Part shown: positions 1-54,946 of the stretch, piece after piece | Layout of the letters: each line of letters starts with the position of its first letter | How positions within the stretch are numbered: position 1 is the first letter of the stretch | Origin: an uncultured Schlesneria sp. | GTDB taxonomy: Bacteria > Planctomycetota > Planctomycetia > Planctomycetales > Planctomycetaceae | NCBI GenBank assembly: GCA_903904835.1 | Contig: CAIVEI010000160.1 | Span: forward strand, 1-54,946 | DNA: 54,946 nucleotides | Reading direction: 5' to 3' | Made by a program: the position numbers and the translations under genes | Notes under the pieces: generated by a model | Database searches by the model: none | What the model saw: only the letters and a program-made list of their open reading frames with translations | Told to the model about the DNA's origin: nothing

Positions 1-27
1 ATCCCTCGCTTGCGCGTCGGGCTAACG
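1..27. repeat. Dispersed repeat, copy at left edge
   Basis: The first bases carry the core TCGCTTGCGCGTCGGG followed by CTAACG. The same core occurs as an inverted pair near 43.9 kb. The copy may continue left of the window. Function unknown. Confidence 0.6.
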
Positions 28-105
28 TAATTTGGGCCAGGGAAAAGGCCCGTTGACGACTCACGCAGGGGTGGTGAGGTTTCGTTAAAATCGGGTCCGC
101 CGTGA

Positions 106-1398
106 TTATTTCTTACCGAGGCAATACAAGAACTCCTGACGCTTGTCGTCGGTCTTTGTTGCTGCTCGCATATAAATGCGGCTGCCACAAATCGTAGGCG
201 TGGCGAAGACGTCGTCGGCGAGTTTGTTTTCGGCGATTTTTTCAAAGCCGGTCGGTGACGCTTTGAAAATCCAGGTCGTTCCCGTTTCATTCGTCGCGAA
301 AATCTGATCTCCGACGAGAACTGGCGAGGCGCTGAACGTTCCGCCAAGACGCTCTTTCCATTTTTCTTCGCCCGTATCACATTTCCAGCACATGGCGACG
401 CCTGCATCGAGCACTGCGTAAAGGTAGCCATCTTTCAGCAACATGGAGGGGACATAGACTCGGGTCCCATTTTCCCAGGCAACTTTTCCCGAGCCATCAG
501 CGTGAATCGCACTCAGGTGATTTCTTGGATACCCACCGCTTGTATAAATCAAGTTGCCGTCAGTGACGGTCGAAGTCACGCATTCTTCTGTCGACCCCTT
601 GATTTCCCAAAGCTTGTTTCCAGTCAGCGGGTCAAAACTGGTAACGAGATTGCAGCCACTGAAAAACAGTTGTTCTTTTCCCGCCACTTGCAGAATGATG
701 GGTGACGTATAGTTTGGCAGCTTCGGTCGATCTTGTTTCCAGATAATCGTTCCGTTTGTCCGATCAAGGCCAGCTATTGCGCCGGTCCCTTTATTGTCGG
801 CAGAGACGATGACCAATGGACCGTAAACCGTCGGAGAAGACCCGAAACCCTGGTGCAGGATGTAATCGGTAATTTTTGTCTGCCAGATCTGCTGTCCATC
901 CAGTCCAAGAGCGGTGGCGTACACGGCACCGTCGTGCAGAAAGCTGGTAAAGACTCGATCACCGTCGCAGGCGACTGTCGAGTTCGCGAGCGAGCTCTTC
1001 GAATTTCCCTTCAGGTTGTTGAGCCCCCCTTTATGAAGGTCCTTTTGCCACAATTGTTCGCCCGATTTCCGGCTGTAACAGATGACCGATTGCACTTCTC
1101 GGTCATGTTCGGCCGTCAACAGAAAGACTTGATCACCCACCACGATTGGCGATCCGTGTCCACGACCTGGGACGGGCGATTTCCAAACGACGTTTTCAGT
1201 TTCACTCCAATTGAGCGGAGGTTGCTGGTCAGGCGAGGCAACGCCGTTTCGTTCTGGCCCGCGCCACCACGGCCAATCCGTGCTGTTGGACGATCGTTTA
1301 ACTGCCGAAACCGATTGACCAGGTTCATTTGCACCGACGATGGATGCCATAAACGCCGAACAGAGACAGAAGGCCGTCGCGATGATCAAACGTAGCAT
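106..1398 (-). CDS. Secreted PQQ-like beta-propeller protein
   Basis: A 430-residue protein with an N-terminal signal peptide (hydrophobic residues 3-22), so probably exported. The mature part opens with WPWWRGPERNG, a signature seen at the start of many planctomycete PQQ-like (BamB-type) propellers. It then has repeated blades with the pattern G-x-x-x-W and D-x-x-T-G (for example TGNKLWEIKG and TGEEKWKERL). No catalytic residues typical of quinoprotein alcohol dehydrogenases are evident, so a structural or binding role is as likely as an enzymatic one. The start ATG at 1398 has no clear Shine-Dalgarno sequence. Family assignment is firm, function open. Confidence 0.88.
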   Translation of the reverse strand: MLRLIIATAFCLCSAFMASIVGANEPGQSVSAVKRSSNSTDWPWWRGPERNGVASPDQQPPLNWSETENVVWKSPVPGRGHGSPIVVGDQVFLLTAEHDREVQSVICYSRKSGEQLWQKDLHKGGLNNLKGNSKSSLANSTVACDGDRVFTSFLHDGAVYATALGLDGQQIWQTKITDYILHQGFGSSPTVYGPLVIVSADNKGTGAIAGLDRTNGTIIWKQDRPKLPNYTSPIILQVAGKEQLFFSGCNLVTSFDPLTGNKLWEIKGSTEECVTSTVTDGNLIYTSGGYPRNHLSAIHADGSGKVAWENGTRVYVPSMLLKDGYLYAVLDAGVAMCWKCDTGEEKWKERLGGTFSASPVLVGDQIFATNETGTTWIFKASPTGFEKIAENKLADDVFATPTICGSRIYMRAATKTDDKRQEFLYCLGKK

Positions 1399-1540
1399 GA
1401 AATAGAGTCTTTCTGATCTGGTTCCTGTCGGTGTTCAACTTGTTGCTGGCGTTCGTTCCAAGCCGCCGTTTCATGACGCCAAGTCTGGTGTGCAGTCGGT
1501 CCCAATCAGAAACAATTCGAGGCAATTCAAGGGTGCCTGG

Positions 1541-2167
1541 TTATCGTGAACCAAAGTAGAACAGCGTAAAACCAAGTGCTAATCGGTAAAATATCACCGG
1601 GACGACGTCTTGTCTGTCGAGAAATTCGGGGATCGCAACCAGCGTCAGCGCCCCGAGTACGGCGAGCGCTTTCAAATCACCCCAAGTCCCCGCAGATTTT
1701 TGAATTCGGTATCCGTTCCACCAGTGGCCGATCCCTCTAACCATGGCTCCCAATAGAAAGGCTGCCATCATTCCCAGAAGTGATACGACGTGGTGTTCTT
1801 GCAGTCGTTCGTTAATGTACAGGTAATAGGCTAACCAGCAAAACGCACCGACGATGATGACTCTGATCGAGTTTCGAGGCAAGAACAGGGGATGACGCTC
1901 CCTGTCGATCACGCCATCGTCTTCAAGTTGGCGACGGATTTCCGGCGTCAACGCCACGAATCGACGCGAAGTGAAATAGTGAGTCAGCGAAATCAATAGC
2001 GTGACAATCCAAAGCTTGTCGTGCTCCGTTTGGAAATCGTCGCCGCGTGCCAACTTGGTGATGACGACGGCGACCACAAGCAGACCTAATAAGGCTCGGA
2101 CGCTACCTGTCGGCATTCCCAACGGAGGCCATGTTTTGGGTGATCCTTCAAATTCGTTCGGTTCCAT
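1541..2167 (-). CDS. Multi-pass membrane protein of unknown function
   Basis: A 208-residue protein that I do not recognise. Five or six hydrophobic stretches are visible: about residues 23-40, 52-67, 100-118, 125-146, 163-180 and 188-205. The 20-residue N-terminus is polar and proline-rich, so there is no cleavable signal. An AGGAAA stretch lies just upstream of the ATG. It sits between the propeller gene and an oxidoreductase on the same strand, with gaps of 142 and 215 bases, so it may be transcribed separately. Confidence 0.7.
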   Translation of the reverse strand: MEPNEFEGSPKTWPPLGMPTGSVRALLGLLVVAVVITKLARGDDFQTEHDKLWIVTLLISLTHYFTSRRFVALTPEIRRQLEDDGVIDRERHPLFLPRNSIRVIIVGAFCWLAYYLYINERLQEHHVVSLLGMMAAFLLGAMVRGIGHWWNGYRIQKSAGTWGDLKALAVLGALTLVAIPEFLDRQDVVPVIFYRLALGFTLFYFGSR

Positions 2168-2382
2168 GATTCTGCATTTCCTGGTTGATCAGCGCCAAAA
2201 CAACACGGCTTGGTGAAACAGGGCGTCCTGGCTTGGTGGCACCGGGTCTCGCGACCCTGTACCTTTCGTTGGGAATAACGATCCTACTCGATTACGAACG
2301 AGTCTGCCCACTGTTCGGATCAAATCGATCGGCATTCATCCACGTGTTGTTTCTCCTTATGGTTGTGAGTCTGAACCTTCAG

Positions 2383-3663
2383 TCAGACGATCGGTTCCCA
2401 ACCTTTTCGATATTCCCGACCCCAGAGTGCCGTCGCGTCTTTGTCACCGACGATCGTGCGCGTTTCTGGATCGAACTTGATCATCCGACCCAGTTTGTAC
2501 GAGATATTCCCCAGATGACACATCAGGGTACTTCGTTGCCCTTCTTCGATTTCAGAATTGAGTGGATTACCGGACCGAATGGAATCAAGGAAGTTTTGAA
2601 TGTGTTCTTGCTCACCGCCGGTACCACTTCCCTTCGCGATTTCCTCCCCTTTGGGATTCAGGATGCGGTAGCCGGTGTCGATGATGTTCATCGTCCCCTC
2701 AGTTCCGTAGAAATTCACAATACTGTGTTTTTCATCCTTGCGAGGGAGGCAACTACTGACTTCCCAGCTACAACCTTTGTCGCCGAAGTGAAACACTGCG
2801 ACACCGGTATCGGGTGTTTCCTGGTCGTCGTCGAAATGATATCGACCGCCGAGAAAACTAATCTGCGTCGGGTAATCGACACCCAATCCCCAGCGAGCGA
2901 CATCCAGCGAATGGATGCCGTTATTGGCCAGTTCGCCACCGCCCCAATGCCATCGCCAGTGCCAGTTGTAATGCACGAGATTGTCCAGATAGGGGCGTTC
3001 GGGTGCGGGGCCTTGCCAGGTGGAATAATCCAGGTAGTCGGGAACAGGAATCTGCTTTCCTTTGCCGATTGATTTTCGATCTGCGTCGTACCAGCAGCGG
3101 GCGAACAGGACTTTTCCAATTGCTCCTTCCTTCAGCTTGCTGATTGCTTCCCTGATGCCAGGCCAGGTCCGCCGCTGGTTCCCCATCTGGACTCGTCGCT
3201 GGTTCTTTCTCGCCGCCTGAACCATCATTTCGCCTTCGCGTGCGTTATGGCTCCCCGGCTTTTCGACATAGACGTGTTTTCCCGCCGAACAAGCAAGAAT
3301 CGTTGCCGGTGCATGCCAGTGATTGCAAGTGGCAATAAAAACGGCATCCAGTTTGGGGTCGTCGAGCATCTGTCGGAAATCAGTGATCCCTTTGGCCTTG
3401 GCACCGCGTCCTTCAACCGTCTTCATCGCCAGTCCCAGTCGATTCTGGTCCACGTCACAGACATAGTTGAGCGAAACCCCTTTAGCGTTCATGGCAGCGT
3501 TGGCGTGCGCCATTCCTCGACCAGTGCCAATCACACCGACGTTCAGATCTCGGTCAGAACTCTCTTGCGCCGAAACCGCATTGAACATCCACGGTGCCAG
3601 TGTTGCGGCGGACGCCAGCGCGGACGATTTCTGCAGAAAATCACGACGGTCTATCGCGGTCAT
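2383..3663 (-). CDS. Tat-exported Gfo/Idh/MocA family oxidoreductase
   Basis: A 426-residue NAD(P)-dependent oxidoreductase of the Gfo/Idh/MocA family. The N-terminus has a twin-arginine signal (RRDFLQK then a hydrophobic stretch to about residue 32), so it is predicted to be exported folded with its cofactor. The Rossmann fold starts with GVIGTGRG (about residues 43-50). The family EKPG motif (about 134) and the H-x-x-D motif in NGIHSLDVARW (about 250) are present, so the active site looks intact. AAGGG precedes the ATG. Planctomycetes have many such paralogues, usually tied to breakdown of modified sugars; the substrate cannot be read from sequence. A second family member lies at 4578-5933. 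Confidence 0.9.
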   Translation of the reverse strand: MTAIDRRDFLQKSSALASAATLAPWMFNAVSAQESSDRDLNVGVIGTGRGMAHANAAMNAKGVSLNYVCDVDQNRLGLAMKTVEGRGAKAKGITDFRQMLDDPKLDAVFIATCNHWHAPATILACSAGKHVYVEKPGSHNAREGEMMVQAARKNQRRVQMGNQRRTWPGIREAISKLKEGAIGKVLFARCWYDADRKSIGKGKQIPVPDYLDYSTWQGPAPERPYLDNLVHYNWHWRWHWGGGELANNGIHSLDVARWGLGVDYPTQISFLGGRYHFDDDQETPDTGVAVFHFGDKGCSWEVSSCLPRKDEKHSIVNFYGTEGTMNIIDTGYRILNPKGEEIAKGSGTGGEQEHIQNFLDSIRSGNPLNSEIEEGQRSTLMCHLGNISYKLGRMIKFDPETRTIVGDKDATALWGREYRKGWEPIV

Positions 3664-3809
3664 GGTCAGGCCCTTTCGAGGTTATTGAAGTCGCAAAGCG
3701 TGACATCTTATTTACGAAGCATTGTTCCAGTGGTCATCAGATCGCTGCGACACATCATTGCGAGTTGATGCGAAAAATCGAAGTAACTCGAAGCAGAAAT
3801 TGTAAAATC

Positions 3810-4520
3810 TCAATCGGGCAAACGGCCGTCTGCAAACTGATTGACGAATTGCCAGTGCAGTCCGAGCGCACATAAAACGGCGACATGCCAGATTTCGTGT
3901 GGGCCGATGATTCCGGCAACAAGAATTGGCCGGTGAAGGATCAGCCCGATCGCTCCAACCGTATACACCAATCCTGACATGACTGCGGGTTGAACGAAAT
4001 TCCAGCCGAATCGACGCCAAATGACAAATGCCGTGATCGCGCTTCCCCAGCCGAATAGCAAAAAAAACGCGATTCCAGACGGTCCCGGAGTGTTCTCGCA
4101 AAACAACATCCTCCAGACGATGCCAGCGATCGCCACAAACCAGATTAATGCGAGAGCGCCCCAGCGAGCCACCCCGGTAAAGAGAATTGCGTGAACGGGA
4201 GTCATGCTTCCCGCAATTAACAAAAAGACCGCAGACACATCGGCACGCAGCATGAATTCACGTGTCGGGCCGGGCCAAAACACGTGATAAATTCCGCTCA
4301 ACAACAAGAGGATGACGGATGTCGTACCAAACACCGCCAGGCTTGTTGCTCTGCCGGTGTCAGCACCTCCTCGACGAACCAGATTCACTGCCAGTCCAGC
4401 GAAGACGCCAGCACCGAAAAGGTGGCTTAATGAACTGAACGGTTCCCGGCATCCCATCCAGGGCAAAACATCGATTTGGTGCAGATCTGGAGACAGCCTG
4501 AAAACTCCTTTCGCAGCCAT
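3810..4520 (-). CDS. Hemolysin III / PAQR family membrane protein
   Basis: A 236-residue protein with about seven hydrophobic segments and the conserved HlyIII/PAQR residues: SGIYHVFW after the second helix, R-A-D followed by AGSMTP, and a C-terminal HEIWHV. These His and Asp residues form the family's metal site, so the protein looks intact. Bacterial members are inner-membrane proteins; some were described as hemolysins and others are linked to membrane homeostasis, and the true role is unsettled. It sits between two Gfo/Idh/MocA genes on the same strand, with a 57-base gap to the next one. The ATG at 4520 has no strong ribosome site. Confidence 0.85.
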   Translation of the reverse strand: MAAKGVFRLSPDLHQIDVLPWMGCREPFSSLSHLFGAGVFAGLAVNLVRRGGADTGRATSLAVFGTTSVILLLLSGIYHVFWPGPTREFMLRADVSAVFLLIAGSMTPVHAILFTGVARWGALALIWFVAIAGIVWRMLFCENTPGPSGIAFFLLFGWGSAITAFVIWRRFGWNFVQPAVMSGLVYTVGAIGLILHRPILVAGIIGPHEIWHVAVLCALGLHWQFVNQFADGRLPD

Positions 4521-4577
4521 TTGCGCATAAGAAAATCGGTTGTCGAAAAATCATCGCTGCGTTCGCAATACGGAAGC

Positions 4578-5933
4578 TCATTCCGGAAGGACATAAGGTT
4601 TTCGATAATCGCTTCTTAAAAATCTATTAGCGGATTCGTTATTGGTAAAAAGTTCCGTTTTCGCATTCCATTCGAGGAGAGATTTCGTACGGTGTGCAAT
4701 GTTAGCGATCAGTGCCGCAGACGTGCACCGATGGCCGTATTCGATGTCACATGGCGGCGCTTTGCGGCTTTTCACACTGTCGAGAAATGTTCGTGCGTGA
4801 TCGGCGTCGCGAATCACTCCTTCGGCTTTCTTCGCTTCGATTTCTGGCTTAGCGCCCGTTCGCCACCCTCGTTCGCGTTCCCGATCGATCGGAGAGCGAG
4901 CCGCAAATTCGTTTGGTGTGATGTTTTCGGGTACAATCTCGTAACCGCTCGTGCTGAAATACATTGTCCCCTTGGTTCCCCGAAACTCAATTTCACAAGG
5001 GCGGCCTGTTGGCGACGATCCAGTCGCATTGAATTGCGAGAAAGTCACCAACGTATCGCCTGGATAGTGCCAGACAACTTCCAGCGTGTCAGGGACTTCT
5101 CGATTGTCATAGTTGGCAAATTTCCCGCCCATGGCCATCACTGCCAGAGGTGCCTCGACACCCAATGACCGATGGATCTGAGCGAGGTAATGCACGCCGA
5201 AATTGGTCAATTGGCCGCCGGAAAAATCGTAGAACCATCGAAACCGATAAAATGTTCGATTCTTGTTGTACTGCCGTTTCTTGGCGGGTCCGACCCAGCC
5301 GTCCCAATCAAAGTCTTTCGGCGGTTCTTCGTCTGGCGGATTCCCGATTCCTTTGGGCCATTCGTTTTGAACGTGAAAACATCTGACAATGGTCACCTTG
5401 CCGATTGCGCCGCTGCGAATAAGCTCTGCCGCTTCACCGCAAAAACCGGACGACAATCGTTGAATGCCGACCTGGACGATTCGCTGGTTCTCTCGTGCCG
5501 CTTTCACCATCGCTCGCCCTTCGTTAACAAAGGTCGATACGGGCTTTTCGACGTAGACATCTTTTCCTGCCTGACAGGCATGAATCATTTGCAAGGCGTG
5601 CCAGTGATCAGGGGTGGCGATGACCACGGCGTCAAGATCCTTCCGCTCTAACAGTTTACGGTAGTCACTGAATTGTTCAGGCTGGCTGCCGATTTTCGTG
5701 GCCGCGAATTCGCGATATGGCTGGTACAGGTCACAGACCGCCACAGCCTCGCAGTCTTTCTGTTCTAAGAAGCCACTCAGGACCTGATCGCCCCGATTTC
5801 CGAGTCCGATGAAGCCGACACGCACCCGCTCGTTCGCGCCCAGGACGCGACTTGCGCTCGCGGCGGTTACGACGGAAGATGCAGCCGCGACAATTGTTGA
5901 CTTGGTGAAATCTCGGCGAGTCAGGCGTGACAT
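4578..5933 (-). CDS. Tat-exported Gfo/Idh/MocA family oxidoreductase
   Basis: A 451-residue oxidoreductase from the ATG at 5933. The frame stays open further upstream, but this start is preceded by AGGAG and gives a proper twin-arginine signal ([11 protein letters not shown] plus an Ala-rich stretch), so it is preferred. The Rossmann motif GFIGLGNRG, the EKPVST motif and the FGVHYLAQ segment identify the family. In that segment the usual H-x-x-D aspartate position reads Gln, a departure from the first family member in this window. It follows the carbon-nitrogen hydrolase gene on the same strand after 121 bases. Substrate unknown. Confidence 0.88.
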
Positions 5934-6054
5934 GCAGATTCTCCTGGAAATGAAAATAGCTGGGCCATGGATTGGTCGGTTTATGGGACGTACGGGGCTA
6001 ATCGGACGTATGGGACTGATTGTATTCTCAGGATTTGAATAACAAAACCAGCTT

Positions 6055-7473
6055 CTAGTTGCCATCTGGCTTCGTTTGCAATTCGACTTCATGCGCCGGT
6101 GGAGGCCGATGTCGCTGGACCATCGAATGAAAATCGCCAAGATTATTTCGCCAGAAATGACGCTCATTTAAATCGACTTCTGCGATGGCGATCTCGTCCC
6201 AGTTGTTGGCTTTGGCAATCGGTTCGCCCGCATGGTTGTAGACGGCAGAGATCGTCCAGTTTGCTTTCGCGTCGCAGAACGTATTGCTGACGAGGTAAAC
6301 ATGATTCTCACAGGCACGAGCCTGAGCGAGAAGCGGGTTACATCCCCAGACTGGCCAGGCAATGACTTCAGCACCGCCATTGGTCAATTCACGAGCGACC
6401 TCGGGGAAAAAGCCGTCGTAACAGACCATTAACCCGACTTTGCCGAATTTTGTCTGAAATACGGGAAAATCCTTGCCCGGAGTCACCCCCTGCTCGATTT
6501 CCCGGTGCGGCAAACAGACTTTTCGATACTTGCCGATCAAATTGCCGTCGGGTCCCAATAGTGCTGCCACATTGTAAACAATGTGATCGTCTCGTTCGTA
6601 CAGTCCGACCACGATATGAATCGCGTGTTGTTTCGCAAGTGACGCAAAATAGTCAGTCGTTGGGCCGGGAACAGATTCGGCGACTTCATGTGGCTGCTTT
6701 TTGACCCCCACGTACGGTACTGTTTCGCCGAGTACGACGAGATCTGCATGTTGTTTTGCCGCTTCCGCGATGAATGGGGCGAATTCTTCGCAATTCGCTC
6801 GCGGCGATTTACCTATCGGAACATGATGGATTGTTGCCAATCGGACTTTTCGCGAGGGTGGTGCTGGCGTCTCTTCAAATCGGACGCCACTCCATTTACA
6901 CGTTCCCTTCGGTGCCCATTGCAGGTGTAGTTCGACAATCGCTTGCGTGGCATCTGGCGGGACCTGGTATGTTCCTTCAACGTGCGTCCACCCTTCGGGT
7001 GTTGTCTCCTTATCGAGTGGATGTTCTGGCTCCGCCAAAGGGACCATTCCGGGTGTGGACTCTAATCTAGTGGGGACTTTGGCCAGAACCGCCTTTCCTT
7101 TTGCGTCCAGCCAGACAATCCTGGCAACGGCGCTTCGGAAAGGGGCTGAGACTTGCGAGGTTTTACGGTCCGCCGTAAATCGAACATACTTTCCGCCAAC
7201 GACTGGGAATGACTTCTGGAACCAGCCGTTCTCGCCAATGGAGTCGGATGATGTGATGACAAACGCACCTTGATGTCGGGGACCCCCCTGGCTTTCGTAT
7301 GAGAATTGAGGCATCGTCTCATCGCGGTGGGACGTTGGCTCCCACCCGGCCGGGTATTCACCAATCACTTTTGCAGATTGTACGGCTGTCGGCTCCGCAT
7401 AAACTGGATTTGCGATGAACGAGGCAAAGGTGATCGTTGCCGCTAGTCTTACGGCTTTCAGGATTCGGGTCAT
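6055..7473 (-). CDS. Secreted carbon-nitrogen hydrolase (nitrilase superfamily)
   Basis: A 472-residue protein with a signal peptide (to about residue 26, PVYA). Residues 30-205 form a beta-rich region resembling a carbohydrate-binding or jelly-roll module. The carbon-nitrogen hydrolase domain starts near 208 and holds the Glu-Lys-Cys triad: Glu250 in VLGETVP, Lys318 in [10 protein letters not shown] and Cys351 in VGLMVCYDG. Members cleave nitriles, amides or N-carbamoyl groups; an exported amidase is the fitting call. Beta-sandwich plus nitrilase is a layout I associate with planctomycetes. It lies 89 bases after the alpha/beta hydrolase gene, possibly in one transcript. Substrate unknown. 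Confidence 0.88.
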
Positions 7474-7562
7474 ACTCGTTGTTCTCCCTTGCTGACCAGC
7501 GAATTACGTTAAAACCAATCGGTAATCGCATCGAGGAAAGCCGATGTGACAGCCAATTCGAA

Positions 7563-8510
7563 TCACTTCGTTACCGGACTTTTTACGAGATATTTATCGA
7601 ACCAGTCGGCCAGGATCGCGATGTCGTTGCCAAGTTCGGGCCAGCCATGTCCTTGCCCCTTCCGAACGACCAATTCGCAGGGGACGTTGTTGGTCTTTAG
7701 TTTTTCGATGACGATTTCGGCCTGCTGAATCGGGACAAGAGAATCAGCATCCCCGTGAATGATTAACGTTGGTGGGTCGTCGCTGGTGACGTGGTTTACT
7801 GGTGAAATATTTCGACCGATTTCGATCAGCCGTTTCTCGTCGGTAATCGGGACGAACGCATTGATGGTTTTGTCGAACTCGTGAAAGTCGAACGGGGCTC
7901 GATAATTCTTGAGAACCCCGCGACCCATCGCGTTTTCATCCGGCTTGCCATAATTCAGAAAATCGGTGGGCGGAAAGAAACAAGCCACTGCCTGGACGCG
8001 GCTCGACTCACGATCGACCGGATCTGTGGCGTCGCGATTGCCAAGAGTCCCTGCCGTCCCCTGCATCAGAGACAGGTGACCACCCGCCGAAGCGCCGCTG
8101 ATTCCAATTCGATCGGGGTCGATTTGATATCGCGAGGCACGACTGCGGATGAAACGAACTGCACGATGCATGTCGTCGACAATCTCCAGGATCGTGAACT
8201 TCGGCTGGCTACCATGAACCACCGCGAAAACGGTGTATCCCCGTTTCAGAAATTCATTCACAAAACCCTGGTTGATTGCCTCGTGCGACGAGTACCACCC
8301 GCCGCTGACGACAAATATCACAGCGGCACCGTTTCCCGGTTTACCTTCGGCTTGCTTGGGTGAGAAAACGTCCAGCGTCAACGCTGTACCGAACTTCCGA
8401 GCATAAATGACGTCTTCAGTTCGAGTCACTGCCTCATCGGCAATCGCGAAGGAAGACGCAAACGCGAGTATCACAGTCAAGTAGAGCCAGGATGTGGATT
8501 GAAGTGTCAT
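7563..8510 (-). CDS. Secreted alpha/beta hydrolase (BD-FAE-like esterase)
   Basis: A 315-residue secreted esterase or acylhydrolase. The start at 8510 is chosen over an ATG 12 bases upstream because GGAG lies at the right distance before it. A signal peptide runs to FAIADE. The fold shows the oxyanion segment VVSGGWY, the nucleophile elbow GISGASAGG (Ser nucleophile), the acid in HGDADSLVP and the catalytic histidine in GQGHGWPE. This matches the hormone-sensitive-lipase/BD-FAE group, which often removes acetyl or feruloyl groups from polysaccharides. It is the first gene of the minus-strand run; a non-coding stretch separates it from the surface-protein cluster. Confidence 0.87.
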   Translation of the reverse strand: MTLQSTSWLYLTVILAFASSFAIADEAVTRTEDVIYARKFGTALTLDVFSPKQAEGKPGNGAAVIFVVSGGWYSSHEAINQGFVNEFLKRGYTVFAVVHGSQPKFTILEIVDDMHRAVRFIRSRASRYQIDPDRIGISGASAGGHLSLMQGTAGTLGNRDATDPVDRESSRVQAVACFFPPTDFLNYGKPDENAMGRGVLKNYRAPFDFHEFDKTINAFVPITDEKRLIEIGRNISPVNHVTSDDPPTLIIHGDADSLVPIQQAEIVIEKLKTNNVPCELVVRKGQGHGWPELGNDIAILADWFDKYLVKSPVTK

Positions 8511-8522
8511 CGGCGTCTCCAA

Positions 8523-9145
8523 AGTTTTTTACGGACCGCATGATTTGCCGAATTTTGACAACAAATCAGTCTTCATCTCTGTTCAGGCTAACCAAATTCC
8601 AACTGCTTCCGCAATTCTGAGCTGCTCTCAGAATTTCATCCGCTCCACAAGACGCCAGTTTGGCCTGAGGGAGCGCCACCGGAAGTCGCACTCGATGCTG
8701 ACTTTGAGCCGCGAACCTCTGATTGTCTGGAAATTACTAACTGAAGGTCGTTTGCAAAGCGACGGTGAGTCCACCGGGTCACTGAAAATGATTTTTACAG
8801 CCATACCACGACGCCGGGCAATGTAATTGTTATTGTCACGTTCTGTGTTTGTGTATGTAAAGATTACTTGCTTGGCGTTTTCGCGATTAAATCCCGTTCT
8901 GGAATCCATTTTTCATCCATTTTATACCGTCCATTCACTCCGGCGCGGCATTTGCCTCCTTATCCGACTCAACCTTCTGCGAACCCTTGAAACGGAAACG
9001 GGTTTGCAAGCTTCAATTTAAAAACACCAAGAATGCTTAAGGTTCATTCCTTGTTGCACTTGGATCGCCGTCGGTGCGCTTTTGCACGTCTCGATGAGGT
9101 TGCGCGGCGGTAACAGACAAACGACTTGATAAAGGGTCATAAAAA
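8523..9145. other. Non-coding spacer with two hairpins
   Basis: This 620-base spacer separates the minus-strand enzyme run from the plus-strand surface-protein cluster, so it should hold promoters for both. A perfect 9-base stem (AATTCTGAG / CTCAGAATT, 8613-8635) and an 8-base stem with one G-U pair (8979-8986 with 9000-9007) are visible. Neither has a T-run. Open frames on either strand here have no protein-like composition. Confidence 0.5.
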
Positions 9146-9688
9146 ATGAGAGTTCTTACAGGGTTTGCTGCGTTTGTTGCATTAGCAGTGTTTTCTCCAG
9201 TGGTCAGGGCAGATGTCTTGTTTGACTTGAGGCTCAGCGAAGCAAAAGGTGGTCGCTGCGATCGAGATGTGTTCAACGATGGTTTTGCTGGCGAGGCTGA
9301 TTTTGATCGCACCGATTTTCGGGCTTCAGGTGATCAGGCGATTCGAGGCGAATGGCTGATGAGCCACAGCGTTCGTGTTCCGGAAGTGGTTCGTTTACCG
9401 AAATCGCTTCCCCAATTGATTGCGGCGAGTAAGGGCATTACTCCGATTCCGGTCAAGGAAACCGACGTCGTTGCCATTTCTACCTTTTCGCAATTTGTAC
9501 AACTCTTTAAATCGACGACGGGTGCCGAGAAAGACACGACTGAGCGTGTTAGCGAGATCGCACGAGGGATTCTTCCTAAAGCGTCTCATATGACGCTTAT
9601 CGGCCTGCTTGTGTTCAGCTTTGCGGGGATGTGTTCTGTAGTCGGTATGAATCGTATTGGAGTATTCGGGCGAACTGCGTGTCAGTAA
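9146..9688 (+). CDS. Small secreted protein, variant-tail family (paralogue A)
   Basis: A 180-residue protein with a signal peptide (cleavage near VRADVL) and a C-terminal membrane segment. I recognise no named family. It shares three blocks with the genes at 11169 and 14246: a W-L-M-x-x-x-V-R segment (about 69-77), GITPIP...ISTF-x-x-F (about 96-115), and the tail LPKASHMTLIGL, then about 17 hydrophobic residues and an Arg/Gly end (about 142-180). The tail has the layout of a PEP-CTERM sorting signal, but Pro-Lys-Ala-Ser replaces Pro-Glu-Pro. AAAGGG precedes the ATG and a terminator follows the gene. It is the most divergent of the three copies. A surface location is inferred. Confidence 0.75.
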   Translation: MRVLTGFAAFVALAVFSPVVRADVLFDLRLSEAKGGRCDRDVFNDGFAGEADFDRTDFRASGDQAIRGEWLMSHSVRVPEVVRLPKSLPQLIAASKGITPIPVKETDVVAISTFSQFVQLFKSTTGAEKDTTERVSEIARGILPKASHMTLIGLLVFSFAGMCSVVGMNRIGVFGRTACQ

Positions 9689-9730
9689 GGGGTTCGATTG
9701 TTTTGATCTGTAGGCTGTTCGACGACAATG

Positions 9731-9759
9731 AAAACTCCCTGCGCAAGCAGGGGGTTTTT
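9731..9759 (+). terminator. Rho-independent terminator after paralogue A
   Basis: The arms AAAACTCCCTGC and GCAGGGGGTTTTT form a GC-rich stem with A/T flanks ending in a T-run, 42 bases after the stop codon at 9688. Confidence 0.75.
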
Positions 9760-9769
9760 CTTGCATTCT

Positions 9770-9824
9770 GGGGGTGGGCAAAACAGACGAAGGCCGTCGG
9801 CCGACGGGAGTTGTGCCCACCCCC
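9770..9824. repeat. Palindromic element, probably dispersed
   Basis: Perfect 11-base arms GGGGGTGGGCA (9770-9780) and TGCCCACCCCC (9814-9824) enclose a GC-rich centre with the self-complementary GTCGGCCGAC. It looks like a REP/MITE-style element. No transposase is nearby. Confidence 0.55.
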
Positions 9825-10167
9825 AAAAATTTTTCCTATGGTGATTCCCGCCGCGTGTGACCGAATCACTCGCTTTGGATACAGCGACCTTTGACTGCTT
9901 CGCCGATTCGAGGCGATCGCTTGGAAGATTCATTTCCAGGGTGACGCTCTGATGCGGCAATCGGTCGATAGCCACTACGGTCGTCAACTGTGTCTCAGGC
10001 CAATCAATCCGCGACATGTGCTGACAAGCGGAGCTTTGGGATTGACCATCTGAAGTGAACGAAGTCTTTGCCGAACGGAGTGGGGGAGAATTTGTCGTTT
10101 GGGTGTGCGAAGTATTGCGCGGCATGTGTTGTCAGTTCTTTTCTTAATTGGTGTTCCCTGCCAAAAT

Positions 10168-10310
10168 GTAAAAAATACTGTTTTTGATGATCGTCTTCTA
10201 TTGGGTTGCGTTGGGCTGCGGCTCTGATGGTGTAAAATATGCAGTTTTGTGGGGCTGTGTTGGTTTTCATCGTCCTGAATGTCGCCTTACACGGTAAAAT
10301 ATACTTTTTC
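10168..10310. repeat. Three evenly spaced GTAAAATAT-type motifs
   Basis: The copies are GTAAAAAATACTGTTTTT (from 10168), GTAAAATATGCAGTTTTG (from 10232) and GTAAAATATACTTTTTC (from 10294). The start-to-start distances are 64 and 62 bases, about six helical turns. They could be operator sites or worn repeat units. Confidence 0.45.
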
Positions 10311-10331
10311 TTGATTGGTATTTGATTTGCT

Positions 10332-10553
10332 TTACAGGTTCTCCATCAAGTACTCGAACTCAATATTGTTGCACAGGTCGTCGAAGTCTCTTAATTGGGA
10401 TTCGATCGTGAAAATGAGCTGGGTGCGAGGTGTTTCACCGAAAATTTGATGACTCACAAGAGGGTTATTCTCTTGCATTGCATCGTGGATTTCCGGGAAT
10501 AAATCGACTTTTTTGGTTCGTTGAACAGCTTTTGGGCTCGTGGATAGAAGTGT
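10332..10553 (-). pseudogene. Coding-like fragment without a start (gene remnant)
   Basis: An open frame of 73 codons lies between stops on the minus strand and has protein-like composition: SPKAVQRTKKVDLFPEIHDA near its front and FTIESQLRDFDDLCNN then FEYLMENL at its end. The only ATG is internal (10478) and would give 48 residues. I read it as the 3' end of a decayed gene of unknown family. A weakly similar stretch lies antisense to 13640-13750, just ahead of the second copy of the 64-base element. Confidence 0.35.
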
Positions 10554-10630
10554 TTATGTTTCGTGCAGGCGTCAAATGTTGCTACGCGATCGAATGCACA
10601 TAAAAAAACGTAAAAAAACATTTTTTCTAA

Positions 10631-10694
10631 CGATTTTGCCCATTGCCGTGTCAGAGTGGCTGCCTAAAACTCTCCCAACTCGGACACATTAATC
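10631..10694. repeat. 64-base element, copy 1 (upstream of paralogue B)
   Basis: Aligns without gaps to 13830-13893, with 49 of 64 identical positions and the best match at the right end (AACTCGGACA then ATTAATC). It lies about 475 bases before the paralogue B gene. Confidence 0.7.
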
Positions 10695-11168
10695 GAACAT
10701 TAATGAATCCGGGACGCAAAAATTTCAGTCTTTACACATATCGGTGTATGGTCTGAATCAGTGTGAATAACGGAGTCATTCGGTGGTTTTAATGTATGCC
10801 ATCCGCTCAATGGCAGAGCAAGGATTCAAGTTTGGCGGTGGGTGCGAACTGAAGCACCGTTGCTTGAGTCGTGATTGTCGAACGGGCCAACAGGCTTCCC
10901 TTCGGCATTAATGAAGAAGGCTTTTTCGCAAGTTGCAGGCCAGGTTGCATCCAGGCCGCGCGATTGGCTGTGTCAAATTCTGACCGGTTGCGAGTCTGAG
11001 ATTTGAAATCCTGCGCAACCGTTGCGAAGAACCTGAGTCACGCTTATTAACAGTATCAATAAGTGTGTTGAAAATAAGTTGAATTTGACGTGTTCTGTAC
11101 TGTTTATGCCGCTTCATGATCTCGCTTTCACGAAGTGGTTGGTCGATTAAAGTAAGGAGTTTTTTGAA

Positions 11169-11747
11169 ATGAAAGCTTTGAATTCGTGGGTTGCGGTTGT
11201 TGTTGCTAGTTCGGCGATTGCCAGCCAGGCAAGTGCCGATGTCCTGATGGTGGGTGCTCCTGACGTTAACGCAGTGAATCAACAGAAGTCGTTCGACGAA
11301 GTCGGGGATGTTGCGATTGAGAGCCAGGAGAGCTCAAGTCGAGTGCGCCCTGTATTTGTTTCAGGTAGTTTAATCAATAAGTCGAGTACAGGTGCCTGGT
11401 TGATGGCACAAAGCGTTCGTCGCGATGGTGCTGCCCGACCGCAAAAGGTGGAAATGAATCTGTTGGCCGGTCGTGGTCACGGAATCACTCCGATTCCACC
11501 CGATGGAACCGAAGTGCGAGCGATTTCGACGTTCGCTCAGTTTGCTCAAATGTTTAAGCCTACGTCAGACAGTAGTGAGGTTCAGGCGCTGCTTGACGAT
11601 GATGGTGAGATTGTTCCAAAGACGTCGAACATGACCTTGATCGGCCTGTTTACTTTCAGTTTGGCGGGAATCACTGCCGTGATTAGCGCCAGCCGACGTG
11701 GATTCTTCGGTCGTACGACTCGTCAACGTCGTGCTCGGATGTACTGA
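11169..11747 (+). CDS. Small secreted protein, variant-tail family (paralogue B)
   Basis: A 192-residue protein with a signal peptide ending near ASADVL, and no domain I recognise. It is the closest relative of the gene at 14246. Shared blocks: SGSLINKSSTGAWLMAQSVR (about 74-93), ITPIPPDGTEVRAISTFAQF (about 109-128), and the tail IVPKTSNMTLIGLFTFSLAG followed by a hydrophobic run and RRGFFGRTTRQRR. Pro, short hydrophobic helix and terminal Arg cluster match PEP-CTERM architecture except that PEP reads PKT. AAGGAG precedes the ATG, so it is well expressed on paper. Probably exported and anchored by the same or a related sortase system; this is inference. Confidence 0.8.
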   Translation: MKALNSWVAVVVASSAIASQASADVLMVGAPDVNAVNQQKSFDEVGDVAIESQESSSRVRPVFVSGSLINKSSTGAWLMAQSVRRDGAARPQKVEMNLLAGRGHGITPIPPDGTEVRAISTFAQFAQMFKPTSDSSEVQALLDDDGEIVPKTSNMTLIGLFTFSLAGITAVISASRRGFFGRTTRQRRARMY

Positions 11748-11936
11748 TCGGATTGATTCGCAGCCGAAGTCAAAACAACCCCCCTGTTTTGTGTTGCTTT
11801 CGCAGCGTCGATCTCGGGGAAACATCCAGCGTTTTCGTTTACATGCAGTGTTTCGCTGGATACCAACTGAACGGTTTCGACTCCGTGTTTGAATCAAATT
11901 AATTGCAGAATGCAGAGACAATCAAGGGCCAGAGCA

Positions 11937-12743
11937 ATGAATTCGGAAGTGAAAATCAACATGGTTCGCAACTTAATGTCCGCCGGATTTCGTACGGCCA
12001 AATCAACTGTTGTTGCAGTAACGTTGCTTGTTGCACAATCAGCTCACGCAGGTTTAATTGAGACCGTGGAAGCTCCGGGAGTGCAAACGACCACCGCCGC
12101 GAATACGACGACAATCGATTTCAACCAACTTCCGACCGGCTACTCTAACAGTTTAACTGTTAATGTGACTTCGACATTGACGGCAACTTATAGCGGCAAT
12201 TTCTCGATCAACGCTCCTGGTCAATATGGAGGAGCGGTTGATCCATCAACTGGCAAAGACTCGAACTATTTCGCGGTGACGTCCGGTGATGTGACCATGA
12301 CGTTGAGCAATGCTCAAGCCTATTTCGGTTTGTGGATTTCCGCCGCCGATAAATTCAATCAAATTGCGTTCTATAACGGTAGCACGGAAGTCGCCGCGTT
12401 AACTGGGACGGGCGCGTTTCTTTCCTCGTTGCCGTCAACGTACAACGGGAATCCCACTGCGGACTTCAAAGGTCAAGACAGCAGCGAGAAGTTTGTCTTC
12501 GTCAATTTCTACGCACAAACGGCACAAGATGAGTTCAACAAGATTGTCTTGACCAACACGCCTGGTAGCGGGACGATCTTCGAAAGTGACAATCATACCT
12601 TCAGCACGACATTGCAGGCTCCCACTTCGGGCGGGACAAACTTGCAGGCTCCCTCTTCTGTCCCGGAACCCTCTTCGTTCGCCCTGCTTGGTCTCGGCGG
12701 ACTCGGTATGGCGATTCGATCTCTTCGCCGCTGTCGTGCTTAG
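11937..12743 (+). CDS. PEP-CTERM surface protein, Npun_F0296-like
   Basis: A 268-residue exported protein from the ATG at 11937, chosen because AAGGG lies eight bases before it; an ATG at 11961 is possible. The signal peptide ends at SAHAG. The body carries NYFAVTSGDVTMTLSNAQAY and YFGLWISAADKFNQIAFYNG, which resemble the Npun_F0296 family of exosortase-dependent surface proteins. A short repeat (LQAPTSGGT / LQAPSS) links to a canonical sorting tail: VPEPSSFALLGLGGLG then RRCRA. In the usual pathway exosortase cuts near PEP and moves the protein to the cell surface. A diverged paralogue lies at 15229. Confidence 0.88.
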   Translation: MNSEVKINMVRNLMSAGFRTAKSTVVAVTLLVAQSAHAGLIETVEAPGVQTTTAANTTTIDFNQLPTGYSNSLTVNVTSTLTATYSGNFSINAPGQYGGAVDPSTGKDSNYFAVTSGDVTMTLSNAQAYFGLWISAADKFNQIAFYNGSTEVAALTGTGAFLSSLPSTYNGNPTADFKGQDSSEKFVFVNFYAQTAQDEFNKIVLTNTPGSGTIFESDNHTFSTTLQAPTSGGTNLQAPSSVPEPSSFALLGLGGLGMAIRSLRRCRA

Positions 12744-12948
12744 GCTTAAGCAGGACTCAGAACGTCGCGGTGTCGATTGAGCGAATGGTGCTTTGCACAG
12801 TCGTCCGGTTGAGGCGATTGGCATATTTCGAGAAGCGCCCCAGAGGCATCTTGCGCTTGCGATGTGAATTAAGCAGGGTTCTGTGAGGCGATTTGAGCAG
12901 GAAACCCTCGTTGCCACAGTACGAATTTTTATATGGTTTGCGATTTCA

Positions 12949-13866
12949 ATGTTACGTCCCGCTATTTTTTCCGTCCTTTTGCTTCTTGTGGGCGCATCAA
13001 TTGCGACTGCGGGGTTAATCAACTCTTCCCTTGAGTATGGCCAGGCAGCCAACTCGTGGAGCGACCACAGCGACGCCTCGATAAATCCCTCTGGGGGCTG
13101 GTTCACCACTGAATCGGATCATCAAATCGAGATCTGGGGTAACGGATACATGGGAGTCAACGCTTACGATGGAGCCAATTTCGCAGAATTGAATGCAAAC
13201 GCCGTCGGCACGCTTTATCAAACGGCGACGGGTATTGGGTCGGGTGATTTGGTCGATTACCACTTCGCCCACCGTGGTCGTCAAGGCGTTGACACAATGG
13301 AGCTCAAGATCACAGATACGACGACGGGGGCGATCCTGTTCGATCATCAATATTCAGATGGCAATCAGGCTTGGAGCTTTTACTCAGGCAGTTTTACCGT
13401 TGGACCCAACGTCGCTTCGACCGACTCGATCAAGTTTGCTTACGAATCGATCAGTGCAGCAGGCGGGAATCCAACGATAGGGAACTTCCTTGATAATGCG
13501 GACTTCGGGATTGGTGCCAATTCCTCACTCCCTTCCGCGGTACCAGAACCTTCTTCTTTCGCATTGCTCGGGCTGGGTATTCTTGGTTTGGCGATCAGTG
13601 CTTACCGGCGCCGAAAGATGGCGACGCCGATATTGGCTCTAAGAGTTTGTGTGCAAATGGGTTGTGGATTTTCAAGTGTACTCCAAGAGCCCTCTTTTTC
13701 GATATTGTTTCTTCGAATGACAACTTCAATCGGATTTGGATTCAACGAATTTACCCATCTCTCGCAAACGTCGCATGTTGTCGAAAGTGGGGGGCGATGC
13801 CTCAACAATGCAATTTTTTATTTATTCCCCGATTTTCCCTGTTGCCGTTTTCGAGTGCCGGTCTAG
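12949..13866 (+). CDS. PEP-CTERM protein with abnormal C-terminal extension
   Basis: From the ATG at 12949 the protein is 305 residues; an earlier in-frame ATG at 12883 would add a poor N-terminus. A signal peptide (to IATAG) precedes a beta-rich body with GWFTTESDHQIEIWGNGYM and ITDTTTGAILFDHQYSDG, like a jelly-roll surface domain. Then comes a canonical anchor, VPEPSSFALLGLGILGLAIS plus YRRRK. The frame does not stop there but runs on about 83 residues with Cys/Phe-rich, unlikely sequence. A stop at 13640-13642 in the next frame would end the protein eight codons after the Arg cluster. The tail overlaps the repeated block at 13830. The functional product probably ends near 13620-13640. Confidence 0.75.
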   Translation: MLRPAIFSVLLLLVGASIATAGLINSSLEYGQAANSWSDHSDASINPSGGWFTTESDHQIEIWGNGYMGVNAYDGANFAELNANAVGTLYQTATGIGSGDLVDYHFAHRGRQGVDTMELKITDTTTGAILFDHQYSDGNQAWSFYSGSFTVGPNVASTDSIKFAYESISAAGGNPTIGNFLDNADFGIGANSSLPSAVPEPSSFALLGLGILGLAISAYRRRKMATPILALRVCVQMGCGFSSVLQEPSFSILFLRMTTSIGFGFNEFTHLSQTSHVVESGGRCLNNAIFYLFPDFPCCRFRVPV

Positions 13867-13893
13867 AACCATTGCAACTCGGACAAATTAATC
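13830..13893. repeat. 64-base element, copy 2 (upstream of paralogue C)
   Basis: Second copy of the element at 10631, with 49 of 64 positions identical and no gaps. It lies about 350 bases before the paralogue C gene and overlaps the last 37 bases of the extended PEP-CTERM frame. Confidence 0.7.
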
Positions 13894-14245
13894 AGAAGAA
13901 GCAACACAAGACCTGCATGCCATGCAGATCAGTGGAGCACGCAATGAGTTGAATCGCGGTTCACCCTCTGAGTGTCGAAATCTGCCAGCCGTTCGATTGC
14001 TGTCCAGGTTTTGAATTCGACGGGTCCCGAGATTTATGACGACTTCTATGGGACGTGATCGTCGAACTGCTGAATTTGGCTCGTCCGACTAAGTTGAAAA
14101 TGCCATCTCCAAGGTTGCGGGCCGGGTTTTCGGTTCAAGCAACCGAGTACATCGCTCCCCGTCGGGGGAGCGGCTCTTCCATGTGGCGAAAGTCGCATTG
14201 GTCGTACGAATCATGCTTGAAGCTTGTTGAAAAGGGCCAACTGAA
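13867..14245. other. Spacer before paralogue C
   Basis: Apart from the end of the 64-base element, this 380-base stretch shows a GC-rich hairpin near 14155-14172 (GCTCCCC / GGGGAGC around CGTC) and no credible gene. It probably contains the promoter for the gene at 14246. Confidence 0.45.
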
Positions 14246-14836
14246 ATGAAGACTTCGAAATCGTGGGTTGTTTCTATCGTTGTCTGCTCAGTCATTGCTA
14301 GCCAGGCAAACGCCGACGTTCTGATGGTTGGCCCTTTGGAAAGAGTCTCCAATGTAAATGCACTGAGGCCGCTGAGATCGTTTGATGGCGATTGTAACAG
14401 GGCCGTGGAAAATCAGGCGAATTCAAGCCGAGTGCGTTCTCTATTTGTTTCCGGCAGCTTGATCAACAGGAGCAGTATGGGGTCCTGGTTAATAGCACAG
14501 TGCGTTCGTCGTGATACTGCTACCCAACCAAAAAAGACCGAAATCAATCAGTCGATCGGTCGTCGTCGGGAAATCACTCCGATTCCGGCTACTGGAACGG
14601 AAGTTCGGCCAATATCGACATTCGACAATTTTGTTCACAAGTTTAGGGGCCGCAACGAAAGCGATGTCGTTGAAACAAGCGTCCGTCACGGCGATGAGAT
14701 CGTTCCTAGAACGTCTAATATGACCTTGATTGGTTTGTTTGTACTCACTCTGGCGGGAATTACCGCCGCCATTAGCGTAAGTAGGAATGGATTACTCGGG
14801 ATCACGGCAAACTTTCGCCGCTCACGCCGCGTCTGA
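14246..14836 (+). CDS. Small secreted protein, variant-tail family (paralogue C)
   Basis: A 196-residue protein closely related to the gene at 11169. It shares the signal-peptide end (SQANADVLMVG), SGSLINRSSMGSWLIAQ (about 78-94), EITPIPATGTEVRPISTF (about 112-129) and the tail IVPRTSNMTLIGLFVLTLAG, a hydrophobic run and an Arg-rich end. Here Pro-Arg-Thr-Ser stands where PEP would be. The regions between these blocks have diverged in length and charge, which suggests that only the blocks are constrained. AAAAGGG precedes the ATG. Likely an exported, C-terminally anchored surface protein of unknown role. Confidence 0.8.
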   Translation: MKTSKSWVVSIVVCSVIASQANADVLMVGPLERVSNVNALRPLRSFDGDCNRAVENQANSSRVRSLFVSGSLINRSSMGSWLIAQCVRRDTATQPKKTEINQSIGRRREITPIPATGTEVRPISTFDNFVHKFRGRNESDVVETSVRHGDEIVPRTSNMTLIGLFVLTLAGITAAISVSRNGLLGITANFRRSRRV

Positions 14837-15228
14837 TCGGTCAAGAAAGCTTCAGCGCCAAGATCTAACTCATTCGGGCAATCGTTTCCTGGGCACATTG
14901 ATGCAATGTGCCTTGCGGTACTGACCCAAGTGAAATCAAGCAGCGTAATTCCTGTTTCAAACCTGTTTCTCGTTTCAAGGACAATGCCCATGGTCGCGTC
15001 ATCGAAAAAGCTCAGCAACATCTCGATTACTTTTGGCAATTTCCCAGTCATCATTGTGACTTGCTTATTTCTAGCCGTTGCCGACGTGGTCAGGCTATTT
15101 CCAGCAAGACTGCAGCTCCCGTCTACCGAACGATTTTGGTGATCGGCTTTTATCCCTCCTTTCGGTTCTTATGCCCGTATCGCATCTGCAACTAAGGCGC
15201 GTTTAGTAAACAAAATCAAAAAAGGGCC
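14837..15228. other. Spacer with no recognised gene
   Basis: About 390 bases between paralogue C and the acidic-stalk protein. Short open frames on both strands overlap each other and look random. No strong terminator hairpin seen. Confidence 0.4.
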
Positions 15229-16164
15229 ATGCTTATGCATTTTTTTACGAACGTCAGTAAGTCTCGACAGCCCGCTTCGACGGCAATCCGGATTGCGTCA
15301 TTCGCAGCTTTCCTGTCCTGGATGATCATTTCACAATCTGCCGACGCTGGATTAATCGAAGCAGCGAAGGACGCCTCTTGCCATTCGTCCTCCGTTAAAG
15401 AAAAGGCCAACGCCGTCTCAGATCAGCCGCCTGTAAACGATACTGCAACGAATAAGATTCAGGCAGTGACGTTATTTCTTACGCATACGCGTCATCTTAT
15501 GAGCGCGACTTCGAATCTCTATGCTAAGCCCATGGATTTGTCTGCCGTCCTGGGTTCAAAAGATCTTGGATTTACCTCAAGTGAGATTACGATGGCTCTC
15601 ATCAATGCTCACGTTTATGCTCGCCTCAAGATTTCTTCGGACGACAGCGTTAATCATGTCTCACTTTGTTGCGGTGAAAATGAAGTCATTTCTCTCGCTG
15701 ATATGCACAGCATGCTTTTAAGTCCGTTGAAGTCGTATTGCAGAGGTGACATCGACCAATTTCAGGCTTTTAACCCCGAAGATGATGTCTTATTCCTTCC
15801 TTTCAGCTCCCCCTTAACAAATGACGAGCGTCGTACGACCTCGCAGTCAACGACTCCCACGTTTGCTGCGACTTTCGTCGCGGCAAATCACACGATCGGA
15901 AATGCGTCACACACTCAAGTCTCTCGCCGAGCAACGAACGGTGTAGAGTCATCGGATAGTGACGAGTATGACGAAGACAATGGCGAAGACTCATCGGATA
16001 ACAAATCATCTGACGACCGCGCCACAGGCGATCGTCGACCGTTGGGCGCAGAAGTAGATTCGTTTGATCCTCTGATGGCATCTGTCGCCCTCCTTATTTT
16101 CGGGGCAATTGCTTTAGTGGTAAACACTGCTCCCAGGAGAAGTGTGCTCACAACGCAGTTGTAA
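15229..16164 (+). CDS. Diverged Npun_F0296-like protein with acidic stalk and TM anchor
   Basis: A 311-residue secreted protein (signal peptide to about residue 40, SADAGLIEAA). It is a diverged paralogue of the PEP-CTERM gene at 11937: EITMALINAHVYARLKISSD (about 119-138) and N-x-V-S-L...E-V-I-S-L align with the VTMTLSNAQAYFGLWIS region, and FVAANHTIG aligns with FESDNHTFS. The VPEP motif is missing. Residues 239-264 are instead a Ser/Asp/Glu-rich stalk, followed by a hydrophobic helix (about 282-299) and APRRS. It is therefore predicted to be membrane-anchored at its C-terminus with an acidic spacer, possibly calcium-binding. AAAAGGG precedes the start. Confidence 0.7.
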   Translation: MLMHFFTNVSKSRQPASTAIRIASFAAFLSWMIISQSADAGLIEAAKDASCHSSSVKEKANAVSDQPPVNDTATNKIQAVTLFLTHTRHLMSATSNLYAKPMDLSAVLGSKDLGFTSSEITMALINAHVYARLKISSDDSVNHVSLCCGENEVISLADMHSMLLSPLKSYCRGDIDQFQAFNPEDDVLFLPFSSPLTNDERRTTSQSTTPTFAATFVAANHTIGNASHTQVSRRATNGVESSDSDEYDEDNGEDSSDNKSSDDRATGDRRPLGAEVDSFDPLMASVALLIFGAIALVVNTAPRRSVLTTQL

Positions 16165-16261
16165 CTCCACTTCTTAGCAAGGCTGGGAATCATACAGCTT
16201 AATGTTGTAAGCTTCTGCTAACCTTGAAATGTAAGTGTAGTCTGAATCTGCGTCGTGTTTT

Positions 16262-16372
16262 AAATCACTGATGTTCTGCGAGTCAATGTGACTTTCAGAG
16301 TTACCGCCCCGATTCTGTGCCTAGTTGTAGGCATAATAAGCAGAATCAGCCCCAATAATGAGGATCTGATGA
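16262..16372 (+). promoter_or_regulatory. Conserved upstream region, copy 1
   Basis: This region before the gene at 16373 closely matches 17291-17403. Shared stretches include AAATCACTG, GTCAA-GTGACT-TCAGA, ACCGCCCCG-TTCTG and GCAGAATCAGC. It ends in AGGATCTGATGA ahead of the ATG. Probably contains the promoter and leader carried along in a tandem duplication. Confidence 0.6.
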
Positions 16373-17107
16373 ATGGTTTGTTTTCGGAAGCTTGTACTTG
16401 CGGTGGTCGCAAGTGGCATTTTATCGTTCGGCAGCGCTGCAATCGCTGGGATTATCTACGATAATCTTCCTAATCTGTCGTCCTCCGGCGGAACGGATCC
16501 CGTTTACAACGATGGGCCGCTCTACAATTCATTTTCGACTGGAGGAAGCCCGTCGCAATTGACTGACGTGAAGTTAATGCTGTCAGCGACGCCAGGTGTT
16601 CAGTCGAGTTTCATGGTGAGTCTCCTCGCGGACTCATCAAGCACCCCAGGCTCGCCTGTTACGACGCTTGGAACGTTTGACGACAGTACTTTGGCGTCAA
16701 CAGCATCGGTTTACGACATTTCTGTGGCGTCGTACAATTTGGCCGCAAATACTCGTTATTGGGTTGAGTTGAGCTCCGCGACGAGTTTACCTTCGGTTGT
16801 CGCTTGGGACTATGCATCAAATATCACGGGAAGGGGGATCGGAGGGGAATTCTGGGCTAACACGCCGGGCACTTCACCTAGCGTGACAGGGAACACGCAC
16901 GAGACACCTCCTTACCTAATGCAAGTGACGACGACACAATCATCTGACGCACCGATAGTAATTGATCCTACCCCTCCCCCCGTCAACCCCAACCCGCCAG
17001 AACCTCCTACTTCCAACGTCCCTGAACCCGGCACGCTCTGCCAAGCGCTTACAGCGGTGGCAATCGGGAGTGTCGTATTCGTCCGTCGTCGTATGATTCG
17101 TTCGTGA
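16373..17107 (+). CDS. PEP-CTERM protein, choice-of-anchor R-like, Pro-rich stalk
   Basis: A 244-residue exported surface protein. The signal peptide ends near AAIAG. The body begins IYDNLP and contains DGPLYNSFSTGG, VSLLADSSSTPGSP, LGTFDD and NTRYWVELSS, a pattern I associate with the choice-of-anchor R domain of surface proteins (moderate confidence in the name). A proline-rich linker (about 197-214, PTPPPVNPNPPEPP) precedes the sorting signal VPEPGTLCQALTAVAIG and RRRMIRS. AGGA lies eight bases upstream of the ATG. It is a tandem paralogue of the gene at 17404, which lacks the proline linker. Confidence 0.86.
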   Translation: MVCFRKLVLAVVASGILSFGSAAIAGIIYDNLPNLSSSGGTDPVYNDGPLYNSFSTGGSPSQLTDVKLMLSATPGVQSSFMVSLLADSSSTPGSPVTTLGTFDDSTLASTASVYDISVASYNLAANTRYWVELSSATSLPSVVAWDYASNITGRGIGGEFWANTPGTSPSVTGNTHETPPYLMQVTTTQSSDAPIVIDPTPPPVNPNPPEPPTSNVPEPGTLCQALTAVAIGSVVFVRRRMIRS

Positions 17108-17171
17108 CCAGGGTGACTTTAAAAGTTACCGAGCTTCGACTGCGGAGTGTATCTCTGAATTTCGAATGAAT

Positions 17172-17222
17172 GGCCGGCTCAAGCAGGTGTTACGGCTGGA
17201 GCCGGCCGTGTTTGTATTTGTT
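17172..17222 (+). terminator. Probable terminator
   Basis: The 9-base arms GGCCGGCTC (17172-17180) and GAGCCGGCC (17199-17207) are followed by a T-rich stretch, 65 bases after the stop codon of the gene at 16373. Confidence 0.6.
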
Positions 17223-17290
17223 TTAAGTTCTGTAGACACAGCAGGCATTGAGCGACTGTTGATCGGATGCATCCTTCGCCCGCTTGTTTG

Positions 17291-17403
17291 AAATCACTGA
17301 AGATCTGTTAGTCAACGTGACTCTCAGACTGACCGCCCCGGTTCTGCCGCCAATGTTCAGGCGTGTTTTGCAGAATCAGCACTAAGAGCTTAGGATTGAA
17401 TGA
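17291..17403 (+). promoter_or_regulatory. Conserved upstream region, copy 2
   Basis: Partner of 16262-16372. The conserved blocks keep nearly the same distance from the start codon and end in AGGATTGAATGA before the ATG, as expected for a duplicated promoter and ribosome-binding region. Confidence 0.6.
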
Positions 17404-18069
17404 ATGTGTTTTTCTCGGAAGCTTGCGTTTGCGACTGTCGCAGGCTGCATTTTGTCTTTTGTAAGTGCTGTAAATGCAGGAGAGATCTACAATAATCTTC
17501 CTCCTGTCACGTCCATTGGCAGCTTCGACCCTGTTTTCGACGACGGTCCATCTTACAACTCGTTTTCAACAGGCAGCAATGCTGAATTGCTCACTGACAT
17601 CAAGATGCTTCTTACCGGAACGGGGGGTACACCATCGCAATTCACGGTGAGTCTTCTTGCTGATTCATCAAACGCACCTGGATCGCTCCTCTCGACGCTT
17701 GGAACGTTTAACGATAGTGATAAATTGTCACTAACGGCATCTGTGGTCGATGTTTCCGGCGGCTCGTATGCTCTGGCCGCCAATACTCGTTATTGGGTTG
17801 AGTTGAGCAGTACCGCGCCGAGTCCCCCTTCAACTGTAGCATGGAACTATGCATCAAGTGCTGCGGGAGTGGGTGTTAGTAGTGAATACTGGGCCTACAC
17901 TCCAGGGGGTGTTCTCACGGTTTCTGCAAATTCGGATGTATCTACTCCCTATCAGATGTCAGTGACAACTTCTTCTGCAGTTCCCGAACCCGGCACGTTC
18001 TGTCAAGTTCTGACGGCGTTGGGAGTCGGAGTTTTTGCGATCGCACGTCGTCGAATGATTCGCTCATGA
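17404..18069 (+). CDS. PEP-CTERM protein, choice-of-anchor R-like
   Basis: A 221-residue tandem paralogue of the preceding gene, 1,031 bases downstream start to start. The signal peptide ends near AVNAG. The matching body includes IYNNLP, DDGPSYNSFSTG, VSLLADSSNAPGS, LGTFND and NTRYWVELSS. The anchor is VPEPGTFCQVLTALGVGVFA followed by RRRMIRS. There is no Pro-rich linker before the anchor, so the two proteins may stand at different distances from the surface. A strong terminator follows the gene and ends the plus-strand surface-protein cluster. Confidence 0.86.
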   Translation: MCFSRKLAFATVAGCILSFVSAVNAGEIYNNLPPVTSIGSFDPVFDDGPSYNSFSTGSNAELLTDIKMLLTGTGGTPSQFTVSLLADSSNAPGSLLSTLGTFNDSDKLSLTASVVDVSGGSYALAANTRYWVELSSTAPSPPSTVAWNYASSAAGVGVSSEYWAYTPGGVLTVSANSDVSTPYQMSVTTSSAVPEPGTFCQVLTALGVGVFAIARRRMIRS

Positions 18070-18133
18070 CAAAAATGCTTTGCAAGTCGCCAAGCATCGA
18101 TTGAAGTACGCATTACGTGAATGCAACTGGTGG

Positions 18134-18177
18134 AATACCGGATCAAGCACTACTTTGGCTTGATCCGGTATTTTTTT
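18134..18177 (+). terminator. Strong Rho-independent terminator
   Basis: A perfect 15-base stem, AATACCGGATCAAGC (18134-18148) with GCTTGATCCGGTATT (18158-18172), is followed by more T residues. It closes the surface-protein cluster and may act in both directions, since the WD40 gene converges on it. Confidence 0.9.
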
Positions 18178-18271
18178 GAATGGAGTTTCAGCCGATGTGT
18201 CGTTGGCGAATGATTGTCGGGCATTTCGGCGCCAGTCATACAGAATCGTCACACTTCATCGAACCTTCAAC

Positions 18272-19330
18272 TCAGTTGCCGGTAGTTGCCGCTGCCGGAT
18301 CAAGCTTTTGCTCCTCGTTCGCCTCGGCCTTGAATTCTGCGACCGCCAGTTGATTGTGACCCGCTGCATACAACGTATCTTCGGCATCGTTGAGCACAAA
18401 TGCGTGAACATGCATTGGCATTTTGGACTGGTGCAAGGGCTTTCCCGTTTCTGTATCGTAGAACGAGATAAAGCCTCCGTTATCTCCACCGCCGAAAATG
18501 CCCCAACTTTCGCTGACAGGGAACGCGATCTGTTCGACCAGTCCTTTGTAGGTTGTGTCCGAGATTTCTTGAACTCGTTGACCCACTTGCAAATCAAAAA
18601 TCTCGACTCGCGATGGCCCGTCCAGGTGATCGATGTTTCCGATTGTCCCAATTCCACCTGCTGCGACACGTCGCCCATCTCGTGAAAATGCCACGCTGCG
18701 GATACCCCCGATCGAGTGCCGGCGTTGTTTTGGGTCCCACGTGTACATGACGGGGGCTTCCACCTCCGACAGCTTTTTACCACTGGCAACTTCCCAAATC
18801 ACCACATGACCGACTCGGTCACCGGTCGCCAGGAATAGACCATCCGTTGAAAACGCAACCGCATAAAGCATCGACGGAAAATGATGCGGCGTCATCGGCT
18901 TGTGGTCGACCAGCGTGAGAAGCAGATCTCCCGTGTCGGCATTCCAGACCTTACATAGCATGTCATCAGCTACGGTCGCGATTCGCCTGCCATCGGGTGA
19001 CGCCACGACTTTTCGAATCCATCGTTCATGTGCGATCACATTACGGCAGGGAACGCGCTGTTCGACATCCCACCAGATCAGGCGGCCGTCATAGCCACTC
19101 GTCACTAATTGCTGCCCGACCATGGCGGCGCCGGTAACGTAGCTCTGGTGCCCCTCACCTTGAAATTCAATCGGCTCGGGGTTTTCCGCCGTGAGGTTGA
19201 TTTCATAAACCTTGAAATCGGACCCACCGACGAACAGCCGTTCGGTTTGCGGCAGTCGCGCGATGCACAAGCCTATCGATTTCAAACGAATCGTTCTGGC
19301 GACCTTGAATTTCGTAGGATCAGCAGACAT
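18272..19330 (-). CDS. WD40 repeat protein
   Basis: A 352-residue cytoplasmic-looking protein without a signal peptide, made of about six or seven WD40 blades. Typical units are GYDGRLIWWDVE, SPDGRRIATVADDMLCKVWN, STDGLFLATGDRVGHVVIWE and SRDGRRVAAGG. It is the last gene of a minus-strand operon with DUF1549/DUF1553 and DUF1501 proteins (35-base gap to the latter). This trio recurs in planctomycetes; the WD40 member is thought to be a scaffold, but no function is proven. The C-terminal 20 residues are low-complexity (Glu/Ala/Thr). Confidence 0.88.
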   Translation of the reverse strand: MSADPTKFKVARTIRLKSIGLCIARLPQTERLFVGGSDFKVYEINLTAENPEPIEFQGEGHQSYVTGAAMVGQQLVTSGYDGRLIWWDVEQRVPCRNVIAHERWIRKVVASPDGRRIATVADDMLCKVWNADTGDLLLTLVDHKPMTPHHFPSMLYAVAFSTDGLFLATGDRVGHVVIWEVASGKKLSEVEAPVMYTWDPKQRRHSIGGIRSVAFSRDGRRVAAGGIGTIGNIDHLDGPSRVEIFDLQVGQRVQEISDTTYKGLVEQIAFPVSESWGIFGGGDNGGFISFYDTETGKPLHQSKMPMHVHAFVLNDAEDTLYAAGHNQLAVAEFKAEANEEQKLDPAAATTGN

Positions 19331-19365
19331 TACGCATCTCGTTTTTTGAAGAATGCAACTTGTTG

Positions 19366-20673
19366 TTACGCCAGAATGTCTTTGATCGGTTGACAGCCGA
19401 AATCGACGATGGGGATAGGACGTGCCCCAACATGATATTCTTTCGTGGGGTCGATTCCGACCGCTGAAAAGATCGTGGCGAACAGGTCTCCGGCTTTGAC
19501 TTCACCCTCGACAACCGTTTGTCCGTCGGCGTCCGTTTTGCCGTACACGGCTCCTCCTTTGATTCCACAACCCGATAGTGATGCACTCCAGGCATTCGCA
19601 AAGTGATCGCGACCCAGGCTGGCGTTGATCTGTGGGGTGCGACCGAACTCGCCAAACGTCAGGACGAGTGTGTTTTCTAGCAGTCCGCGTTGGCCAAGAT
19701 CATCGAGCAATGCCGACATTCCCTGGTCAAGGTCCGCACAAAGTTCACGATGCGTTTCAAAATTCTGGCCGTGACTATCCCACCAGGCTCGTGCAACCTT
19801 TACGAAGGGAACACCCGCTTCGACCAGTCGGCGAGCGACCAGACATTGTTCTTGAAACTGAGTCGGCCCGTAGAAATCGCGAGCTGACTGCGGTTCCTGG
19901 TTAATATCAAACAACGATTCACTCGACATCAATCCCCGTACTCGCTCGTATGCCATCCCATGACTGGCGACGGAGGGATTGGAATGCTTATCGATAAACC
20001 GACGGGCGAGCAGTTTCTGGAATGCTGCTCGATCTTGGTGATCCGTTTCCGAGATCGAATCGAGTCTTCGAATGTTCGGCGGGATCATGCTTTCGGTCAG
20101 AAACATGGGTGCATAACGAGCACCCAGGAAACCGGGCCCCCCTTTGTGACGTCCTTCGGTCTCAGAATACAGCGAGACGTAATCAGGAACCTGACTGTCT
20201 GCGCGTCCCAGCTCCCGAGCGATCAACGCTCCAAGGTCGGGATAATCGACGGCCGCTTCCTTGGCACGACCGGTTTCCATCAGAACTGTTCCACCGCCGT
20301 GATCTCCGTTCCTCGTGTTGAGCGACCGTATGATCGCGGTGGTCTTCATCCGCTGAGCCATCTTTGGCAGAAGTTCGCTGATCTGCACGCTGGGGATGTC
20401 GGTTGAGATAGCTCGAAAGGGGCCACCGGTCAGTCGACCTGGCTTGGGGTCCCATGTTTCCAGTTGGCTTGCCCCGCCCGCCAGCCAAAGCAGGATAACG
20501 CTCTTGTGTTGCCGCTTCAGTTCCGCAGCGAGTGTCGGTGTTTGCAGTGCATCCAGAACACGCATATTGGCGGCGAAAGCGGCCGTACTCGCCATGACAG
20601 ACGAGCCGAGGAAGCCACGGCGCGAAACACCGGGATCGATTGGGGCACGAAGACGAGCGTCGAATAACGCCAT
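19366..20673 (-). CDS. DUF1501 protein (Tat-exported sulfatase-like)
   Basis: A 435-residue DUF1501 protein. The N-terminus has a twin-arginine signal (SRRGFLGSS). The fold is alkaline-phosphatase/sulfatase-like. Conserved segments visible are LAGGASQLETWDPKPG, RSLNTRNGDHGGGT, the late GEFGRTPQIN and GRDHFANAWS, with His and Asp residues where the family's presumed metal ligands lie. Substrates are unknown. It lies 31 bases after the DUF1549/DUF1553 gene and 35 before the WD40 gene, so the three are probably cotranscribed. A second, independent DUF1501 gene is at 22733. AGGA precedes the ATG. Confidence 0.9.
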   Translation of the reverse strand: MALFDARLRAPIDPGVSRRGFLGSSVMASTAAFAANMRVLDALQTPTLAAELKRQHKSVILLWLAGGASQLETWDPKPGRLTGGPFRAISTDIPSVQISELLPKMAQRMKTTAIIRSLNTRNGDHGGGTVLMETGRAKEAAVDYPDLGALIARELGRADSQVPDYVSLYSETEGRHKGGPGFLGARYAPMFLTESMIPPNIRRLDSISETDHQDRAAFQKLLARRFIDKHSNPSVASHGMAYERVRGLMSSESLFDINQEPQSARDFYGPTQFQEQCLVARRLVEAGVPFVKVARAWWDSHGQNFETHRELCADLDQGMSALLDDLGQRGLLENTLVLTFGEFGRTPQINASLGRDHFANAWSASLSGCGIKGGAVYGKTDADGQTVVEGEVKAGDLFATIFSAVGIDPTKEYHVGARPIPIVDFGCQPIKDILA

Positions 20674-20704
20674 ATCACGAATCCTGCAAAGTTCTTATCA
20701 GTTC

Positions 20705-22336
20705 TCAATGATTAAATCGCAGTTCCGGGCTTGCCAACAAAACCCAGACGAGTTGCCTCAGGCCAGCGATTGGATTTGAAGACCGCTCAGCCAGAAACGC
20801 CTCGCAAGTGGATCGCTCGTCGGGAAGAGGCGACCTGGAAAAAACAGTCCAGAACGCAGTTTCAATTTGCAAAACCTGGTCGTTTTTTTGCTTGAGACAA
20901 CCAACCAGAGTGGCACCGTCATCACGAACATAGTCATCCCACAGCCTTGAGTTGTTGCTGAAGAGCAGTGCTTCGTCGACACCAATTTGGAAGTTTTCGC
21001 CGGGAACTTCGAACTGGTTTGCGAGGTCATCCGCATTCCGTTCAAGTTCGTCTCGTCGATTTGGCCATTCGGCAGCGGTCGTTGCCACGATCGTTTCCGG
21101 GTTCAAGCTGGCGATTCGAAGTGACAGCGAATATTGGCGAGCCGAGAGTGGTCGTATCATTGCCAGCGCGAACAAATCGGCGGAGGGCGGTTCACTTGCC
21201 GAGTCCCAGACGCTGCTGCGAGCATACGTCTGGCTGGAAACGATTCCACGGATCAGACGCTGAAGATCATATTGATGCGCGACCAGATCACGACTGAGCC
21301 ATTCCAGCAGTTCCGGGTGGCTCGCGGGATTGGCGGAGTGCATTTGATCGAGCGGATGGACCAGGCCGCGCCCCATCAAAAGGGCCCAGATGCGATTGAC
21401 GGCGTTTCTGGCAAAAAAATGATTGTTTTCCGCTTGTAGCGCCAATTCCACCAGTCTCGCACGCGGGCTGAATTCCGGTCTTGGAGGCGGCCCCGCATTG
21501 TCCTCCTTTGTCTGACGATTGATTTCGTCATTTTCCTGCTTGATTTGCTCTGCTGTTTTCTCGATGACTGGTTGATCGACGGTTGCCCCCGTCAGAAACA
21601 TGATACGAGCGACTTTTTCTTCGCCCTTCGTCGTTTTGAATTTGACGTCACCGCTGAACTTCTCGGCGACGACGTTCTTTTTTGTCAGGTAAATGCGATT
21701 GAAAAAGGAAGTCATGCCGTAATAGTGGTCCTGCTTCCAGTCATCGACCAGCGGATGGTCGTGGCACTTTGCACAACTGACATTCACCCCGAAGAACAAC
21801 GAACTGCTGTCATTTGTCAGTTGATCGAGATCCCTCGCTCGCGTTCGCAAAAAGTTCAATGCAGGTTTGATCTCGGGATCTTCCTCGTTGCCAGTCATCA
21901 TTTCGCGAAAGAGTTGATCCCACGGACGATTCTGGCGAACCGATTTCAGCAGGTACTCGCGCCATTCGCCGGGACTATTCCGCTGGCCGTCACTCAACAG
22001 TCCTTCCAGGCAATTCCGAAAATGGAAGGCAAAATCAGGGCTGCTCATCAGTCGCTCGACCGTTTTTGACCGCTTATCGGGTTCCGTGGAAGCAGCGTAT
22101 GATTGGGCTTCCGATAAAGTCGGGATACGGCCAGCCAGATCCAGTGTCGTTCGGCGAAGGAGAGTACGGTCGTCAGCCAAAGGCGCAGAAGGAATGTACT
22201 TTTCGTCGAGCTTCTGTTGGATACAGCGGTCGATCACATGTTCGATCGGCATCTCTTCGGGTAACAACTCTGCCCCGAACGACATCGCCGGGATGGCAAC
22301 CATCGCTATCAACGACCAGTAGAAATGGCGCAACAT
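20705..22336 (-). CDS. DUF1549/DUF1553 domain protein
   Basis: A 543-residue exported protein (signal peptide to about residue 21). The DUF1549 part begins near 30 (IEHVIDRCIQQKL, LLRRTTLDLAGRIPT) and contains a c-type heme-like motif, CAKCHDHP (about 186-193). The DUF1553 part contains NHFFARNAVNRIWALLMGRG and HPELLEWLSRDL (about 310-360). Many homologues carry an extra N-terminal cytochrome domain that is missing here, so this is the short form. It heads the operon with DUF1501 and WD40 genes. Role unknown; one CxxCH suggests a redox or heme-linked function in the periplasm. Confidence 0.9.
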   Translation of the reverse strand: MLRHFYWSLIAMVAIPAMSFGAELLPEEMPIEHVIDRCIQQKLDEKYIPSAPLADDRTLLRRTTLDLAGRIPTLSEAQSYAASTEPDKRSKTVERLMSSPDFAFHFRNCLEGLLSDGQRNSPGEWREYLLKSVRQNRPWDQLFREMMTGNEEDPEIKPALNFLRTRARDLDQLTNDSSSLFFGVNVSCAKCHDHPLVDDWKQDHYYGMTSFFNRIYLTKKNVVAEKFSGDVKFKTTKGEEKVARIMFLTGATVDQPVIEKTAEQIKQENDEINRQTKEDNAGPPPRPEFSPRARLVELALQAENNHFFARNAVNRIWALLMGRGLVHPLDQMHSANPASHPELLEWLSRDLVAHQYDLQRLIRGIVSSQTYARSSVWDSASEPPSADLFALAMIRPLSARQYSLSLRIASLNPETIVATTAAEWPNRRDELERNADDLANQFEVPGENFQIGVDEALLFSNNSRLWDDYVRDDGATLVGCLKQKNDQVLQIETAFWTVFSRSPLPDERSTCEAFLAERSSNPIAGLRQLVWVLLASPELRFNH

Positions 22337-22732
22337 TCGCGGCTCTTTGGTGTTTTGGGGAGGTCGGCAGGCTATCGAGGCGGGGTTTCCTAACTATTAA
22401 TCTTTCTCTGATCGACAGCGAATTGAAAACAAATTAGCCAGTTTTGATGCGTGAATCAAGTAGTTAAGGAATTCAGAGGTCGCCAGTTTTTCGAATTCGA
22501 TAAGAAAAACGCTGATTTGACGTCTCGTGATCACGATAACGACTTTCTTTTGATATTCCGCACCTGAAAAATAAGGCCAGAGATCATTTGACTATTGCTG
22601 ATGATCGGATGTATGTGAAACAAGTGATCCCTCTTGTTAAGGGGTTGTTCACAAGGTATGAGTATTGATGCATATGAAATTAAGATACCCTCCCGCCCCA
22701 TGTGTCCCACCGAATTACCGAGAGGATCAATT
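22337..22732. other. Divergent promoter region between DUF operon and second DUF1501 gene
   Basis: About 395 bases separate two divergently read units. The stretch from 22440 to 22640 is AT-rich and should contain both promoters. I see no clear operator and no gene. The frame of the downstream gene stays open here, but its real start is at 22733. Confidence 0.45.
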
Positions 22733-24106
22733 ATGATTTCTCGAATCCCGTTTGATCGCCGTCGATTTTTGCAAGTCGGAGCCGCCGGGGTCGTTGGATC
22801 CGCCCTGCCCTTTTTACATCGGTCTGCGGCTGCATCGAGCGAAACGGGCCGGGCGAAATCAGTCTTGTTGGTTTTGCTCAGTGGTGGGCCGAGCCAATTA
22901 GACACTCTCGACCCAAAGCCAAACTCACCTGCCGAGATCCGAGGCGAGTTTTCGGCGATTGAGACGGCTGTTCCCGGCATTTCGATTTGCGAGCACCTGC
23001 CGAAACTGGCTCAGCAAATGGGACGCTGGTCGATCATTCGCTCGCTGGCTCATTTGGAACATAATCATCTCTTGGCGACTCATGTTGCGCTGACTGGGCG
23101 GCCCACACCGATCCCTCGTGGTGGAAGCGATCTGGATCGCGTTGAATCCCGGTTTGATTTTCCGAATTTCGCGTCGGCACTCGATTGGATTAGGCCACGA
23201 AACGATGGAATCCCGACCGGAGTTTCGTTACCCAATTATTACATTGAAGGTCCACTCACCTGGCCCGGACAGTATGCTGGATTTCTTGGTCCGAAGCATG
23301 ATCCTTGGCAGATCAATCAAGATCCGAATGACCCGAATTTTCGGATCGACTCGCTCAGCCTGCAGCCGGGAGTCACGTCGCCACGGCTTTTGTCTCGTCA
23401 GCATTTGCTCGACGAACTGAACCGAAATTCAACGTCGTGCACGGAAAGTGGACGAATGGATTCGTTCGGCCAGCAGCAGGAACTTGCCTTATCTCTGCTT
23501 ACCTCGGACCGAGTTGCCAAAGCGTTCGAGATTCAGCGAGAAGAATCTGTTGTTCGGGATCGATACGGGCGTAACAAGTTTGGTCAATCTCTTCTGCTAT
23601 CGCGTCGACTGATAGAAGCCGGCGTCCCGATCGTTCAAGCGGCGATGGGGATCGTGCAAACCTGGGATACTCACGTCGATAACTGGGGGCGGTTAAAGGG
23701 GACGTTATTGCCACAATTGGACCAGGGACTTGCCGCTTTGATGGATGACCTTGCTGGTTCGGCTCTTCTCGAACAGACGATGGTCATTGTGATGGGCGAG
23801 TTTGGACGAACTCCACGGATTTCAACATTGCCGGGGCAATCGGTTCCTGGCCGCGACCACTGGGCGCATACCTATTCAGGATTATTTGCTGGCGCTGGGA
23901 TTCGAGGTGGTCAGGTAATTGGAAAGACCGACGACATCGCGGCATATCCCGTTTCTCGATCGTGGTCGCCAGCCGATGTCTGTACAACCCTGTTTGATGC
24001 CCTCGGAGTCAGCCATGACGCATCCATCAACGATCCGCTTGGCCGAGCCAACCATCTGTTAAACGGCGACATCATCGAACCGCTTTACACGGGCGCGAGC
24101 GCCTGA
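22733..24106 (+). CDS. DUF1501 protein (Tat-exported), second copy
   Basis: A 457-residue DUF1501 protein. The start at 22733 is chosen because GAGAGG precedes it and the next residues form a twin-arginine signal (DRRRFLQVGAAG). The family segments are LSGGPSQLDTLDPKP, RSLAHLEHNHLLATH, GEFGRTPRIS and GRDHWAHTYSG. It is clearly a different subfamily from the copy at 19366, with the residues around the presumed metal site conserved. It is transcribed alone, divergently from the DUF1549/DUF1553 operon, and converges on the HEAT/TPR gene. Confidence 0.9.
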   Translation: MISRIPFDRRRFLQVGAAGVVGSALPFLHRSAAASSETGRAKSVLLVLLSGGPSQLDTLDPKPNSPAEIRGEFSAIETAVPGISICEHLPKLAQQMGRWSIIRSLAHLEHNHLLATHVALTGRPTPIPRGGSDLDRVESRFDFPNFASALDWIRPRNDGIPTGVSLPNYYIEGPLTWPGQYAGFLGPKHDPWQINQDPNDPNFRIDSLSLQPGVTSPRLLSRQHLLDELNRNSTSCTESGRMDSFGQQQELALSLLTSDRVAKAFEIQREESVVRDRYGRNKFGQSLLLSRRLIEAGVPIVQAAMGIVQTWDTHVDNWGRLKGTLLPQLDQGLAALMDDLAGSALLEQTMVIVMGEFGRTPRISTLPGQSVPGRDHWAHTYSGLFAGAGIRGGQVIGKTDDIAAYPVSRSWSPADVCTTLFDALGVSHDASINDPLGRANHLLNGDIIEPLYTGASA

Positions 24107-24160
24107 CGGATTGGATTGAAGATGGAGCTTGAATAGCGGGTGTTGGGGCTGATGTTGCAA

Positions 24161-24299
24161 TCGCCGCAGTTTACGGCGACTTCTTGCCGCAGCCCCCCTT
24201 GAACTCTCCGTGAAACTTGGGCCAACACACGGTTGAACCAACTACAGATAGCACCCTGTAAGTACCGATTACACTTCGTGGCGGCTGGAAGCCGCCACT
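24161..24299. repeat. Two hairpins between convergent genes
   Basis: TCGCCG / CGGCGA (24161-24179) and a perfect 9-base stem, GTGGCGGCT / AGCCGCCAC with a GGA loop (24279-24299). The second looks like a dispersed GC-rich palindrome. Either could slow or end transcription from both sides, but T-runs are missing. Confidence 0.45.
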
Positions 24300-24331
24300 A
24301 TGCCAATGACAGCCACTTTGAACTGAATGGT

Positions 24332-27115
24332 TTAAGGCTTTGCTGGTTTTTCATTGGAACTTTCAGAGGGTTTTTCTGAGAGAATCTTATTGAAATCAGG
24401 GTCATCGCGCAGGACTTTGAAATCGGGGTCCTTCGCCATCCAGGTGTAATCGTCGAAGCCCTGTTTGAATGATTCTCGCAAGTCCGTGATCGCTCGTTTG
24501 CGATACGTTTCGCGAACGGTGGCTCGGTCAGGCAGGTCAGTCTGCTTGTCAACTTGTTCTACGGCTCGCGAGTAGGCGCAGGCCGAATTATAAAGAAACA
24601 GCGCGTTAGACGCCTTACGGTTGGGATCACGTGGATCGTCCGCCGGTCGATGTTCTTCGAGATACTTCAGTCCTTCCGCGAGTCTCCCATCAGCAATTCG
24701 AGCGATTGCGAAACTCGTAGCAAATTCACTCGGAAACTGTGGCTCGTGCTTGAGTTCGATCACTCTATCAAAGTCTTTGCACGCGTCACCGAACTTCTCT
24801 TGTTTCAGGAATAGCTGGCCACGTCCTAGATATGCCTCGGGGAGTTCGGCATCGAGTTGAAGCGCCATGTTGTATGCCTCCATCGCCTCCTTCTCCTGCT
24901 GATTCTTACTAAACGTATCTCCCTGAAACGCGTACTGAAATCCTGGGGAACGTTGACGCAAAGCCAAAAGGGCTGAATTGGCATAATTCTTTTTAGCTGG
25001 GTCACCGGAGTCGCGAGCCTTGATCAATGCCGCACGAGCGGTTGGCGTCCCAAAGTTCGCCAGTGCCTGCATGATGTTCCCAAGAAGATGATTCGTTCTT
25101 TGCTTGTCAATCGCGGCGATCAGCAGTTTTTCGCCTTCGGGGTTTCCGTCAGCAGTCAATGCCGTCGCAGCGGTCGTGACAAGTTGATTATCACTTGATG
25201 CAAGCGCGTCACCACAAAGCTCGCGGAATTTCGGGTGACGAAAAATCTTCAGCCCCTGCAGAATTTGAACTTTTTCGTTGTTGTTTAGCGAAATGTATTT
25301 TTGGACCAGCTTGTCGGCGACCTCCTGGTCACCCAATTGCATCAGCAGGTTGATCGTTGTGACGCGGTCATTACCCGATTCCAGTTGTTTCAGCAGTAAT
25401 GGGATTGCTCGGGCATCCTTTGTCCGCGAGAGCAATTGAACCACATTCACGTCGGGAGGTCCCGATTCCAGCATCTTCAGCGCGTATTCGATCGATAGAG
25501 ATTCACTCCGCTGATCGTTCCGCTGGGACAATGTCTGGAACGCCTGATCGCGAATGATTTTGTCGGGTGATTTAAGGGCTCGTTCGAGGACATCAACCAG
25601 TTGAGGATGACCGACTTGAACAAGAGCTTTCAACGATTCCGTATCCATTCCAGCCGGTCCATTCGACACGAATTCATACAATGCGTCGGACCAGATCGGA
25701 CGTGGGTATTTGGCAAGTACTTGAACAATTTTTTTCCTTGATTCCGCAGGTTCGTTCTTCAGCAATGCAAGCAGCGCATCGTGCGCCGCTCCGAATCGTG
25801 ACCCGGCAAGACTTTCAATCGCGGCGGAAGACAGTGGTTCAACATTCCGTTTTGCATACAGCACCAGCTTTTCGACCGCCTGCGGTTCCCCGAAGTGACT
25901 GAGCGCCTGCAGCGCCGCCTTCTGGAACTCGGGGTCTTTGTCTTCCGCCCATTCAAAAATCTGAGGCAGATTTTCAACATCCAGCCGACCGCCACCGTAA
26001 GCCAATGCGGCTGCGCGCGACAACGGGTGTCCCGTACGAATCTCTTTGAGCAATTCATCGCGAGGAAGATTGAGATAGGCGGTCCTCAATGCCGCCCCGA
26101 CCGATTCTGATGATGTTTTATGCATTCGAACCTGGCCGGGCACTCGAATGCCGAACCCCTGATTTCTCGCTTGAACATCGTCGATGACGGGAAATTCGGT
26201 GAGATGGAATTCTTGAATGGCAGCCGGAATGACCGGAAACATCTGGTTGACGTTGTTGCCATGATTTCCCGCTGCGGCGGTTTGCAGCCAATTCATCAGT
26301 TGAGGATCAGGGGGAGTTGCTCCCTCGACCCACCGCACGACAACTCGTGCGATCTTCTGGGCAACGACGGCGTCTAACTCATCAACAAACGATCCCGCAT
26401 TGAACGTATTAATGGCTCCGCTGATGGTGAACAAGGCGAGGCTTTGCTTCGGCCCGATTCGCTCGATTTCAAGGCTCAACTGAGCGCGTTGCAGGTCGTT
26501 GACATTGATTTCTTTGGTGACATCACCAAGTTTCATTTTCAGAACGCATTTGGGAACGTTGGGGCCAATCGGCAGATCGGAATAAACCAACCAGATCCCT
26601 GTATGACCACCAGCAGGAAGCTTCCATTCTTTCAGAGGCTTCATCGTCGAAATCTGATAATGCTGCTTCCCGGCTTGAAATTGAAAGTTCTGCAATTGCT
26701 GCGGAATGTCCTTCAGCTTTCGCTCTTCTCCGTCAATCTCGGCAATCACTTGATCGCGAGCAATCGTGAACGACTGCTTCGTTGTGTTGGCGAGCATCAC
26801 ATGCAGCGCTAAATATCGAGTCTGGCCGTTTCCTGCATAAAACATCCCCACGTGAGCGACATCGAGCATGGCCATTATTTGCTGGTCAACGCCTGTCACG
26901 ACGGCGGGTGCGCCGTTCTTTAAACGATCCACTTCCGCTTCAAGCTTATTGATTCGCTCAACAAGCTTCTTCAGCGCGACCGGATCGGTTGAAGTTTCTT
27001 GCTTCTGCAGGCCCTCTTGCGCCGAGGCGGTTTGAAGCGAGCCGATGGGCGTTGCCAAGAGAAAGGCGATCCAGGCAATCAAAGGAACCCAAGTTCGGAC
27101 GATATTCTTCGACAT
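24332..27115 (-). CDS. Secreted HEAT-repeat and TPR protein
   Basis: A 927-residue exported protein. A signal peptide (to about 33, TASAQ) is followed by a short coiled coil (about 46-67, LKKLVERINKLEAEVDRLKN), a mixed region (about 75-370), a long helical HEAT-repeat stretch (about 375-740, with units such as DPEFQKAALQALSHFGEPQA), TPR units (about 750-835, EAYNMALQLDAELPEAYLGR) and a polar Ser/Lys/Pro end. These modules bind other proteins; no catalytic motif is visible. It lies 14 bases after the aldose epimerase gene, so the two are probably cotranscribed. I cannot name a partner. Confidence 0.82.
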   Translation of the reverse strand: MSKNIVRTWVPLIAWIAFLLATPIGSLQTASAQEGLQKQETSTDPVALKKLVERINKLEAEVDRLKNGAPAVVTGVDQQIMAMLDVAHVGMFYAGNGQTRYLALHVMLANTTKQSFTIARDQVIAEIDGEERKLKDIPQQLQNFQFQAGKQHYQISTMKPLKEWKLPAGGHTGIWLVYSDLPIGPNVPKCVLKMKLGDVTKEINVNDLQRAQLSLEIERIGPKQSLALFTISGAINTFNAGSFVDELDAVVAQKIARVVVRWVEGATPPDPQLMNWLQTAAAGNHGNNVNQMFPVIPAAIQEFHLTEFPVIDDVQARNQGFGIRVPGQVRMHKTSSESVGAALRTAYLNLPRDELLKEIRTGHPLSRAAALAYGGGRLDVENLPQIFEWAEDKDPEFQKAALQALSHFGEPQAVEKLVLYAKRNVEPLSSAAIESLAGSRFGAAHDALLALLKNEPAESRKKIVQVLAKYPRPIWSDALYEFVSNGPAGMDTESLKALVQVGHPQLVDVLERALKSPDKIIRDQAFQTLSQRNDQRSESLSIEYALKMLESGPPDVNVVQLLSRTKDARAIPLLLKQLESGNDRVTTINLLMQLGDQEVADKLVQKYISLNNNEKVQILQGLKIFRHPKFRELCGDALASSDNQLVTTAATALTADGNPEGEKLLIAAIDKQRTNHLLGNIMQALANFGTPTARAALIKARDSGDPAKKNYANSALLALRQRSPGFQYAFQGDTFSKNQQEKEAMEAYNMALQLDAELPEAYLGRGQLFLKQEKFGDACKDFDRVIELKHEPQFPSEFATSFAIARIADGRLAEGLKYLEEHRPADDPRDPNRKASNALFLYNSACAYSRAVEQVDKQTDLPDRATVRETYRKRAITDLRESFKQGFDDYTWMAKDPDFKVLRDDPDFNKILSEKPSESSNEKPAKP

Positions 27116-27129
27116 GATGTTTTAATCCC

Positions 27130-28083
27130 TCATACGATCACCGACCCTACGGAAAGATCAATCCACGTATGAAATTCCTGGCCCGGCCCCAAGACTCGCC
27201 AACCCACATCGAGGCCACTTGTCTGTAAGTTTACCGCATCTGTCGGGCAAGTATACGGTTCAAGACAAACGGCAGATCGATTCGGCGGAGTAAACGCGAC
27301 AATTTCGCGGAAGATTGGTGGGCATGTCAGTGTCACCTGCAGGCCGGCTGATTCATCCATGACCAGACAATCAAATTGCGGGCCGTCACATTCCAACCCT
27401 GTGTAAACGTCGTCCAGTTTTAGAACGTTGAGATAAGCTCCGTCACGCAGATCGTTGGAATCGTCCAGCTCCACGGTCTTTCCTGTTGGCAAACAATCCA
27501 GAAGCTCCCATCGCCGTTGGGCAGGAACTTCAACCAGACAGTCGTCGTATCGACTTTCTGCCGTCAGCGGGACTTTGAAGTAGGGGTGAGTCCCCAATCC
27601 CCAGGGAAGCGGCCGACTATCGGGATTCAAGATACGAAACCTGGCTCTCAGCCGTGATCGCACAAGTTCATAGTCGACTTCAATGACAAAGTCGGCAGGC
27701 CAGAGTGATCGACGGTCCGGAGCATCGACGCTCAGTTGAAACTGGCCAGTCACAAAATCATCAGATTGCCGCACGATGCGCCAAGGCCGATCCATACACA
27801 AACCATGGATCGCATTTCCCCAGTAGTCGGTACCAGGCAAGACATAGTCATGTCCGTTCCAGGTAAATTTTCCATCGCGGATTCGGTTGGGAAATGGAAA
27901 CAGGATAGGAATTCCACTGCCGCTGGGCTGCTGAGTTCCTGACTCGAAATTGGGGACCGAATCCAGGACATCGACCATGTTTCCATCAACCGCTGCCCGA
28001 AACTCGAAGCAATTAAACCCGAGGTTGGGAAGAATTCGTGCTGTTGAACCGCTGAGATGATCGCGAATAGTAATGACGGTCAT
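27130..28083 (-). CDS. Aldose 1-epimerase family protein
   Basis: A 317-residue cytoplasmic protein of the galactose-mutarotase fold. It interconverts anomers of aldoses or handles a related hexose. The family's catalytic histidine is in LGTHPYFKVP (about residue 164) and the catalytic glutamate in CLEPYTCPTDAVN (about 290). The early segment SGIPILFPFPNRIRDGKF matches the substrate-entry motif. The tight 14-base gap to the HEAT/TPR gene suggests one transcript, although the products share no obvious task. Exact sugar unknown. Confidence 0.88.
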   Translation of the reverse strand: MTVITIRDHLSGSTARILPNLGFNCFEFRAAVDGNMVDVLDSVPNFESGTQQPSGSGIPILFPFPNRIRDGKFTWNGHDYVLPGTDYWGNAIHGLCMDRPWRIVRQSDDFVTGQFQLSVDAPDRRSLWPADFVIEVDYELVRSRLRARFRILNPDSRPLPWGLGTHPYFKVPLTAESRYDDCLVEVPAQRRWELLDCLPTGKTVELDDSNDLRDGAYLNVLKLDDVYTGLECDGPQFDCLVMDESAGLQVTLTCPPIFREIVAFTPPNRSAVCLEPYTCPTDAVNLQTSGLDVGWRVLGPGQEFHTWIDLSVGSVIV

Positions 28084-28228
28084 GAAGTCGCCGCAGAAGG
28101 TAGTGGGAACAATCCGGATCGGAATTCAAAATCCGACACGCACGAGAGTTCGACCAGAGGTCCCTAGCCCGCGCGAACGGGTCCATTGATGAACTATAGC
28201 AAACCAATCGCCGCAAACCAGCCGGAAG

Positions 28229-28927
28229 TTATTGAACATACGGAGCAGGGTCAACCAACCCTGCGTCGGCAAAGCCCTTCAGCCTGAGCTGGCACGAATC
28301 GCAGTGTCCGCATGATCGACCTTTCGGGTCAGGATCATAGCAACTGTGCGTTAACGAATAGTCGACACCCAGCTCGATTCCTTGACGAATGATCTCGGCC
28401 TTTGAAAAGGAAACAAGCGGCGCATGAATTTGCCAGGTCGCCGTTCCCTCAACCCCCGATTTCGTCGCGAGATTTGCCAGCTTCTGGAACGCCGCAATGA
28501 ACTCGGGACGACAATCGGGATACCCGCTGTAGTCGACAGCGTTGACTCCAATGAATAGATCCATCGCACCCAGGACTTCGGCCCAGCCCAGTGCGACTGA
28601 CAGGAAAATCGTATTTCTGGCGGGAACATAAGTGATCGGCACCCCGCCTGACATTTCCAGTTCGGACCGATCCTTTGGGACCGCGATATCATCAGTTAAT
28701 GCAGACCCGCCAAACGCTCGCAGGTCGAGCGGCACAGTGATATGTCGGGACACGTTGGCCGCAGCGCAGACACGCCGAGCCGCTTCAAGCTCGAATCGAT
28801 GTCTCTGTCCATAGTCGAAGCTCAAAGCATTCAATTCAAAACCCGCTTTGGCCGCGATCGCCAGGATTGTTGCTGAATCCAACCCTCCACTCACCAGCAC
28901 AACCGCTTTTCGAGAAACCGCATTCAT
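28229..28927 (-). CDS. queC: 7-cyano-7-deazaguanine synthase QueC
   Basis: A 232-residue enzyme that turns 7-carboxy-7-deazaguanine into preQ0 with ATP and ammonia, a step of queuosine biosynthesis. The PP-loop [12 protein letters not shown] lies at residues 13-24, FDYGQRH follows near 38, and the zinc-binding cysteines are in [18 protein letters not shown] near residues 197-214. All key residues and the usual length are present. It stands alone; no other queuosine gene and no preQ1 riboswitch is visible nearby. It is divergent from the LptF/LptG-like gene. Confidence 0.96.
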
Positions 28928-29177
28928 TTCAATTCACCCAAATCAACAAAAGACTGTTTAACTGCAGGGATCTCAACACGAGCGGTCGATTGCGGCAAGT
29001 GCAGCGCTTGAGATTTCGGATTCCAGCAAGATGTTTTCAGGACGAACAGATCCAGGCAAGTTTATCGAATTCGATAAACAATACGCTTCAGAACCCATCT
29101 TGACCAAACTCTAAAGGTTCGCATATACGACGGCTCGTTTTTCAGGCCATTCCTTTCTTTGAGACGAAACGCATCTC

Positions 29178-30359
29178 ATGCGGCAAGTGGAACGCTATGT
29201 GATGGTGGAATTGCTCCGCGTTTTCGGCGGATTGATCACCATTTCCACGTTACTGCTTGTATTCGTCGGAGTATTTGGCGAAGCGAGAAAATTCGATCTC
29301 GGTATCTGGCAGGTTTTGCAAATCATGCCGTATGTCATACCGAGTCTGATGCCTTACACAATTCCCGCGACACTTCTATTGAGCGTCTGCGTGGTCTATG
29401 GGCGGATGGCTGGTGATAACGAGATTATTGCCGTTCGTGCGGCGGGAATTCACGTGATGCATTTGATGTGGCCATCCTTCTTTCTGGCCGGAATTCTGAG
29501 TGTTTTAGCGCTGTTTCTGACAGATCAGATCATCCCCTGGTCGTTCCGAAACATTGAACGGATCGTCGCACTGGCCATCGAGGACATCATCTTTGATAAG
29601 TTGCGAACAGATAATCAGATTAACGACAAGGATCACGGTATCACCATCAACGTCACTGGTGTCAAAGGGCGAACGTTGATCCACCCGACAATAAAATACA
29701 CCCCTCGCGGTGGTCAATCCGTGATCATGCAGGCGAGTGAAGCCCAAATCGAATTTGATGTCAAAAATCAGACTTTCTACCTCAGTCTCTGGGGCATGCA
29801 GGGGAATTTTGCTGGAAAGAATTCAACGTTCTATCTCGAACACGACCGTATTCCTCAGCATTTACCTCGTCACGGGGAATCTGCGGGAAACCGGGTCTTG
29901 CGAACACAAGAGCTGATTCATGAGATGGGGACGATGAAACAACGTCAAGTTGACATCCGACGCAAGCAAGCCGTCGAGGCTTCGTTTGCCTTGGCACGAG
30001 GCGACTTCGACGGATTACTGAGTGACAACTTTCGTGGACACCAGGGTGGGATTGAAGCGGCTACCAATTCAATCCATGGATTAAGGACTGAATACTACAA
30101 TCGCTTTGCAATGTCGGTCAGTTGTTTCTTTTTCGTATTACTGGGTAGTCCCTTCGCAATCTTGATGGCTAAGAAGCAGTTTCTCACTTGCTTCCTGTTC
30201 TGCTTCCTGCCGATCCTGACGGTTTACTACCCGGTCGCGATGATGACACAGAATATGGCGAAGAGCGGGCAAATCGATCCGATCTGGTCCAGTTGGCTCG
30301 CTAATCTCGCACTTCTGATCGCAGGCGGGTATTACATTCACAGAGTGCTTAAAAATTAG
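29178..30359 (+). CDS. LptF/LptG family lipopolysaccharide export permease
   Basis: A 393-residue YjgP/YjgQ family inner-membrane protein. Three N-terminal helices (about 12-35, 47-70 and 94-117), a periplasmic beta-jellyroll region (about 125-235), a charged linker and three C-terminal helices (about 307-390) match LptF/LptG. These pair with the ATPase LptB to pull lipopolysaccharide from the inner membrane. The start RQVERYVMVELLRVFGG is typical. Only one of the usual two permeases is here, and LptB is absent from the window. Its stop overlaps that of the convergent alanine dehydrogenase gene. Confidence 0.9.
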   Translation: MRQVERYVMVELLRVFGGLITISTLLLVFVGVFGEARKFDLGIWQVLQIMPYVIPSLMPYTIPATLLLSVCVVYGRMAGDNEIIAVRAAGIHVMHLMWPSFFLAGILSVLALFLTDQIIPWSFRNIERIVALAIEDIIFDKLRTDNQINDKDHGITINVTGVKGRTLIHPTIKYTPRGGQSVIMQASEAQIEFDVKNQTFYLSLWGMQGNFAGKNSTFYLEHDRIPQHLPRHGESAGNRVLRTQELIHEMGTMKQRQVDIRRKQAVEASFALARGDFDGLLSDNFRGHQGGIEAATNSIHGLRTEYYNRFAMSVSCFFFVLLGSPFAILMAKKQFLTCFLFCFLPILTVYYPVAMMTQNMAKSGQIDPIWSSWLANLALLIAGGYYIHRVLKN

Positions 30360-31459
30360 CGAAAAGCGGAAAACGGCATTTGAAATGTCTCGGCAACCGG
30401 CTTATTCGTGATCGCACCCTTGTGCATGTTGATCGCATTCACGAATCCTGGATCGGCTGCTGCGGTTGCCGCCAGGCCTTGATTGGCGAGTCGTAGAACG
30501 TACGGAAGAGTGACGTTACAAAGCGCGTGCGTGCTTGTTCGCCCGACGGCTCCAGGCATATTCGTCACGCAGTAATGGACGATTCCTTCCACCACGTATG
30601 TCGGATTGGAATGTGTCGTCGGCCGAGTCGTTTCAAAGCAACCCCCTTGATCGACGGCGACATCGATAATGACCGCTCCTGGCTTCATCAGCTTCAGATC
30701 TTCGTGCGTCACGAGTCGCGGTGCTCGGGCACCTTCAACCAGAACTGCGCCAATAACCAAGTCTGCCAGTTGCAGTTGCTCACGAATATTGTGGCGGTCA
30801 CTGAAGACCGTATTGACGTTCGGTGGCATGATATCTTCAAGATATCGCAGGCGGTCGACATTGACGTCTAGGATCACAACATCCGCCTGGAAGCCGGCGG
30901 CGATTCTGGCAGCGTTCTTTCCAACGACGCCTCCCCCAAGAATCGCGATGTGAGCGGGTGCAACCCCGGGAACACCAGCGAGCAGGATACCGCGCCCCAA
31001 CTGGGGTCGTTCAAGATACTTCGCCCCTTCTTGAATGCTCATCCGACCCGCCACTTCGCTCATCGGCGTCAGACAAGGGAGATCTCCCTTGGGGCCTCGA
31101 AGCGTCTCATAGGCGATTGCGGTCACGCCGCGAGCCAAGACGTTGGTTGTCAGCTCTTCGCTGGCCGCGAAGTGGAAGTAGGTAAAAATCATTTGCCCTG
31201 GGCGGAGCATCGGCCACTCAGAAGACTGTGGTTCCTTCACTTTGACAATCAGGTCGGCGAATTCCCAGACCTCGGCGGCCGTCGCGGCGATGCGAGCCCC
31301 ATTTGCTGCGTACATCTCGTCAGAAAGCCCACTGCCAGCTCCTGCGCCAGTTTCAACCAGAACTTCGTGACCGGCGCGAGTCAGTTCATCAGCGCCGACG
31401 GGCAACAAAGCCACGCGATATTCATCCAATTTCACTTCACGTGGGATTCCGATTCGCAT
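30356..31459 (-). CDS. ald: Alanine dehydrogenase
   Basis: A 367-residue cytoplasmic enzyme that interconverts L-alanine with pyruvate and ammonia using NAD. The N-terminal REVKLDEYRVALLP, the catalytic lysine in LIVKVKEP (about 74), the catalytic histidine in FTYFHFAAS (about 96) and the nucleotide-binding loop ILGGGVVGKNAARIA (about 173-187) are all present, and the length is normal. The preceding minus-strand gene ends 15 bases before its start, so the two may be cotranscribed. The gene ends in a 4-base overlap with the convergent Lpt permease gene. Confidence 0.95.
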   Translation of the reverse strand: MRIGIPREVKLDEYRVALLPVGADELTRAGHEVLVETGAGAGSGLSDEMYAANGARIAATAAEVWEFADLIVKVKEPQSSEWPMLRPGQMIFTYFHFAASEELTTNVLARGVTAIAYETLRGPKGDLPCLTPMSEVAGRMSIQEGAKYLERPQLGRGILLAGVPGVAPAHIAILGGGVVGKNAARIAAGFQADVVILDVNVDRLRYLEDIMPPNVNTVFSDRHNIREQLQLADLVIGAVLVEGARAPRLVTHEDLKLMKPGAVIIDVAVDQGGCFETTRPTTHSNPTYVVEGIVHYCVTNMPGAVGRTSTHALCNVTLPYVLRLANQGLAATAAADPGFVNAINMHKGAITNKPVAETFQMPFSAFR

Positions 31460-31474
31460 CGCGACGGCTCCAAC

Positions 31475-33667
31475 TTAATCGTGCTTGATTCCAGCGGTGG
31501 CACGGACCATCCAGATGCCTGCGATCAGTAATGCGATACCGAACGCGCCAAGCATCGTAGAGATTGTCGACTCAGGAAGTCCAGTTTGGCCTGTCGTTTG
31601 CTGAGCGAGATCGTTATTCACAATTGCATCGGCCGATTCCAGGTCATCCATCCATGAATCGGATTCATCAGCTTTTTGCTCTTCCGCCTTCTCTCTGAAG
31701 TCAGCAGTTGCTGAGGTTGATTCCTGCAAGGAATCCGAAGCTTGTTCCTCGGCTTCAATCAAGTCGCGATTCATTTCCGAGCGAAGGTCTTTTTTGACCG
31801 CATTCTGAGATTGAGTAAACGCCGTTTGCTCGATGCGATTAGTCTTTGGTGGCAACGGTGCTTTACGCTGGTTTTCGGCCTCGAGCTTAGCGGGTCTCCA
31901 AGTCCCTTCAAATGTGGGGACTGCGGCGTTATCCCAGAGTGATCCTCGGATTTCACGACGCGCAACTGAACGACTCTCGTCAGATTGCTTGACTGAGCCG
32001 GCATCCAGTGACTCGGTGACGACTTCTGCTGCCGTTTGAATCTTCGAGTCTCGTGCAGAACTGTGGCGAATCCCTGTGGAAACGTGGTCGATAATCGATT
32101 TGTCGTTATCACTCTGCATGCGGCGAATTTCACCCTTCGCCAGATCCGTCTTAAGGTGATTTTCGCGGATGACATCGTCGCTTGTTACGGGTGTCGCTTC
32201 TTTAACAGGTCGCCAAAGGACAATCGAAGTTCGTCCCACGACCGGTTCGCGCGTTGAGCGGGCGACGGTTGGAGCGAGCAGTGGTAGCACACTATAGGTA
32301 TTTCGAAGTTTCAATGTACGCCGTATACGGAAAGGTGAAAGTGTTTTCGTTGGGGCGAATTGATGTTCGTCACCAATTTCAGCGGATTCGTCCTTCGAAT
32401 TCATCGAGGTTGGCTCTGGTTCGTTTGGACCGGGTTCGTTTGGACCGGGTGCAGACGAAGGATCTGTCGACTCTCTCAAATCCCTGATTTGAATGACGGG
32501 AAATTCGTCGTCAAGTCGATCTGCAAGAGGCTGTTTTTCTTCGCGTGATGTCTCGTCGTTCTCAATCGAGGCCGTTGTGACATTTGAGGCGGTTTCGATA
32601 GTTCCAACTCGACTTGTCGAATTGATTGAAACAGTCGGCAGGGGCTCGATATTTTGATCGCGATCTCGATAGCGAAACCGCAACTTGACGACTTGCGACT
32701 CGTGTGGTTTGGCCGAATCCAATGAATCAATTGAAGACGATGAAATCAACGTTAAATTCTCTGAATCTGGACGCGCATCGGCGCTCTCGGTGTGATTAAC
32801 CTCGTTTGATGCTTCGGCGATTTTGGGAGACGAACGAATATCACGTGTGACACGCGTTTGACGAGGCTCATCCTCGACGAACGGTTCAAATGGGGGCTCT
32901 TCGTTTGACGCAACCGTTTTGCTCACGCGCGCGGCATTGCTCTTTGTCATTATCGATTCGACGGGGCGTTCTGATACTGAAGGCAAATCGAAGGGGGCCG
33001 ATTCGGGAACGCTCCGAGACGCCGTACTTACGGGGATTTTCGATGTCTCATTGCGTCGAGCTTTTGGTCGCGATTGACTTGATTCGCTGTTATTGATTGA
33101 CGCCAAAGCCGTTTCTGAGTCGTCATTAATCCAGGCACGACTTGAAACGGGTTCCGCCGCGACAGGGGACTTGACACGCGAGGGACGAGTCGGCTTGTCC
33201 TTCGCAGATGATTCCTTCGTCGAACGACTTGAAGCGATTGTCGTCTCGTTCAACGCAGGCGGTTTTGCACGCTTTAAGCTCAGTTCAGCTTTCTGCTTTC
33301 TTAAGCGAAGCTCCTTGACGTAGTCCGAAATTGCAGACGGCGAAATATCGGGTGGAATTTTTACGAGGCTTGACGATTCCTCAGCGATCTTGGCAGCACG
33401 CTCGGCGAGGATGATCGCCTGACTCAACTCCCCCTTTTTTTCATGACGATTGGCTTCCTTCAAGAGATTGCGGATTGCCTTATCAAATCCATCATTTGTT
33501 CGTGGTTCATTAGGCTCAGCGGCGACCGTGGTCTTTTTAATCGCAAACCATTCCGCTCGAAGGCTTTTCATTCCGCCGGCAAGGATTGAAACGGAAGCAA
33601 GTCCCGCCAACGCAGCGAACTGCATTCGGCGAGGCCATGACGCATTAATCGCGCGAAAAATCACCAT
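31475..33667 (-). CDS. Low-complexity protein with membrane segments at both ends
   Basis: A 730-residue protein that I do not recognise. The start at 33667 is preferred because AAAGGA precedes it; the frame is open to 33724. A hydrophobic segment near the N-terminus (FAALAGLASVSILAGG) and one near the C-terminus (MLGAFGIALLIAGIWMV) bracket about 650 residues rich in Ser, Glu, Arg and Thr with little predicted fold. A short helical part (about 55-135, HEKKGELSQAIILAERAAKI) looks like a single TPR-like unit. A small repeat GPNEPGPNEPEP occurs mid-protein. It may be a long periplasmic linker or tether. It lies just upstream of ald. Confidence 0.7.
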   Translation of the reverse strand: MVIFRAINASWPRRMQFAALAGLASVSILAGGMKSLRAEWFAIKKTTVAAEPNEPRTNDGFDKAIRNLLKEANRHEKKGELSQAIILAERAAKIAEESSSLVKIPPDISPSAISDYVKELRLRKQKAELSLKRAKPPALNETTIASSRSTKESSAKDKPTRPSRVKSPVAAEPVSSRAWINDDSETALASINNSESSQSRPKARRNETSKIPVSTASRSVPESAPFDLPSVSERPVESIMTKSNAARVSKTVASNEEPPFEPFVEDEPRQTRVTRDIRSSPKIAEASNEVNHTESADARPDSENLTLISSSSIDSLDSAKPHESQVVKLRFRYRDRDQNIEPLPTVSINSTSRVGTIETASNVTTASIENDETSREEKQPLADRLDDEFPVIQIRDLRESTDPSSAPGPNEPGPNEPEPTSMNSKDESAEIGDEHQFAPTKTLSPFRIRRTLKLRNTYSVLPLLAPTVARSTREPVVGRTSIVLWRPVKEATPVTSDDVIRENHLKTDLAKGEIRRMQSDNDKSIIDHVSTGIRHSSARDSKIQTAAEVVTESLDAGSVKQSDESRSVARREIRGSLWDNAAVPTFEGTWRPAKLEAENQRKAPLPPKTNRIEQTAFTQSQNAVKKDLRSEMNRDLIEAEEQASDSLQESTSATADFREKAEEQKADESDSWMDDLESADAIVNNDLAQQTTGQTGLPESTISTMLGAFGIALLIAGIWMVRATAGIKHD

Positions 33668-33858
33668 TCGCAAATCCTTTGGCGAACTCGAACGACGTGG
33701 AATGCTTTTCAACACACCAGACAATCATCGGATCGGTTACGCCGAACGATCGGCTTCACACGGTTAGGTGGACTCTATCGACTTTAAGGACAAGTTAGTC
33801 GCCCGGTGCCGCGCAGATTACCTATATTGTCGCCATTCGTGCTGCTGACGGTGTGATT

Positions 33859-35223
33859 TTAATGATCAAGCCGCACGTCAACGCTCGCGCTGTGAGCCGT
33901 CAATCCTTCTACCGCCGCGATCCGACGAATATCGTCAGCGGCGTCATCGAGGGCTTCGTGGTTGTAAGAAATGACGCTTGATCGTTTCAGGAAATCGTTC
34001 GCACAAAGGCCATTGGCAAAACGGGCAGTCCCACCGGTCGGCAACACGTGTGAGGGGCCTGCAAAATAGTCCCCCACAGCGACAGGAGTGTTGTGGCCCA
34101 AAAAGATTGCGCCGGCATTCTGGATTCGATCAAGTAATCGTTCTGGATCTTTGGTCGAAATATGCAGATGTTCAGGGGCAAGCCAATCGGCCAGTTCTGC
34201 CGCCTGGTCTTCATCGCGAGCGAGAATCAACGCTCCGTAATCGTTCAAGCTGGTCAGTGCGAGATCGCCCCGAGGAAGCTGCCCTAACTGGCGAATCAGC
34301 TCGTTTCTAACCCCTTCGATCAATGGAGCATGCCAGGTGATTAAGACCCCTGATCCAGGGCTATGTTCGGCTTGGGAAATGAGATCAGATGCGATGTATC
34401 GGTCGATCGCCGAGTCGTCCGCCAGCAGCACAACTTCGCTCGGTCCAGCAATACTGTCGATATCGACTTCGCCAAAGACATGCTGTTTGGCCAGAGCAAC
34501 AAACAAGTTACCTGGTCCGACGATCTTGTCTACGCGTGGCAGTCCTTCAATGCCGTAAGCCATCGCTGCGACAGCTTGTGCACCACCAATTCGGTAGACC
34601 TCAGTAATTCCAACCTCGGCACAAGTGGCGAGCAGCGATTGGTTAAATCCACCAAATTCCGTTGGTGGGACCACAACCGCAATCTCTTTCACTCCTGCCG
34701 TTTTTGCGGGAACCGCCGTCATCAGCACGGTCGAAGGATATGCTGCGGCTCCGCCGGGAACACAGATTCCAATTCGCCTCAAGGGCAAATACCGCTGCCG
34801 CAACTCGACGCGACTCAAACCATCCTGGCGTACAAGTTGAACATCTTCGTGCAAAATGCGCGATTGAAACTCGATGATGTTCTCACGGATACGGCGAATC
34901 GTTCCTAAAAACGATTTGTCACATGCGGCATGGGCCGCTGAAAGTTCATCCGCCCCGACCCTCATCGTCTCAAGGCTCAGACTCTTGCCGTCGAGTTTCG
35001 AGGTATATTCCAGCACCGCAGCAAGACCGCGTTCGCGGACATCGGCGCAGATCCGCTGAACGACCTGACGCGGCGCTAACGGCTCGCCGAACAGTGCCAT
35101 TGTCCGCTGACGGCCCGCTTCCGAAACGACATCACCTTGTGGGCTTAATTTTCTTCGCAGTTCGGCCAGGGCTTGGAATGGATCCTGGACAGAACAGTCG
35201 ATGGTTGGGATTGTCAGATTCAC
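33859..35223 (-). CDS. hisD: Histidinol dehydrogenase HisD
   Basis: A 454-residue enzyme for the last two steps of histidine biosynthesis: oxidation of L-histidinol to L-histidine with two NAD. Visible family segments are RIGICVPGGAAAYPSTVLMT, the NAD region VDKIVGPGN, ISQAEHSPGSG (Gln and His zinc ligands), LAPEHLHI, and GDYFAGPSHVLPTGGTARF (Asp and His of the active site). The start is GTG at 35223. Other his genes are not in the window, so the pathway is scattered in this genome, as is common in planctomycetes. Length is slightly above the E. coli enzyme. Confidence 0.96.
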   Translation of the reverse strand: MNLTIPTIDCSVQDPFQALAELRRKLSPQGDVVSEAGRQRTMALFGEPLAPRQVVQRICADVRERGLAAVLEYTSKLDGKSLSLETMRVGADELSAAHAACDKSFLGTIRRIRENIIEFQSRILHEDVQLVRQDGLSRVELRQRYLPLRRIGICVPGGAAAYPSTVLMTAVPAKTAGVKEIAVVVPPTEFGGFNQSLLATCAEVGITEVYRIGGAQAVAAMAYGIEGLPRVDKIVGPGNLFVALAKQHVFGEVDIDSIAGPSEVVLLADDSAIDRYIASDLISQAEHSPGSGVLITWHAPLIEGVRNELIRQLGQLPRGDLALTSLNDYGALILARDEDQAAELADWLAPEHLHISTKDPERLLDRIQNAGAIFLGHNTPVAVGDYFAGPSHVLPTGGTARFANGLCANDFLKRSSVISYNHEALDDAADDIRRIAAVEGLTAHSASVDVRLDH

Positions 35224-35378
35224 AGTAATTTATTCTTCGTTGGTATGGCACACTTTTGAAACCCACCCCCAGCGTCATTTCGGGCTTTTCAGAATCCGCC
35301 AGTCGATTCGGTGATGACGGACAGCCAATGCAAAACTGATAGCGACCCGTGCGGGAAGATGGGATTCCAGGGGAGGGC

Positions 35379-35948
35379 CTACTTCTTTTGAGTTTTAAGA
35401 GCCGATTTCACTGCCGCTTCGATATCTTCGTGTTTGAACTCTTTATCTTCACCGCTCTTAAACACTTTGAAAATTTTCCCATCCTTGCCGTAGATTTTGA
35501 AGTGCGGCAAAGCCCCATCAGGGATGTCGAAGGCCTCTGCCCCTTCTTCTGAAATATCCAGAGAACTGAGAAGATTTTCAAAGTAAGCGTCGTTCAGGGC
35601 CAGGAATTGCTTAACCGGTTCAGGAGCTTGCCCCTTCACGACTCCGTCGAAGCAAAGCGAAACAACGACGACATCTTTATCAGCGTAAGCCTTGCTTAAT
35701 TCGACCGTTTTGGGAAACGCTTTCCGGCATGGGACGCACCATGTGGCCCAGCAATCGACGACGATCACTTTGCCTTTATTTGCCGCGATCACTTTGTCGT
35801 ATCCTGCTTTGTCAACGACCCGGACTCCGATGGTTTTTGACGCTTGAGCCTGTCCAAAACCGGTCATGGCCAGAACCGCGGCCAGCAGACAGGCTGTTGT
35901 CAAACTGATCTTTAACCAATTTCTTCGTCGTGTTTGGACGTCGTCCAT
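35379..35948 (-). CDS. Exported TlpA/ResA-like thioredoxin-fold protein
   Basis: A 189-residue thioredoxin-fold protein. A hydrophobic N-terminal segment (about 12-30, preceded by RRRNWLK) exports or anchors it. The redox motif WCVPC lies at residues 70-74, within VVDCWATWCVPCRKAFPK. The C-terminal half holds the cis-Pro region (DGALPHFKIYG) and a Lys/Glu-rich tail. Proteins of this type reduce disulfides in the periplasm, for example in cytochrome c assembly. AAGGGA precedes the start. It stands alone between hisD and a permease gene on the same strand. Confidence 0.88.
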   Translation of the reverse strand: MDDVQTRRRNWLKISLTTACLLAAVLAMTGFGQAQASKTIGVRVVDKAGYDKVIAANKGKVIVVDCWATWCVPCRKAFPKTVELSKAYADKDVVVVSLCFDGVVKGQAPEPVKQFLALNDAYFENLLSSLDISEEGAEAFDIPDGALPHFKIYGKDGKIFKVFKSGEDKEFKHEDIEAAVKSALKTQKK

Positions 35949-36120
35949 GATAGTCCCTTTAAATTGAGTGGTGGCATTACCGGGTCAATGCGGCTCGGCT
36001 TTGTTCAACGGAAAGCTTACTCACGTTTCCAATGAAGTCTAGGCATGGCTTCAATCGACAGACGCCGGACAAACGAGACTGAAGACAAATTCTCGATTCA
36101 CATTCAGCACAGACTCGTTC

Positions 36121-37470
36121 TTAACTATTCAGCGATTCGGCAACGTCTGTTCGATAGGCGGTCATGCCGGGAAGGAAACCGACCAGTGCGCCAAGAGCAA
36201 AAAGTATTGGGAACAGGACGAACTCGTATGACGAAAATGTGAGCGGATCAATAATCAGACCCGTTTTACTCGCAACAATCGGTGCTGCTGCGAAAACAAG
36301 GGTATGCCCCAGCAGCAACCCCAGTAATCCACCTCCGACACACAAGATAATTGATTCGGCGAGGATGATTGACAATACCGTCCCGCGCTGAGCTCCCAAC
36401 GCGCGCATAATCGCAATTTCACGCCGGCGAGCTGACATCGAATTGTAGATGCTGACAAAGATCCCAATCCCTGACACCAGCACGATCAATGATGTCATGA
36501 CCAGCAGCAATGACTGAACCGGCCCGAGGAATTCCGTCAAAAGCTTCTGCATGGGTACGATCGGATTGATCCCTTGAGCTTGATTCCCCTTCTTGAGTTC
36601 GCCCCCTAAAAGGTTTGCGGCGATCGGAGATTTGCATTGCAAGAGAATCGCCGTGACTTCCTTCTGTACATCTGGCAGATCGTGGGCATGTGCGTGGTGA
36701 GCATGATCTTCCGCGCCGTGGTCATGTACGCCAAATTTCTTCTTTATTCTGGTAATCTCGGCTTCCAATTCCTCTGGCCCGAGTACCGGTTCGCCGAAAA
36801 ACTTTCGCTCGCGCACAATCGCTTCATTCAGCGGCTTATCGTGTCCTTGAATCTGATAAAATCCCTTCAGATTCACATAGACCGTCTTATCGTGCGGTGT
36901 TCCCGTCGGGGCGAGCAACCCTACCACTTCAAATTCTTCGTTGTGAACGTGGCCCGTCTCGGCTCCGCCGTGAACCAGTTTCAACTTTGTTCCCAAACCC
37001 CAACCGTTTTCCCGTGCAACACGGTCGCCAATATAGGCGTCGAAATCGCGTCGAAATCCATGCCCTTTGACCATGAAAGGATGTTTGGGGGCGTAATCAA
37101 CGTCGAAGAATTCTGGTACAGTCCCAACGATCGGGAACCCCCCCTTCTCCGTCGTGTCACCCATTGCGACCGGAATCGCAACACTGACACGAGGATCCTT
37201 CTTCAAGTCGAGATAGTACCGATACGGCAGGTTTTCGATCGGAGGACTGATGTGATAGACGGTGCTGAGGACCAGTTGAAGCGGATCTCCCTTCGCTCCC
37301 ACGATCAAGTCGTAATTGATCGCCCTTTGGCTGAAAGTACTTTGTAAGATTCCGTAAATGACCAGCACAGCCACCATCAGCATGACACCGAGTGCCACGC
37401 TTAATGCGGTCAATGTTGATGCCAGCCCGCGCTGACGGATACTCTTCCAGGCAATCGTCGCAAGATTCAC
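36121..37470 (-). CDS. MacB/FtsX-type ABC transporter permease with His-rich loop
   Basis: A 449-residue permease from the GTG at 37470, preferred over a TTG at 37485 because GGAAGG lies just before it. One N-terminal helix (about 20-42), a large periplasmic domain (about 45-310) and three C-terminal helices (about 320-345, 365-395 and 415-435) match the MacB/FtsX type. The cytosolic coupling segment SARRREIAIMRALGAQRGTV is intact. The periplasmic domain contains a histidine-rich stretch (about 249-263, HDHGAEDHAHHAHAH) with seven His in 15 residues, which suggests metal binding. No ATP-binding partner gene is adjacent: the upstream neighbour is divergent and unrelated. Confidence 0.87.
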   Translation of the reverse strand: MNLATIAWKSIRQRGLASTLTALSVALGVMLMVAVLVIYGILQSTFSQRAINYDLIVGAKGDPLQLVLSTVYHISPPIENLPYRYYLDLKKDPRVSVAIPVAMGDTTEKGGFPIVGTVPEFFDVDYAPKHPFMVKGHGFRRDFDAYIGDRVARENGWGLGTKLKLVHGGAETGHVHNEEFEVVGLLAPTGTPHDKTVYVNLKGFYQIQGHDKPLNEAIVRERKFFGEPVLGPEELEAEITRIKKKFGVHDHGAEDHAHHAHAHDLPDVQKEVTAILLQCKSPIAANLLGGELKKGNQAQGINPIVPMQKLLTEFLGPVQSLLLVMTSLIVLVSGIGIFVSIYNSMSARRREIAIMRALGAQRGTVLSIILAESIILCVGGGLLGLLLGHTLVFAAAPIVASKTGLIIDPLTFSSYEFVLFPILFALGALVGFLPGMTAYRTDVAESLNS

Positions 37471-37729
37471 AGGTCTTCCTTCCAAAAAGCGACGTAACAG
37501 ACAACGCCTACGCCGCCGGTTGGGTTTTCGTGGGAAACTCGCAGATTAGCGAATTGATCTCTGTCTGACGACTCTGCAGCACGACGCGGACAAAGAACGA
37601 CTCGGATGGATCTTCCGAAACCTTGCCACGGCAAAAATGGTATTCGTTGGACGCCCCTCGTAGCGACGCGTAGAATCTTCATATCGATTTGCCGTTTTTA
37701 GATTTGCCTCAGGCAAAAAGGATTCTCCG

Positions 37730-40000
37730 ATGGTCGGTATTGTTCGATCTACGATCTTGTTGGCGATCCTTCTGTCTGCGTGCGACGCGATCTCGGCCCA
37801 GGATCTTGCTGGAAAAGAAGGAACGAACAAGTCAGCCGAGACCGACAGTAACGCCGCACTGGCGGTCAAGCCCCCCTCGAATAAGACGGTCGAGGAGCTA
37901 GCCGCAGCCGCAAAAAAATCGGTCGTGGTGGTGACATTCACCGGGCGCGATGGCCAACGACAGGGATTGGGATCGGGATTCATCGTCACTGAAGACGGTC
38001 TAATTGCAACGAATTTGCACGTTATCGGCGAAGCACGACCGATTCGAGTCGAATTACATGATGGCCGAAAGTTCGATGTCTCTGCCGTTCATGCGACGGA
38101 ACGTTCGCAGGATCTTGCCATCCTGAAGATTGATGCTCGGGATCTGCCAACACTTCCGCTAGGGAATTCGGATGATCTTCAGGAAGGACAACCTGTGGTG
38201 GCGATCGGCAATCCCTTGGGGCTTGAGCGAAGCGTCGTCAGCGGTGTTTTATCAGGACGACGTGACATTGAAGGACGATCAATGTTGCAGATCGCGTTGC
38301 CGATCGAACGTGGAAACAGTGGCGGTCCCCTGCTTGATCTACAAGGCCGGGTTCACGGGCTGCTGACTCTCAAGTCCATGAAAAGCGAAAATCTTGGCTT
38401 TGCAATCTGCATCAATTCGCTCAAACCGCTGCTTGAGAAGCCGAATCCGATCCCCATGAACCGGTGGTTAACCATTGGCGCGATGGACCCCGATGAGTGG
38501 TCTGTACTTCCTGGCGGTCGATGGCGTCAACGAGCGGGACAAATCTCCGTCGATGGTCGAGCAGGCGGTTTTGGTGGGCGAGCCTTGTGTTTATCGACTC
38601 AGGCGGTGCCAGACATCCCGTTTGAAGTCGCCGTCCAGGTGAAATTCACACCGAGCGACGGCGCGGCGGGACTGGTCATCCATTCCGACGGCGGTGATAA
38701 ACATTATGGCTTTTATCCCAGTAATGGTGGTGTCAGACTCAGTCGGTTTGATGGTCCCGATGTCTATTCCTGGGCAGTTCTCCGCGAAGCACGACCGAAG
38801 TCCTTGAAAAAAGAGGGATGGAATTCGTTGAAGGTCCGGGTCGAATCGAACCGAATCCTCTGTTATTTGAACGGGGAACTCACTTTTGAAACCAACGACT
38901 CGAATTACAAGTCAGGCAAAGTAGGGCTATGTAAATTCCGTCAGACGGAAGCGGAATTCAAGGGGTTTCGAGTCGGTGAAAAACTCGACGAGCAACGACC
39001 TTCCGAGGAATTGATTTCACGTGTTTCCAAGGCAATCGAGGGGGCAAACTCTGATGAAGTCGCGACGATAGCAACAGTGAAGTCTCTCGCTACGGACGAT
39101 GCTCGGGTTGTTGATCTCCTGGAAGAAGAAGCCAAAGCACTGGATTTGCGAGCCGCACGAATTCGACGGATCGCCAACGATGTGCATGCGGCAAAAACAC
39201 TCTCCGAATTTCAAACGGTCCTGAAAGCTGACAATATCGACCTCCTGCGCGGGGCACTCCTCATTGCCAAGCTCGACAATTCTGAATTGGAAGTCGAAGG
39301 TTACATTCATGAAGTGGATCGCCATGTCAGGCAAATCAAGGCAGCGGTCGCCGACGATGCGACCGAAGGCGAACGACTCGCGGCACTCAATCGATACCTT
39401 TTTGAAGAACAAGGGTTTCACGGAAGTCGTACTGATTATGACAATCGTTCGAACAGCTATCTCAACGAAGTGCTTGACGATCGTGAAGGATTGCCGATTA
39501 CCCTATCGGTTTTGTATGTCGAAATTGCCAAACGACTCGGTCTGAATGTCGTTGGAGTCGGTATGCCAAGACATTTTCTGTCCCGGCATGAACCGAAAAT
39601 CGGTTCACCGCAATTGATCGACGTGTTCGATCGTGGTCGCCTGCTGACAAGAGAAGATGCACAAGCGAAATTTGAAGAGCTGAGCGATTCACCCTGGAAG
39701 GATTCGTTTCTCGATTCAATCACACCGCAAGCAACTTTGGAAAGAATCTTGCGTAATCTTTTTCGAGCAGCATCCGACGCGCAGGAGGTTGAACGAATGC
39801 TGAGATATACCGACGCGATTCTAGCGATCTCGCCCGATTCCGGGCCCGATCATATGTATCGTGGCATTCTCAGTTTTCAGTCCGAGCGCTGGCAGCAAGC
39901 CAGATCCGAAGTCGAATGGCTGACAAACCACGACTCGGATGTCAGCCGCGCAGATATCGAAAAGCTGGCTCGTGCGATTGCGATTGAATCTCAGAAGTGA
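37730..40000 (+). CDS. HtrA-like protease fused to LamG-like and SirB1 transglutaminase-like domains
   Basis: A 756-residue exported protein. The N-terminus ends in a lipobox-like LSAC (residues 15-18), so it may be a lipoprotein. Residues 55-225 are a trypsin-like HtrA domain with the triad His97 (NLHVIG), Asp128 (SQDLAIL) and Ser197 (ERGNSGGPL); no PDZ domain follows. Residues about 240-420 form a beta-sandwich like DUF1080/LamG (GLVIHSDGGDKHYGFYPS). The last third has the SirB1/transglutaminase-like signature (SNSYLNEVLDDREGLPITLS, GVGMPRHFLSR) and a TPR-like end. AAGGA precedes the ATG. It divergently faces the ABC permease gene. Substrates unknown. Confidence 0.88.
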   Translation: MVGIVRSTILLAILLSACDAISAQDLAGKEGTNKSAETDSNAALAVKPPSNKTVEELAAAAKKSVVVVTFTGRDGQRQGLGSGFIVTEDGLIATNLHVIGEARPIRVELHDGRKFDVSAVHATERSQDLAILKIDARDLPTLPLGNSDDLQEGQPVVAIGNPLGLERSVVSGVLSGRRDIEGRSMLQIALPIERGNSGGPLLDLQGRVHGLLTLKSMKSENLGFAICINSLKPLLEKPNPIPMNRWLTIGAMDPDEWSVLPGGRWRQRAGQISVDGRAGGFGGRALCLSTQAVPDIPFEVAVQVKFTPSDGAAGLVIHSDGGDKHYGFYPSNGGVRLSRFDGPDVYSWAVLREARPKSLKKEGWNSLKVRVESNRILCYLNGELTFETNDSNYKSGKVGLCKFRQTEAEFKGFRVGEKLDEQRPSEELISRVSKAIEGANSDEVATIATVKSLATDDARVVDLLEEEAKALDLRAARIRRIANDVHAAKTLSEFQTVLKADNIDLLRGALLIAKLDNSELEVEGYIHEVDRHVRQIKAAVADDATEGERLAALNRYLFEEQGFHGSRTDYDNRSNSYLNEVLDDREGLPITLSVLYVEIAKRLGLNVVGVGMPRHFLSRHEPKIGSPQLIDVFDRGRLLTREDAQAKFEELSDSPWKDSFLDSITPQATLERILRNLFRAASDAQEVERMLRYTDAILAISPDSGPDHMYRGILSFQSERWQQARSEVEWLTNHDSDVSRADIEKLARAIAIESQK

Positions 40001-40099
40001 TCGCTTTGTCACATGGCGAATGTGGAGCAGCGTGCCACTGCATTTCAGTCTTCGGAGACGCAGTGTCTTCGCGGTTAAGTTAAAACATGAAAAGAGCAC

Positions 40100-40125
40100 T
40101 GCTTGACCGAAGACGGTCGAGCAGT
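40100..40125 (+). other. Hairpin between protease-fusion and GT4 genes
   Basis: CTGCTTGACCG / CGGTCGAGCAG (one G-U pair) around AAGA, 28 bases before the GT4 start. It could be a weak terminator of the upstream gene or a leader structure; there is no proper T-run. Confidence 0.4.
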
Positions 40126-40153
40126 CGCACACGGATTTTAGTTGTCGCGCTCC

Positions 40154-41317
40154 ATGCATATCGTTCACTATATCACTCGGTTGATCATCGGCGGTGCTCA
40201 AGAAAACACTCTGCTGACCGTGGAAGATCAACACCACCTGTTTGGCGACCGCGTCACGTTGATTACTGGACCAGGCGTCGGGCCTGAGGGTTCACTCGAA
40301 CAGCGTGCTCGCAGCGGTGGACTCGATTTGCAACTGATTGGATCGTCACAACGAGCAATCCGTCCCTGGCATGACTGGCAAACCTATCGTCAGTTGATTC
40401 GTATGCTCAAAGAGATGAAGCCCGATCTCCTTCATACGCATTCATCCAAGGCGGGGATCATCGGTCGCGCGGCTGCCGAGAAAGTTAAAATACCTTGTGT
40501 GCATACCATTCACGGGTCTGCATTTCATTATGGACAAAGCCCGCTCGCGTACAATTTGTACAAAAGCCTCGAACGCTGGGCCGGCAAACGGACAGACAAG
40601 TTCATTTCCGTCTGCAATTCGATGACGGACCAGTACGTTGCCGCCGGGGTTGCACCTCGCGACAAGTTTGTCACCGTCTACAGCGGTTTCGATGTCGAAC
40701 CTTTTCTGTCACCCGTTCGACCGCCAGAGCAGGTTCGCGCAGAACTCGGTTTGTTGCCCGAGCATGTCGTCATTGGAAAGGTGGCTCGCCTGTTTCCGCT
40801 CAAAGGGCATGAATACGTTGTCCGTGCGGCAAAAGCGGTCGTCGAAAAGTGCCCGTCCGTTCGATTTCTGTTCGTTGGCGATGGCATCTTGCGACAAGGA
40901 TTCGAAGACGAGCTGAAATCACTTGGACTGCGCGATTATTTCATTTTCGCAGGACTTGTCCCGCCCGAACGAGTTCCCGAACTCGTTCACGCAATGGACA
41001 TCGTCGTCCATACAAGCGTCTGGGAAGGTCTGGCTCGTGTTCTTCCCCAAGGACTGATCGCAGGAAAGCCGGTCGTCAGTTATGACGTGGACGGCGCCAA
41101 AGAGGTGGTCATTCCGGGCGAGACGGGCTGTCTCGTTCCCCCTCGTGCGATTCCAGAATTGTCAGAAGCTCTTTGCAAACTCGCTACAGATCCGCAATTG
41201 AGGAATCGTCTTGGCGAAACTGGCCGTAATCGATTTACAGACCAGTTCCGCCACCAGACGATGACAAAGCAGATTCGGGAGGTCTATGCTTCGGTTCTCA
41301 ACAAGAAAACAGATTAA
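40154..41317 (+). CDS. GT4 family glycosyltransferase
   Basis: A 387-residue GT-B fold glycosyltransferase (GT4). The start is ATG 40154; a TTG 12 bases upstream is less likely. The N-terminal Rossmann half has the Gly-rich loop ITRLIIGGAQENTLL and LHTHSSKAGIIGR (about 100); the C-terminal half has the donor-binding VARLFPLKGHEYVV and the E-x7-E type segment SVWEGLARVLPQGLIAGKP (about 282-300). It transfers a sugar from a nucleotide donor to a glycan or lipid; the acceptor cannot be read. It lies 153 bases after the protease-fusion gene and converges on the HTTM gene. Confidence 0.9.
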   Translation: MHIVHYITRLIIGGAQENTLLTVEDQHHLFGDRVTLITGPGVGPEGSLEQRARSGGLDLQLIGSSQRAIRPWHDWQTYRQLIRMLKEMKPDLLHTHSSKAGIIGRAAAEKVKIPCVHTIHGSAFHYGQSPLAYNLYKSLERWAGKRTDKFISVCNSMTDQYVAAGVAPRDKFVTVYSGFDVEPFLSPVRPPEQVRAELGLLPEHVVIGKVARLFPLKGHEYVVRAAKAVVEKCPSVRFLFVGDGILRQGFEDELKSLGLRDYFIFAGLVPPERVPELVHAMDIVVHTSVWEGLARVLPQGLIAGKPVVSYDVDGAKEVVIPGETGCLVPPRAIPELSEALCKLATDPQLRNRLGETGRNRFTDQFRHQTMTKQIREVYASVLNKKTD

Positions 41318-42832
41318 TTATCTTGAGGCGACCGTCCCATATTTTGGAAGTACGGTGAACTTCTTTTTCAGGACGTGACGTCCAGCGGTTTCAATGTTCA
41401 TGAAGTAATCACCAGGGCGCATGTCATCCGTAATGTTGAAGCGAAGATTGACTCGCAGCATTTCCCGCGTGGCAATTTCCACTCGTTTCTCGACAATCCG
41501 ATTTTCGGAATCGCGAATCTTACATTCGACGACCATGTCTTCGTGAGGGGGCGTCAGGCTGCATTGAGCGATGACGTGTTCACCCTGTCGGAAAGAGGTT
41601 CGACGATATGCCACGATGTCGCTGGCAAGAAATGTCCCCATGTCGACAGCGAAAAATTTGTCGATATCTCGTTGAGGCTGAACTGGAGCAAGCATCAGTC
41701 GGGCCCGTTCAGGTTCGATGGCGACAAGCTGATGCCGGCCTTCAGGCCGACGCTCCCCGTAATTGTCCATTTGATACTCGATCTGAATTCCAGCAATCGC
41801 CACTACGGGAATCGCAATCGCAAACGCGAGTCGAGCAGGTGTTTGCCATTGAGGCCGATCTCCCAGCATTTCTCGGAACTCAATCAGTTTTGAGTACGCC
41901 AGTTTCAGGCCACTGAAGTGGCGAATTTGTCGACGTGCCCACGCACTGGATTTCTGGATGTCTTCTTCATCAATAAACGACAAATACGTGCAGTAGCAGA
42001 CCATGGGAAACATGAGCAATCCCAGCGTCAACGTTGTCATAAAGTGAAACAGGACACCTACGGGCAAAATGACGAATCGCCATGAGCTTTTCCATGAACA
42101 GAAAATAAAGGCCAGCTCCCAGACAACGACGATGTATCCGAAGGCGACGAGCAGAATCGGATAACCACTCAGCAATTCACCCAATCGATGCTGGTAGTTG
42201 AGATTCGTCAACATCCAATACTGAAGTTGATCGCCGGTAAAGAAGCTGGGGGTATGGATCTTTGTGATACCCGCTCCAAAATAGACGCAGGCAATGAAGA
42301 ATTGCATCAATCGACGAGGCCATGCCGCCGACTTGGGGTAGGCAAATCGAGGTTGAGTCGGATCAATGTTCCGTTTGCGATTGGCCAGCCAGGCGTCGAC
42401 GGACCAGATTGAACCTGCCTCCGAAAGAAACAGGATAAAAGTCAAATGAGTAACGATGGCCGTGTACTTTGTCATTGTGCTGACGCAGTCAAGCATGCTG
42501 AAGTAAGTCATCAGGACGCATACGAGCAATGCCGAAATTCGACTGCAAAACCCGACACAAAGCGTAAACATCGCAAAAATCAATACCGCATAGAGGCCGG
42601 CGACAACGGTGCCTGAAAACTCGGGAAGCATGTCGATGTAGCCAAAGCCCACGGACAATTGACCTGTTGCCCCGTCGGCGGAATAAAGTTCCCGGCAGAC
42701 GGACCAGCGAGGCAGCACCATCCCCATCAGCACGAGCGGCAGGCAAATGCGGCACAGCGCCAGCCCATACGGAACTTCCAGATCGAAAAAAAACTTTTGG
42801 ATTCGGCGGATCGCATTCTCAAGATCTGACAT
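41318..42832 (-). CDS. HTTM domain membrane protein (gamma-carboxylase-like)
   Basis: A 504-residue integral membrane protein with an HTTM domain, the horizontally transferred transmembrane domain related to vitamin K-dependent gamma-carboxylase. Several helices span about residues 20-340. Typical family segments are YGLALCRICLPLVLMGM, YFSMLDCVSTMTKYTAIVTH and FFIACVYFGAGITKIH. The C-terminal ~140 residues are a soluble beta-rich domain. GGAGG precedes the ATG. The upstream 207-residue gene lies 62 bases away on the same strand and is probably its operon partner. Bacterial HTTM proteins have no proven common activity; the catalytic lysine of true carboxylases was not confirmed here. Confidence 0.85.
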   Translation of the reverse strand: MSDLENAIRRIQKFFFDLEVPYGLALCRICLPLVLMGMVLPRWSVCRELYSADGATGQLSVGFGYIDMLPEFSGTVVAGLYAVLIFAMFTLCVGFCSRISALLVCVLMTYFSMLDCVSTMTKYTAIVTHLTFILFLSEAGSIWSVDAWLANRKRNIDPTQPRFAYPKSAAWPRRLMQFFIACVYFGAGITKIHTPSFFTGDQLQYWMLTNLNYQHRLGELLSGYPILLVAFGYIVVVWELAFIFCSWKSSWRFVILPVGVLFHFMTTLTLGLLMFPMVCYCTYLSFIDEEDIQKSSAWARRQIRHFSGLKLAYSKLIEFREMLGDRPQWQTPARLAFAIAIPVVAIAGIQIEYQMDNYGERRPEGRHQLVAIEPERARLMLAPVQPQRDIDKFFAVDMGTFLASDIVAYRRTSFRQGEHVIAQCSLTPPHEDMVVECKIRDSENRIVEKRVEIATREMLRVNLRFNITDDMRPGDYFMNIETAGRHVLKKKFTVLPKYGTVASR

Positions 42833-42894
42833 TTTTCAACCTCCCTGTTGATGCCCCAAAATTACGGAAGTAACAAACCACGGTAGCTGCGAAG

Positions 42895-43518
42895 TCAGTC
42901 GTTATTCATTTCATCCGACGCGAATCGCTGATACGGGCTGATCACGTAATGATCCCGACCTCGATGCAGGTCCTGGATCAGTCTTGGGTTGTCCGCAACG
43001 TTTTTCGTTTGCAGGTATGTGAGATAGTCTGGAACAACACTGATGACACGGCCCTCTTCCGTCATCTCAGAACGCTGCCAGAAATAACTGATTCGATCCT
43101 TCGGTTCGTCAAACCTGTTCGCCCATGAGCGATCAGACATGTTGTATTTCTTCGGCCAGACCTCTTCGAGAATGACGACGCGATGAATCGGCTCATGTTC
43201 AGTTTTTGCCAGAGCAACTAATGCCATCTTGCGATGAGCATTGCCCAGAACATCGTAGTGAGATCGTGGAATGTCACCATATGGCATGAATTGCTTCCAG
43301 GGGCCCGGTGCCAACTCGTAGTACGTCCCGCTTTCACCTTCGCCGATCACGTGATAACGAATCTCATGCGAAGACCAGCCGCAGAACATGTCCCACACGA
43401 AAAAGTACATGATCGGGTGGGATGCCGACCCGAAATTCATCGTTTGTGAGACGAGTCCGGCCGACAGAGCTGTGAGATACACCCCAATCACGGCGCTCGA
43501 GAACCAGCGTTTCATCAT
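42895..43518 (-). CDS. Hypothetical exported or anchored protein, HTTM partner
   Basis: A 207-residue protein with an N-terminal hydrophobic segment (about 5-25), so exported or anchored. The rest is soluble and rich in aromatic and charged residues (YFFVWDMFCGWSSHEIRYHV, PGPWKQFMPYG). I recognise no family. A strong ribosome-binding site (AAGGAGGG) precedes the ATG. It is 62 bases upstream of the HTTM gene in the same direction, which suggests that the two products work together, perhaps in modifying or housing a membrane substrate; this is inference. Confidence 0.75.
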   Translation of the reverse strand: MMKRWFSSAVIGVYLTALSAGLVSQTMNFGSASHPIMYFFVWDMFCGWSSHEIRYHVIGEGESGTYYELAPGPWKQFMPYGDIPRSHYDVLGNAHRKMALVALAKTEHEPIHRVVILEEVWPKKYNMSDRSWANRFDEPKDRISYFWQRSEMTEEGRVISVVPDYLTYLQTKNVADNPRLIQDLHRGRDHYVISPYQRFASDEMNND

Positions 43519-43736
43519 GTTCCCTCCTTGGAACTCCGACGAATAACGGTATTTTTTGTGACGCGAACATTCGCATCCTGCAAATTCTGCCGATACAAGT
43601 CGTCCGAAGCTTAGTCATCGCTCAAACGGGGTCAATACCAACGTTCCGAAGTGCTATTGACGAGTTTGATCTCATAAATTCCGTCCCGTCTTTCTGTCGC
43701 AGCAGAATAGTGGATCTTTTAGTCCATTTTTGCGTT

Positions 43737-43880
43737 TTATGTCAATTCGAGGTTGTTTACCCGAAATTCGCTAAAGAACACTTCGGTCCCATATTTGCCG
43801 CCGTCATCGTTTAACCCGAAGCCATCGCGGCGCCGGCAGATCGGCGTCCAGCCGATTCTTCGACGAACACCATACAACGT
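43737..43880 (-). pseudogene. Decayed 3' end of a LamG/DUF1080-type gene
   Basis: Read on the minus strand, this stretch encodes IGWTPICRRRDGFGLNDDGG, then KYGTEVFFSEFRVNNLELT and a stop. It resembles the C-terminus of planctomycete LamG or DUF1080 (sugar hydrolase-like) proteins, where a Gly-rich turn and E-V-F-F-S-E-F-R-V strand end the domain. The upstream part is cut off by the inverted dispersed repeat at 43883. No start codon is present. I read it as the remnant of a gene disrupted by the repeat. Confidence 0.45.
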
Positions 43881-43882
43881 CA

Positions 43883-43952
43883 GCCCGACGCGCAAGCGAG
43901 GGATCTTTTCTTCGTTCTATCGGGAATAAGATCTCTCGCTTGCGCGTCGGGT
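43883..43952. repeat. Inverted pair of a dispersed repeat
   Basis: The left arm (43883-43905) and right arm (43929-43952) are inverted copies sharing the core CGCTTGCGCGTCGGG plus a GATC just outside it, with 23 bases between. The arms differ at one or two positions. A third copy lies at bases 1-27. Confidence 0.7.
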
Positions 43953-44087
43953 TAACGAATAATCCGTGTTAACCGTTCTGTTTGACCAGAATGCATGCAA
44001 ACAACGTCGTTGATATACTCCTGTCGCTGATGACAGCCGGCGTAAACGTACGCATGACGAAGAACTCTCTTCGCACGAGGTGCCTTA

Positions 44088-45131
44088 ATGGTTCGATTGT
44101 GTCTGTTAATTGGAATGACGATCTTGACAGTGAATCAATGCTCTGGAGCGGGAGACGAAGTCACGCCGCACGTCGTCCTGGGGATTCATGGCGGAATCGG
44201 CGAAGACAAAAAAGACATGACTCCGGAGCTTGAGGTAAAAGTCCGCGCCGCACTCAATGCGGCTCTCAAAGCGGGGAAGCTGAAGCTGGATGAAGGTGGA
44301 TCAAGTCTGGATGCCATCGAAGCGGCAATCCGCGTGATGGAGGATGATCCGATTCTCAACGCAGGACGCGGAGCTGTTTTCACTCACGAAGGACGTAATG
44401 AACTGGACGCCTCCATCATGGATGGCAAAACCAAAAAAGCAGGCTCGGTTGCCAGTGTCACAATCATCAAAAACCCCATCACAGCCGCTCGGGCCGTAAT
44501 GGAAAAATCCAAGCATGTCATGCTGATCGGACGCGGGGCGGAAGTCTTTGCGACGAAGCAAGGGCTCGAAATCGTCGACCCGAACTATTTCTGGACCAAG
44601 CATCAATGGGACGCAATTAACGAAATCTGGAAGCAGGAAGCCGCTGATGAAGCGAAGAAAAAAGTGAACTGCGAAGATGATTCCACCTCGGAAGCCCCTA
44701 CCCTTCGAAAACCCCACTTCGGAACTGTCGGAGCCGTCGCGATCGACAAGAATGGAAATCTGGCAGCCGGGACATCCACAGGCGGAATGACGAACAAGAT
44801 GTTTGGTCGAGTCGGCGATTCTCCCATCATTGGTGCGGGGACTTATGCCGAAAATGAAACCGCCGCCATCTCATGTACCGGCCACGGTGAATTCTTCATA
44901 CGCTTCGCGGTGTCGCACGAGATCGTCTCGCAGATCAAATACAAAAAAGTCACGGCGAAAGAAGCAGTCGAAGACGTCATCAACCGGCAGCTCAAAGGAG
45001 TCAACGCCGAAGGAGCTGCCATCGTCCTTGATAAGCACGGCCAATTCACCACAGCCCGCAACAGCGAAGGCCTTTATCGCGGCTGGATCACATCCGAAGG
45101 CAAGACACAAGTCCGGCTCTACGACGAATGA
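44088..45131 (+). CDS. Isoaspartyl peptidase / L-asparaginase (plant type)
   Basis: A 347-residue N-terminal nucleophile hydrolase. A hydrophobic N-terminus (about 1-20) suggests export. The family start VVLGIHGGIG, NAGRGAVFTHEG (about 91-102) and ELDASIMDG lead to the autoprocessing site, where the catalytic Thr213 sits in HFGTVGAVAID, followed by AAGTSTGGMTNKMFGRVGDS. It should cleave itself before Thr213 and then remove isoaspartyl residues or hydrolyse asparagine. All key residues are intact. A copy of the gene's last ~60 bases recurs at 46665. Confidence 0.93.
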   Translation: MVRLCLLIGMTILTVNQCSGAGDEVTPHVVLGIHGGIGEDKKDMTPELEVKVRAALNAALKAGKLKLDEGGSSLDAIEAAIRVMEDDPILNAGRGAVFTHEGRNELDASIMDGKTKKAGSVASVTIIKNPITAARAVMEKSKHVMLIGRGAEVFATKQGLEIVDPNYFWTKHQWDAINEIWKQEAADEAKKKVNCEDDSTSEAPTLRKPHFGTVGAVAIDKNGNLAAGTSTGGMTNKMFGRVGDSPIIGAGTYAENETAAISCTGHGEFFIRFAVSHEIVSQIKYKKVTAKEAVEDVINRQLKGVNAEGAAIVLDKHGQFTTARNSEGLYRGWITSEGKTQVRLYDE

Positions 45132-45611
45132 CCACCGACGATGGCCGCTTGTGCCCAACGATACCCCACCCAGCCCGTTCCGATTGTTAACGTGCCTTTG
45201 CACCAGTAGGACGAGGAATTCTGAAAAGCGCCGAAAGCATCGCCCGAAAGTCCTGTCACGGTGATCTCGACGAGAGTCGCCACAGAAAACGAGATCAGAT
45301 TCCGGTCATGATGCGCGCAAGATCGAAATCAAGCGTGCAAGATCCAACACAGAAAACCGTTCCAACATTCGGAACAATTTGAGGCTTCAGGTTTGAAATC
45401 TCAAATTTAAGATTTCAAACTTGAAATCTGAAATCTCAGATCTTAGATTTCAAATTTGCGATTTGAGATTTGAAATTTAAGACAAGAAACAAGACGATCT
45501 CGCGCAAACTTTGCAATGCCAAAATCCTCCCCATCAGTCACGGGGAACGAGTTGCAGTCATGGGGAACGAATTGGGATTCCGATTCAGCGTTTGGATTCA
45601 CGAGGCGTACC
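45132..45611. other. Spacer with AT-rich repeat array (left of S23 gene)
   Basis: No gene seen in these 480 bases. From 45390 to 45480 the sequence is a patchwork of TTTGAAAT, AGATTTCAAA and AAATCTGAAAT units in both orientations, able to form many alternative hairpins. A matching, shorter array follows the S23 gene at 46225. Before 45390 the sequence is unremarkable. Confidence 0.55.
45390..45480. repeat. TTTGAAATCT-type repeat array, left
   Basis: Imperfect direct and inverted copies of ATTTGAAATCT / AGATTTCAAAT fill about 90 bases. They are too short and irregular for CRISPR. Confidence 0.65.
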
Positions 45612-46157
45612 ATGAAGTACGAACGGTTTGAGGATCTGCCGGTTTGGCAACTCGCCGCAGAAATGGCTGCTCAAATGTTCGATTGGACCATGCATCCGGG
45701 ATTTCGGGGAAAAGGAGACCTCGCGAACCAGTTGCAGCGAGCCACCTTGTCCATCTCCAACAATATCGCCGAAGGCTTTGAGCGAGGGACAACCAATGAG
45801 TTAATCACGTTTCTGTACTATGCCCGCGGTTCTGCGGGTGAAGTACGAAGCATGTTGCAAGTCATGAAGAAGATGCCGATATTCGGTGGCCTGCACGAAC
45901 AAATCGCCAGATATCAATCTTCGTTCGAATCGATTTCGCGTCAGATCCGGGGTTGGACGGAAAGCCTTCAAAACTCCGACATCGAAGGCCAGCGACGGCT
46001 GACGGACGAATCGCGCCGACGATATGAATCCAATCAACGCCGAAAAGTATTCGACGAACAGAATCGTCAATGGCGAGCCGAATTCGAAGAACGTCTCAAC
46101 CGCGAAGCGGCGAAGAGAGCGGAACAGGCCAACGCCGAAGATGCGCAGCAACGTTAA
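45612..46157 (+). CDS. Four-helix-bundle (S23/IVS) protein with charged tail
   Basis: A 181-residue protein from the ATG at 45612, where GAGG precedes MKYERFEDLPVWQLA. Residues 1-115 are a four-helix-bundle protein of the 23S rRNA-intervening-sequence (S23) family, with QLQRATLSISNNIAEGFERG and FLYYARGSAGEVRSML as signatures. Residues ~125-181 are a highly charged Arg/Glu/Gln-rich helix (RRYESNQRRKVFDEQNRQW), an extension not usual in the family. The gene sits between two TTTGAAATCT-type repeat arrays. Function of the family is unknown. Confidence 0.88.
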   Translation: MKYERFEDLPVWQLAAEMAAQMFDWTMHPGFRGKGDLANQLQRATLSISNNIAEGFERGTTNELITFLYYARGSAGEVRSMLQVMKKMPIFGGLHEQIARYQSSFESISRQIRGWTESLQNSDIEGQRRLTDESRRRYESNQRRKVFDEQNRQWRAEFEERLNREAAKRAEQANAEDAQQR

Positions 46158-46224
46158 AGCAGTTCACAAGAGCGGGCCACGAAAGTCGTTCGGGCAGCAT
46201 CAGGATGAAATGAAACCCGACAGT

Positions 46225-46264
46225 GAGATTTGAAATCTGAGATTTGAAATCTGAAATTTGAAAT
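46225..46264. repeat. TTTGAAATCT-type repeat array, right
   Basis: Copies of GAGATTTGAAATCTGA and CTGAAATTTGAAAT, the same type as the array at 45390. Together they flank the S23 gene. Confidence 0.65.
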
Positions 46265-46664
46265 ACGTTCTTCAATGAATTCATCCTTGCCGTTTCCTAC
46301 CATAAACGTGTCGTCAAGTGGTGAGACCTGCTGGCAACCCGCCTGCTCCCGTTTGTCAATCGCAATCTGAAGTCGCAACTCTGTAGCAGCCGGGAAGTTG
46401 ATCCCAGCGGAACAGAAGAGACGAATATCGAACGGAAGGTCGCGAAGAAAACCAAATCTTTCAAAAAGATTTGCGAAGCCGGCCGTAGGGCCTGAATGCA
46501 ACGCGGGTCATCAGGGAGAAACGAACTCTGAAAAGAGAGCTCTCATCCCTTAGTTAACCATCTCCGCATGGGCCGTGGGGTTTCGTTTAAGTTCATCCAT
46601 GTCTCGCTGCGGAATGAAAGGGAGACTGGTTTCGCCAATTCACCTCGCCACGCAAACTTGATGG

Positions 46665-46724
46665 ACTTCATCGCGAATGAATCACATCCGAAGGCACGAC
46701 ATACGTCCGACTCTACGACGAATG
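46665..46724 (+). pseudogene. Remnant copy of isoaspartyl peptidase 3' end
   Basis: About 60 bases match the end of the gene at 44088 (about 45071-45131), including ATCACATCCGAAGGCA, GTCCG-CTCTACGACGAATGA and the stop codon, with a few substitutions. No other part of the gene is present. It points to a past duplication or insertion that copied this end. Confidence 0.7.
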
Positions 46725-46936
46725 ACCCTTCAGATGGGGAAGTAGATCTACCCTAAATGTTTATCAAACATCCGGCTTGCAAACGGTCTCATTCTATTAT
46801 CGGCCATTATCTGTTCGGCGACTCAAGTCCAGCACCATCGCTGAAAAAAACGATTACGAAAACTTCGCAAAAAAAAGGGACAGATCCAACTGTGGTCGCC
46901 AGTAAACGCCAGGCGGCTGATTCTTTATTTCCAATT

Positions 46937-49501
46937 TCACTGTTCTAATGAAAACTGGGTATCGGAATTCCAGAGGTGTATCCTCGACGCTCCAATTCTT
47001 TGCTCAATCGAGATTCTCCAATCAAACTCATCAAACTGTTCGCTGCCGACGCAGTCCACGACAAAGTCCACAATGGCGCCGTTCTCCACGGGAATCCAAT
47101 CGGTCGTAAATGGCTTGGAATTATTATGAGCATGAACGCTTTTGATCGACTTCTTCTGGTAAAAAATGTGACCGTTCACACCATCACCATCGGGTTGAGA
47201 ATGAATCAGATTACCAGTGATCTTGATCTGGCAGTCGCTATTTGCGACCCATCGTCGAATACAGCAATGCTTGAGATCGCCACCCGGATGTCCGCCCCCC
47301 CGGGTTAGCATACACCATCCGATTTCAGCGTCTGGGATTCCTGATTTGCCGCACCACTTGTCGTTTTGAAAATTCTTGAAAAGTTCAAAGTAAATCAATT
47401 CTGTTCTTTGATCATTGATCTGGCCCCAACCGTAATGCCATCCGGCCGACAACACGTCATGCCCTCCCAACAGGGGTGTCCCATCGGAAACCCACTGTCG
47501 ACCTTTTTCGCCCTTCACACGTTGCTCGATGATGATGCGACAGTCAAACTGATCGAATAACGGATCTCCGCAGCAATCAACAGCAAAATCGACGAAATCG
47601 CCTACCTTGACTTCTCGCCAATCGGACTTGAGTTCACGCGATTCGTTGATTGCATGGACGCTTTGTACTGCTTGATCGGAAACAAATAGATGAGCATCAA
47701 TTCCATCACCCTGTGGCTGAAGGTGCGTGACCTTGCCGCTGACACGAATGGAACAGTCTTTGTCGGCCATCCACCTCCGAATGCAGCAATGCTTCAGGTC
47801 ACCGCCGGGATGCCCGCCAACTCGGCTTAACATACAAAAGCCAAGCACGAGTTCGTCGTGTTTTTTCGAAGCGACCCAATTACCATCCTGGTAATAGGGA
47901 AACGGCTGAAATCCTAGCACTTTGGATTTGTCAGCATTTAATTCGCCAAAACCATACTGCCAATCACTTCTAGGGATGCGCCTGACTCGGTAAAGGAAAA
48001 TCTGTTCGTCGGGAACAATCGTTGCGATACTTCGACCCAGGGGTTCTACTTTCCATTCAGACACATCAAGCAACGGGGAATTCATCGCGAGAACTGCGTC
48101 TTCAGCCAGAGCGGTAACCCGTCGAAGAATCTCTTGCTCCGACTCAGGCTCACCACGAAGCCGTTCTCGATCCCAGACAATAAATGAACCAGAGCGATCC
48201 CCTCGCAGATACGACGCATTCGATCGAGGCAAATAAGGCAATATCGCCGGGCCGATGTAGTCGGGCTCACACACGAGAACCGTCGACGGCGGTAGATCGC
48301 TGTTCTTGATGATCGCAGCCGCACGGTGTCCATCTGAAAACGCAAAGCGATATTCCTGTACCAATGCAACAAGCCCGCCTGCAAAATGAACGAAAAGCAA
48401 AGCCGTTAGAAAACTCGAAGCATTCGTCCAGCTCAAAGCATAATCCGAGACACGATCGGTTTGCCCGTCGTCCTCGAGACTCTTTGCGATCCAGATGGAA
48501 ACAAACCAAACGACGAAGAGAAATCCATCATGCCGCATCCCACCGGAATGTTTGAGATATGCAAATAAGATCAGACCAGCCGTTCCCAGAAAAAAGATCG
48601 ACGCAGCGAATTTGCTTTTGAGCAGAATTCGCGCAGTTACGAAGAGCAAACTGACCGCAAAGATCACCTGAATTAATGGAGTTCCGGGAAGGATTTCAGT
48701 GAAATTGGAATTCCAGAAATCCCTGCGCAAGACAGGTAGAGGCAAATACGACCGGGCAATCGCACTGAAAACAGTTACGGCTCGGGCCAAGTTGAAATCC
48801 ATTTTCCAGCCGCTGGTAGACCCGCTATCCGCCGGTGGCAGTAGCTGAAAACAGAAAGCACCGAAAGCCACCAGGAATAGGGAGCTGCCAATAAGCACAC
48901 GTCGCATTGACAATCCATCAAGATCGACACGGCGGGAGCGGCGAACAGAATATTCAACGATCAGAGATGTCATAAATGCAAATGCAACGATCGCGCCCTG
49001 CACACATGTGTGACAAAGAATTCCGAGCATTACCGCGATGGGAACAAACAATTCAAATCTTCGCCGACACAAACTCGAAAAAACGACGATGATCAAAATC
49101 GCGATCGCATAGTTGCGAGAGATCACCGAGTATTCAAATACTGAAAAATAACCAAATGCAAACAGGCACTTTTGCAGGCGGCTGAACGGACTGCAAAGGG
49201 CGACCAAAAATGTGGTTCCAGTAGCGAGCAGCAAATGGAATAACTGCATCCCAAACGGGTTGTCCCAAACCCTGGAAATGCCCATAAGACACAAATGCCA
49301 GACGGCCGGTTGACCTTCATATTTCAAATGCGAAAAAAGATCGGCGAGGGACGTGCTGTCTCTCGCAATCAACCAGGCTTGTTGTTCATCTCGCCATGGC
49401 TCATGCATAGATATTGAAAAACAGCCAACCAGAAAAAAGAGCGACGTTAAGGCGATGGCGAAACGCCTGTTGTCATTATCATCCGTTATCGAGCCAGTCA
49501 C
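46937..49501 (-). CDS. GT-C-like membrane protein with duplicated C-terminal domain
   Basis: An 854-residue protein from the GTG at 49501, placed five bases after AGGAG; a GTG six bases upstream overlaps that site. About residues 15-390 hold ten or so hydrophobic helices and the early loop HEPWRDEQQAWLIARD, as in GT-C glycosyltransferases that use a polyprenyl-phosphate sugar donor. After a soluble part (about 395-510) come two copies of a ~148-residue domain (about 514-661 and 688-835), each with GGHPGGDLKHCCIRRW and GDG..H..; similar domains occur on other planctomycete surface proteins. The end of the DUF1559 gene overlaps its ribosome-binding site. It probably glycosylates envelope components. 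Confidence 0.8.
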   Translation of the reverse strand: MTGSITDDNDNRRFAIALTSLFFLVGCFSISMHEPWRDEQQAWLIARDSTSLADLFSHLKYEGQPAVWHLCLMGISRVWDNPFGMQLFHLLLATGTTFLVALCSPFSRLQKCLFAFGYFSVFEYSVISRNYAIAILIIVVFSSLCRRRFELFVPIAVMLGILCHTCVQGAIVAFAFMTSLIVEYSVRRSRRVDLDGLSMRRVLIGSSLFLVAFGAFCFQLLPPADSGSTSGWKMDFNLARAVTVFSAIARSYLPLPVLRRDFWNSNFTEILPGTPLIQVIFAVSLLFVTARILLKSKFAASIFFLGTAGLILFAYLKHSGGMRHDGFLFVVWFVSIWIAKSLEDDGQTDRVSDYALSWTNASSFLTALLFVHFAGGLVALVQEYRFAFSDGHRAAAIIKNSDLPPSTVLVCEPDYIGPAILPYLPRSNASYLRGDRSGSFIVWDRERLRGEPESEQEILRRVTALAEDAVLAMNSPLLDVSEWKVEPLGRSIATIVPDEQIFLYRVRRIPRSDWQYGFGELNADKSKVLGFQPFPYYQDGNWVASKKHDELVLGFCMLSRVGGHPGGDLKHCCIRRWMADKDCSIRVSGKVTHLQPQGDGIDAHLFVSDQAVQSVHAINESRELKSDWREVKVGDFVDFAVDCCGDPLFDQFDCRIIIEQRVKGEKGRQWVSDGTPLLGGHDVLSAGWHYGWGQINDQRTELIYFELFKNFQNDKWCGKSGIPDAEIGWCMLTRGGGHPGGDLKHCCIRRWVANSDCQIKITGNLIHSQPDGDGVNGHIFYQKKSIKSVHAHNNSKPFTTDWIPVENGAIVDFVVDCVGSEQFDEFDWRISIEQRIGASRIHLWNSDTQFSLEQ

Positions 49502-49509
49502 GGTCACTC

Positions 49510-50499
49510 CTAAAAATCACCAACAGCGGTGCCGTCTCGTCTGTCACCGATCGCCTGGTATGTGAGAAAGTCAATGTTTTCATTGATGAATCGAACAGAA
49601 CCGTCACAGAGAGTGAAGTGAGCACCGCCCGGATGCCGCGACTTGAATCCGCTAGACGTTGTCCAGTTGCTCCATGAATTGCAGGATGTTGGCGGGGTAT
49701 CACCGTTTCCCGGGCCTTCATTTGGGCAAGTGGGGAAATTGATTGGCACAGAAGTCGACAACAACCAGGCCTGCGTCGTGTACCAACCGAGAGTGCTGGG
49801 GTGATCACTGCATTTTACACGAATCTCACCAAACGCGATCGTGTTGGATGTACCATCTGTCACATCCGAGGTATGTGCAGACCATACGGACCGACCGAAT
49901 ACGCCTGATATCAATTCGCCGTTCGCGGTATCGCCATACTGTTTTGAACCAGTCCCAAAGATATTACCGGCAAATTCAGAGCAAGAGTTATAGTTCGCCA
50001 CCATGATTTGCGAACCCTGGCTAGGTCCATAATTGGACAGCCCTCTCTGCACGTCTTGAAACAGCACCGTCTTGGGATGGTCGTCACTTGGACATGTATA
50101 GACCGGGAAACTGGTGCCGCAAAGGGATGGATCTGATTCGAATTGGGTGACAACATCGCCTTGAAAATCAATCAGCAAGTAAAACGGTGCCTGATCCAGA
50201 TAGGGAAGGATGCTCACAAGGACCGAACCCTTTCGATGTAAACCAGGGTCAAACGAATTAAAGCCAGGAATGCCAAGTCCAGCGCCGATGGGAAATTGCC
50301 CAAACACGTCGGAGTAATTATGAAGTGCCAACCCAATCTGCTTCAGGTTGTTCTTGCAAGTACTCCGTCGAGCAGATTCTCGTGCTTGCTGGATGGCTGG
50401 AAAGAGCAGAGCAAGTAATATGGCAATGATTGCGATAGAAACAAGCAGTTCAGTAATCGTATATCCATGACGGGAGAATCGACGATTCGAATTTCTCAT
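49510..50499 (-). CDS. DUF1559 type II pseudopilin-like protein
   Basis: A 329-residue protein with a type IV prepilin N-terminus: RRFSRHGYTITELLVSIAII, with the conserved glycine before the processed Tyr and the glutamate at position +5 of the mature protein. It is followed by ALLFPAIQQARESARRSTC and the DUF1559 core (CKNNLKQIGLALHNYSDVFG; later FGEIRVKCSDHP and the C-terminal HPGGAHFTLCDGSVRFI). Planctomycetes hold many such genes, thought to be secretion-system pseudopilins. Its TAG stop lies inside the ribosome-binding region of the GT-C-like gene, so translation is coupled. Confidence 0.93.
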   Translation of the reverse strand: MRNSNRRFSRHGYTITELLVSIAIIAILLALLFPAIQQARESARRSTCKNNLKQIGLALHNYSDVFGQFPIGAGLGIPGFNSFDPGLHRKGSVLVSILPYLDQAPFYLLIDFQGDVVTQFESDPSLCGTSFPVYTCPSDDHPKTVLFQDVQRGLSNYGPSQGSQIMVANYNSCSEFAGNIFGTGSKQYGDTANGELISGVFGRSVWSAHTSDVTDGTSNTIAFGEIRVKCSDHPSTLGWYTTQAWLLSTSVPINFPTCPNEGPGNGDTPPTSCNSWSNWTTSSGFKSRHPGGAHFTLCDGSVRFINENIDFLTYQAIGDRRDGTAVGDF

Positions 50500-50769
50500 T
50501 GAAAGCCACCCATTGAATGCGACGTGTTATCCGAAGCGGCCATGTAATGACAAAATGTCTAACTTCAAATTCCAGCGTAATCCCGATCAGACGCGAGTTC
50601 AAGTCCAAAAAACGATGTGCCTTGCAGCGATATCTCCTTTAGTTATTCAGCCGTTATGGACGTCTCGTCCGATCGTTTCGAGTTCCGGGACGGTCGGCCC
50701 AATTTGCGGTTAACGACTGACAGTCGATGTCGTGCTTCGAGCGTTGTAACGGCGAATCAGTTGGGTATC

Positions 50770-52557
50770 ATGGGATTTCAGACTTGGGTTTGCTCGTGCT
50801 CTTCCAAAAAAGTCGAAATAGGTAAGTTCAAAAAATCCGATTTCCGATTTTCAGATGAATGGAACCAGGAATTGTCTTCTGTATATCGTCAGTTTGTTCG
50901 CCGTGACCTGGACGGATTCTTTGGTCTGTTTGTCGATAACCTGATTCAACTGTTGTTGATCCTGGCGCTCTGTAAAGGGCTGTGCGGGATGACGGGCGAT
51001 GGAGCCTATCTGCTGTTCCAGCATATTCTCCCTGGTGCCGCAGTCAGCATCCTGATCGGAAACATCTTTTACGCATGGCAAGCCCGCCAACTGGCGTTGA
51101 AAGAGGGACGTGATGATGTCACGGCACTCCCTTACGGCATCAACACGCCATCGCTGCTTGTCTACGTTTTCTTCGTCATGAATCCGGTTTACAGCAAGGC
51201 TTTGGGAGAAGGTCAAACGAACGAGGCCGCAGCCAGACTCGCGTGGGAGATGGGGCTGGTCGCGTGTATTGGCAGTGGTCTGATTGAGTTTTTCGGAGCG
51301 TTTGTCGCCGACGCGATTCGCTTCCGCACTCCTCGCGCCGCCTTGCTATCAACATTGGCGGGGATTGCGATCGGCTTCATCTCGATGAGCTTCGCTCTAC
51401 AAATTTTCCAAAAGCCTTTGATCGCGATGTTGCCTCTGGCAATCGTCCTGATCACTTATTTCGCTCAAGCCCCCTTCCCCTGGCATCTTCCAGGGGGATT
51501 AGTTGCGGTCGTGCTTGGGACAGGAATTGCCTGGCTGATGTCGGCCATCGCTGGTCTTGTTCCTGCCGCGGCTCCGTATCTGACCGAATCAACGATGAAC
51601 ATCGAAGCGGTGAGAAATGCCTGCCAGCAACTGAAGTTCTACTGGCCACACTTCGTTGGCGGGCGAGTCTTCGAGCTGTTGAAAGATCCGTCGCAGTGGG
51701 TCGGCTTTTTGTCAGTGATTGTCCCAATGGGACTGTTCAACCTGATTGGCAGTCTGCAGAACATTGAATCCGCAGAAGCCGCCGGGGATAAGTATGGGAC
51801 CCGATCATCGCTGGCAGCAAACGGAGTCAGCACGATTTGCGCCGCCCTCTTCGGCAGTTGCTTTCCCACAACCATCTATATCGGTCACCCCGGCTGGAAA
51901 GCCCTAGGGGCACGAGCCGGTTATTCCACATTAAACGGTCTGGTTGTTACGGCAATCTGTCTCACCGGAGCCGTCAGCCTGATCGAAAGCCTGATCCCGA
52001 TGGAATCCGGAATTGCGATCGTGCTCTGGATCGGAATCATCATCACGGCGCAGGCGTTTTCAGTCGTCTCCAAAGAGCACGCCCCTGCAGTCGCCGTTGG
52101 CCTGTTTCCTGCAATCGCCGCCTGGGGATTCACGGTGACACAGGGTGCCTTCTTTAAATCCGGTGGAAAGACTCTCCAGGATCTTCTCGTGTCGGACCCA
52201 AGAGCCAACGTCAACGACTTCGTCCTGCACGGAATGATCTCGCTGCAGCAGGGCTATATTTTCACCTGCATGATCCTGGCAGCGATCTCAGCCTTCCTGA
52301 TCGACCGCAAATTCTTCGCCGCAGGGGCATGGTCAGTCATCGGTGCCGTCTGTGCGGCTATCGGGTTAACTCACGCCTATCAGATCAACGGCAATGTCGT
52401 TGACTTTCTTTTCGCGTTTGCCGCCCCGACATCGGATGCAGCGACAACCTACCGGTCATGGAACGTCGCCGTTGGTTACCTGTTGATGGCCGCTTCATTC
52501 TTCGCGTTCGGTGCGTACTGTCGTGGCAAGAAAGACATCGAGCGGATCGCTCATTAA
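50770..52557 (+). CDS. NCS2-like (xanthine/uracil-type) permease
   Basis: An about 595-residue membrane protein. The start is uncertain: the frame is open from 50617, and the ATG at 50770 is the last one before the first conserved segment. From about residue 45 the protein has the helices of a nucleobase-type permease: [34 protein letters not shown] (typical of the purine/AzgA side), [20 protein letters not shown] and [20 protein letters not shown]. About twelve to fourteen helices are visible. It probably imports a purine or similar solute by proton symport; the exact solute is not known. Confidence 0.82.
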
Positions 52558-52687
52558 GATTCTGTGAAAAATCAAATTCGACCCAACAGACGCAGGATTG
52601 CTCGAGTAGACTTGCGACGTCACGAGTGTTTCAGGGAACGGCACGGTTCCTTTCGACGTCACATTTTTCGACAGGGAGAACCAGATC

Positions 52688-54232
52688 ATGCGTTGTCAAT
52701 TTCCCTTGGTTGTTACCGTGCTTCTGTGGCAATCAGCAATTGCCGACGCTCAGCCCCGTTTTTCTTTTTTTGAGCCGGTAACACCTCCGCGAGCCATTCA
52801 GGTCATGGTGCATCGGGGAATGATGTGCGCCGCTCCCGAGAACTCTGCCGCAGCAATCGAAATGTGCGCCCATGATTATTGCGAGTGGGTCGAGATTGAT
52901 GTCAGGCTGACGAAGGATGGGAAGCATGTGGTCATCCATGATGACATGGTCGACTCAACGACGGACGGAACCGGACGTGTCGAGAATTTGACTCTCGAAG
53001 AACTCAAGAAATTCGATGCGGGTTCATGGTTTGCCCCACGATTTACGGGGATTCATATCCTTACGCTGAACGAGGCGCTGATGGTCGCCAAAGGGAAAGT
53101 GAATCTCTATCTGGATTGCAAGCAAATCAATCCCGAACAACTTGTTGCTGAAATTCTCGACGCCGGCATGCAGACGCAGGTTGTCGTTTACAGTTCTCCC
53201 GACATCCTGATGAAAGTGAAGGCGGCCTCGAAAGGGGCGGTCGCCGGAATGACGAAGTATCGTCCCACAATGCCGTTCGACTCGTTTGTATCCGACGTGT
53301 CCCCTGCCGCCGTCGAAATTGACGCTGATGATGTCACGAAAAAACTGTGCGAAAAGTTTCACGCCGCCGGAATCAAGGTCCAGGCGAAGGTGCTGGGCGA
53401 AAAATGGGACAATCCGGAGGTTTGGCGAAACGTCATTGAAGCAGGTGTCGACTGGTTACAAACCGATCACCCCGCGGGCATCATGTTTCTTAACGCACGT
53501 CTTCGGTCGGGCGGAGTATTACCTGTGAAAATTGCGTGTCATCGCGGTGCGAATCGGTATGCGCCCGAGAATACGATCCCGGCGATTCGTGAAGCGGTCA
53601 GCTTAGGAGCCGATTTTATCGAAATCGATATTCAGACAACACAGGACAATCAGACGGTTCTGATGCACGACGGCACTGTGAACCGAACGACGAATGGCAG
53701 CGGAAGGGTAAGAGACCTGACTTTTGAATCGGTCAGCCATTTGTCTGCGGGAAGTTGGTTCGGAAAACCGTTCGCTCAAGTTCGCGTGCCGTCATTCGAT
53801 GAGGGGCTTAAGGCGTATGGCCCTCAAACAGGAGCTTATCTCGACGCCAAGAACATCGAGCCTGAAGCGTTGCTGAAAACAATCCATCAATGGGGATTCC
53901 AGGGCCGGCACGTCGTGTTTCAGTCGCGACAGTATTGCGAACAGTTACGCCAACTGGACCCCACCGTTCGCACGTTGCCACCCCTCAAAAGCATGGAACA
54001 ACTGGAAGCTGTCGCTGCGATTAAACCCTTTGGCGTTGACGCGGCCTGGTCGATTCTGTCGAAAGAGATGATTTCAGAATGTCATCGCCGTGGCATCCAA
54101 GTCTTTTCGGACGCGCTGGGGAAGAATGAAACCATCGAGCAATACACACTGGCGATCAATTGGGGGATCGACTGCATCCAGACCGACTATCCACTACGTG
54201 TTTTGCGGGCAATGGAACTTTCTCGTCGATAG
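52688..54232 (+). CDS. Exported glycerophosphodiester phosphodiesterase, two domains
   Basis: A 514-residue exported protein (signal peptide to about 20, AIADAQ) with two GDPD domains in tandem. Domain 1 (about 35-265) has VHRGMMCAAPENS, WVEIDVRLTKDGKHVVIHDD and VDWLQTDHP. Domain 2 (about 280-505) has CHRGANRYAPENTIPAI, FIEIDIQTTQDNQTVLMHDG and IDCIQTDYP. The HRG, APEN, E-x-D and H-D catalytic residues are present in both, so both may be active. Such enzymes cut glycerophosphodiesters to glycerol-3-phosphate and an alcohol. GGGAG precedes the ATG. Confidence 0.92.
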   Translation: MRCQFPLVVTVLLWQSAIADAQPRFSFFEPVTPPRAIQVMVHRGMMCAAPENSAAAIEMCAHDYCEWVEIDVRLTKDGKHVVIHDDMVDSTTDGTGRVENLTLEELKKFDAGSWFAPRFTGIHILTLNEALMVAKGKVNLYLDCKQINPEQLVAEILDAGMQTQVVVYSSPDILMKVKAASKGAVAGMTKYRPTMPFDSFVSDVSPAAVEIDADDVTKKLCEKFHAAGIKVQAKVLGEKWDNPEVWRNVIEAGVDWLQTDHPAGIMFLNARLRSGGVLPVKIACHRGANRYAPENTIPAIREAVSLGADFIEIDIQTTQDNQTVLMHDGTVNRTTNGSGRVRDLTFESVSHLSAGSWFGKPFAQVRVPSFDEGLKAYGPQTGAYLDAKNIEPEALLKTIHQWGFQGRHVVFQSRQYCEQLRQLDPTVRTLPPLKSMEQLEAVAAIKPFGVDAAWSILSKEMISECHRRGIQVFSDALGKNETIEQYTLAINWGIDCIQTDYPLRVLRAMELSRR

Positions 54233-54834
54233 ACAGCGCGCTGGCAACAAACGTCGCCCACATTCGATCAGGCTTGCCGACCAACAAAATACGATTTCTT
54301 TTCAAGCGAGTTACACTCTGTTTGTTTTCGCCGCTGACGTCACAAAGTCAAATCTTTAATGTATTCCAATGCTCTCACCGGCGATGCCTCTGTTTAATGC
54401 ACGAAAAAGCTCTGTTCCCGTAGCCTCTCATCGAATTCCATGAGCACCTTCCAAACGTTAAGAAAACGTCTCCGTTTTTCAATTGACGTGAGATAACAGT
54501 TGTTATATAAATTTGTCGTGATGGTGTATGTTGCGACAAGTGAAGTGTGAGGTGCTGCGCAGAAACGGCTGGAGAGATGTTTTGATTGAGCAGATGGCAG
54601 GAGGGGGAGAGTCCTATGATTCAAATCATCGGCTCACCCAGACTTCCGGAAATCAAAACCTGACGAAGACAATTGCTCCGTGACAACTTGGGATGAATTT
54701 CAACCGTATGGCCCTGGCGTTGGTTGAGTCTCTTGGTGTTCCGTAGCGTACTGTTATTTGGGGGCCACAAACGACTGCGGTCATTTGTGGTCCTTCTGTT
54801 GATTTTGCTTTCCGCGAATTGAATATGAAGACCA
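54233..54834. other. Spacer near the right edge with hairpins
   Basis: No clear gene. A 51-codon frame at 54528-54683 (ATG, plus strand) exists but has no recognisable product. An ATAACA/TGTTAT palindrome (near 54495-54508) and a long imperfect stem (about 54761-54793, GGCCACAAACGAC with GTCATTTGTGGTCC) could be regulatory or terminator structures. Confidence 0.4.
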
Positions 54835-54946
54835 ATGACGAAAACACGGAAGGTCGAAATCATAAAGTTAGTCAAACTCGATCGAACTTTAACACCAAAT
54901 TTCGTAACGCGTGATGATGGCAGAACGGAAGAGAAGATTTTTGAAC
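54835..54946 (+). CDS. Possible gene cut by the window edge
   Basis: The frame opens with ATG at 54835 and stays open to the last base, giving MTKTRKVEIIKLVKLDRT and onwards (37 codons) with natural-looking charged and hydrophobic composition. A stop closes the frame three codons upstream, so this ATG would be the true start. I do not recognise the product; the next bases would decide it. Confidence 0.35.
   Translation, partial: MTKTRKVEIIKLVKLDRTLTPNFVTRDDGRTEEKIFE

Follow-up and report, generated by a model that had tools for sequence, protein, structure and literature searches.

A small Schlesneria family with PEP-less, PEP-CTERM-like tails and an upstream element common to some PEP-CTERM genes

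The window analysed here, a stretch of 54,946 nucleotides from an uncultured Schlesneria sp. (assembly GCA_903904835.1, contig CAIVEI010000160.1), contains three genes which a preliminary description had taken to encode paralogous secreted proteins with a PEP-CTERM-like tail lacking PEP.

9146..9688, + strand: type c family member of 180 aa without the SGSLIN block; tail from 9575, PKASHMTLIGL
11169..11747, + strand: type a family member of 192 aa, with orthologues in G008, G010 and G012; tail from 11616, PKTSNMTLIGL
11616..11744, + strand: C-terminal tail of the 11169 protein, comprising the motif, a predicted membrane helix and an Arg-rich end
14246..14836, + strand: type b family member of 196 aa; tail from 14705, PRTSNMTLIGL

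All three open reading frames (ORFs) are present and homologous, the 11169 protein matching that of 14246 at E 1.1e-56 and that of 9146 at E 2.5e-22 in a genome search. Each ends as described, with P[KR][TA]S.MTLIGL, a hydrophobic stretch and then Arg/Gly-rich residues. The type b orthologues in G010 and G012 have PSTS as their motif, and for type c the single orthologue detected is in G012; in G008 the contig stops shortly past the type a gene, so that the cluster is only partly visible there. MTLIGL, described as invariant, is so inside the window, but relatives beyond it carry MSLIGL, MSLVGL, MPLIGL, MAFIGL or LTIFVL; MPLIGY, with Pro absent from the first motif position, occurs in the most distant of them. 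The proteins begin with a signal-like helix and continue into a variable middle region, in which one or two short blocks are conserved. Among the blocks originally reported, SGSLIN is missing from 9146, being present in 11169 and 14246, and the variability ascribed to the N-terminal portion does not hold for the signal-peptide region, which is conserved too (for types a and d dN/dS is about 0.1, by simple counting with synonymous sites near saturation and genome pairs non-independent). A fourth copy lies on a different contig of the genome (G000:C13:11901-12461).

Three of the four copies in the genome sit amid PEP-CTERM genes. The four VPEP-tailed neighbours previously noted in the window are indeed there, the first two alone passing the Pfam cut-off, and they entered the control set for the tail comparisons below.

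11889..12743, + strand: PEP-CTERM neighbour with an Npun_F0296 domain
12883..13866, + strand: PEP-CTERM neighbour with about 80 extra residues beyond the tail
16373..17107, + strand: VPEP-tailed neighbour with a choice-of-anchor R domain
17404..18069, + strand: VPEP-tailed neighbour with a choice-of-anchor R domain

The family comprises 14 members in five genomes, every one of the genus Schlesneria. Genus-level searches scored the best 19 first-look candidates per genome, a depth at which a distant member could be missed, and a profile search of 397 genomes of the class, scoring the best eight per genome, gave no further convincing member. Three weak class matches (E 0.0012 to 0.0057) were partial, did not include the tail and were judged to be chance, and a match in G003 at E 0.0095 was dropped when it disappeared with a larger profile. 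The syntenic stretch beside what we take to be a hydrolase gene (like that of a chain-length kinase here, a name assumed from the sequence) was inspected by eye in seven of the ten member-less genus genomes (G001, G002, G003, G005, G007, G009 and G011, leaving out G004, G006 and G013) and held no orthologue among ORFs of at least 90 aa. None of the 14 members matched Pfam or NCBIfam at E <= 0.01, and a search of solved structures returned one chance-like match (E 0.089). An AlphaFold2 model of the family protein is of low confidence (mean pLDDT 49.8, pTM 0.14); it places the tail helix of the 11169 protein at residues 155-177.

Across the 14 members the motif reads PKTS, PRTS, PSTS, PKAS, PKAF or, in G014, VKSS; PEP occurs in none, and 13 retain the Pro ahead of the charged residue. 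As judged from substitution patterns, the tail is under purifying selection, very strong in type a. The first 27 residues of the type a tail are identical in G000, G010 and G012 (0/27 differences in each of three genome pairs) at a pS of 0.63, with one change in G008, whereas the tails of PEP-CTERM orthologues differ at 28-30% of positions (29/103, 30/105 and 32/105, four orthologue sets); Fisher tests of this difference give p 3e-4 to 6e-4, type a having been picked out only after all four types had been seen. This freezing is not seen in the type b, c and d tails, whose divergence is inside the span of the PEP-CTERM controls or close to it, with 8-9 of 27 residues differing in type b, 4-6 of 27 in type d, and a pN/pS ratio of 0.51 in type c against 0.17 to 0.42 in the controls.

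A profile built from the tail alone matched 13 of the 14 members, in four of the 15 genus genomes, at E <= 1.2e-17, all else lying at E >= 0.012 (the best 150 first-look candidates were scored in nine of the 15 genomes). Seventeen matches at E 0.012 to 0.99 were dropped as chance. In these genomes the tail thus extends beyond the three genes of the window, but not beyond this one protein family, and it does not constitute a transferable sorting-signal class.

Its relationship to known tags was addressed by profile comparison. In hhalign, the tail profile aligned with PEP-CTERM in register, VPKTSNMTLIGLFTFSLA against VPEPSSFALLGLGGLGMA, with a score of 22.0 and a probability of 62%, Glu being replaced by Lys, Arg or Ser and the second Pro by Thr or Ala. 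This score was reached by none of 300 column shuffles, 150 of all columns and 150 of membrane columns. When single sequences were compared with hydrophobic shuffling, four of seven tails resembled PEP-CTERM at p < 0.05; those of 9146, G012c and the distant G014 did not. TIGR02595 and PF07589 gave no match to any member at E <= 0.01.

An unexpected finding was an element of about 90 nt upstream of 11 of the 14 family genes, with two copies in the window.

10613..10702, + strand: shared upstream element, ending 467 nt before the ATG of 11169; E 6.5e-21 (model-building copy)
13814..13903, + strand: shared upstream element, ending 343 nt before the ATG of 14246; E 7.6e-20 (model-building copy)

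Overall, the element lies between 90 and about 530 nt ahead of the start codon. The search took in 76 loci, picked for their position around family genes, PEP-CTERM genes, exosortase genes or syntenic sites and totalling 901,337 bases with some overlap. It gave sixteen distinct copies at E <= 0.05: the 11 before family genes and five before PEP-CTERM genes, one of which has a broken tail. The 11 family copies served to build the final model and therefore match it by construction; those of G010b and G012b were first found with a model of the other nine, and the five at PEP-CTERM genes are independent finds. Within these 0.9 Mb of chosen loci, no copy at this threshold precedes any other gene, and the best match in three Markov-resampled sets had an E of 0.39. 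Weaker matches, among them L102 at E 0.21 and a further nine between E 0.6 and 4.6, were dropped. In the family the carriers are types a, b and d; the element is missing from the type c genes, the G014 member and the four VPEP neighbours in the window. A pattern count gave 69 PEP-CTERM ORFs in the regions retrieved around genes of this kind, and four intact ones among them carry the element. One of these four ORFs, of 187 aa, has no signal-like sequence at its listed start. Since positions 8400-18200 of the window gave no Rfam match up to E 1 and no consensus RNA structure was detected for the element, it is treated as DNA. Its distribution suggests that the family genes are probably co-regulated with part of the PEP-CTERM system. 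In Proteobacteria, conserved DNA ahead of surface-protein genes, within their long upstream regions, is already known: the relevant part of PMC1569441, from 2006, describes two 17-nt motifs (PrsK/PrsR, sigma-54) and reports them only from that phylum. The element found here is about 90 nt long and precedes only a few PEP-CTERM genes; it gives a planctomycete example of a specific upstream sequence common to a subset of PEP-CTERM genes.

The family resembles the PEP-CTERM/exosortase system (EpsH; TIGR02595, PF07589, TIGR02602) in its signal-like N-terminus, in its C-terminal motif, hydrophobic helix and basic end (the last two seen in the alignment, the helix also in the low-confidence model), in the long intergenic regions ahead of its genes and in an exosortase being encoded in the genome. 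It differs in having neither PEP nor a match to the corresponding models, in a basic end that is longer, reaching 17 residues in type a, in the frozen type a helix, and in a tail confined to one protein family, where the PEP-CTERM tag is carried by many unrelated proteins. GlyGly-CTERM/rhombosortase and MYXO-CTERM/myxosortase tags share the three-part layout, as far as the pertinent portions of the literature describe it. The GlyGly-CTERM tag carries a Gly-Gly motif; the family tails have none and also lack an invariant Cys.

Because the key PEP letters are lost while an upstream sequence is shared with tagged genes, the family has the look of an offshoot of PEP-CTERM, one of the two origins initially proposed, rather than of a new sorting system; the profile comparison and the kinship-confounded co-occurrence with one exosortase type point the same way. 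We give roughly even chances to an offshoot co-regulated with part of the PEP-CTERM system, whose tail is kept as an uncleaved membrane anchor. These lineage-restricted small secreted proteins, their tail descended from a PEP-CTERM tag, would be exported by Sec, expressed together with some PEP-CTERM proteins, and held in the cytoplasmic membrane as single-pass proteins by the uncleaved, altered-motif tail; a role in a surface or exopolysaccharide system may follow, the helix touching a fixed membrane partner. Against an uncleaved anchor, the Pro is retained in nearly all members and motif conservation falls at the site that a sorting enzyme would be expected to cleave, a pattern that fits processing as well; the predicted topology depends on the model of low pLDDT. 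Such a family would supply a natural charge-reversed relative of PEP-CTERM, useful for asking what exosortase reads, and it illustrates that a tag-like tail inside a cluster of tagged genes is not necessarily a new class of tag.

It is possible, if rather unlikely, that the tail is still cut by the genome's one exosortase through a relaxed or charge-reversed motif, P-[KRS]-[TA]-[SF], the proteins reaching the surface as PEP-CTERM proteins do. The in-register alignment and the common upstream element agree with this, as does the distribution of the enzyme: the source genome has one PF09721 exosortase, on G000:C97, in which the CxG, NxxR and HxxxG motifs described in the pertinent part of PMC1569441 are seen, and all five family-bearing genomes have one exosortase each, of the same type. 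The family thus occurs in five of six genomes with that type and in none of nine without it (Fisher p 0.002), the association with a sortase family envisaged at the outset, although kinship confounds it and G007, which has this exosortase type, lacks the family. PEP, however, is near-invariant in the defining account of PEP-CTERM, so far as its relevant section goes (PMC1569441), and is present in 16 of 16 local tags, themselves chosen by that motif; no member matches the PEP-CTERM models, and the G014 member lacks Pro at the motif position although its genome encodes the same exosortase type.

We consider it doubtful that this is an ordinary single-pass membrane family whose likeness to PEP-CTERM is compositional and whose placement among PEP-CTERM genes is accidental. 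The weak per-sequence similarity of three of the seven tails, the G014 tail without P, E and P, and the type d copies of G000 and G010, around which the listed ORFs include no PEP-CTERM gene, would suit this, but the shuffling result and the specific element shared with PEP-CTERM genes argue against it. Also quite improbable is that type a is a non-cleavable pseudo-substrate of exosortase, its charge-reversed tail, still in the PEP-CTERM register, docking in the enzyme's membrane groove to regulate or scaffold the sorting of PEP-CTERM proteins, some of whose genes have the upstream element in common with it; this would account for a frozen type a helix against the drifting helices of real substrates. 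The other origin first suggested, a new class of sorting signal with a dedicated sortase, is very improbable despite a motif conserved over paralogues and species, given a tail on one family only and a genome in which PF09721 (beyond the one exosortase), PF04203 (no match) and TIGR03902 yielded no candidate enzyme, five rhomboid-type matches all falling below the rhombosortase cut-off (best 48.7 bits against 84), as do matches in 14 of 14 control genomes.

The same gene cluster also encodes a second protein without PEP, from a different family.

15229..16164, + strand: protein ending in FDP, a hydrophobic helix and PRR

It is a paralogue of the Npun_F0296-type PEP-CTERM protein at 11889 (BLASTP E 1e-14, 25% identity over 212 aa), and its gene has orthologues in G010 and G012.

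The three genes at 9146-9688, 11169-11747 and 14246-14836 (forward strand) are paralogues, as the preliminary description held; they show homology along their length, and their common tail reads P[KR][TA]S.MTLIGL, followed by a hydrophobic stretch and Arg/Gly-rich residues. The VPEP tails ascribed to four neighbouring genes (11889, 12883, 16373 and 17404) are likewise present, two of the four passing the Pfam cut-off, but the SGSLIN block, said to be common to all three paralogues, is absent from 9146. A fourth copy lies on a different contig of the same genome (G000; 8.18 Mb, 211 contigs). Across 15 Schlesneria genomes, 13 clear members were found in four (four each in G000 and G012, three in G010 and two in G008), and G014 carries one distant member, flanked by a PEP-CTERM gene and by a gene also bordering the window's cluster, which we take to encode a hydrolase. 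None of these 14 proteins has a Pfam or NCBIfam hit at E ≤ 0.01. In a tree, types b (14246), c (9146) and d (the copy on the other contig), each with its orthologues, are supported as clades, while type a (11169) is unresolved. Enlarged profiles matched five of 170 genomes, all from one of 58 genera, in the family and order searches alike, and the same five among 397 in a class search in which the best eight candidates per genome were scored. Three weak partial matches in the latter were taken as chance, and a borderline partial match in G003 did not recur in a later search. A scan of named genomes gave seven loci, all Schlesneria.

These proteins are most likely exported, single-pass membrane proteins derived from a PEP-CTERM protein, whose genes are most likely still expressed alongside part of the PEP-CTERM system; this co-expression, their retention in the membrane and a partner for the tail helix are what we infer. 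A PEP-CTERM offshoot with a common upstream element would be a modest yet testable novelty.

The proposal that the tail defines a new sorting-signal class fails. A signal class is expected on unrelated proteins. When a profile built from 12 tail rows was run against the 15 genomes (best 150 candidates in nine of them), it picked up the 13 members (E 1e-25 to 1e-17), every other match having an E of 0.012 or more; the G014 member was not retrieved by this profile alone. In this search the tail is confined to one family. Nor did a dedicated sortase variant emerge, as G000 has a single PF09721 exosortase match, no PF04203 sortase match and five rhomboid-type matches, all below the rhombosortase cut-off. 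Beside the exosortase gene lie an EpsI-like gene, which at 41.3 bits falls short of the 42.8 cut-off, and a gene resembling a kinase, presumably a chain-length kinase. The exosortase itself contains CxG, NxxR and HxxxG, described as exosortase motifs in PMC1569441. Six of the 15 genomes have an exosortase of this type (E about 1e-56), and the co-occurrence test suggested at the outset gives an association: the family is present in five of those six and in none of the other nine (Fisher p 0.002), which is weak evidence because the genomes are related. G003 (94% complete) has 23 PEP-CTERM matches yet no exosortase match; G005 has two exosortase matches yet no PEP-CTERM match at E ≤ 0.01, and may use another tag.

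The alternative put forward at the outset, that the tail is a PEP-CTERM offshoot, fares better. When the tail profile was aligned by hhalign with 16 local PEP-CTERM tails, VPKTSNMTLIGLFTFSLA paired with VPEPSSFALLGLGGLGMA at a score of 22.0 (probability 62%). This score was not reached in any of 150 shuffles of the whole set of columns (mean 9.0) or in any of 150 restricted to the membrane columns (mean 12.3). In a single-sequence test of seven tails, with the PEP columns masked and hydrophobic shuffling for comparison, p was below 0.05 in four, the test failing for 9146, the G012 type c member and the G014 member; in five of the seven, no other offset beat the in-register one. Common descent is likely, although not proven. 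The PEP motif has probably been lost more than once within the cluster, since ORF 15229-16164, a paralogue of the PEP-CTERM protein 11889 (E 1e-14) with orthologues in G010 and G012, terminates in FDP followed by a helix and PRR or PRM. Its product carries an acidic linker rich in Ser, and its membrane tail lacks PEP.

Constraint was measured by counting substitutions between orthologues. For the type a tail, picked out after the fact, pN was 0.000 at pS 0.63 (27 codons, three genomes); for comparison, five sets of PEP-CTERM orthologues from the same cluster gave pN/pS values between 0.17 and 0.42. Residue differences in this tail were 0/27 in each of three genome pairs, against 29/103, 30/105 and 32/105 for PEP-CTERM tails (the four sets present in all three genomes) and 48/149, 41/149 and 46/157 for type a outside the tail. 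The G008 type a tail has one change among the 27 residues, and its basic end one further shared-site change. The tails of types b, c and d (pN/pS 0.27, 0.51 and 0.23) are less constrained, resembling ordinary PEP-CTERM tails. As the controls illustrate, a tag of motif and hydrophobic helix drifts, whereas the type a tail does not, which suggests, but does not show, that it makes a specific contact in the membrane.

A repeat search revealed a 64-nt sequence common to the regions 5' of 11169 and 14246 (77% identity), which by BLAST precedes types a, b and d in four genomes. A model of nine copies found two more. With the final model (A8), of 11, the 76 loci searched (901,337 bases) yielded 16 distinct copies at E ≤ 0.05, the best match in three sets of Markov-resampled sequence having E 0.39. 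Copies lie 5' of 11 of the 14 family genes and, in five cases, of PEP-CTERM genes, two of these at the C60 locus of G000 (L131) and three at the C251 locus of G012 (L153).

Model matches of the ~90-nt upstream element in the window and at the two PEP-CTERM loci
Window 10613-10702, upstream element
Window 13814-13903, upstream element
L131:5050-5132, upstream element
L131:7226-7300, upstream element
L153:4162-4243, upstream element
L153:5460-5538, upstream element
L153:7390-7471, upstream element

Within the loci searched the element precedes only this family and a few PEP-CTERM genes; most of the 69 PEP-CTERM ORFs counted by pattern in regions fetched around such genes are without it, as are the window's own VPEP genes. 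One element-bearing PEP-CTERM-type gene, L131:5957-6739 (reverse strand), has a broken tail frame, the tail of its relative in G012 (L153) being intact. No RNA structure was found for the element, and no Rfam match over window 8400-18200. PMC1569441 describes long upstream regions and common DNA motifs for PEP-CTERM genes, of Proteobacteria only; the Schlesneria element is longer and, compared with the text, shows no evident match to that description. Such an element is unmentioned in the literature found on PEP-CTERM promoters and planctomycetes, as judged partly by titles and abstracts. It is a candidate regulatory site of the planctomycete PEP-CTERM system.

Two further features of the cluster were observed. 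The PEP-CTERM ORF at 12883-13866 extends ~80 residues beyond its tail, and its orthologues in G010 and G012 end right after it; either the stop has been lost or the assembly is in error. In the 9735-9828 region, downstream of 9146, a terminator-like hairpin (read by eye) is followed by an inverted repeat of 31 nt (9766-9796/9798-9828), in appearance a small palindrome of the repetitive kind.
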